A program made the position numbers and the translations under genes. Source: Candidatus Firestoneibacteriota bacterium (GTDB lineage: Bacteria > Oederibacteriota > D2-FULL-39-29 > CAIOVX01). From it: DNA of 32,207 bases. The stretch spans positions 1-32,207 of the forward strand of contig CAIWRR010000020.1 of NCBI GenBank assembly GCA_903915125.1, in the 5' to 3' direction. The notes beneath the pieces were generated by a model, which worked only from the letters and a program-made list of their open reading frames with translations, made no database searches and had not been told where the DNA came from. Of the stretch, positions 1-32,207 are shown piece by piece. Each line of letters starts with the position of its first letter. Within the stretch, counting starts at the first letter, position 1.

Positions 1-174
1 ACAAGACGCACGAAGTGCGGCTTATACTGCTATGCCAGACGGAGTCTGGCATGAAAGATATCTATCCTTACAGAACAAGACGCACGAAGTGCGGCTTATA
101 CTGCTATGCCAGACGGAGTCTGGCATGAAAGATATCTATCCTTACAGAACAAGACGCACGAAGTGCGGCTTATA
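1..174. repeat. 74-bp tandem repeat with two hairpins per unit
   Basis: Two identical 74-bp copies (1-74 and 75-148) are followed by the first 26 bases of a third (149-174). The array probably continues left of the window. Each unit holds two perfect hairpins: CGCAC/GTGCG around GAA (7-19 in copy 1) and ATGCCAGAC/GTCTGGCAT around GGA (32-52). Both have the same apex pattern, AC-GRA-GT. The third copy stops about 40 bases before the start of the GH35 gene. The repeat stays open in the GH35 reading frame, so it gives a false N-terminal extension there. Function is unknown. Confidence 0.9.
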
Positions 175-216
175 ACAATACCAGTTTTGGTAAGGCCTGG
201 CGGCCGGGAGGGTTTA

Positions 217-2340
217 ATGCCGGAAATTAGTTATAATAATAAATTCTTTTTTATTGGCGGCAAGAAAGTGCGTATCGCGGCCGGAGCGATGCACTATTTC
301 AGGATTCCGCGGGAGTTATGGAGGGACCGCATTGAAAAAGCCAAACTTGCCGGCCTCAATACCATTGAGACCTACTTTGCCTGGAACGCGCATGAATATG
401 AAGAGGGCAGTTTCGATTTCTCCGGCATGCTCGACATTGACGCGTTCTTTTCGGAGTGCGAGCGGGCGGGAATGTATATTATCGCCCGGCCCGGCCCCTT
501 TATCTGCGCGGAATGGGACAACGGAGGCTTTCCGGCGTGGCTCAATGTAAAGCCCGGAATTAAACTCAGGTCCTACAACAAGCCTTATCTTTCAGCCGTA
601 GGAAAATTCTTTGACAGGTGCATACCGGTAATTGAGAAGCACCAGTACGGCAAGGGCGGGAATGTGATAATGGTCCAGATAGAGAACGAGTATCTTTTCC
701 CGAAGCGCGCCGGCGGGAAAAAGTATATGGAATACCTCAGGGATGATATGCGGGCGCGCGGCATTACTGTGCCGCTTAGTTCCTGCGACCATATGGCCCA
801 ACCGGTGAAAGGAGTGCTTCAAACCCACAACAACAGCGGGGGTTTTCTCAGGACCGCCAAAGCCTACCGTAAAGCTTATCCCAAAGCGCCATTTCTTGTG
901 TCTGAATATTGGACCGGTTGGTTCGACTCCTGGGGAAAGGCGCACAACACGAGGGATACCAAAACCATGGCCCGCAGGTTAAGGGAGATTGCCGGGGTTG
1001 GCGGAATGTATATTCAATACATGTTTCACGGAGGGACCAATTTCGGATTCTGGGGCGGGCGCACGGTGGGCAATGATCGCGTATTTATGACGGCATCGTA
1101 CGATTACGACGCGCCCCTGTCGGAAACCGGACAACTAACCGCGAAGTTCGTTGAATTCAGCAGGATAAACTACGCAATGCAGGGGCTTAAGGTTCCGAAA
1201 ATATCGCGGTCCATGCCGCCGCGCCGCCTGCCTGCCCTGCCAAAACTCTCGGGCTGGAAAGCGGCAAACCCGGTTGTAAGCGGCTGGCGCAGGCTTTCAA
1301 AGTTTGAACCTTTTGAAAAACTCGGAAGATACACGGGGTACGGGCTTTACAGGGCGCGCTTTTGCTCAAAAGAAGCCAAAGAGGCGGCGCTCTATTTCAC
1401 AAAGTACGGTGACCGGATTAAGGTCTTTGCGAACGGAGAGTACAGGGGAACCTTCGGCCGGGGCGCGGATAAAGATCCGATACGCGTGAACTTTAAAAAG
1501 GGGGACAATGAATTGATCTTCCTTGTTGATAATATGGGGAGATTCAACTATTCCCTGAGCGTGGGAGAATTAAAGGGCATATTTGGGCCGGTTTTTACCG
1601 AAGCGAAAGCGATAAATCCCGTATGGACTGTCAAGGCAGCGGAAAGTTTTAGGTTCGCGCCTGACAGGGCGCGGGACCGCGAGGTTTACGGGTGCGGCGG
1701 CGAGCTCCTTAAAGTCTGGCCGAACGAACCGCCTTCAAAAAGGAAATTCCTGAAGGCCGAGGCTTCATTTTCAGGCGTGAAGGGTAAGAGATATTTCACC
1801 AGGTTCATGGTAAAGGATTACGAGAACAAAAGCCTTTTTCTGAACGGTAAACAGTTTTACTATGGAAGGAATTCGCACATTAACGGCGGAATTGTTGAGC
1901 TTGAGGTGACAAAGTATGTCAGGGAAGGGAAAAATCTTGCCGAGGTTTATCATGAAGGCAGCGATGCGGATTTTCTGAAATCCTGCAGTTTTGCCGAGTG
2001 TTCCGGGGAACTTTCGGGGGAAATCTCTTTTGCCGCTTTCGAACCTCTCGCGAAAGGCAGGCGTATTTCTTTGAAGCCGCTGCGCATCTGGAAGTCCGTG
2101 TTCGAACTTGATTGGCCCGCGTTTCCCATAAGGCTCCGTATGGACGGAATGGGAAAGGGGCAGATCTATCTTAACGGCATCAACCTGGGGCGGTACTGGC
2201 AGCCTAAACCGCAAAGGGATTATTATCTGCCGGAGCCGTGGCTTAAGGGGAAAAATGAAATTATGATCTTGGAGGAAGAAGGCAATTCTCCCGGGGAGGT
2301 TCGTCTTGTATATGATTCATCCGAAGCTTTTGTTGGATAA
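217..2340 (+). CDS. GH35 beta-galactosidase, cytoplasmic
   Basis: This 707-residue protein is a glycoside hydrolase family 35 enzyme, which removes terminal beta-linked galactose. The TIM barrel is at the N-terminus. The family motif QIENEY puts the acid/base Glu at residue 158. The nucleophile is Glu230 in SEYWTGWFD, and HGGTNFGFWGG follows at about 271. The C-terminal half resembles the beta-sandwich domains usual in GH35. I see no signal peptide, so it should act in the cytoplasm on imported oligosaccharides. I chose the ATG at 217 because GGGAGGG lies at 206-212 and the protein then starts at the barrel. The frame is open upstream to 106, but only through the 74-bp repeat. It overlaps the GH20 gene by about 30 bases. 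The galETK genes at the right of the window could process the released galactose. Confidence 0.93.
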   Translation: MPEISYNNKFFFIGGKKVRIAAGAMHYFRIPRELWRDRIEKAKLAGLNTIETYFAWNAHEYEEGSFDFSGMLDIDAFFSECERAGMYIIARPGPFICAEWDNGGFPAWLNVKPGIKLRSYNKPYLSAVGKFFDRCIPVIEKHQYGKGGNVIMVQIENEYLFPKRAGGKKYMEYLRDDMRARGITVPLSSCDHMAQPVKGVLQTHNNSGGFLRTAKAYRKAYPKAPFLVSEYWTGWFDSWGKAHNTRDTKTMARRLREIAGVGGMYIQYMFHGGTNFGFWGGRTVGNDRVFMTASYDYDAPLSETGQLTAKFVEFSRINYAMQGLKVPKISRSMPPRRLPALPKLSGWKAANPVVSGWRRLSKFEPFEKLGRYTGYGLYRARFCSKEAKEAALYFTKYGDRIKVFANGEYRGTFGRGADKDPIRVNFKKGDNELIFLVDNMGRFNYSLSVGELKGIFGPVFTEAKAINPVWTVKAAESFRFAPDRARDREVYGCGGELLKVWPNEPPSKRKFLKAEASFSGVKGKRYFTRFMVKDYENKSLFLNGKQFYYGRNSHINGGIVELEVTKYVREGKNLAEVYHEGSDADFLKSCSFAECSGELSGEISFAAFEPLAKGRRISLKPLRIWKSVFELDWPAFPIRLRMDGMGKGQIYLNGINLGRYWQPKPQRDYYLPEPWLKGKNEIMILEEEGNSPGEVRLVYDSSEAFVG

Positions 2341-4150
2341 GACACCGGCTTTCTCGGCTCTTGCCGAGGAATATCCTGACTATTTCTCCCTTAAAAAAGG
2401 GGCAAAGGTCGAGTTTCTGAAATGGGATGAGCCGGGTTTTGCCGTACTCTCCGTTGCCGGAGGTTATATCGTTAATTACCGGGACCTGTCCGATATTTAC
2501 CGCGCTATGCTTGAGATACTCAAAACGGGGAATAAGACGGTGAGTATACGGCGGGAGTATCCCTATGAGTTTCGGGCATTGATGATAGATTCATCAAGAA
2601 ACGGGGTAATAAAAGAGGAGTATCTCAGGAAAATCCTGATTAAACTTTCGCTGTTGGGCTACAACCATGCCTGCCTTTACACGGAAGATACTTTTGAAGT
2701 TGAGGGTGAGCCGGAATGGGGCTTTGGCAGGGGGAGGTACTCCAAAGCCGAGCTAAAGAAGATAGTGGCATTCGCGGAACAATTCGGAATCACTATGTTC
2801 CCCTGCATCCAGACGTTAGGCCACCTCCAGCATATACTTAAGTTTCCAAAGTACAGGAAGCTGCAGGATACGGACATGGTTTTAAACGTGTATAATCCGG
2901 ACGCGTATAAGCTGATCGAGAAGGTAATAGCTAATGCGGTTGAACCGTATAAAACAGACCTTATACATATAGGGATGGACGAAACCTGGGGGCTTGGCAG
3001 GGGCAAAGCTTTTAAGGCAAATAAAAAAATAGATCCCCGCGGAATTTATCTTTCGCATGTCGCGGCAGTGGCGAAAATATGCGCAAAGAAGAAACTCAAG
3101 CCCATTATGTGGGGAGATATTGTTATCGGCATGACGCATGAGGCGGCGTTAAATAACGCTCAAAGAAGAAAACTCCCGAAGAATGTCGAGATGAATTTCT
3201 GGAATTATTATCATTACGACAAGAATTATTATTATAAAACCATAAGAGAATACAGGGCAATGGGCTTTGAACCCATGCTTTCCCCGGGCGCCTGGAACTG
3301 GAACAGGTTCTGGCCTTGTTACGGGATACTCAGGGAGACGATGCCGCTTTTTATGAATGCCGGCAGGGAACTCGGCGTTAAGCGGGCAATGATGACTATG
3401 TGGGGTGATGACGGGCAGGAATGCCCCTGGGACGCGAATCTTCCGGGCCTATCATTGTTTGCCGAGTATATGTGCCTGGCGGAACCGTCCGAGGCGGAGG
3501 CAAAAAGTTCGGTTGAACTCCTCGGGCAAAGCCCTTTTGAGGACTTCGTTGCTCCTTCGGAAATGGACTACACAGGGCGGGAGAGTATGCTTGCCTGCAG
3601 TGCCATGGCAAAAATGTATCTTTACGAAGATCCAATCTTCGGGTTGTTCTCCCTTCATAACGGAAAGCGCAGGCTCAAGGCAAAGTATGAAAGGGCGTTC
3701 AAATCAGCGGGCAAGGCTTATTCAAGGGCGGGGGCGAGGAACAGAGAGCTGTTTAAATTTGCGAAGTGCCTTGCAGACGTCCTGAGATATAAGGCTGACT
3801 TGAGGAACGAAGCCAGGGAGCAATATCTGAACGGGAATAAGCCGGGTTTGAAAAGGTTGGCCGCGGCTATTCCCGGGATTATTTCAAAAGTTAACGCTCT
3901 CTGGAAAGCGCACAGGACGATATGGCTCCTTGAACGAAAGACTTTCGGTTTGGAGACGATGGACTTGAGATACGGCGGTATCATTGCAAGGCTAAAGATT
4001 ATGAAAGAGACATTAAATTCCTATGTTTCGGGGAAATGCGCGAGTATTCCGGAATTTGACGCGAAGGATGTTATGATCTATGGCAAATTCCCGCGGGTCG
4101 TTGGATTGCTGTCACAGAACGTGCAGTCTTTGAACATACCGCACAGATAG
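2306..4150 (+). CDS. GH20 beta-N-acetylhexosaminidase (HexD-like)
   Basis: This protein of 614 residues looks like a family 20 hexosaminidase, which cleaves terminal beta-GlcNAc or beta-GalNAc by substrate-assisted catalysis. The catalytic Asp-Glu pair is at 225-226 in HIGMDETWG. The segment RALMIDSSRNG at 90-100 and the barrel that follows resemble hexosaminidase D-type enzymes. The C-terminal 200 residues are helical and I cannot assign them. There is no signal peptide. The start is ambiguous: GGAGGT at 2295-2300 is 5 bases from a TTG at 2306 and 11 bases from an ATG at 2312, and the two differ by two residues. Either start overlaps the GH35 gene, so the two are probably co-translated. The pair could trim galactose and N-acetylhexosamine from the same glycan. 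Confidence 0.85.
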   Translation: MYMIHPKLLLDKTPAFSALAEEYPDYFSLKKGAKVEFLKWDEPGFAVLSVAGGYIVNYRDLSDIYRAMLEILKTGNKTVSIRREYPYEFRALMIDSSRNGVIKEEYLRKILIKLSLLGYNHACLYTEDTFEVEGEPEWGFGRGRYSKAELKKIVAFAEQFGITMFPCIQTLGHLQHILKFPKYRKLQDTDMVLNVYNPDAYKLIEKVIANAVEPYKTDLIHIGMDETWGLGRGKAFKANKKIDPRGIYLSHVAAVAKICAKKKLKPIMWGDIVIGMTHEAALNNAQRRKLPKNVEMNFWNYYHYDKNYYYKTIREYRAMGFEPMLSPGAWNWNRFWPCYGILRETMPLFMNAGRELGVKRAMMTMWGDDGQECPWDANLPGLSLFAEYMCLAEPSEAEAKSSVELLGQSPFEDFVAPSEMDYTGRESMLACSAMAKMYLYEDPIFGLFSLHNGKRRLKAKYERAFKSAGKAYSRAGARNRELFKFAKCLADVLRYKADLRNEAREQYLNGNKPGLKRLAAAIPGIISKVNALWKAHRTIWLLERKTFGLETMDLRYGGIIARLKIMKETLNSYVSGKCASIPEFDAKDVMIYGKFPRVVGLLSQNVQSLNIPHR

Positions 4151-4238
4151 GCATTCATCTCCCGTTAAAGTGTGTAAGAAATTTCGGCGGGCATGTAAAA
4201 TAATTATACAGTAAAAAATACGGAATTCGGAGCCATTT

Positions 4239-4658
4239 ATGTATTGCAGAAAATGCGGCAGGCTTAATGACGATAATTTCTATGAATGCCTGGGCTGCGG
4301 AGAGGTGCTTCCGCGCGCCGCCAGGGAAGAGGATAAGCCCGGGGTTGCGGGCGCTAATATCCCCGATTACACTTCTTTTGCCGTAATAGTCGGCGTGACG
4401 TCACTATTTTTCTGCTGCTTCTTCAGCTTTGTCGGGGCTCCCTTTGCCCTAATAGCCTACGGTTATGCCGCGAAAGCCAAAAAGCTTGCGCTTGCCGGCG
4501 ACACGGAAGGCGCCCTGAAAGCTTCAAGAACCGCCCTTGTTCTCTGCCTTGTTGCCGTTGCGCTGATGCTGCTCGCGCCGCTGATTATTCTTTTGACAAG
4601 TTTCGGGGCTATTCAGGAACTTTCACAGAGCCTCAGCCGCAGGCATTTAGGGATATAG
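4239..4658 (+). CDS. Zinc-ribbon membrane protein
   Basis: This is a 139-residue protein with an N-terminal zinc ribbon: CRKC at 3-6 and CLGC at 17-20. A charged linker follows, then two long hydrophobic segments at about residues 46-70 and 96-122. Between them a basic-acidic loop is rich in Ala and Lys. The layout resembles DUF4190 or CD225-like small membrane proteins with a zinc-ribbon head. No catalytic motif is visible and the function is unknown. It lies 50 bases upstream of cstA on the same strand, but cstA appears to have its own promoter. No clear Shine-Dalgarno site is visible before the ATG. Confidence 0.7.
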   Translation: MYCRKCGRLNDDNFYECLGCGEVLPRAAREEDKPGVAGANIPDYTSFAVIVGVTSLFFCCFFSFVGAPFALIAYGYAAKAKKLALAGDTEGALKASRTALVLCLVAVALMLLAPLIILLTSFGAIQELSQSLSRRHLGI

Positions 4659-4673
4659 GTTTCACCCTGCAGG

Positions 4674-4702
4674 TTGCTATTGCCCGCTATATTTGTTATA
4701 TT
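4674..4702 (+). promoter_or_regulatory. Sigma-70 promoter predicting a leaderless cstA mRNA
   Basis: TTGCTA (4674-4679) and TATATT (4697-4702) are separated by 17 bases. Counting seven bases on from the -10 puts +1 at 4709, the A of the cstA ATG. No Shine-Dalgarno sequence precedes that ATG. Both facts point to a leaderless transcript. Confidence 0.5.
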
Positions 4703-4708
4703 CGCTGA

Positions 4709-6472
4709 ATGAACGCCATTACTCTTCTTATAACCGCGCTCCTTGTTTTTGCCCTTGCCTACAGGTTTTACGGCGTGTTTATTGCCGCGAAAGTCCTGGC
4801 CTTTAACGATAACAACGAAACGCCGGCGCACAGGCTAACGGACGGGCGCGATTACCACCCGACAAATAAATGGGTGCTCTTCGGCCACCATTTTGCCGCC
4901 ATTTCCGGCGCGGGCCCTCTGGTAGGCCCGGTCCTTGCCGCGCAGTTTGGATACCTTCCCGGTTTTCTCTGGATACTCGTCGGCGCCGTCCTTGCGGGTT
5001 CCGTGCATGACATGGTCATACTCTTCGCTTCGGTAAGGCATAAAGGACTCTCGCTTTCGAATATCGCCAAAGAGCAGATAGGAACTCCCGCGGGCATTGC
5101 CACGGCTTTTGCCGTGCTCTTCATCATCATAACGGCCCTCGCGGGGTTGGCGGTTGTGGTTGTCAACGCGCTCGCGGAGAGCCCCTGGGCGGTTTTTACG
5201 ATACTGGTTACCATACCGGCCGCGCTTTTCACGGCTCTCTGGATGTATAAGATCCGCCCGGGCAGAATAGTCGAAGCTTCTCTTATAGGCATATCCATTG
5301 TTGTTCTCGGAGTGGTGCTTGGCGAGCCGATCTCCCGTTCAGGCCTTGGCGAGTATTTGAGATTTTCCAAGAACACCCTTTCACTTTCACTGCCCGTTTA
5401 CGGGTTCCTTGCTTCGGTGCTGCCTGTCTGGCTGCTTCTTTGCCCGAGGGATTATCTAAGTTCCTATATGAAACTCGGAACCATAGTTTTGCTTGCCGCC
5501 GGAATACTTATTGTAAATCCCGTCATTAAGATGCCCGCGCTCATGCCTTTTATTCACGGAGGGGGGCCCATAATTCCGGGAAAAGTCTGGCCTTATGTCT
5601 GTATAACCATCGCCTGCGGCGCCATAAGCGGGTTCCACAGCCTGATAGGTTCCGGAACGACTCCTAAAATGATAAACCGCGAATCGGATATATTGCCAAT
5701 AGGTTACGGAGCGATGCTTGCCGAAGGATTGGTTTCCGTGATGGCGCTTATCGCGGCGACCTGCCTGGTCCCGGGGGATTACTTCGCGATTAACCTGAAA
5801 CCGGAGGTCTTTCAGAAGCTGGGTTACTCTGTATCACAGCTAAACGGCATTCAGGCAATGGTGGGAGAACAGCTGGCCGGACGTTCCGGCGGAGCCGTAT
5901 CGCTTGCGGCGGGCATGGCCCTTATTCTTTCTTCCATACCCGGCATGAAAACCCTGATGGGCTACTGGTATCACTTTGCCATTATGTTCGAGGCGCTTTT
6001 CATCCTTACCACGGTTGACACGGGGACCCGCGTGGCCAGATACATTCTGCAGGAAATGCTGAAACCCTTATTCCCTAAGTTCGGGAAGAGCTCCTGGATG
6101 CCGGGTGTTCTGGTTACAAGCCTGCTGATAAGCCTTGCCTGGGGTTACCTTGTTTACAATAACGATATCTCCTCCATCTGGCCGATGTTCGGGGTGGCAA
6201 ACCAGCTGCTTGCCTCGGCCGCGCTCTTCATCGGCACAGTCTTCATTCTGAACCAGACAAAAAAATGGAAGTACGCCCTGATAACTTTCCTGCCGGGATT
6301 ATTTATGCTCGCCACCACGCTTACCGCCGGCATAATGAATATCACGGTCAATTATCTTCCCGCAAGATCGTATCTTAACATCGCGCTTTCGGGTATAATG
6401 ATAGTGCTTGTGCTTGTAATCTTCGTTGAAACTATTCGGAAGATTGTATCAATAAGGAAAGATCTGCTTTAG
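4709..6472 (+). CDS. cstA: CstA-family transporter
   Basis: This 587-residue, highly hydrophobic protein belongs to the CstA/BtsT family, whose characterised members import pyruvate or peptides during carbon limitation. The family core is clear near the N-terminus: [18 protein letters not shown] at about residues 49-66, then [18 protein letters not shown]. The SGSGTTPK-like segment (GSGTTPKM) and the carboxy-terminal helices follow. About 15 membrane segments can be read. It is shorter than E. coli CstA (about 700 residues), mainly because it begins directly at the AYRFYG helix. No LytS/LytT-type regulator lies nearby. The start at 4709 has no Shine-Dalgarno site and coincides with the predicted transcription start. 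Confidence 0.93.
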
Positions 6473-6487
6473 GTTTGCTTTAGAATT

Positions 6488-6523
6488 ACGTTACAAACGT
6501 TAAGAACGTTACGAACGTTAAAA
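6488..6523. repeat. 9-bp ACGTT tandem repeat, copy A (four units)
   Basis: There are four units with the pattern ACGTTANRA: ACGTTACAA, ACGTTAAGA, ACGTTACGA, ACGTTAAAA. Successive units create the palindrome AACGTT every 9 bases. A second four-unit array of the same family is at 21033-21068. Both lie in short spacers just before a Shine-Dalgarno site. Confidence 0.85.
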
Positions 6524-6550
6524 ACAATTTTAGTTATTCGGGAGGCCTTT

Positions 6551-7129
6551 GTGGAAGTCAAAGACGCTCTTCAGAAAAGACGCGCTTACCGGGCCCTTTC
6601 CCCTGTTGAAATCAGCGATGAGACCATTAATGAGCTGGCGTCTGCGGCCCGGCTTACGGCTTCCTGTTTCAACAACCAGCCCTGGAAGTTTGTTTTCGCG
6701 CGTTCAAAAGAAGCGCTCGGCAAAGTTCACGCGTGTCTCAGCAGGAACAACGATTGGGTAAAGAACGCCTCGCTTATCATCGCCGCTTTCGCGAAGAAAG
6801 AGGATGATTGCGTTATCAAGGAAAGGGAATATTACCTGTTTGACCTCGGCATGGCCGTTTCTGCGATACAACTTCGGGCGACGGAACTCGGGCTTGTGGC
6901 TCATCCGATAGCGGGTTTCGACCCGGCGGCCGTGAAGAAAGCGCTCAACATTCCGGATGAGTACACGCTTCTTGTCATAATAAATGTGGGCAAGAAGTCT
7001 GAAGATATGAGCCTTCTTACCGAAGGCCAGAAAGCGGGGGAAAAAGACAGGCCGCCCCGCCTGCCGCTTGAGAATATCTATAGCATTGACACTTACAGCG
7101 AAAAGCTTGGCGTTAAGCCGGTTCACTAA
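6551..7129 (+). CDS. Nitroreductase-family FMN protein
   Basis: This 192-residue protein has the nitroreductase fold signature. KRRAYRAL near the N-terminus corresponds to the phosphate-binding RRS-type segment of the family. It is followed by ARLTASCFNNQPWKF, and later by GLVAHPIAGFD, the segment that normally contacts FMN. Members of the family reduce nitroaromatics, quinones or flavins with NAD(P)H, and the true substrate cannot be told here. The start is a GTG at 6551 with GGGAGG at 6540-6545. The gene stands alone between cstA and the dehydrogenase gene, with repeat sequences on both sides. Confidence 0.85.
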   Translation: MEVKDALQKRRAYRALSPVEISDETINELASAARLTASCFNNQPWKFVFARSKEALGKVHACLSRNNDWVKNASLIIAAFAKKEDDCVIKEREYYLFDLGMAVSAIQLRATELGLVAHPIAGFDPAAVKKALNIPDEYTLLVIINVGKKSEDMSLLTEGQKAGEKDRPPRLPLENIYSIDTYSEKLGVKPVH

Positions 7130-7137
7130 GAATATTT

Positions 7138-7243
7138 GATTACGCAGATTCCAGAAATGCGATTAGGCTGATTAGACAAAATGGAAAGGTTTTATGGCTT
7201 TATTGTATAATCCGCGTAATCTATCGATCTAATCCTTCTAATC
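7138..7243. repeat. GATTACGC/GATTAG repeat with interleaved inverted arms
   Basis: The arms lie in the order A, B, A', B'. A is GATTACGCAGATT (7138-7150) and B is GATTAGGCTGATTAGA (7161-7176). A' is AATCCGCGTAATC (7209-7221) and B' is TCTAATCCTTCTAATC (7228-7243). A pairs with A' and B with B', one mismatch or so each, so the two stems cannot nest. The same words recur at 29548-29584. Confidence 0.75.
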
Positions 7244-7262
7244 ACCTTTACCTTAACTTTCC

Positions 7263-7291
7263 TTGAAAGTGCGCGCGTTTTTCGGTATAAT
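7263..7291 (+). promoter_or_regulatory. Strong sigma-70 promoter for the dehydrogenase gene
   Basis: TTGAAA (7263-7268) and a perfect TATAAT (7286-7291) are 17 bases apart. The predicted +1 is near 7298. GGAGGT at 7322-7327 then serves the ATG at 7334. This is the best consensus promoter in the window. Confidence 0.75.
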
Positions 7292-7333
7292 CAAACAAAT
7301 TCAGACTTTTGCTGTGAAAACGGAGGTTTCATC

Positions 7334-8404
7334 ATGGTTAAGAGTTACAATATTGCGGTGATGGGTGGAGACGGTACCGGCCCGGAAGTCGTTGCGGAAG
7401 GCCTCAAGGTTATTAACGCGGCAGAAGCAAAATACGGATTCAAATTGAACCTGACGAAGTATGATTTCGGCGGGGAAAGATATATGAAGACCGGCGAGAC
7501 AATCCCTGATTCCGCCATTGAAGAGTTTAAGAAGTTCGATTCCATATACCTCGGAGCTATCGGGCATCCTGAAGTTAAGCCCGGCATACTTGAGAAGGGA
7601 ATTCTGTTGAATATCAGGTTTAAACTGGACCAGTACATTAACCTCCGTCCGGTAAAACTCTTCCCGAACGTGGATACACCGCTAAAGGATAAGAAGCCGG
7701 AAGACATAGACTTTGTTGTTATCCGCGAGAACTCCGGCGGAATTTATACCGGGATGGGCGGGGCAACTATGGTAGGAACAAAGGACGAAGTGGCGACCCA
7801 CGTAATGGCCTACACCAGGCCGGTCGTGGACCGCTGCCTGAAGTATGCCTACGAATTCGCGAAGAAGAGGAACAGCAAAAAGAAGATGCTGACTCTGGTT
7901 CACAAGACCAATGTTCTGACGTATTGCGGCGACCTGTGGATGAGGGCGTATACGGAGATGGGAAAAAAGTTCTACCCGGATATCAAGCAGGACTATAACC
8001 ACGTTGACGCGACCACGATGTGGTTCGTGAAGCAGCCGGAGTATTATGATGTAATAGTAACCGAGAATCTTTTCGGCGATATCATCACCGATCTGGCCGC
8101 CATGATACAGGGCGGTCTGGGTGTGGCGGCAGGCGGCAACATCAACCCTGAAGGCGTCTCAATGTTTGAGCCGATGGGCGGAAGCGCGCCGAAGTATACC
8201 GGTAAGAATGTTATAAACCCGATTGCAGCCATTATGGCAGGCGCAATGATGCTTGATTACATCGGAGAAGAGAAAGCGGCGAAAGCGATAGAGAAGGCCG
8301 TTGTTGATTCCCTTCTTTCCGGCAAGCTTAAGAGCATGTCGGCCGGCAGGATGGGGATGGGGACGAGGGAAGTGGGGGATTTGGTGGCTGGCAACGTAAA
8401 GTAA
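7334..8404 (+). CDS. leuB: Isopropylmalate/isocitrate dehydrogenase-family enzyme (LeuB-like)
   Basis: This 356-residue protein is a beta-decarboxylating dehydrogenase. GDGTGPEV lies at the N-terminus. RFKLDQYINLRPVK contains the substrate-binding arginines, and HKTNVL and GDIITDLAA carry the catalytic Lys and metal-binding Asp. The GSAPKYTGKNVINP segment forms the cofactor site. The overall pattern is closest to 3-isopropylmalate dehydrogenase, which would act in leucine synthesis with NAD. An isocitrate, tartrate or D-malate dehydrogenase role cannot be excluded, because no leuA, leuC or leuD gene is nearby. It has its own strong promoter and is followed by a repeat-rich spacer, so it is probably monocistronic. 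Confidence 0.8.
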   Translation: MVKSYNIAVMGGDGTGPEVVAEGLKVINAAEAKYGFKLNLTKYDFGGERYMKTGETIPDSAIEEFKKFDSIYLGAIGHPEVKPGILEKGILLNIRFKLDQYINLRPVKLFPNVDTPLKDKKPEDIDFVVIRENSGGIYTGMGGATMVGTKDEVATHVMAYTRPVVDRCLKYAYEFAKKRNSKKKMLTLVHKTNVLTYCGDLWMRAYTEMGKKFYPDIKQDYNHVDATTMWFVKQPEYYDVIVTENLFGDIITDLAAMIQGGLGVAAGGNINPEGVSMFEPMGGSAPKYTGKNVINPIAAIMAGAMMLDYIGEEKAAKAIEKAVVDSLLSGKLKSMSAGRMGMGTREVGDLVAGNVK

Positions 8405-8466
8405 AACAAAATGCAAGCACTAAATACTAAGCATTAAACAAAATGCAAAGTGCAAAGTTGCAAAGG
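8404..8466. repeat. TGCAA-rich irregular repeat in spacer
   Basis: The word AAACAAAATGCAA occurs at 8404-8416 and 8436-8448. It is followed by overlapping TGCAAAG words to about 8465. The rest of the spacer to hisG (8467-8559) is AT-rich. It holds a TAGAAT at 8514-8519 that could be a -10 box, but I see no good -35 partner. Confidence 0.55.
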
Positions 8467-8559
8467 AACGTTTGAATTACTGCTGTTTAATGTTTTCGCT
8501 CTTTTTTAGAGTTTAGAATTTAGAAATTTTGTCTGGGAATTTGGTTTCAGGAGATTATT

Positions 8560-9432
8560 ATGCTTAAGCTTGGATTACCGGCGGGCTCGCTTCAGGAGTC
8601 TACCATACAGATGTTCAAAAAGGCCGGTTATAAAATATCAGTCGGTTCGCGTTCCTACGTGCCAAAGGTTGATGATCCGGAGCTGGCAGCCAGGTTTATC
8701 AGGGCTCAAGAGATACCGAGATATGTTAATTCAGGCAAGTTGGACTTCGGCCTGACAGGCAAGGACTGGGTTGTTGAAAACGGCGTAGACGGCGATGTAG
8801 TGGAAGTCGCTACGTTGGTTTACGCGAAAAGGACGAGGAGCGTGCTGCGCTGGGTGCTTTGTGTGCCGAATGATTCAAAGATTGAGACAGTAAAGGATCT
8901 TAAGGGCAAGAAGGTTGCCACCGAGGTAGTTAATATTACCAATAAATTCCTCGCGAAAAACGGGGTTAAAGCAGAGGTTGAGTTCTCCTGGGGAGCGACC
9001 GAGGCGAAGCCGCCCGAACTGGTTGACGCCGTTGTGGAGATTACCGAAACGGGTTCCTCGCTTAGGGCTAATAATCTTAAGATTATCGCAACCGTGATGG
9101 AGTCCTCAACGGTTATAATCGCGAACAAAGAAACCTGGAAGAACAAGAGCAGCAGAGAAAAGATAGAGAACATTGCCTTGCTCCTGCAGGGAGCGCTGGA
9201 AGCCGAATCGAAGGTGGGGCTCAAGATGAATGTGCCTAAGGCGAAATTGAAGAAGATAGTTGAGGAACTGCCCGCCTTGAAAACTCCGACTGTTTCCGCC
9301 CTCTCCGACCCTGATTGGGTGGCTATTGAGGTTATTATGGATGAAAGCGTGGTAAGGGAAATACTGCCCAAGCTAAAGAGGTATGGCGCGCAGGGTATAA
9401 TAGAATATCCGCTCAACAAAGTCGTGTATTGA
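8560..9432 (+). CDS. hisG: ATP phosphoribosyltransferase, long form
   Basis: HisG joins ATP and PRPP in the first step of histidine synthesis. At 290 residues this is the long form. A two-domain periplasmic-binding-protein-like catalytic core covers about 1-210, with [11 protein letters not shown] at the start and [11 protein letters not shown] at about 61. The PRPP-binding loop [14 protein letters not shown] lies at about 167-180. A C-terminal domain of about 75 residues is the usual site of histidine feedback in long-form enzymes. No hisZ is needed. Other his genes are absent from the window. The Shine-Dalgarno site AGGAG precedes the ATG, and a terminator hairpin follows the gene. Confidence 0.95.
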
Positions 9433-9473
9433 GTTCCGCGCGGGCGGAATGATTGCCAGGCAACCGGCATAGA

Positions 9474-9505
9474 GCCCGGCCCATTTACCGGGCCGGCTTT
9501 TTTTT
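9474..9505 (+). terminator. Intrinsic terminator after hisG, abutting the ribF ribosome site
   Basis: GCCCGG (9474-9479) pairs with CCGGGC (9488-9493). After CGGC there is a run of eight T (9498-9505). The ribF Shine-Dalgarno AGGAG begins at 9506, the very next base. A second small hairpin, TTCCGC/GCGGAA (9434-9449), lies just upstream. Confidence 0.75.
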
Positions 9506-9514
9506 AGGAGAAAA

Positions 9515-10444
9515 ATGATACTTCTAAATGGTTTGCAGTCGCGGAAGATAAGCAAGATTAAAAGCTCCGTCGTTACTCTCGGCGTTTTTGACGGCGTTCA
9601 TGACGGGCACAGAAAAATACTTAAGAAAACAGTTGCTGATGCGAAAAAACTGAAAGCAACCAGCATTGCGCTCACATTTGAGTCGCACCCCATGAAAACC
9701 ACACACAAACAGGCTCCCGCCGTGATCACAGATACGGAGAAAAAAGCGGAATTAATATCAGCCGGCGGTATTGATATGCTTGTTGTTATAGACTTTAATA
9801 AGAAGTTCGCGTCTATTCCGGCCGAAAGGTTTATCACGGAAATTCTTGTCGGAAAACTCAAAATTAAAAAAGTGGTAGTAGGGTTTGACTACAGGTTCGG
9901 AAAGGGCGGCAGAGGCGACGCCGCTTTGCTGAATGAGTACGGGAAACTTTACGGATTTAAGGTCGAACGCGTCAAGGCCGTGAAATGCTGCGGGGGCATA
10001 ATAAGCAGCACCGAGATAAGAATGAGGGCAACGGGTGGCGACCTGAGGACTGCAGCAAGAATGCTCGGGAGGCGCTACTCTTTGACCGGCAGGATAGTTC
10101 ATGGGGACGGCAGGGGAACAGGCTTAGGATTCCCGACCGCAAATCTTAACGCGACAAACGAAGTAGTCCCTCCCGAAGGCGTCTATGCCGTAACCATCAA
10201 AGTCTGCGGCAGAACATATCGCGGCGCCTGCGGCATCGGACGGCCAACTTTTCATCCCGGCGAGAAACACCCTCCTGTTGAAGTCAATATAATAGGGTTG
10301 AGAAAGAAATATATTTACGGAGAGAAAGCAGAGGTTACATTCTATGAAAAACTCAGGGATACCAGAAAATTTAAAAGCAGAGATGCCTTAAAGCGTCAGA
10401 TTGCAAGAGATATAGAAAAATGCAGTAAAATCCGGATTGATTGA
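9515..10444 (+). CDS. ribF: Bifunctional riboflavin kinase / FAD synthetase
   Basis: RibF phosphorylates riboflavin to FMN and adenylylates FMN to FAD. This protein has 309 residues, normal for the family. The N-terminal nucleotidyltransferase domain carries GVFDGVHDGH at 23-32 (the HxGH site), GFDYRFGKGG at about 123-132 and SSTEIR at 164-169. The C-terminal kinase domain carries GLGFPTANL, with the PTAN motif at 207-210. FMN and FAD are needed by several flavoproteins here (flavodiiron protein, nitroreductase, thioredoxin-reductase-like protein). I see no FMN riboswitch upstream. Transcription must pass the hisG terminator or start within the 82-base spacer. Confidence 0.95.
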   Translation: MILLNGLQSRKISKIKSSVVTLGVFDGVHDGHRKILKKTVADAKKLKATSIALTFESHPMKTTHKQAPAVITDTEKKAELISAGGIDMLVVIDFNKKFASIPAERFITEILVGKLKIKKVVVGFDYRFGKGGRGDAALLNEYGKLYGFKVERVKAVKCCGGIISSTEIRMRATGGDLRTAARMLGRRYSLTGRIVHGDGRGTGLGFPTANLNATNEVVPPEGVYAVTIKVCGRTYRGACGIGRPTFHPGEKHPPVEVNIIGLRKKYIYGEKAEVTFYEKLRDTRKFKSRDALKRQIARDIEKCSKIRID

Positions 10445-10466
10445 ATATCCCCTGTTTTGCTATAAT
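10437..10466 (+). promoter_or_regulatory. Sigma-70 promoter for the M23 peptidase gene
   Basis: TTGATT (10437-10442), which overlaps the ribF stop codon, is 18 bases from a perfect TATAAT (10461-10466). The predicted +1 is near 10473. This supports the ATG at 10493 over a TTG at 10472. Confidence 0.6.
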
Positions 10467-10492
10467 AAGATTTGGTAAAGGCCCGGAGAGAG

Positions 10493-11431
10493 ATGACTAA
10501 AAAGACCTTTTGGGACATATTGAAGAGCAAAATAACGCTGGCTGTCTATCGCGACATGTCGTCTGCCGGCACTATTAAACTTAAGTTTCCTGTGCTTGCC
10601 TGGTTGTCTGTCGCGCTTTTATTATTGTTGCTTTTAGGGTACGGTATCTATATCGCTTCTGAGGACATTGACTACAGGCTTGCAAAGGAATCTTCTTTGG
10701 CATTTAAGGAGAAAGCGCTGTTTTTGGTTCAGAAAGCCGGAGAACTTGAGGAAAAAGAAAAGAGGCTGGGGACTCTTGAAGAAAAACTCAGGGACCTGCT
10801 TGCTTACAAAAACGAGAAATCACTGGTGAGAGAGGAAGGCAGCGGCGGTCCCAGTAAATCTGACCAAAAGGTGCTCGATAAACTGCTCTCGGAAGATATG
10901 GGCAAGGAAGATGTCCGCAAAGAATATAACAAGCTTATCTCTGATCTTGACTTTCGCGAGCAGAGCGCAAAAGAAATATTTCAATATGTTTCCCAGCTGC
11001 GTTCTGTCTGGGCCGCGACTCCAAAGGGCCGTCCGGTTAAGGGCTTGATAACCTCAAGGTTCGGGGCAAGGAACGGAATAGATTATCCTTCTAAAGAAGA
11101 CCATGTAGGCGTGGATATCGCGAACAGGCAGGGAACTCCAATCCATGCAACGGCAGATGGCAGGGTTATTTTCAAGGGCAGGCTTGGCGGGTACGGCAAT
11201 CTTGTGATACTTGAACACGATTATGGCTTTACGACAAGATACGGGCACTGCAGTAAGCTGCTGGTGAAAGTGGGCCAGAAAGTAAAGGCCGGAGAGAGTC
11301 TGGCTTTGATTGGAAATACCGGTTCTTCAACCGGGCCGCATGTTCACTACGAAATCCGTAAGTTTGGCGTGCCGCTTGATCCGAAGACTATTGAATCTGA
11401 TTTCTACAGCCCCTATTACGCAAAGAAGTAG
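10493..11431 (+). CDS. Membrane-anchored M23 (LytM-type) peptidoglycan peptidase
   Basis: This 312-residue protein has a short basic N-terminus and one membrane helix at about 32-54. A charged coiled-coil-like stretch follows at about 60-165, then a C-terminal M23 domain. The zinc and catalytic residues are present: His204 and Asp208 in HVGVD, and His283 and His285 in GPHVHYE. Active M23 enzymes cut peptidoglycan cross-links, so it should be anchored in the inner membrane and face the wall. The coiled coil resembles that of divisome-linked LytM proteins, which is inference only. The start at 10493 has GGAG at 10485-10488 and lies 20 bases after the predicted transcription start. Confidence 0.88.
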   Translation: MTKKTFWDILKSKITLAVYRDMSSAGTIKLKFPVLAWLSVALLLLLLLGYGIYIASEDIDYRLAKESSLAFKEKALFLVQKAGELEEKEKRLGTLEEKLRDLLAYKNEKSLVREEGSGGPSKSDQKVLDKLLSEDMGKEDVRKEYNKLISDLDFREQSAKEIFQYVSQLRSVWAATPKGRPVKGLITSRFGARNGIDYPSKEDHVGVDIANRQGTPIHATADGRVIFKGRLGGYGNLVILEHDYGFTTRYGHCSKLLVKVGQKVKAGESLALIGNTGSSTGPHVHYEIRKFGVPLDPKTIESDFYSPYYAKK

Positions 11432-11447
11432 TTGTTTTGTGGAAATT

Positions 11448-11482
11448 AGCAATCAGCAATCAGCAATCAGCAATTAGCAATT
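11448..11482. repeat. 7-bp AGCAATC tandem repeat
   Basis: Five head-to-tail units lie at 11448-11482: three AGCAATC followed by two AGCAATT. The array ends 9 bases before the tRNA-Val gene. Confidence 0.85.
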
Positions 11483-11491
11483 GTTTTTATT

Positions 11492-11568
11492 GGGCGCTTG
11501 GCTCAGTTGGTTAGAGTGCCGCCTTCACACGGCGGAGGTCATAGGTTCGAATCCTATAGCGCCCACCA
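11492..11568 (+). tRNA. tRNA-Val (CAC)
   Basis: A full cloverleaf can be drawn. The acceptor arms are GGGCGCT (11492-11498) and AGCGCCC (11558-11564). The anticodon stem CCGCC/GGCGG encloses the loop TTCACAC, giving anticodon CAC for the valine codon GTG. The T arm is ATAGG-TTCGAAT-CCTAT. The discriminator is A (11565) and CCA is encoded (11566-11568). Confidence 0.95.
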
Positions 11569-11625
11569 TGTACCATTCGCTTCGCTCAGGTACATGGCAC
11601 GCCATGAACCATTCATCTGCTTCGC
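11566..11625. repeat. Hairpin and imperfect direct repeat starting at the tRNA CCA end
   Basis: CCATGTACC (11566-11574), which includes the tRNA CCA, pairs perfectly with GGTACATGG (11589-11597). CCATGAACC (11602-11610) matches the same arm at eight of nine positions, so two hairpins compete. CCATGTACCATTCGCTTCGC and CCATGAACCATTC with CTTCGC are imperfect direct copies. It may be a small repeat element fused to the tRNA end. Confidence 0.55.
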
Positions 11626-11644
11626 GGGATTAAACGGAAGGACA

Positions 11645-12019
11645 ATGAGGAAAATCAGGATAAAGCTTGGCGCTCTTGAGTTTGACGCCGTACTTAACTC
11701 AACCAAGACCGCGGAAGCGATTTACAACGCCCTTCCTTTTTCCGCCAAAGCCAATACCTGGGGGGATGAGGCCTACTTTACCATTCCTGTAAAACACGGA
11801 CCGGAGAACCCAAAACCTATTGTCGCGATAGGCGACCTCGCATACTGGATGCCCGGCGCCGCCTTCTGCATTTTTTACGGGGAAACGCCTTCAAGCTGTA
11901 AAGGCGAAGTCCGGCCGGCAAGCCCGGTAAACGTTATCGGCAAGTTTGAACTGAAACATGCCGAAAGCCTGAAGAAAACCAGGGACGGAATTTCGGTGAC
12001 AGTTGAAAAACTCCCCTAA
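11645..12019 (+). CDS. Cyclophilin-like fold protein (TM1367 family)
   Basis: This 124-residue protein resembles the small cyclophilin-like family of Thermotoga TM1367. The recognisable blocks are an N-terminal strand pair, TAEAIYNALPF at about 22-32, WGDEAYF at about 39-45 and AIGDLAYWMPG at about 62-72. Members have the cyclophilin beta-barrel, but peptidyl-prolyl isomerase activity is unproven and the cellular role is unknown. I chose the ATG at 11645 because GGAAGG lies at 11636-11641. The frame is open upstream only through the tRNA gene and its hairpin. It overlaps the deacetylase gene by 17 bases, so they are probably one transcript. Confidence 0.82.
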   Translation: MRKIRIKLGALEFDAVLNSTKTAEAIYNALPFSAKANTWGDEAYFTIPVKHGPENPKPIVAIGDLAYWMPGAAFCIFYGETPSSCKGEVRPASPVNVIGKFELKHAESLKKTRDGISVTVEKLP

Positions 12020-12803
12020 AGCCGGATTCCCGAACCGGCAAAAATGTTTTCCCTGGCGTTCCTTTTTTGTCGCAATATTACTCGGGTTGATCGTAATTTT
12101 AATAAAGTTCTGGCCCGCCGTGCCGGATAATCATTCCGAAGAATCCCATTCTCCGCGTTTTTCACTTGCGCCAGGCGAAACCCGCGCCTGCCGGCTGATT
12201 GCTCTCACCTTTGATGACGGCCCGCACCCTGAATACACGCGCAAAATTCTTGACATACTTGACTCCTGCGGAGCGAAAGCCACCTTCTTTGCTGTAGGTA
12301 AGATGGCGGTTAAGTACCCGGAACTTATAAGGGAAATAGACAGGCGCGGCCACGAAATAGGGAATCACACCTTTGAGCACAGGCTGATGACGGAACTGAC
12401 AAAGGCAGAGACGCTGGAGGAGTTGGAAAATGATGAGCAGGAGATTGCTTCTATCACCGGCAAGAGGCCTGAAGTGTTTAGGCCGCCTTCGGGGAAGTAT
12501 AATAGCGTTACGGTGGAGGCGGCGGCGTCAATAGGGCTTTTTACCGTGCTCTGGACGAATCACTCGGATTACGGAGCCATGAGGAGTTCTGATGTCATTT
12601 CAAATGTTCTGGCGAATCCCAAGGATGGGGACATAATTCTCCTTCACAGCGGCGTTGACGCAACAATGCTGGCACTTCCTGCAATCCTGCAGCAGCTTTC
12701 AGCGAAGGAGTTCAGATTTGTCACGGTCTCTGCTTTGCTGGCAGATTACGGCAAAAAGAGCCGAAAACCGGGTCTAATACGCTATGTCCGGGCGGCAAAA
12801 TGA
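12003..12803 (+). CDS. Polysaccharide deacetylase (CE4/NodB), membrane-anchored
   Basis: This 266-residue protein has an N-terminal membrane anchor at about 20-37, then a NodB domain that removes N-acetyl groups from peptidoglycan or another N-acetylated glycan. The metal-binding Asp is in LTFDDGP (Asp71-Asp72). The zinc histidines are in NHTFEH (His122 and His126). RPPSG at 160-164 is motif 3, and ILLHSG holds His215. The start is a TTG at 12003 inside the upstream gene. The next in-frame start would lie within the membrane segment, so TTG is preferred. The gene ends 14 bases from the convergent tlpA-like gene, with no visible terminator between them. Confidence 0.88.
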   Translation: MKNSPKAGFPNRQKCFPWRSFFVAILLGLIVILIKFWPAVPDNHSEESHSPRFSLAPGETRACRLIALTFDDGPHPEYTRKILDILDSCGAKATFFAVGKMAVKYPELIREIDRRGHEIGNHTFEHRLMTELTKAETLEELENDEQEIASITGKRPEVFRPPSGKYNSVTVEAAASIGLFTVLWTNHSDYGAMRSSDVISNVLANPKDGDIILLHSGVDATMLALPAILQQLSAKEFRFVTVSALLADYGKKSRKPGLIRYVRAAK

Positions 12804-12817
12804 TATTCGGTCTTGTG

Positions 12818-13321
12818 CTATTTCTTAACCAATTCGCCTATTGTTTTTTCAAGGTCTGAGGGGAGCTCATTCTGGTTGAATACAACATTTCCGGCCTTGT
12901 CTACAAGCACGTTAGTAGGGATTCCTACCACCTTATAGGCCTGAGCGGTCTCACTCGAAGGGTCAATTACAACCGTATGTTTAATTCCGTTCTTTTCTAC
13001 GAAAGCTTTTACGTTTTCCGGGGTTTCCTGGATGTCTATGCTTATGATCTCAAAATTCTTTCCTCCTGCTTTTTCATAAATCTTAATGAGCGCAGGCATT
13101 TCTTTCACGCAATAGGGGCACCAGGTAGCCCAGAAATTGACGAGCACTACCTTGCCTTTATAGGCAGACAAAATGACGGGTTTCCCTTCAGGGGTCTTCA
13201 GGGAAAAATCAGGGGCCAACTCTGCTTTTTGCTGCGCAGGCGCAGAGTTTGCTTTTTTTGACATCGCTCCGCCGGAAAATGCCACAAGAAAAACTGCCGC
13301 TACAACCAGTATCTTTTTCAT
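12818..13321 (-). CDS. TlpA-like periplasmic thioredoxin
   Basis: This 167-residue protein has a cleavable-type signal sequence (MKKILVVAAVFLVAFSGG) and a TlpA/ResA-type thioredoxin domain. The active site is WCPYC with Cys68 and Cys71, and the cis-proline follows in VGIPTN. There is no lipobox cysteine. It should reduce or exchange disulfides outside the inner membrane, with electrons from the CcdA protein encoded just upstream. The start at 13321 has GGAGGT at a good distance. The frame is open further upstream but lacks any signal there. It is the last gene of a three-gene minus-strand operon. Confidence 0.9.
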   Translation of the reverse strand: MKKILVVAAVFLVAFSGGAMSKKANSAPAQQKAELAPDFSLKTPEGKPVILSAYKGKVVLVNFWATWCPYCVKEMPALIKIYEKAGGKNFEIISIDIQETPENVKAFVEKNGIKHTVVIDPSSETAQAYKVVGIPTNVLVDKAGNVVFNQNELPSDLEKTIGELVKK

Positions 13322-13365
13322 GATAACCTCCGTTGAAATGCAGTTTAAAAATAGATTTTCAAGGG

Positions 13366-14052
13366 CTAATAAAGAAAATAAACGCCTATGACAAACATCA
13401 GAGCGCCTATTGCGCGCCTTACCCAAAGCATCCAGGCGCCAGGTTTTGGTATTGCCAGCAACAACCCGGCAAAGGTGCCGGCTATTATAAGCAGTACACC
13501 CATGCCCAAAGAAAAAACGAAAAGCAGGCTTGTTCCGAAGGCGACATTTCCGCTCTTCCCTACATAGAAAAGCAGCGCTCCGAGCACCGCGCCGGTGCAG
13601 GGCCCGACAACAAGTCCGGAAATAAGTCCCAGGAAGAAGACCGTGAAATACCCTGAACCTATTTTCTTGTTGGCAAGATTATTTATAAAAGCCGGCATGC
13701 GTATCTCGTAAAGGTCAAACATGGAGAGCGAGAGGAAAATGCATACCGCCCCCATCAATACATTTGGCCAGACGGAAACGCTGACAAGGCCGAATACTTT
13801 TCCTGAAAGCGCGGCTGCCGCCCCAAGAACGGTGTAGATAAGAGCAAGTCCCAGAGCGTAAACAACAGAGAGAGTGAAGCCCTTAAGCTTATTGCCGCCG
13901 CTCTGCGAGGCTATAAAAGTTACGGTTATTGGGAGCATTGTGTATATGCAGGGCTCGAAACTTACAAAAATACCGCCAATGAAGGCAAGCAGGAACGCCA
14001 TCAGAGATCCCTGGGCAAGCGCGTGATTCAATCCCTCAACAATCCAATTCAT
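13366..14052 (-). CDS. ccdA: CcdA/DsbD-type transmembrane electron carrier
   Basis: This 228-residue protein has six predicted membrane helices and carries reducing power from cytoplasmic thioredoxin to extracytoplasmic thiol proteins. The two redox cysteines lie in the expected places: Cys35 in FEPCIYT and Cys152 in GPCTGAV, each at the start of a helix. The start overlaps the thioredoxin stop by four bases (ATGA). The tlpA-like gene follows after 44 bases. The gene order gives a complete path: thioredoxin to CcdA to TlpA-like protein. No cytochrome c assembly genes are seen, so general disulfide reduction is as likely as heme-protein maturation. Confidence 0.92.
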   Translation of the reverse strand: MNWIVEGLNHALAQGSLMAFLLAFIGGIFVSFEPCIYTMLPITVTFIASQSGGNKLKGFTLSVVYALGLALIYTVLGAAAALSGKVFGLVSVSVWPNVLMGAVCIFLSLSMFDLYEIRMPAFINNLANKKIGSGYFTVFFLGLISGLVVGPCTGAVLGALLFYVGKSGNVAFGTSLLFVFSLGMGVLLIIAGTFAGLLLAIPKPGAWMLWVRRAIGALMFVIGVYFLY

Positions 14053-14372
14053 ATGTTCCTTTCTATAAAGGCTTTAAGTTCGGGTTCCGGGAAATAACCG
14101 GTGACTCTTTCGGTTTCTTTGCCGTTCTTGAACATAACAAGAGTCGGGATGGCAAGGACATTGTTCTCGGCCGATGATTTGACATTCTTTACGGCGTCAA
14201 CAAGGACAAACTTAAGCCTGTCCTTGTATTCGTCCGATAACTTCTCAACTACCGGAGTCACCCTCTTGCAGGAAGCGCACCATTCCGATTTGAACATTGC
14301 AAATACCGGCAGTGCCGTTTCAAGGACCTCTTCGCTGAATCTCGCGTCATCGGTGCTGATAATATTCGGCAT
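14049..14372 (-). CDS. Thioredoxin
   Basis: This 107-residue cytoplasmic thioredoxin has the active site WCASC (Cys32 and Cys35) rather than the common WCGPC. The cis-proline is Pro76 in LAIPTLV. There is no signal peptide. It is first in the operon with ccdA and the tlpA-like gene, so it is probably the cytoplasmic donor to CcdA. The Ala-Ser dipeptide between the cysteines should shift its redox potential compared with standard thioredoxin, but I cannot say in which direction. GGAGG at 14378-14382 serves the ATG. A consensus minus-strand promoter lies immediately upstream. Confidence 0.93.
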   Translation of the reverse strand: MPNIISTDDARFSEEVLETALPVFAMFKSEWCASCKRVTPVVEKLSDEYKDRLKFVLVDAVKNVKSSAENNVLAIPTLVMFKNGKETERVTGYFPEPELKAFIERNI

Positions 14373-14387
14373 AGTTGCCTCCGCCTA

Positions 14388-14416
14388 ATCATAACACTGC
14401 CTTGCAAGGCTGTCAA
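14388..14416 (-). promoter_or_regulatory. Consensus sigma-70 promoter of the trx-ccdA-tlpA operon
   Basis: On the minus strand a perfect TTGACA (14416-14411) is 17 bases from TATGAT (14393-14388). The spacer contains the 12-base palindrome GCCTTGCAAGGC. The predicted +1 is about 14381, inside or just before the Shine-Dalgarno site, so the leader is only about 9 bases. Confidence 0.7.
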
Positions 14417-14424
14417 AGTGTTAT
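14391..14424. promoter_or_regulatory. Nested palindromes between divergent trx and pgi promoters
   Basis: An outer inverted repeat, ATAACACT (14391-14398) and AGTGTTAT (14417-14424), surrounds a perfect 12-base palindrome, GCCTTGCAAGGC (14399-14410). The outer arms overlap the -10 boxes of both divergent promoters. The inner palindrome lies in the spacer of both. A dimeric regulator bound here would affect both directions. Confidence 0.5.
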
Positions 14425-14427
14425 AAT
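14402..14427 (+). promoter_or_regulatory. Extended -10 promoter for pgi
   Basis: TGT then TATAAT (14422-14427) forms an extended -10 element. The nearest -35-like word, TTGCAA (14402-14407), is only 14 bases away, so the extended -10 probably carries the activity. The predicted +1 is about 14434, giving a 66-base leader. A weaker TAAAAT at 14476-14481 is a possible second start. Confidence 0.5.
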
Positions 14428-14499
14428 CTTAATCTTTTACGGGGTTTTTATCTATGATTCTCATCATGATTGTGATAAAATCCGAAAAACGGAGGCAGT

Positions 14500-15966
14500 A
14501 TGAAAAAATTGAGTTTTGATTTCAATAATATGATGGATTACAACGCCGGCCGGCACGGCATAAAGGCAAAAGAATTGCAGGCGTTTGCTCCAAATGCCGC
14601 CCTGGCTTTCAAGCACCTTGCCTCTATCCTTAAAGACAGGAAAAAGAGAGTCGCTCTTTCTCTTGAATGGGCAAACCTGCCTTTCCAGGATAAATCTTCG
14701 ATTGAAGCAATCCAAAAACTCGGCAAAGAAATAGCCGGAAAATACGAAAATGTTGTCTCGCTGGGTATCGGAGGCTCTTATCTCGGCATAAAGGCGGCTC
14801 AGGATGCCCTGCTGCCTCCCTATTACAATGACTTCCCTGCCCTAAGGAAAGGATGCCCGAGGATCTTCTTTGAGGGAAATAATCTTGACCCGGAGACGCT
14901 TTCGTCGCTCTTTGCAAATCTTAACCCCAAGAAAACTTTTATAGTGGTGATATCAAAATCTGGCGAGACGACAGAAACGAAAGCGGCGCTTGAACTCGCG
15001 GAAGCCTGGCTTAAGAAAGGTGTGGGCCCAAAGTTTGCGAGACAGATACTGGCGGTTACAGATCCAAGGTCCGGCACGCTGAGAAAAAAAATCTCGGCGG
15101 CCTCGGCAAAAGATCCGCTGGCGTACCGGAGCCTGCCGCTGCTCGAAGGTGTCGGGGGAAGATTCTCTGAACTCAATATGGGCCTTATGCACCTCGCGGT
15201 CACAGGCGTTAAGATAAACGAAGTTCTCAAAGGCGCCGCCGGTATGGCGAAAATTTGCGACCATGGCGACATGCTGAAGAACCCTGCCCTGCTTTACGCC
15301 GTTTTATCCGTGCTGGAGTTTCAAAGGAAAGGGAAACCACTTTCCATCCTCATGCCTTTTTCCGAGCAGCTTAAATCAACGGCTGATTGGTACATACAAT
15401 TGCTGGCTGAAAGCACCGGGAAGAAGTACGCCAGGAGTGTTGTTAGCGTGGATGGTTTGGAGCGGTGGGTTGAAAACAAAAGCAGGGTGATTAACACCGG
15501 CAGGACTCCGATTGCCGCGCGCGGTACGAATGATCTGCATTCAATTCAGCAGAATAATATCGAAGGGCGCAACGATAAGGTCGTGACGTTTATCAGGGTG
15601 GAAAAATTCAGAAGAGATTTACAACTTCCGAACGGCTCTGATTTTCTTTCCGGAAGAAAACTCTCGGAGCTTTTAAAGACGGCGCAGGAAGGCACGGCAT
15701 GGGCTTTGACGCGGGAAAAGCGCCCGAACTGCGCTATTATTTTACCGGCTTTGAATGCTTACTACTGGGGCGCGCTGTTGTTTTTCTTTGAAATGGCAAC
15801 CGCGTATGAAGGGGAATTGCTCGGAATAAACGCTTTCAACCAGCCGGGAGTGGAATCCTACAAAAATTATATGTTTCATAAACTCAAAAAACCCGGCATA
15901 AGCAAAGCGGTCGCAGAAGAGATTGAAGGGAACCCTGTAAGGAAAACCCGCAGGTATACGCTCTAA
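14500..15966 (+). CDS. pgi: Glucose-6-phosphate isomerase
   Basis: Pgi interconverts glucose 6-phosphate and fructose 6-phosphate in glycolysis. This is a 488-residue member of the SIS-fold family. GIGGSYLG at 89-96 and SKSGETTET at 152-160 bind the sugar phosphate. GGRFSELN carries the conserved Arg, and GTNDLHSIQQ and the C-terminal Lys region complete the site. It has a perfect Shine-Dalgarno, GGAGGC, before the ATG. It is transcribed alone, divergent from the thioredoxin operon, and followed by a hairpin shared with the convergent desulforedoxin-like gene. Pgi would receive glucose phosphate produced by the Leloir genes after phosphoglucomutase, which is not in the window. Confidence 0.96.
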   Translation: MKKLSFDFNNMMDYNAGRHGIKAKELQAFAPNAALAFKHLASILKDRKKRVALSLEWANLPFQDKSSIEAIQKLGKEIAGKYENVVSLGIGGSYLGIKAAQDALLPPYYNDFPALRKGCPRIFFEGNNLDPETLSSLFANLNPKKTFIVVISKSGETTETKAALELAEAWLKKGVGPKFARQILAVTDPRSGTLRKKISAASAKDPLAYRSLPLLEGVGGRFSELNMGLMHLAVTGVKINEVLKGAAGMAKICDHGDMLKNPALLYAVLSVLEFQRKGKPLSILMPFSEQLKSTADWYIQLLAESTGKKYARSVVSVDGLERWVENKSRVINTGRTPIAARGTNDLHSIQQNNIEGRNDKVVTFIRVEKFRRDLQLPNGSDFLSGRKLSELLKTAQEGTAWALTREKRPNCAIILPALNAYYWGALLFFFEMATAYEGELLGINAFNQPGVESYKNYMFHKLKKPGISKAVAEEIEGNPVRKTRRYTL

Positions 15967-15977
15967 GCCGGCAAAAA

Positions 15978-16001
15978 AAAGGACGGCTTTCGCCGTCCTT
16001 T
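15978..16001. terminator. Bidirectional terminator between pgi and the desulforedoxin-like gene
   Basis: AAAGGACGGC (15978-15987) pairs perfectly with GCCGTCCTTT (15992-16001) around TTTC. Eight A lie on the left side (15973-15980), so on the minus strand the hairpin ends in a full T-run. On the plus strand only three T follow. It is therefore strongest for the minus-strand gene. A further stem, GTGCGCT/AGCGCAC (16014-16020 with 16040-16046), lies between it and that gene. Confidence 0.8.
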
Positions 16002-16063
16002 CAGGTTGGAGAAGTGCGCTGTAATGGGGGACATTTGGAAGCGCACCCCCCGCGAACCTTTTA

Positions 16064-16192
16064 TTATTTGCCTGTTTTCTTCGTCATCTGCTCGCCGCAA
16101 CAAACTATCGGTTTCATTGCCGCTTTGCCGCATTTCTTGCACACATAGATGCTAACATTTCCGCAACCGCAACCGCAATCACATCCTGCCAT
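16064..16192 (-). CDS. Desulforedoxin-like cysteine-rich miniprotein
   Basis: This 42-residue gene lies in the gap between pgi and the flavodiiron gene. The C-terminal part has YVCKKCG followed by VCCGEQM. It matches the iron-binding pattern of desulforedoxin and the N-terminal domain of desulfoferrodoxin (Cys-x-x-Cys then Cys-Cys-Gly-Glu). Such proteins hold one FeS4 centre per subunit. The N-terminus adds an unusual CDCGCGCG stretch not expected in desulforedoxin. That could bind a second metal. AAGGTGG serves the ATG. It is divergent from the flavodiiron gene, has its own predicted promoter and ends in a terminator. A role in electron transfer or superoxide/peroxide defence is inference. 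Confidence 0.8.
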   Translation of the reverse strand: MAGCDCGCGCGNVSIYVCKKCGKAAMKPIVCCGEQMTKKTGK

Positions 16193-16214
16193 TTTAATCA
16201 CCACCTTTGTCTAT

Positions 16215-16243
16215 ATAATATGTTGCGCCTTAAGCTTTGTACA
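16215..16243 (-). promoter_or_regulatory. Promoter of the desulforedoxin-like gene
   Basis: On the minus strand TATTAT (16220-16215) is 17 bases from a poor -35, TGTACA (16243-16238). The predicted +1 is 16208. The palindrome at 16243-16256 is then centred at -41.5, where class II CRP/FNR activators bind and replace a good -35. Confidence 0.45.
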
Positions 16244-16256
16244 TGACCCCTGTCAT
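16243..16256. promoter_or_regulatory. ATGAC-N4-GTCAT operator, site 1
   Basis: This is a perfect 5+5 inverted repeat, ATGAC-CCCT-GTCAT, with outer similarity (TACATGAC against TATATGAC). Its centre is 41.5 bases upstream of the predicted minus-strand start (16208) and 71.5 bases upstream of the predicted flavodiiron start (16321). The same palindrome is at 19214-19227. Confidence 0.55.
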
Positions 16257-16285
16257 ATACCAGGAGTGAACTCAATTGTATTGTC

Positions 16286-16314
16286 TTGAAAATGCATTAT
16301 TTATAAATTATACT
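16286..16314 (+). promoter_or_regulatory. Sigma-70 promoter of the flavodiiron operon
   Basis: TTGAAA (16286-16291) is 17 bases from TATACT (16309-16314). The predicted +1 is 16321 and the leader is 17 bases, containing GGGAGG at 16327-16332. Confidence 0.7.
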
Positions 16315-16337
16315 AAAGCATAAAGCGGGAGGCGCAT

Positions 16338-17525
16338 ATGTCAGCAGTGAAATTATTGCCGGGAGTTTATTGGGTGGGAGTAGTTGACTGGAATGTAAGG
16401 GCTTTTCACGGGCATACATATATTACAAGAAGAGGTTCTACCTACAATTCTTATCTGATTGTTGACGAAAAAATCGCCCTTATTGATACCGTGTACGGGC
16501 CTTTCAGCGACCAGCTCCTCGCGAATATAGCCGAGATAGTCCCGCCTGAAAAGATAGATTATATAATCTCTAACCACGGCGAGACAGATCACTCGGGCTC
16601 GCTGCCGGCGTTGAAGAAAGCCTGTCCAAATGCGAAACACTTCGGTACCGCGAAAGTTAAAGAGACGCTGGAGAAAATGTATTATCTTGGGTTGGATCTT
16701 CACGTGGTCAAATCCGGAGATACACTCTCTTTGGGCAAGAAAACGCTCTCCTTTATTGAAGCGCCCATGCTGCACTGGCCTGATTCAATGTTTACCTATC
16801 TGGCGGAGGACGCCCTGCTTTTCCCAAACGACGCATTCGGGCAGCATATTGCGACTTCCGCGAGGTTCAACGACGAGGTTGATGCAGGTTCTTTAGTTGA
16901 AGAAGCCGAGGCTTACTTTGCGAATATTCTCTGGCCCTTTTCCTCTATGGTTGTGAAAAAAATAGACGAATTGGTCAAAATGAAGCTGCCGATTAATATG
17001 ATAGCCCCAAGCCACGGAGTGATTTGGCGCAAAGATCCGATGCGGATAGTTAACTCCTACGTTGAGTGGGCGAAGAATACAACCCGCAAGAAGGTCGTGA
17101 TAGCCTACGAGACGATGTGGGGCTCAACCGAGAAGATGGCCTACAGCATTGTTGACGGACTGGTTTCCGAAGGGGTGGAAGTAAAACTTTATGATGTTGC
17201 GCATACGGATAACACCGAAATGATACGCGAAATGCTCTATGCCCGCGGTTATATATTCGGTTCTTCAACCCACGACAATAACATGCTGCCGAACCTGGCG
17301 ATGTTCCTCGAATTCCTGAGAGGGCTGAAGCCAACCGGCAGAAAAGCGGCTGCGTTCGGTTCTTTCGGCTGGGCGGGCGGAGCCGTGAAAGAAATGGAAA
17401 GCTTCATAGCTTCTCCCGGAATAGAGATAGTTCAGCCCGGGCTAAGCGTAAAATTCGTTCCAAACCCGGCAGAACTGAAAAAGTGTTTTGACTTTGGGGT
17501 AGAATTCGCCAAAAAAATAGTTTAA
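16338..17525 (+). CDS. Flavodiiron protein (class A), O2/NO reductase
   Basis: This 395-residue protein reduces O2 to water and/or NO to N2O with electrons from rubredoxin. The N-terminal metallo-beta-lactamase-type domain has the diiron ligands: His80, Glu82, Asp84 and His85 in NHGETDH, then His146 (LHWPDS), Asp165 (PNDAFG) and His226 (SHG). The flavodoxin domain starts at about 252 with YETMWGSTEKMA as its FMN phosphate loop. There are no extra C-terminal domains, so it is class A. The rubredoxin gene follows after 41 bases and is its likely donor. It leads a cluster with rubrerythrin-like and flavoprotein genes. Its promoter and an upstream palindrome suggest regulation by a stress-sensing factor. 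Confidence 0.95.
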   Translation: MSAVKLLPGVYWVGVVDWNVRAFHGHTYITRRGSTYNSYLIVDEKIALIDTVYGPFSDQLLANIAEIVPPEKIDYIISNHGETDHSGSLPALKKACPNAKHFGTAKVKETLEKMYYLGLDLHVVKSGDTLSLGKKTLSFIEAPMLHWPDSMFTYLAEDALLFPNDAFGQHIATSARFNDEVDAGSLVEEAEAYFANILWPFSSMVVKKIDELVKMKLPINMIAPSHGVIWRKDPMRIVNSYVEWAKNTTRKKVVIAYETMWGSTEKMAYSIVDGLVSEGVEVKLYDVAHTDNTEMIREMLYARGYIFGSSTHDNNMLPNLAMFLEFLRGLKPTGRKAAAFGSFGWAGGAVKEMESFIASPGIEIVQPGLSVKFVPNPAELKKCFDFGVEFAKKIV

Positions 17526-17566
17526 GCTCTGCCGGAGAAGAGAATTAACGGCAGGCCGGAGGCAAA

Positions 17567-17728
17567 ATGCAAAAGTATAAATGCAGTGTATGCGGTTATG
17601 TTTATGATCCGGCAGCCGGAGACCCGGACAACAATGTTGCGGGGGGAACCGCCTGGGAGAAGGTCCCGGAAGACTGGGCTTGTCCTACCTGCGGCGTCGG
17701 GAAAGACATGTTTGGAAAAGAGCAATAG
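17567..17728 (+). CDS. Rubredoxin
   Basis: This 53-residue protein has both iron-binding pairs: Cys6 and Cys9 in [10 protein letters not shown], and Cys39 and Cys42 in [11 protein letters not shown]. The length and the aromatic residues (Tyr4, Tyr11, Tyr13, Trp30, Trp37, Phe49) are typical of rubredoxin. It binds one Fe as FeS4 and carries one electron. The position between the flavodiiron and rubrerythrin-like genes makes it the probable donor to both. GGAGG at 17558-17562 serves the ATG. Confidence 0.96.
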
Positions 17729-17763
17729 CTAACAGCTTATAACTAATAAAAACGGAGAGGGCT

Positions 17764-18249
17764 ATGGGATTAAAATTTAACGCTGCCGAGGTGCTTGATC
17801 TTGGCGTGCAGATAGAAAAGAACGGCAAGGTTTTCTATGAAGCTGCTTCAAAGAATGCAAAAGCGGAAAACGCCAGAGTTCTCTTTGAGCATCTCTCCAA
17901 AGAAGAGGACCATCATCTTGCGGCTTTCCTTAAGATGCAGCAGAACGCCGAAAAAACAACTGAACCTGAGACCTACGAAGGCGAATACGCAGACTATGTG
18001 AGGATGCTGGCGGGCGACAACGTATTTACAAAGGCAGACGCAGGAAGAAGAGCCTCGGAGCACCTGAAAGATGATTCGGCCATAATAGAGGCCGCACTCA
18101 AATTTGAGAAGGATTCGGTAATTCTGTTTCAGGGCATGCTTGAAGGCATGCCTGAAAGAGACAAGAAGCTGGTCGAAGAGATGGTAAAGGAAGAACTTAA
18201 GCACATAAAACACCTGTACATATTAAAGAAGACCTGCGCGATCAAGTAG
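17764..18249 (+). CDS. Rubrerythrin-type ferritin-like diiron protein without rubredoxin tail
   Basis: This 161-residue protein is a four-helix ferritin-like protein. Its probable diiron ligands are Glu18 (QIEKNG), the Glu-x-x-His at 48-51 (EEDHH), Glu115 (FEKDS) and the Glu-x-x-His at 144-147 (EELKH). Rubrerythrins reduce hydrogen peroxide with electrons from rubredoxin. This one lacks the usual C-terminal rubredoxin domain, but a separate rubredoxin gene lies 35 bases upstream. A Cys occurs near the C-terminus (KKTCAIK). The context supports peroxide reduction or iron handling. Ferritin-like storage is less likely because the protein is short. Confidence 0.87.
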   Translation: MGLKFNAAEVLDLGVQIEKNGKVFYEAASKNAKAENARVLFEHLSKEEDHHLAAFLKMQQNAEKTTEPETYEGEYADYVRMLAGDNVFTKADAGRRASEHLKDDSAIIEAALKFEKDSVILFQGMLEGMPERDKKLVEEMVKEELKHIKHLYILKKTCAIK

Positions 18250-18276
18250 GGGAAAAACAGTTCTGCCGGAGGTATA

Positions 18277-19203
18277 ATGCCTGAAATCTATGACGTGATA
18301 GTTATAGGCGCAGGCCCCGCCGGAATAACGGCTGCGGTTTACGCCGCCCGCAAGAAGCTCAACCTGCTTGTGGTTACGGGGGACGTCGGCGGGCAGGCCG
18401 CCTGGAGCGGCGAGGTAGAGAATTACACCGGTTTCAATATGATTTCAGGTCCGGAACTGGCATCCAAGTTTGACGAGCACTTAAAACAGTTTAATATCCC
18501 CCTCAAAGAAGCAGAAGAAACTCTCTCGTTGTCCTCTGAAAACGGAGTTTTCAAAGCAAAAACCGCAAAAGGCGTTTATCTTTCCAAATCCATAATAATA
18601 GCCTCAGGAAAAAGATCCCGCGAGATGAATGTCCCGGGAGAGAAGGAATTCAAGAATAAAGGCCTAACCTACTGCGCCACCTGCGACGGCCCTCTTTTTG
18701 CCGGAAAGGAAGTTGCCGTGATAGGGGGAGGCAATTCAGCCCTTGATGCGGCAATACAGCTCTCCCGGTATTGTTCAAAGGTCTCTGTAATAAATAATAC
18801 GCCGGCTCTTGGCGGCGACAAAATAATGAGAGAACAGGTCTTGAAGCATCCCGCGGTCTTTGTGTTAAACGGAGTTAAAGTCGAAGGCGTGCTTGGCGAA
18901 AAGTTTGTTTCAGGCCTGCGGATTTCTGGCGGGAAGGAAGGCGTCTCTGATATTCCGGTAAAAGGTATTTTTGTTGAGATAGGCCTGCTCCCGAACTCGG
19001 AATTTGCGGGGATGGTTAAACGGAATGCCTCCGGGGAAATACTTGTAGATTCGGGTTGTGCTACCGATGTGCCAGGTATATTCGCGGCCGGAGATGTTAC
19101 GAATGTTGCGGAAAAACAAATAATCATAGCTGCCGGGGAAGGCGCTAAAGCGGCGCTGGCTGCCTTTAAATATCTTGTTATGTCGGGAAAACTCGGCGGT
19201 TGA
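18277..19203 (+). CDS. Thioredoxin-reductase/AhpF-like flavoprotein
   Basis: This 308-residue FAD protein has the FAD dinucleotide fold GAGPAGITAA at 11-20, the redox pair Cys133 and Cys136 in YCATCDGPLF, a second nucleotide fold GGGNSALDAA at 150-159, and the FAD-binding end AAGDVTN. The region after the second fold (VINNTPALGGDKI) lacks the HRR and Arg residues that fix the 2'-phosphate of NADPH. It looks more like AhpF, which uses NADH. There is no N-terminal AhpF domain. It could reduce the thioredoxin of the nearby operon, a peroxiredoxin or rubredoxin; the partner is not shown by sequence. It follows the rubrerythrin-like gene by 27 bases, so it is probably in the same transcript. Confidence 0.88.
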   Translation: MPEIYDVIVIGAGPAGITAAVYAARKKLNLLVVTGDVGGQAAWSGEVENYTGFNMISGPELASKFDEHLKQFNIPLKEAEETLSLSSENGVFKAKTAKGVYLSKSIIIASGKRSREMNVPGEKEFKNKGLTYCATCDGPLFAGKEVAVIGGGNSALDAAIQLSRYCSKVSVINNTPALGGDKIMREQVLKHPAVFVLNGVKVEGVLGEKFVSGLRISGGKEGVSDIPVKGIFVEIGLLPNSEFAGMVKRNASGEILVDSGCATDVPGIFAAGDVTNVAEKQIIIAAGEGAKAALAAFKYLVMSGKLGG

Positions 19204-19213
19204 ATACAAACTC

Positions 19214-19227
19214 ATGACTTTTGTCAT
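19214..19227. promoter_or_regulatory. ATGAC-N4-GTCAT operator, site 2
   Basis: This perfect inverted repeat, ATGAC-TTTT-GTCAT, lies just after the flavoprotein stop codon. Its centre is at -41.5 from the start predicted from TAGAAT at 19250-19255. The -35 region there is poor, as expected for an activator-dependent promoter. Confidence 0.55.
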
Positions 19228-19249
19228 ACAAATAAAACCGGAAGCGGCG

Positions 19250-19255
19250 TAGAAT
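19250..19255 (+). promoter_or_regulatory. -10 box for the cysteine desulfurase homologue
   Basis: TAGAAT at 19250-19255 predicts +1 at 19262 and a 30-base leader to the ATG at 19292. At 17-base spacing the -35 is TACAAA, only three of six matches. Confidence 0.45.
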
Positions 19256-19291
19256 TAACCGAATATGTTTTTGGGTTTTCCGGGAGGGATT

Positions 19292-20482
19292 ATGAAAGAA
19301 ATTTTTCTTGATAACGCGTCGGGTACTCCGGTAGATTCACGCGTGCGGGACGCGATGCTTCCGTATCTTTTTGAGTATTTCGGAAATCCCTTGAGCATTC
19401 ACCGGTTCGGGGAGAAACCCAGAGAAGCGCTTGATAACGCCAGAAAGCAGGTCGCAGCGCTCATTAACGCGGACCCTTCGGAGATCTATTTCACGTCTAA
19501 TGCGTCAGAGTCAAATAATATGGCCGTGAAAGGCGTCGGGCTTGCCAATCAATCGAAAGGAAAACATGTTATTATCTCTGCTATTGAACATTTTTCCGTA
19601 ATGAACGCGGCTAAGACCCTGGAGAAGCTCGGTTTCCAAACCAGTTTTCTGCCGGTTGATAAAAGAGGCATTGCAGCGGTAGAAGCCCTCAGAGGTCTCG
19701 TGACTGACGGGACAGTACTTCTTTCCGTAATGCACGCCAATCACGAAGTGGGGACCATACAGCCGGTAATGGAACTCGCGGGTGTAATCAGGGAAATAAA
19801 CGCGGAAAGGAAAGCGAAGAGCCTTCCTCAGATAATATTCCATTCGGACGCAGTTCAAACGGTTGGCACGCTGCCCGTTGATGTGAAAGAGCTGGGTGTT
19901 GACTTGCTGACCTTTTCTGGTTCCCAGTTTTACGGGCCAAAAGGCGCTGCGGCTCTATATATAAAGAAAGGTGTTCGCGTATTCCCGCTAATTGACGGCG
20001 GCATTCAGGAAGAAGGAAAACGCGCCGGTACAGAGAACATCCCGGCTATTGTCGGAATGGGAAAAGCCGCGGAATTGATAATGCCGGAGATAGCCGCTAA
20101 TGGCGCAAAGATGGAAGCGCTTCGCGACGAGCTGATAAAGGGAATTCTCTCAACAATAAAGTATTCCAGGCTTAACGGCGACGCGAAACTCAGGCTGCCG
20201 GTAAATGTGAATATTTCAATAGAATTCATTGAAGGCGAATCTATGCTGATGTTTCTTGACGGCGAAGGTATAGCCGCTTCTTCCGGTTCAGCGTGTACTT
20301 CAAAAGCCTTAAAGGCCTCTCACGTCCTGCTTTCAATAGGCGTGCCCGTAGAGATTTGTCACGGCTCAATTCTTTTCTCGCTGAACAAATACACCGCGAA
20401 AGAAGATGTGGAGAAGGTGCTCTCGGTCTTCCCCGGCATCGTTGAGAGATTGAGGAAGATGAGCCCGTTGTGGAAAGGGTGA
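19292..20482 (+). CDS. Cysteine desulfurase homologue lacking the PLP lysine
   Basis: This 396-residue protein is a class V aminotransferase-fold homologue of IscS/NifS. The PLP-stacking His100 (IEHFS), Asp186 and Gln189 (SDAVQT), the RAGTEN segment and the catalytic loop Cys335 (SSGSACTS) are all present. However, the HK of the usual SGHKLYGPKG is SQ here (SGSQFYGPKG). Gln212 (codon CAG, 19925-19927) therefore replaces the lysine that forms the aldimine with PLP. Archaeoglobus fulgidus IscS also lacks this Lys (Asp instead), so this may be a related subfamily; its ending IVERLRKMSPLWK seems to fit that group. The gene precedes dsrE-like and tusA genes, suggesting a sulfur relay. I preferred the ATG at 19292 (GGGAGGG at 19282-19288) over an ATG at 19265 with no ribosome site. 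Confidence 0.85.
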   Translation: MKEIFLDNASGTPVDSRVRDAMLPYLFEYFGNPLSIHRFGEKPREALDNARKQVAALINADPSEIYFTSNASESNNMAVKGVGLANQSKGKHVIISAIEHFSVMNAAKTLEKLGFQTSFLPVDKRGIAAVEALRGLVTDGTVLLSVMHANHEVGTIQPVMELAGVIREINAERKAKSLPQIIFHSDAVQTVGTLPVDVKELGVDLLTFSGSQFYGPKGAAALYIKKGVRVFPLIDGGIQEEGKRAGTENIPAIVGMGKAAELIMPEIAANGAKMEALRDELIKGILSTIKYSRLNGDAKLRLPVNVNISIEFIEGESMLMFLDGEGIAASSGSACTSKALKASHVLLSIGVPVEICHGSILFSLNKYTAKEDVEKVLSVFPGIVERLRKMSPLWKG

Positions 20483-20493
20483 GGGGCAGAAGG

Positions 20494-20534
20494 TTAGAGG
20501 GTTGGATGTTTGGATGCTTAAGGGCTTGAGGAGG
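20494..20534. repeat. 8-bp repeat between desulfurase and dsrE-like genes
   Basis: Octamers run in register: TTAGAGGG, TTGGATGT, TTGGATGC, TTAAGGGC, then TTGAGGAG and G. The last unit supplies the Shine-Dalgarno of the next gene. The same octamers fill 23035-23238. Confidence 0.7.
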
Positions 20535-20538
20535 ATGT

Positions 20539-21021
20539 ATGGCAGATAGCAATAAAATGACGATTATACTTTTTTCGGGCGAGATGGATAAGGCGCTCGC
20601 GGCTTTTACGCTGGCTACGACAGCAGCATCCATGGGAATTAAGGTGAGTATTTTCTTCACCTTCTGGGGATTGAGCGTGCTCCGTAACGGCGGGATGCTC
20701 GCGAAGAAAACTAATTTCCTTCAGAAGATGTTTGGCTTTCTGAACCGCGGGACCAAAGAGAGTCTGCCGCTTACAAAGTTTAATTTTGCCGGCGCCGGCC
20801 CGGAAATGATGAAACTGCTGATGAAACAGAAGAAGATGGCCTCGCTGCCGGAACTCTTCAAGCTTTCAAGGGAGTTGGGAGTAAAGTTCATTGCCTGCAC
20901 TACCTCATGCAACGTAATGGGGCTTGATCGCGAGGCGCTCGTGCCGGAAGTTGACGAAATGGCTGGCGCGGCCACCTATCTCGGCGAAGCAAAGGAATCC
21001 AACATAAATCTATTTGTTTAA
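20539..21021 (+). CDS. DsrE/DsrF-like sulfur-carrier protein
   Basis: This 160-residue protein belongs to the DsrE/DsrF/DsrH-like fold family (YrkE-type). It begins with a strand-helix, KMTIILFSGEMDKALAAF, and ends with the family's cysteine loop ACTTSCNVMGLD, where Cys120 and Cys124 could carry a persulfide. A middle segment of Met, Lys and Gly is typical of the family's membrane- or partner-contacting hairpin. It sits between the desulfurase homologue and tusA. In other bacteria DsrE-type and TusA proteins pass sulfane sulfur to each other, and I infer the same here. It has no signal peptide. Confidence 0.88.
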   Translation: MADSNKMTIILFSGEMDKALAAFTLATTAASMGIKVSIFFTFWGLSVLRNGGMLAKKTNFLQKMFGFLNRGTKESLPLTKFNFAGAGPEMMKLLMKQKKMASLPELFKLSRELGVKFIACTTSCNVMGLDREALVPEVDEMAGAATYLGEAKESNINLFV

Positions 21022-21032
21022 ACTTGCGTCTT

Positions 21033-21068
21033 ACGTTATAAACGTTAGAAACGTTAAGAACGTTACAA
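21033..21068. repeat. 9-bp ACGTT tandem repeat, copy B (four units)
   Basis: The units are ACGTTATAA, ACGTTAGAA, ACGTTAAGA and ACGTTACAA, the same family as at 6488-6523. The first unit gives a TATAAA (21037-21042), which lies 17 bases after TTGTTT (21014-21019), a possible weak promoter for tusA. Confidence 0.85.
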
Positions 21069-21090
21069 ACTATTTATACAGGAGAACTTT

Positions 21091-21330
21091 ATGGAAGGTA
21101 TTCAACCTGCTCAAACCCTCGATTGCGTCGGCCTTTACTGCCCGGTTCCGATAATCAAGACTACTCAAAAAATAAAAGAAATGAAGACCGGTGAAGTCCT
21201 CGAAGTTGAAGCGGATGACGAAGGTATCCTTAGCGATATGCCGGCCTGGTGTAAGACTACAGGCAACATCTATGAGGGCGGGGAAAAGACGGCAGACGGC
21301 ATAGTTAAAGTATATGTAAGAAAAGTTTAG
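21091..21330 (+). CDS. tusA: TusA-family sulfur carrier
   Basis: This 79-residue protein has the TusA two-layer fold and the signature CPVP, with Cys17 as the persulfide-carrying residue in LYCPVPI. TusA takes sulfane sulfur from a cysteine desulfurase and passes it on for thiouridine, molybdenum cofactor or other sulfur transfer. The neighbours fit a relay: desulfurase homologue, then DsrE-like, then TusA. It ends 8 bases before the KorA start, so it is probably co-transcribed with korAB. AGGAGAA precedes the ATG. An extra Cys12 occurs five residues before the active Cys. Confidence 0.92.
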   Translation: MEGIQPAQTLDCVGLYCPVPIIKTTQKIKEMKTGEVLEVEADDEGILSDMPAWCKTTGNIYEGGEKTADGIVKVYVRKV

Positions 21331-21338
21331 GGGGATTC

Positions 21339-23054
21339 TTGACAAAGGACATAACGGTCGGAATTTCAGGCGCCGCCGGGATGGGGATGCAGTCCATCTC
21401 GTTCACGCTCGCGAAGAGTTTCTTGCGGGCAGGTTACAATGTTTTTGTCTGGCAGGATGTGATGTCCCGCATAAGGGGCGGCAATAACACCTCCATGATC
21501 CGCATTTCTACCTCTCCGGTAAATTCCCTGAAAGAAGACTTTGACGTTCTGGTGGCCCTTGATCTGCTTGCCATAAAGCGAAATGCCCTGAAAGTGAAGG
21601 CGGGCGGATTCCTGATTTATGACGGGGAGAAACAGAGGGCGGAAGAACCCAAAGCCGGCTGGATCTCCGTGCCTTTTGAAAAACTCGCGGCAGAAGCGGG
21701 CGGCGACAAGATAATGATGAACTCCGTGGCTACCGGGGCGGTGCTATCGCTGCTCGGAGCAGAAGTAGTAAAAGAGTGTGAAGGCGTAATAACCGAGCTT
21801 TTCTCAAAAAAAGGTGAAACTGTTATTTCCGGCAACCTCCGGGCGCTCAAGTCGGGTATAGCGGCGGTAACGCCGGGTGTTTCAGGAAAGTTCATGCTGG
21901 CTCCCACCTTGAAAATAAATTCAAAAAATAAAGCGCTGATAAACGGCAGCGAGGCGCTAGGCTTGGGAGCGGTTTCCGCGGGCCTGAAGTTTTATTCCGG
22001 TTACCCGATGTCTCCCGCTACTTCAATAATGGAATATGTCGCGGCAAAAGCGCGCGAATACGGCATCGTTCTGGAACAGGCAGAGGACGAGATCGCGGCG
22101 ATTAATATGGCTATCGGAGCGGGGTATGGCGGAGTCCGCGCAATGACCTGCACCTCCGGCGGCGGTTTCGCGCTTATGATAGAGGGTGTGAGCCTTGCCG
22201 GCATGACGGAAACCCCGGTTGTTATTGGTATCTCCCAGCGGCCCGGGCCCGCGACGGGTTTTCCGACAAGGACGGAACAGGGAGACCTCAATATGGTACT
22301 CTTCGCGGGGCATGGCGATTTTGCCAGAGTTGTACTGGCTCCTGCAACCGCGGCAGACGGCCCGCTGATTATGAGCAGGGCTTTTAACCTTGCGGAGAAA
22401 TATCAGGTCCCGGTGTTTGTTCTCTCAGATCAGTATTATAATGACTCCAGTTTCTCGGTAGATTTAGCTGAGGTTAGAGTTGAGCCGGTAAACAGGGGAG
22501 GAGTTCTCGCGGAATTTCCGGGAAGTTACAACTATAAACGCTACGACTTGTCTGCCGGGCGTGTTTCGCCGCGCCTGATACCAGGCGCAAAAGACCAGGT
22601 TGTGTACGCGGACAGTGATGAGCATACCGAGGAAGGCCATATCACAGAATCCGCGGAGCTGCGTGTTCAAATGGTCGACAAGCGAGCCGGGAAAATCGCG
22701 GAGATAGTGCCCGATATGGAACAACCTTTTTACTTTGGAAGTGAAAACCCGGAAACTGTTCTCGTGAGCTGGGGTTCTTCCTTTGGAGCGGTTAAGGAAG
22801 CGGCAGACCTGCTGAACGCGTCGGGAAAGCCTGCGGGAATTCTTCACTTTACGAACATCTGGCCGCTGCCGGAAATAAAATTTAAGTTCAACGAATCAGC
22901 CGTAAAAAGCTTCATTTGCGCAGAGAATAATTATTCTGGGCAGTTCGCTGACCTGCTGGAAAAAAATACGAAACTGCGTTTCAGCGGGCGGATCTTAAGA
23001 TATGACGGGCATCCTTTGACAGCCGAATACATTGTTGGAGGGTTGGAGGGTTAG
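21339..23054 (+). CDS. korA: 2-oxoacid:ferredoxin oxidoreductase, fused gamma-alpha subunit
   Basis: This 571-residue protein joins the gamma domain (about 1-190, GISGAAGMGMQS and SRIRGGNN) to the alpha domain (from about 200, YSGYPMSPATSIMEY). With the beta subunit it decarboxylates a 2-oxoacid to acyl-CoA and reduces ferredoxin. The gamma-alpha fusion is typical of two-subunit Kor/For-type enzymes. Whether 2-oxoglutarate, pyruvate or a branched-chain acid is the substrate is not decided by sequence. The start is a TTG with AGGGGGA before it. The last residues, GGLEG and the stop, are encoded by the 8-bp repeat that follows, so the extreme C-terminus may have been changed by repeat spread. 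Confidence 0.9.
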   Translation: MTKDITVGISGAAGMGMQSISFTLAKSFLRAGYNVFVWQDVMSRIRGGNNTSMIRISTSPVNSLKEDFDVLVALDLLAIKRNALKVKAGGFLIYDGEKQRAEEPKAGWISVPFEKLAAEAGGDKIMMNSVATGAVLSLLGAEVVKECEGVITELFSKKGETVISGNLRALKSGIAAVTPGVSGKFMLAPTLKINSKNKALINGSEALGLGAVSAGLKFYSGYPMSPATSIMEYVAAKAREYGIVLEQAEDEIAAINMAIGAGYGGVRAMTCTSGGGFALMIEGVSLAGMTETPVVIGISQRPGPATGFPTRTEQGDLNMVLFAGHGDFARVVLAPATAADGPLIMSRAFNLAEKYQVPVFVLSDQYYNDSSFSVDLAEVRVEPVNRGGVLAEFPGSYNYKRYDLSAGRVSPRLIPGAKDQVVYADSDEHTEEGHITESAELRVQMVDKRAGKIAEIVPDMEQPFYFGSENPETVLVSWGSSFGAVKEAADLLNASGKPAGILHFTNIWPLPEIKFKFNESAVKSFICAENNYSGQFADLLEKNTKLRFSGRILRYDGHPLTAEYIVGGLEG

Positions 23055-23238
23055 AGGGTTGGAGGGTTGGAGGGTTAGAGGGTTGGATGCTTAAAGCAAG
23101 GTCAAAACCTCTACTTCATAGGTTCAGGGATGGGAAGATGTTTAATCCCGTCGTCTGAGCCTCCAAGCATCCGACCATCCGAGCATCATGTATAGAAAGT
23201 TTTTAAGCATCCAAGCATCCGACCATCTGAGCATCATG
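23035..23238. repeat. 8-bp repeat region between korA and korB, with inverted copies
   Basis: Units TTGGAGGG, TTGGAGGG, TTAGAGGG occur twice (23035-23082), then TTGGATGC. The first units encode the end of KorA and its stop codon (23052-23054). After about 70 bases the same octamers appear on the other strand as AAGCATCC, GACCATCC, GAGCATCA (23165-23188) and again at 23205-23236. The inverted copies are nearly identical to each other. Confidence 0.85.
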
Positions 23239-23253
23239 TTTTAAGGGGGGGGT

Positions 23254-24114
23254 ATGGTTTTAGCAAGCGCATATAACAGCGCAGACGATAATGCCTGGTG
23301 CCCGGGCTGCGGCAACTTCGGCGTGCTTCAGGCCCTCAAACTGGCGTTGGCCGGTCTCAATCTGGAACCCTGGCAGGTTATTATGGTTTCAGGTATAGGG
23401 CAAGCTGCAAAGATACCTCATTATCTTAAAGTAAACTGTTTCAACGGCCTTCACGGCCGCACGATGCCAGCGGCGTTCGGCGCGAAAATGGCCAATCACA
23501 AAATGACGGTTATTGCGGCAGGGGGCGACGGGGATGCTTACGCGGAAGGCGGCAACCACTTCGTTCACGCCATGAGGCGCAACCCGGACATAACCTACCT
23601 GGTGCACGATAATCAGATTTACGGTTTGACTAAAGGGCAGGCCTCGCCAACGACAGGTTTGGGAACACTGACTGGAACTACTCCGTTCGGAAGCGTGGAT
23701 ATTCCGGAGAGCCCGCTCGCCGTGGCGGTTGCCATGGATTGCAGTTTTGTTGCGCGCGGTTTTGCCGGAGATATAGAGCATCTCTCGAAGATAATAGCAG
23801 CCGCCGTCAAGCATCGCGGTTTTTCCCTGGTTGATATTCTACAGCCGTGTGTCACGTTTAACAAGGTGAATACCTACCAGTGGTATAAGGAAAGGGTTTA
23901 TAATCTTGACGAGGACGCGGCATACGATCCGAAGGACCGGAATAAAGCGTTCACAAAAGCGCTGGAGTGGGGCGACAGGATACCGACAGGCATTATTTAC
24001 AAACGCGAACGCCCTGTATTTGAAGATTCTGTTTTTAAGCCGGCGGACAAGTCGCTTTCAAGGCAGCCGTTTACCCCGCCTGACTCTTTGGAATTGATGA
24101 GGAAATATGCCTAG
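23254..24114 (+). CDS. korB: 2-oxoacid:ferredoxin oxidoreductase, beta (TPP) subunit
   Basis: This 286-residue protein is the thiamine-diphosphate subunit. WCPGCGNFG is at 15-23, and its Cys16 and Cys19 may bind the iron-sulfur cluster with a later Cys. GIGQAAKIPHYL follows, then the TPP/Mg motif GDGDAYAEGGNHF at 91-103 and the LVHDNQIYGLTKGQ segment that completes the site. It pairs with the fused KorA just upstream. The 199-base repeat-filled spacer separates them, but a strong G-rich ribosome site (AAGGGGGGGG) precedes this ATG. It overlaps the TPR gene by 8 bases. No separate ferredoxin-type delta subunit is present. Confidence 0.93.
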   Translation: MVLASAYNSADDNAWCPGCGNFGVLQALKLALAGLNLEPWQVIMVSGIGQAAKIPHYLKVNCFNGLHGRTMPAAFGAKMANHKMTVIAAGGDGDAYAEGGNHFVHAMRRNPDITYLVHDNQIYGLTKGQASPTTGLGTLTGTTPFGSVDIPESPLAVAVAMDCSFVARGFAGDIEHLSKIIAAAVKHRGFSLVDILQPCVTFNKVNTYQWYKERVYNLDEDAAYDPKDRNKAFTKALEWGDRIPTGIIYKRERPVFEDSVFKPADKSLSRQPFTPPDSLELMRKYA

Positions 24115-25180
24115 AAAAATACAAGGTCTTCTCGAAAGGGCTGAGGGAAAAAGAGAGGCAGGAAATTTCAAAGAAGCTCTCCCTTTTTTTAGACAGGCGG
24201 TAAGGCAGAACGGTTCTTTTGAAGCGTTTTCGGGTCTTGCCGGTTGTCTCCGCCTGACAGGCGATTTCAGAGGAGCCATTGCAGCGTATAAAACCGCTCT
24301 GGAGCGGAGCGTCTGCGATGAGGAACAGAAAGCGGACACTTTTATGGGGCTGGGAATGGCTTGCCGCGGTTTGTCGGAATATGCCGCCGCCGGAAGATAC
24401 TTTTCAAAGGCCGCGATAAGTTATAAGGCGTCCGGCGACTGGCCGGGTTTTGCATATTATTGCTGGTGCCAGGGCGGGCTTCGAAGAATAACCGGCGACC
24501 TTCGGGGAAGCAGAAGACTTTTCATGCTCTCGGTGAAGTTTTACGGCCTGCTCAAAGATGAGAGCGGAAAGGCGTACGCGCTTGCCGGCCTTGGCGGTAT
24601 CCTCAGGATGTTGGGTGATTTCAGCGACTCTTTTGCCTGTTACAGTAAGGCTTCTGTCATTTTTAGAAAACACGGGGACAGGTTCGGATTTGCTTACTGT
24701 AATTGCGGTATGGGCAGCGCTTCCAGGATGCTTCTCAAACCGGCAAAGTCTGAAGCTTTCTACAAGATTGCGCTCTTGAATTACCGCGGCATCAAAGACG
24801 AGGTAAACATTGCTTTTGTGCTCTGGGGCTACGCCAACACGCTTATTCTTTCCGGGCGGTTGACGGAAGCAAAGAGGCGCCACATTGAGTCCGCAAGGTT
24901 GTTTCTCAAGCACAAAGATAAAAGAGGCATGGTTTACGCCCTGCTCCAGAAAGGCGAACTCGAGAGAAATAGCGGAAATCTTCTAGAAGGCGCCCGGTGT
25001 TTTAGAGCTGCCGGCATGAGAGCCAAAGCTCTTGGCCTTAAATTTGAAGCCCTTCACGCGCAAACCGGACTTTTCTTCTGTAAAAAAGCGAAAAGCCCTT
25101 ATAAACAATATGCTAAACTCGGCAGTAAATGGCACCGTGTTTTAAAAAGAAACACCGCGGTTATCCTTGATTTCCCTTGA
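24107..25180 (+). CDS. Tetratricopeptide-repeat protein with 40-residue units
   Basis: This 357-residue protein consists mostly of helix-pair repeats. Short TPR-like repeats fill about 1-70. From about residue 74 the repeat is exactly 40 residues: the equivalent positions are 74, 114, 154, 194, 234 and 274. The consensus is G-x-A-Y with a Gly five to six residues later, then R-x-x-G-D. This is the long TPR form seen in kinesin-light-chain-like and MalT-like proteins. No signal peptide, membrane helix or enzyme motif is visible, so it is probably a scaffold or regulator. It overlaps korB by 8 bases, so it is expressed with it; a link to korAB function is speculation. Confidence 0.8.
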   Translation: MPRKIQGLLERAEGKREAGNFKEALPFFRQAVRQNGSFEAFSGLAGCLRLTGDFRGAIAAYKTALERSVCDEEQKADTFMGLGMACRGLSEYAAAGRYFSKAAISYKASGDWPGFAYYCWCQGGLRRITGDLRGSRRLFMLSVKFYGLLKDESGKAYALAGLGGILRMLGDFSDSFACYSKASVIFRKHGDRFGFAYCNCGMGSASRMLLKPAKSEAFYKIALLNYRGIKDEVNIAFVLWGYANTLILSGRLTEAKRRHIESARLFLKHKDKRGMVYALLQKGELERNSGNLLEGARCFRAAGMRAKALGLKFEALHAQTGLFFCKKAKSPYKQYAKLGSKWHRVLKRNTAVILDFP

Positions 25181-25205
25181 TTTTTCCCCTCTTTTTTTAT
25201 AAAAT
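25177..25205 (+). promoter_or_regulatory. Promoter predicting a near-leaderless mRNA for the GlmU-type gene
   Basis: TTGATT (25177-25182), overlapping the TPR stop codon, is 17 bases from TAAAAT (25200-25205). The predicted +1 is 25212, only 5 bases before the ATG at 25217. No Shine-Dalgarno site is present. Confidence 0.5.
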
Positions 25206-25216
25206 ACACACCTATT

Positions 25217-25951
25217 ATGAGAGCAATAGTCCTGGCCGGCGGAAAGGGTACGCGTATGAAGTCCCCCCTTCCAAAGGTTCTACATAAAATATCGGGAAAA
25301 CCGATGATTAGTTACATTCTCGACAGCTTGCTGTCCCTGAAAGAAATGGACAGGATAGTCGCTATAGTAGGCTACAAACGGGCTCTTGTAAAAATGGTTC
25401 TGCCGTCCGGCGTCAAAGCGGCAGTGCAGAAAAAAATGCTTGGAACGGCAGATGCGGTAAAAGCCGCTATCCCGGCGATGAGAGGCTACCGCGGCGATAC
25501 GCTTATCGTTTGTGGCGATACGCCCCTCATTACAAGGAAGACTATCTCCGCGCTGATGGGTTCTCACATCGGCGGCATGAACGATGTTACGATAGTTACA
25601 ACAGTCCTAAAGGAACCAACCGGCTATGGCCGCATAATCAGAAACAAGAGCGGCGCCGTTAACGGCATCGTAGAGGAAAAGAGCGCGACGCCGGCGCAGA
25701 AGAAGATCAAAGAAATAAACTCGGGCATCTACTGCTATGACTGGCCGAAGCTGGAGTACGCCCTCTGCCGGATTAAGAAGAATAAGCTGAAAGGCGAGTA
25801 CTACCTGACTGACGCGATAGAAATATTCAAGAAGAAAGGTTTCAAGATAGGGACTTATACTGTTGCCAACCCTTCCGAAGTAATGGGAGTGGATGATTTG
25901 AAGCGTCTTAAGACGGCTCAAAAGTACTTTAGTCGGAGGAAAAATGTTTGA
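25217..25951 (+). CDS. GlmU-type UDP-GlcNAc pyrophosphorylase, single domain
   Basis: This 244-residue protein matches the N-terminal uridylyltransferase half of GlmU. LAGGKGTRM at 6-14 binds the nucleotide phosphates and LPKVLHKISGKPM follows. GTADAV and CGDTPL are the uridine and metal-binding parts, and GYGRII and EINSGIY contact the sugar. It should make UDP-GlcNAc from UTP and GlcNAc 1-phosphate. The left-handed beta-helix acetyltransferase half of normal GlmU (about 450 residues in total) is absent. Acetylation must be done elsewhere, or this enzyme acts on another sugar phosphate. The gene overlaps prs by 8 bases, as in the glmU-prs pairs of many bacteria. Confidence 0.87.
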   Translation: MRAIVLAGGKGTRMKSPLPKVLHKISGKPMISYILDSLLSLKEMDRIVAIVGYKRALVKMVLPSGVKAAVQKKMLGTADAVKAAIPAMRGYRGDTLIVCGDTPLITRKTISALMGSHIGGMNDVTIVTTVLKEPTGYGRIIRNKSGAVNGIVEEKSATPAQKKIKEINSGIYCYDWPKLEYALCRIKKNKLKGEYYLTDAIEIFKKKGFKIGTYTVANPSEVMGVDDLKRLKTAQKYFSRRKNV

Positions 25952-26888
25952 CGCCAAAATAAAAATCTTCGGCGGCACGGCAAATCCCGACCTCACAAAA
26001 AAGATCTGCAGGCACCTGCGCATAAAAGAGAGCCGGATAAGCATAAAGAAATTTCCGGACGGCGAGATCTGGGCGAAGATAGACGAAAATGTCCGGGGGG
26101 CAGACTGCTACCTTATCCAGCCGACATGCGCTCCGGTAAACGAGACATTGATGGAATTATTGCTGATGATAGACGCTTTTAAACGGTCTTCCGCGAAAAG
26201 AATCACTGCGGTTATTCCCTATTACGGATACGCGAGACAAGACAGAAAAGATCAGCCCAGGGTGGCTATCAGCGCCAAGCTTGTAGCAAACCTTTTAACA
26301 TCGGCCGGCGCGAGCAGAGTGGTGGCGATGGACTTGCACGCCGCTCAGCTTCAGGGTTTCTTTGACATCCCCTGCGATCATTTGCAGGCGGAACCGGTCT
26401 TGACCAGATATTTTGTAAAGAAAAAGATCCCCGACCTCGCGATCTGCGCTTCAGATATGGGCGGCGTAAAAATGGCCAGGAGTTTCGCCGAGCGGCTTGG
26501 CTGCCCGGTGGCAATAGTTGATAAGAGGCGCTACGGTTCAACTCATGTGGAAGCGCTTAATTTAATAGGAGAAGTCACGGGCAAGAATGTGCTCATTCCG
26601 GACGATATGATCTCCACGGCAGGTACGATGTGCGAGGCAGCGCTTTTCTTGAAGAAAAAGGGTGCAAAAGACGTTTATGCCTGCTGCACGCACCCGGTGC
26701 TTTCAGGGAGCGCTGTCGAAAAATTAAACAACTCGGTAATCAAGGAAGTTGTCGTCACAGACACCATACCGCTCAACGAGGCGGCTAAGGGCGTAAACAA
26801 AATAAAGGTTGTTTCTGTGGCAGAAGTTCTTGGGGAAGCCATCAGAAGCATTCATAATGAAACATCGGTCAGCAGGTTGTTCAGGTGA
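25944..26888 (+). CDS. prs: Ribose-phosphate pyrophosphokinase (PRPP synthase)
   Basis: Prs makes PRPP from ribose 5-phosphate and ATP. This 314-residue protein is a class I type. PYYGYARQDRK is the ATP-binding flexible part, DLHAAQLQGFF the metal-binding region, and PDDMISTAGTM the PRPP-binding loop. In that loop the usual second Asp of DDMIDTAGT is Ser. PRPP is needed by HisG in this window and for nucleotide synthesis. It overlaps the GlmU-type gene, and rplY follows after 59 bases. The order glmU-prs-rplY-pth is a common bacterial gene string, which supports these assignments. GGAGGAAAA precedes the ATG. Confidence 0.95.
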   Translation: MFDAKIKIFGGTANPDLTKKICRHLRIKESRISIKKFPDGEIWAKIDENVRGADCYLIQPTCAPVNETLMELLLMIDAFKRSSAKRITAVIPYYGYARQDRKDQPRVAISAKLVANLLTSAGASRVVAMDLHAAQLQGFFDIPCDHLQAEPVLTRYFVKKKIPDLAICASDMGGVKMARSFAERLGCPVAIVDKRRYGSTHVEALNLIGEVTGKNVLIPDDMISTAGTMCEAALFLKKKGAKDVYACCTHPVLSGSAVEKLNNSVIKEVVVTDTIPLNEAAKGVNKIKVVSVAEVLGEAIRSIHNETSVSRLFR

Positions 26889-26947
26889 TAATTTTTAGGG
26901 AGTCAACTGCGGTTATCTGCGCGATCAGATGAAATTGGAGGAAGTAA

Positions 26948-27667
26948 ATGGAAAAAGTAGATTTGTCGGCTAAAGTCAGGGAGAGTAAAGGTAAAGGCGC
27001 GGCGCACCAGTCACGCGTGAATTCTTTTGTTCCGGCGGTCCTTTACGGAAAGAAGAGGGAACCGGAAATGCTCACGCTCGTGGCGAAGGACATTCAGAAG
27101 ATTATGCATTCCAAAGCAGGAATGAATATGCTGCTGAACATCAAACTTGATGGCAAAGGCGAAGAGATGGCAATGCTCAAGGAAGTTCAGGTCCATCCGG
27201 TCAGCGGAAACCTAATACATGTCGACCTGTATTCTGTCAACATGAATGAGCCGATAGACGTTAAGGTCCCGGTTATCATCAAAGGCGAAGCGCCCGGCGT
27301 GAAACTCGGCGGTATCCTCGAGTTCCATCTGCGTGAAATAGACATCAAGTGTCTCCCGGCGAAATTGCCAGAGTCCATTGAAGTTGACATTTCCGCGTTA
27401 AACCTCGGCGACACCGTCCATGTTAAGGACCTCAAGGTCGCGGAAGGCGTAACCATCAAGGACGATCTTAATGAGACAGTCCTTCTGGTTTCAATACCCA
27501 AGGTTGAAGAAGAAGCTGCCGCTCCCGCCGAAGGCGCTCCGACAGGCCCTGAAGTTATCGGCGAGAAGGAAAGGGAAGAGAAGAAGGCTGCAGCAGAAGC
27601 TGAAAAGGGCGGGGCAGCGAAACCTGACGCCAAAGCCGAAGGAAAGAAAGAAGATTCCAAGAAGTAA
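26948..27667 (+). CDS. rplY: Ribosomal protein L25 (Ctc/TL5 form)
   Basis: This 239-residue protein has an N-terminal L25 domain that binds 5S rRNA (LSAKVRESKGKGAAHQSR at the start, FVPAVLYG following), then the TL5-type C-terminal beta domain (DVKVPVIIKGEAPGVKLGG at about 105-123). The last 45 residues are a low-complexity Ala, Glu and Lys tail, longer than usual. It belongs to the longer Ctc form rather than the 94-residue E. coli form. It lies between prs and pth, the usual order. GGAGG at about 26938-26942 serves the ATG. Confidence 0.95.
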   Translation: MEKVDLSAKVRESKGKGAAHQSRVNSFVPAVLYGKKREPEMLTLVAKDIQKIMHSKAGMNMLLNIKLDGKGEEMAMLKEVQVHPVSGNLIHVDLYSVNMNEPIDVKVPVIIKGEAPGVKLGGILEFHLREIDIKCLPAKLPESIEVDISALNLGDTVHVKDLKVAEGVTIKDDLNETVLLVSIPKVEEEAAAPAEGAPTGPEVIGEKEREEKKAAAEAEKGGAAKPDAKAEGKKEDSKK

Positions 27668-27693
27668 TATAAATAAATCGGAATGGCAGGCTA

Positions 27694-28242
27694 ATGAAAC
27701 TTATTATCGGCCTCGGAAATCCCGGGAAAGAGTATATCGGGACGCGGCATAATGCCGGTTTCGACGCGGCAGACTCGCTTGCGGGTATCCTGAATATCAA
27801 GGCAACAAGAGAAGAATGTTTCGCGGTTCTTGGCGGGAACGGCTCAGTCGTTCTCGCCAAGCCGCAAACTTATATGAATCTAAGCGGCGAAGCTGCCGTC
27901 TGTCTTTCAAAGAAATTCTCCGCTACTGCAAAAGAAATAATTCTACTGCACGACGAGCTGGACCTGCCTCTTGGAACCATACGGGTAAAACAGGGGGGTG
28001 GAAGCGCCGGGCACAAGGGCGTTCAATCCTGCATTGAAAAACTCGGGACAAACGAATTTACCCGGATTCGCATAGGCATCTCTTCCGCCGATAAGAAGTC
28101 TGATACGGTGAGTTTTGTCCTTTCCAGGTTCACAAAAGAAGAAAAAGATTTCTACCTGAAATCTATTGAACAGGCAGCCCTGGCGGCGCAGTTCTTGCTC
28201 GCTGGTACGGTTGAAGAGGCTATGAACAGGTTCAATAGATGA
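27694..28242 (+). CDS. pth: Peptidyl-tRNA hydrolase
   Basis: Pth frees tRNA from peptidyl-tRNA released by stalled ribosomes. This 182-residue protein has GLGNPGKEY at 6-14, the catalytic His19 in TRHNAGF, Asn62 in YMNLSG and Asp87 in HDELDLP. In the loop usually written GGHNGL, this protein has AGHKGV, so a conserved Asn is Lys. That position contacts substrate in E. coli Pth, but the catalytic residues are intact. It follows rplY by 26 bases and overlaps the next gene by 4 bases. No strong ribosome site is visible, which may mean translation is coupled. Confidence 0.94.
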   Translation: MKLIIGLGNPGKEYIGTRHNAGFDAADSLAGILNIKATREECFAVLGGNGSVVLAKPQTYMNLSGEAAVCLSKKFSATAKEIILLHDELDLPLGTIRVKQGGGSAGHKGVQSCIEKLGTNEFTRIRIGISSADKKSDTVSFVLSRFTKEEKDFYLKSIEQAALAAQFLLAGTVEEAMNRFNR

Positions 28243-28577
28243 AAAAAAACATTCCTTTGTATATTGTGTACACACTCGGCATCGTGCTGGCGGCAGTTCT
28301 TGCCATAAACCTCGTTCCCTTCAGCTCCTTCCGGGTTAGTACTTCAGATTCCGTTCCGGTCACGGCTGCAGCGTATGCCCGGCCCGATATTAACACCGCT
28401 ACTTCCAGGGAACTTGAGTCTGTGGAGGGCATTGGCCCCGTGACCGCTGCCGCAATAATCAAGTACCGCGAAAAGCACGGGCCTTTTGAAAATATGGATG
28501 CACTTGTCAAAGTCTCAGCGCTGACACAGGCCAGATTGAACAAACTAAGATCAAAATTTAAAGCGGGTAATATATGA
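28239..28577 (+). CDS. ComEA-like helix-hairpin-helix protein, membrane-anchored
   Basis: This 112-residue protein has a membrane helix at about 7-26, a short linker, and a double helix-hairpin-helix domain ([17 protein letters not shown], then the ALVKVSAL part). The domain matches ComEA, which binds incoming DNA at the cell surface during natural transformation. No other competence gene is in the window, so uptake of DNA is a suggestion only; a structural DNA-binding role is an alternative. It overlaps pth by 4 bases (ATGA) and the sigma-54 activator by 4 bases, so the three are translated together. Confidence 0.82.
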
Positions 28578-29539
28578 CAATCAGCGAGCAAATAGTAGGT
28601 AAGAGCCAGGCCATTAAGAAGGTCTTCAACGCCGTTGCCAGGGTTGCCCCCACAGACAGTACTGTCCTTATAACAGGGGAGACCGGCTCGGGGAAAGAAG
28701 TAATGGCCAACGCTATTCACAGGTTAAGTAAACGGGCGGACGCACCTTTTGTGGCCATAAACTGTTCAGCTATTCCGGAGAATCTGCTTGAAAGCGAACT
28801 TTTCGGCTATAAGAAAGGCGCGTTTACCGGAGCAAATGCCGATAAACGCGGCTTGCTTGAAGAAGCCAATCAAGGCACGCTCTTTCTCGACGAAATAGGC
28901 GATATGAATCTTGCGCTTCAGGCGAAGCTGCTTCGAGTTCTTGATGATGGTCAGGTCAGGCGCGTTGGGGACACCGAAACCAAGAAGGTAAATGTAAGAA
29001 TAGTAGCCGCTACGAACAAAAACCTCCGGAAAGAGATCGAAGCGGGAAGGTTTAGGGAAGATCTCTTCTTCAGGCTCAACGTTGTAATGCTCAATGTCCC
29101 GCCGCTGCGCGACAGAAAAGAGGATATCCCGGCCCTTATCCGTTCTTTTCTTGAGAAGTACAACAATGAGAGCGGCAAGGATGTTTTAAGGATATCCGAC
29201 GAAGCGCTCGCGGTGCTTATGAATTACGATTATCCGGGAAACGTCCGCGAGCTGCAAAACACCATTAAACACGCGGTAGTCTTCTCTGATAATAATATGA
29301 TTACTAAATCCTCTCTGCCTCCGTCTATTCCAGGGCAGCCGCTGCTTTCTTCCGGAGATTCTGTCCGTGTTGAAACGCTCATTAAAGGCGGGAAGTTTAT
29401 TAAAATATCTGAAATTGAAGAGAAGCTCATTTCCGAGACGCTTTCCCTTACCGGAAACAACCACACCGTCGCGGCAAGGTATCTCGGGATTTCGCGTTCA
29501 ACCTTGTGGAGAAAAATGAAAGAGTATGGCATGGAATGA
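28574..29539 (+). CDS. Sigma-54 activator without sensor domain
   Basis: This 321-residue protein is a bacterial enhancer-binding AAA+ ATPase. It has Walker A GETGSGKE at 35-42, the sigma-54-contacting GAFTGA loop at 82-87, Walker B LFLDEIGD at 103-110, the sensor regions [11 protein letters not shown] and [11 protein letters not shown], and a Fis-type helix-turn-helix at about 280-317. It starts directly at the AAA+ domain, as PspF does, with no receiver, GAF or PAS domain. It must therefore be controlled by a partner protein or by its level. It implies an rpoN gene elsewhere. Its four-base overlap with the ComEA-like gene links it to that operon; its targets are unknown. Confidence 0.93.
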
Positions 29540-29547
29540 CTTCAGTC

Positions 29548-29584
29548 GATTACGCTGATTAGAAAGAGATATTACGCAGATTAG
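29548..29584. repeat. GATTACGC repeat, second locus
   Basis: GATTACGCTGATTAGAA (29548-29564) and ATTACGCAGATTAG (29571-29584) are direct copies of the words seen at 7138-7243. They directly follow the sigma-54 activator stop codon. Confidence 0.7.
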
Positions 29585-29628
29585 GAATTGATTGAACATT
29601 GCCGGCGGGCAAAGCCGGAGGGATGAGT

Positions 29629-29814
29629 ATGAAAGCGAAAAAACTAAACAAGGAAACAGTAACCTTGAAAGACGGACGCTACCTTATATATTACTCCTGG
29701 ACGAAGGGGAATACGGGTGGAAGGCAGAGGACGGAAGACAGAGGGCGGAAGACAGAGGGCGGAAGACAGAGGGCGGAAGACAGAGGGCGGAAGACAGAGG
29801 GCGGAAGACAGTAG
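29629..29814 (+). CDS. Small protein with repeat-derived C-terminus
   Basis: The first 25 or so codons look like a real small protein: KKLNKETVTLKDGRYLIYYS resembles a family of very short hypothetical proteins I believe occurs in other anaerobes. I recall this from memory only. GGAGGG at 29617-29622 is 6 bases before the ATG at 29629, a good site; a second ATG at 29623 has none. From about residue 32 on, the frame runs through the 14-bp minisatellite and reads as Arg, Glu, Asp, Gly, Lys repeats until a TAG at 29812. The repeat has probably replaced or extended the original C-terminus. Function is unknown and expression is uncertain. The rest of this 354-base gap holds only repeats. Confidence 0.5.
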   Translation: MKAKKLNKETVTLKDGRYLIYYSWTKGNTGGRQRTEDRGRKTEGGRQRAEDRGRKTEGGRQ

Positions 29815-29845
29815 ACTGAAGACTGAAGACAGAGGGCAGAAGACC
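29718..29845. repeat. 14-bp minisatellite
   Basis: The unit CGGAAGACAGAGGG starts at 29732, 29746, 29760, 29774 and 29788, all identical, with a partial sixth at 29802. A degenerate unit precedes (29718) and degenerate GACTGAA and GAAGACAGAGGGCAG words follow to about 29845. Three units make 42 bases, so a reading frame repeats every 14 residues. Confidence 0.9.
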
Positions 29846-29893
29846 GTAAAGCTTAACCGGAATAATTGAAAGACAGGATAACAGGGGGCAGAG

Positions 29894-30820
29894 ATGGCGG
29901 CTAAAGAGCGCGTGGTTGTGACGGGCGGAGCCGGATTCATTGGTTCGCATATTACCGACTTGCTGATAAGGAAAGGCTATGAGGTAGCGGTTTTTGATGA
30001 TTTGAGCACGGGAAAGAAAGAGAACATTAATCCGAAAGCCAAATTTACGCGGGTGGATATCGCTTCTCCGGCGCTGCTTTCCGCCCTGAAGAAATTCTCG
30101 CCTCAATACATAATACACGAAGCGGCGCAGATAAGCGTTTCACGGTCTGTAAGGTTCCCTCTGGAAGACGCCAGGGTTAATGTTACCGGGGCGCTGAACC
30201 TTCTGGATTACGCCGCCAGGAACAAAGTTAAGAAATTTATTTTTGCCTCTTCAGGCGGCACAGTCTACGGGAAATATCCGGCGGATGAAAACTGCCCCCT
30301 TGACCCGATTTCTCCGTACGGCATCACCAAAGCGGTTATGGAATGGTATCTCAGATTTTATCATAAAGAGTACGGGCTGAGGTATACTTCACTGCGCTAT
30401 TCCAATGTCTACGGGCCCAGGCAGGACCCTCACGGCGAAGCCGGAGTGGTGGCAATTTTCTGCAGAAAACTCCTTGCAGGCGAAGCCTGCGTTATAAACG
30501 GCGACGGGAAATACATAAGGGACTATGTTTATTGCAAAGATGTCGCAAGGGCCAACTTTCTGGCTCTTAGATCTTCCGCGACAGGAGGGCTTAATATCGG
30601 GACAGGCATTTCTACCGATGTTAATCAGCTTTACTCCAAAATCGTCAAAGTGCTCGGAATAAATACGAAAGCAAAATACGGGCCTCACCGGGCGGGGGAT
30701 CTTCGGAAGAGCCTGCTCGACTGGCGGAAAGCAAAGAAAGCGCTCGGCTGGAAACCTCTTACCGGGCTGGATGAAGGTATAAGCGAGACCGTCGGATTTT
30801 TCAGGTCAGAATTGAACTAA
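29894..30820 (+). CDS. galE: UDP-glucose 4-epimerase-type protein
   Basis: This 308-residue short-chain dehydrogenase-type epimerase has the NAD-binding GGAGFIGSH at 11-19, SSGGTVYG at 119-126 and the catalytic Tyr142 and Lys146 of YGITK. LRYSNVYGPRQDP follows, and the C-terminal part binds the nucleotide sugar. In the Leloir pathway it regenerates UDP-glucose from UDP-galactose. Close relatives act on other UDP-sugars, but galT and galK follow directly, so GalE is the best call. The ATG at 29894 follows a G-rich ribosome site. galT starts 29 bases after its stop. Confidence 0.9.
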   Translation: MAAKERVVVTGGAGFIGSHITDLLIRKGYEVAVFDDLSTGKKENINPKAKFTRVDIASPALLSALKKFSPQYIIHEAAQISVSRSVRFPLEDARVNVTGALNLLDYAARNKVKKFIFASSGGTVYGKYPADENCPLDPISPYGITKAVMEWYLRFYHKEYGLRYTSLRYSNVYGPRQDPHGEAGVVAIFCRKLLAGEACVINGDGKYIRDYVYCKDVARANFLALRSSATGGLNIGTGISTDVNQLYSKIVKVLGINTKAKYGPHRAGDLRKSLLDWRKAKKALGWKPLTGLDEGISETVGFFRSELN

Positions 30821-30849
30821 AAGCAGCAACATTTCCGGAGGAAATTGCT

Positions 30850-31839
30850 ATGTCAGAACTCAGATGGAATCCGATGATGGAGGAGTGGGTAATTACTGCC
30901 ACCCACAGGCAGGACCGCACGTTTCTGCCGCCCGCCGATTTTTGCCCGCTCTGTCCTACCAAAAAAGGGAAGTTTCCTACTGAGATACCCTCTGGATCTT
31001 ATGAAATTGCCGTTTTTGAGAATAAGTTTCCGTCTCTTCAGCGGAACGCTCCCCTCCCGGCTGTAAAACCGACAAAACTCTCACCGGTAAAGCCGGCGAG
31101 AGGCATATGTGAGGTTGTTGTTTTTACTTCAAAGCATGCCGCGACACTTGCCGGCCAACCGGTTGCCGAGATTTACAAGCTGGTAAAGGTTTGGAAGGAC
31201 AGGTATGAAGATCTGGGCCGCAGGGATTTCGTAAAATATGTTTTTATCTTCGAGAATAAAGGCGAGGCAAACGGAGTTACACTTCATCACCCGCACGGCC
31301 AGATTTACGCTTTCCCGTATATCCCGCCAAAAATTGAGAAAGAACTTTCCGCCGCTAAAAAACACAAGAGTGAAACGGGACGCTGCCTCTTCTGCGACAT
31401 AATTAAGCAGGAAAAGAAAGACGCCAAAAGGATTGTCTGCGAGAACAAGGAGATGACTGCCTTCATACCTTTTTACGCAAGGTACCCTTACGAAGTTCAT
31501 ATAATGTCAAAAAAGCATCGCGCTTCTTTGGCGGAATTCACGGAAAATGACCTGCAGGGCTTCGCGGAAATATTGAAAACACTGCTGCTTAAATATGACG
31601 GGCTTTTCGGAATTTCTTTCCCATATATTATGGTAATGCACCAGGCGCCGACGGACGGAAAGAAGCATACTTCCTTCCACTGGCACATGGAGTTTTACCC
31701 GCCTCTCCGGACCGCGAAAAAACTGAAGTATCTTGCGGGATGCGAGGCGGGAGCGGGTTCGTTTATTAACGACACGCTGGCGGAGGAAAAAGCCGCTGAG
31801 TTGCGGAATGTGAAACCGAAGAGAAGGGGGAAAGCGTGA
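30850..31839 (+). CDS. galT: Galactose-1-phosphate uridylyltransferase
   Basis: GalT exchanges UMP between UDP-glucose and galactose 1-phosphate. This 329-residue HIT-fold protein has the active-site HPHGQ, with His149 as the nucleophile, in LHHPHGQIYAFPY. It also has FHWHMEFYPP near the end, and zinc-type cysteines CPLC (Cys32 and Cys35) plus CLFC in the middle. It follows galE by 29 bases, with GGAGG before the ATG. Its stop overlaps the galK start by four bases (GTGA). Together the three genes form a Leloir operon. Confidence 0.95.
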   Translation: MSELRWNPMMEEWVITATHRQDRTFLPPADFCPLCPTKKGKFPTEIPSGSYEIAVFENKFPSLQRNAPLPAVKPTKLSPVKPARGICEVVVFTSKHAATLAGQPVAEIYKLVKVWKDRYEDLGRRDFVKYVFIFENKGEANGVTLHHPHGQIYAFPYIPPKIEKELSAAKKHKSETGRCLFCDIIKQEKKDAKRIVCENKEMTAFIPFYARYPYEVHIMSKKHRASLAEFTENDLQGFAEILKTLLLKYDGLFGISFPYIMVMHQAPTDGKKHTSFHWHMEFYPPLRTAKKLKYLAGCEAGAGSFINDTLAEEKAAELRNVKPKRRGKA

Positions 31840-32207
31840 AGGAGAATATTGCCGCGCTAAAGAAGCGTTTTAGGGAGCTCTATCCTTCCGCAGGGGAACC
31901 GCGTGTCTTCGCTGGTCCGGGAAGGATAAATGTTATCGGCGGGCATACCGATTACAACCTGGGGTTTGTTCTTCCTTGCGCAGTTGACCGGGAAATACTC
32001 GTCGCGGCGTCAGTCAGACAGGACGATATTCTGTCGCTCTATTCAGTTGATTACAAAGAGTCCTTAGAAGTGAAACTAGGTTCGCTTAAGTTCAGCGAAA
32101 ATCAGAAATGGGCGAATTATCTCATGGGAGTATTCAGTGTTCTGCTCGAGGACGGCTTTAAACTTAAAGGTATGAACATAGTTTTTGGAGGTAATATCCC
32201 GCAGGGA
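31836..32207 (+). CDS. galK: Galactokinase, N-terminal part (cut by window end)
   Basis: The first 124 codons of a galactokinase are visible, running off the right end. The start is a GTG at 31836 overlapping the galT stop. The GHMP-kinase galactose signature is present as GRINVIGGHTDYN at 29-41, followed by GFVLPCAVDRE. Gly36 (codon GGG at 31941) replaces the Glu of the usual IGEHTDYN, a residue that touches the sugar in studied galactokinases. The enzyme would phosphorylate galactose with ATP. The phosphate-binding loop and the C-terminal domain lie beyond the window, so completeness is unknown. Confidence 0.93.
   Translation, partial: MKENIAALKKRFRELYPSAGEPRVFAGPGRINVIGGHTDYNLGFVLPCAVDREILVAASVRQDDILSLYSVDYKESLEVKLGSLKFSENQKWANYLMGVFSVLLEDGFKLKGMNIVFGGNIPQG

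Follow-up and report, generated by a model that had tools for sequence, protein, structure and literature searches.

What use does a cell have for a cysteine desulfurase without desulfurase activity, and what is the source of the sulfur in that case? This question was posed by the structure of the IscS-IscU complex of Archaeoglobus fulgidus. It is raised again by the gene at positions 19,292 to 20,482 of a contig from a Candidatus Firestoneibacteriota bacterium (CAIWRR010000020.1, assembly GCA_903915125.1; the whole stretch of 32,207 nucleotides that was analysed is called the window). The gene encodes an IscS homologue without the PLP-binding lysine, here named IscS*. Lys-less IscS proteins have been described before, in A. 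fulgidus and in Methanosarcina (M. acetivorans IscS1). The open-access papers searched contain no report of a bacterial Lys-less clade, of a substrate arginine lost together with the lysine, or of TusA and DsrE genes as linked neighbours. The presence of TusA and DsrE beside nearly every Lys-less IscS, in archaea as well as in the bacterial clade, offers a testable answer to the question and bears on the building of Fe-S clusters by anaerobes of sulfide-rich habitats.

The gene and its product

The IscS* reading frame is uninterrupted over 396 amino acids. A GGGAGGG motif lies a few bases 5' of the start at 19,292, and a second in-frame ATG is located further upstream, at 19,265. Based on the codons and the alignment to E. 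coli IscS, the following features were assigned:

19,292-20,482, + strand: IscS*, Lys-less IscS homologue, 396 aa, Aminotran_5 fold (PF00266, 227 bits)
19,916-19,945, + strand: motif SGSQFYGPKG
19,922-19,924, + strand: Ser211 in place of His205
19,925-19,927, + strand: Gln212 (CAG) in place of the PLP-binding Lys206
20,294-20,296, + strand: Cys335 (TGT), loop cysteine, equivalent to E. coli C328
20,372-20,374, + strand: Leu361 in place of the substrate-carboxylate arginine (E. coli IscS R354)

In this alignment, His100 corresponds to H104, Asp186 to D180, Gln189 to Q183, Cys335 to C328 and Gln212 to K206, so that the residue assignments and the motif given in an earlier note on this DNA are correct. 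Thr247 (E. coli Thr243) is also kept. Beyond what that note described, His205, Asn155 (His151 in IscS*) and Arg354 are replaced as well, the trait marks a whole clade, and the linkage to DsrE and TusA is conserved. In active desulfurases the loop cysteine is the persulfide carrier, and in cysteine desulfurases the equivalent of Arg354 anchors the substrate carboxylate. The residue pattern fits a protein that would have lost cysteine desulfurase chemistry and kept a sulfur-carrying or metal-binding cysteine.

The AlphaFold model of IscS* (pLDDT 88.9) has as its nearest solved folds in Foldseek the A. fulgidus IscS entries 4r5f, 4hvk and 4eb7, alone and with IscU. With a TM-score of about 0.9 against IscS entries, it is a fold type I, Aminotran_5 protein. 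Its scores stay below the NCBIfam equivalog cut-offs, both for FeS_nifS (479 bits vs 531) and for IscS (388 vs 643). Judged from its residues, IscS* is, as an enzyme, outside what is called a cysteine desulfurase, and its fold and partner set would work like an IscS hub. By the same reasoning, many proteins that are likely annotated as 'cysteine desulfurase NifS/IscS' would be unable to have that activity.

The nearest relatives of IscS* are found in Candidatus Firestonebacteria MAGs. The codon at the Gln212 position is likewise CAG in a homologue of 95% identity from a different MAG; glutamine is found there in two further relatives of the window's genus, and serine in five sister-family genomes. 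As independent relatives carry CAG or serine codons, a sequencing error at 19,922-19,927, which the earlier note had named as a refutation of its idea, is ruled out. Compared with the 95% relative, dN is 0.021 and dS 0.59 (dN/dS of about 0.04), which indicates purifying selection on the gene. Together with the open frame, this bears out the claim that the gene is not decayed. A lone oddity of the window's genome is ruled out too, since the Lys-less gene is present in 9/9 genomes of the order.

Bacterial and archaeal Lys-less proteins

The distribution of the trait was analysed in an alignment of 127 bacterial relatives, including E. coli IscS and one solved reference, with A. fulgidus treated apart. 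At least 56 of these relatives are without the PLP-binding lysine (47 Gln, 4 Pro, 3 Met, 1 Ser and 1 Val), while 71/127 have lysine, some of these 71 being archaeal Lys-type copies. According to their record titles, the Lys-less members belong to Firestonebacteria, Chloroflexota (mostly Dehalococcoidia), Aerophobetes, Elusimicrobia, Nitrospirae, Actinomycetota and Deltaproteobacteria. A careful tree, built from a representative subset, unites them in one clade with a support of 100/98, which persists with a support of 97/96 when the trait columns are deleted. The Lys-less subfamily that had been proposed from the window is therefore a well-supported group. PDB 9wep, a solved cysteine desulfurase of which several sequence variants are deposited, is a Lys-type sister to this clade and thereby useful for reference. 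A single strict DNA pattern for QFYGPKG matched only the reference in a sample of 81 Chloroflexota genomes; given its strictness, this result reflects the patchiness of the family and not its absence. A plasmid search returned only IscS/NifS relatives below 60% identity, none of them specific to the IscS* family.

The archaeal set consisted of the best matches from 148 genomes of one phylum, with a few Methanomicrobiales copies added. It comprises 22 proteins with aspartate at the lysine position and 12 Lys-type proteins. One of the genomes is that of A. fulgidus (100% identity to 4eb5), in which both IscS copies are Asp-type. The parallel with A. fulgidus IscS, given in the earlier note as lacking the lysine, is correct: 4eb5 has the motif SSNDIYGPKG and, as summarised in PMC7585200, this IscS shows no desulfurase activity and ligates the IscU cluster. 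The archaeal Asp-type proteins form a clade with a support of 100/99, separate from the bacterial clade in the best tree. A joint bacterial and archaeal Lys-less clade is 24.8 log units worse than the best tree, but the AU test does not reject it (p 0.126). The Lys-less state would accordingly have one or two origins, two if the best tree is right.

In both domains, the lysine and the substrate arginine are lost together (bacteria 56/56 vs 0/71; archaea 22/22 vs 0/12). The Arg354 position is L, V or I in all 56 bacterial Lys-less proteins and R in 71/71 Lys-type proteins; in archaea it is L, V, I or E in 22/22 Asp-type and Arg in 12/12 Lys-type proteins. The loop cysteine is present in 56/56 bacterial Lys-less proteins. 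The IscU-contact positions E309, E311 and L380 are retained in the Lys-less proteins, and W45 and R237, which are TusA contacts in E. coli IscS, differ in the bacterial clade.

One could argue that IscS* still carries out PLP chemistry on cysteine or another substrate, with PLP bound non-covalently or on a substitute lysine such as Lys341. Of the PLP-site residues, His100, Asp186 and Thr247 are indeed kept, and position 341 is lysine in 52/56 (93%) of the bacterial Lys-less proteins, compared with 1% of the Lys-type ones. However, the arginine for the substrate carboxylate is gone in all members, and the equivalents of His205, Asn155 and Gln183, which contact the PLP phosphate or ring, are mostly replaced across the bacterial clade. 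The check for another conserved lysine that could form the aldimine returned K341 as the sole class-specific one, and this residue is absent in four bacterial members (L014, L030, L033, L044) and is Gln in A. fulgidus IscS2. The case for a substitute aldimine lysine is therefore weak, and retained PLP chemistry is considered improbable.

Lys341 is part of the Cys loop, which has class-specific basic residues in the bacterial Lys-less proteins (residues 338/341, about 20,303-20,314). Position 338 is R or K in 56/56 of them, while G/A/S and E/D predominate at these two positions in the Lys-type proteins. These basic residues may shape a persulfide or partner dock.

Gene neighbourhood

Around IscS*, the window contains the following genes:

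16,338-17,525, + strand: flavodiiron protein (FprA-like), recurrent neighbour
17,764-18,249, + strand: rubrerythrin-like protein (PF02915), recurrent neighbour
18,277-19,203, + strand: thioredoxin-reductase-like flavoprotein with CATC (TIGR01292, 289 bits, under the family cut-off)
20,539-21,021, + strand: DsrE2-type sulfurtransferase, 160 aa, Cys120 in CTTSC (PF13686, 178 bits)
21,091-21,330, + strand: TusA-type sulfur carrier, 79 aa, Cys17 in CPxP (PF01206, 76 bits)
21,339-23,054, + strand: 2-oxoacid:ferredoxin oxidoreductase alpha, fused gamma-alpha (TIGR03710, 606 bits)
23,254-24,114, + strand: 2-oxoacid:ferredoxin oxidoreductase beta (TIGR02177, 371 bits)

For the bacterial genes with enough downstream sequence (44 Lys-less and 62 Lys-type), neighbours were counted within 4 kb. 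TusA is linked to 41/44 Lys-less genes and to 1/62 Lys-type genes (Fisher p 1e-24), and DsrE2 to 39/44 and 3/62, respectively (Fisher p 6e-20), the sequences in both comparisons not being independent. IscU is found at 34/44 Lys-less and 34/62 Lys-type genes. For archaea, the count took in genes of the same strand up to 1.5 kb away: TusA is linked in 18/22 Asp-type vs 0/12 Lys-type loci, a DsrE homologue in 15/22 vs 0/12 and IscU in 21/22 vs 9/12. Since the sequences within a clade are not independent, these counts represent at most two origins. The desulfurase-DsrE-TusA cluster seen in the window is thus confirmed as an arrangement far commoner for Lys-less than for Lys-type IscS.

The linkage is kept over great distances and with differing gene orders, being TusA-DsrE-IscS*-IscU in archaea and IscS*-DsrE2-TusA in the window. 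Among the cluster proteins the donor cysteines are conserved (DsrE2 38/38, TusA 46/46), as are the cluster-ligand residues in the IscU proteins of the loci. In A. fulgidus, one IscS copy adjoins TusA and DsrE genes and the other a DsrE gene; the DsrE matches PF02635 and the TusA PF01206. In some Dehalococcoidia (L023, L027, L031, L048, L050), IscS*, IscU and TusA come in this order, and after them a shorter, diverged DsrE-like gene of about 122 aa takes the place of DsrE2.

The thioredoxin-reductase-like gene is close to IscS* in 9/44 bacterial and three archaeal loci, and the 2-oxoacid:ferredoxin oxidoreductase alpha gene in 8/44 bacterial loci. Genes for thioredoxin-reductase-like, flavodiiron or 2-oxoacid:ferredoxin oxidoreductase proteins recur in L010, L011, L022, L183-L186 and L238, which are bacterial and in some cases archaeal.

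No IscU was found within 4 kb of IscS* in the window's lineage; the single IscU of the window's MAG lies on another contig, which makes an IscU step indirect for the window.

Second, Lys-type IscS copies

Most of the 50 genomes with a Lys-less gene also carry a Lys-type IscS. In the window's order, a second IscS-type copy is present in 7/9 genomes, and the retrieved ones are Lys-type. The second, Lys-containing IscS that the earlier note suggested looking for therefore exists in the order. The MAG of the window itself, which is 88% complete, yielded none, an absence that is probably due to incompleteness, since the relatives have one. With regard to SUF as an alternative assembly route, no SufB was found in five Firestonebacteria genomes.

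These copies bring up a further explanation, in which IscS* pairs with the cell's own Lys-type IscS as a heterodimer, the latter making the persulfide and IscS* redirecting it to DsrE/TusA. The co-occurrence in most genomes would agree with this, as would the distance of only a few kb between the two genes in L017, L030, L036, L037 and L053. E. coli TusA, moreover, binds one IscS subunit and reaches Cys328 of the other (PMC2854127). In the Firestonebacteria order, on the other hand, the Lys-type copies checked are unlinked to IscU, DsrE and TusA. Both IscS-type copies of A. fulgidus are Asp-type, so no Lys-type partner from this protein family is required there. An obligate heterodimer is consequently disfavoured, and the explanation as a whole is regarded as very improbable, slightly more so than retained PLP chemistry.

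Proposed role of IscS*

The residue pattern and the neighbourhood somewhat favour a reading in which a cysteine desulfurase has become, in IscS*, a sulfur hub that no longer desulfurates and acts as a persulfide relay or cluster ligand. Sulfane sulfur from the oxidation of sulfide or polysulfide, or from a Lys-type IscS, would be loaded on Cys120 of DsrE2 and Cys17 of TusA. Cys335 in the loop of IscS* would then receive the DsrE2/TusA persulfide and hand the sulfur on to IscU for Fe-S assembly. Alternatively or additionally, Cys335 might be the fourth ligand of a nascent [2Fe-2S] cluster, as in the (IscS-IscU)2 structure of A. fulgidus. On one and the same fold, sulfur would move from TusA to IscS*, opposite to E. 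coli, where IscS hands it to TusA. We infer this direction; genomic linkage does not supply one. With respect to DsrE and TusA, IscS* would act as a receiver or scaffold of sulfur. This suggests that some anaerobes supply Fe-S assembly without cysteine at the IscS* step. More tentatively, and with a probability that we place below that of the hub itself, sulfur may enter ISC assembly of anaerobic bacteria and archaea independently of cysteine, with DsrE/TusA loading sulfide-derived sulfane sulfur on an enzymatically dead desulfurase fold. If the best tree is right, this route would have evolved separately in the two domains.

The hub reading is weakened by the missing IscU linkage in the window's lineage, by the changed TusA-contact positions W45 and R237 and by the patchiness of the family. 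Several published observations support it. In E. coli IscS, the TusA and IscU sites compete around the Cys328 loop, with one partner bound at a time (PMC2854127). In anaerobic E. coli, H2S substitutes for IscS in assembly on IscU (PMC13015791). For DsrEFH, Cys78 of DsrE is a proven persulfide donor (PMC3397948).

A narrower explanation is that IscS* carries no sulfur at all and is a structural partner, the loop cysteine of which is a temporary [2Fe-2S] ligand on IscU, while DsrE/TusA bring sulfur straight to IscU or elsewhere. This corresponds to the A. fulgidus model as summarised in PMC7585200, in which IscS gives a Cys ligand and no sulfur. It is in line with the IscS* model being nearest to the A. 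fulgidus IscS folds and with the adjacency of IscU in most loci (archaea 21/22, bacteria 34/44). By itself, however, it leaves the near-fixed TusA/DsrE linkage unexplained. In Firestonebacteria, Aerophobetes (L010), L016 and L039, IscS*, DsrE2 and TusA are linked without IscU, so that in these cases the linkage to the sulfurtransferases is kept more consistently. The relay reading is therefore rated above this ligand-only explanation, which we consider rather unlikely.

Comparison with known systems

A. fulgidus IscS2 (PDB 4eb5, 4eb7 and 4hvk; D199K mutant 4r5f) has the same fold as IscS*, with TM-scores of 0.90-0.97. Both have lost the PLP-binding lysine and the substrate arginine, have kept the loop cysteine and have TusA/DsrE genes adjacent. 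They differ in the residue at the lysine position (Asp in A. fulgidus, Gln in IscS*), in the gene order given above and in IscU, which is adjacent in A. fulgidus and missing beside IscS* in the window's lineage, although most members of the bacterial clade have it. The archaeal IscS1 of M. acetivorans (MA0808), compared by its description only, is also without the catalytic lysine, and its gene is reported to form a cluster with iscU1 plus four genes whose function is unknown (PMC7585200).

The E. coli IscS/Tus relay (PDB 3lvj, 3lvl) resembles IscS* in its fold, its loop cysteine and its IscU and TusA partners. Unlike IscS*, E. coli IscS has Lys206, His205 and Arg354; it generates the persulfide itself, from cysteine, and TusA receives it. 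The DsrE/DsrE2-TusA trafficking of sulfur oxidisers (Allochromatium vinosum) uses sulfurtransferases with donor cysteines like those beside IscS*, but the known acceptor is DsrC with dissimilatory sulfite reductase and not an IscS fold (PMC3397948). The minimal ISC system MIS (MisSU) is a short IscS and IscU set without chaperones, similar to the IscS* sets; in the description given in PMC11559095, however, MisS is a cysteine desulfurase, unlike IscS*.

Two minor observations concern the partners. IscU proteins beside a Lys-less IscS favour the motifs CGDMM and LPKNKxHCSN, whereas those beside a Lys-type IscS favour CGDIM and LPPIKMHCSV, a contrast that hints at partner-specific change. Near the A. 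fulgidus TusA-DsrE-IscS*-IscU genes lies a SepSecS/Aminotran_5 gene (L230:397-1563), possibly a Sep-tRNA:Cys-tRNA synthase, with a DsrE2-like gene in between; tRNA-dependent synthesis of cysteine might thus be a further outlet of the relay.
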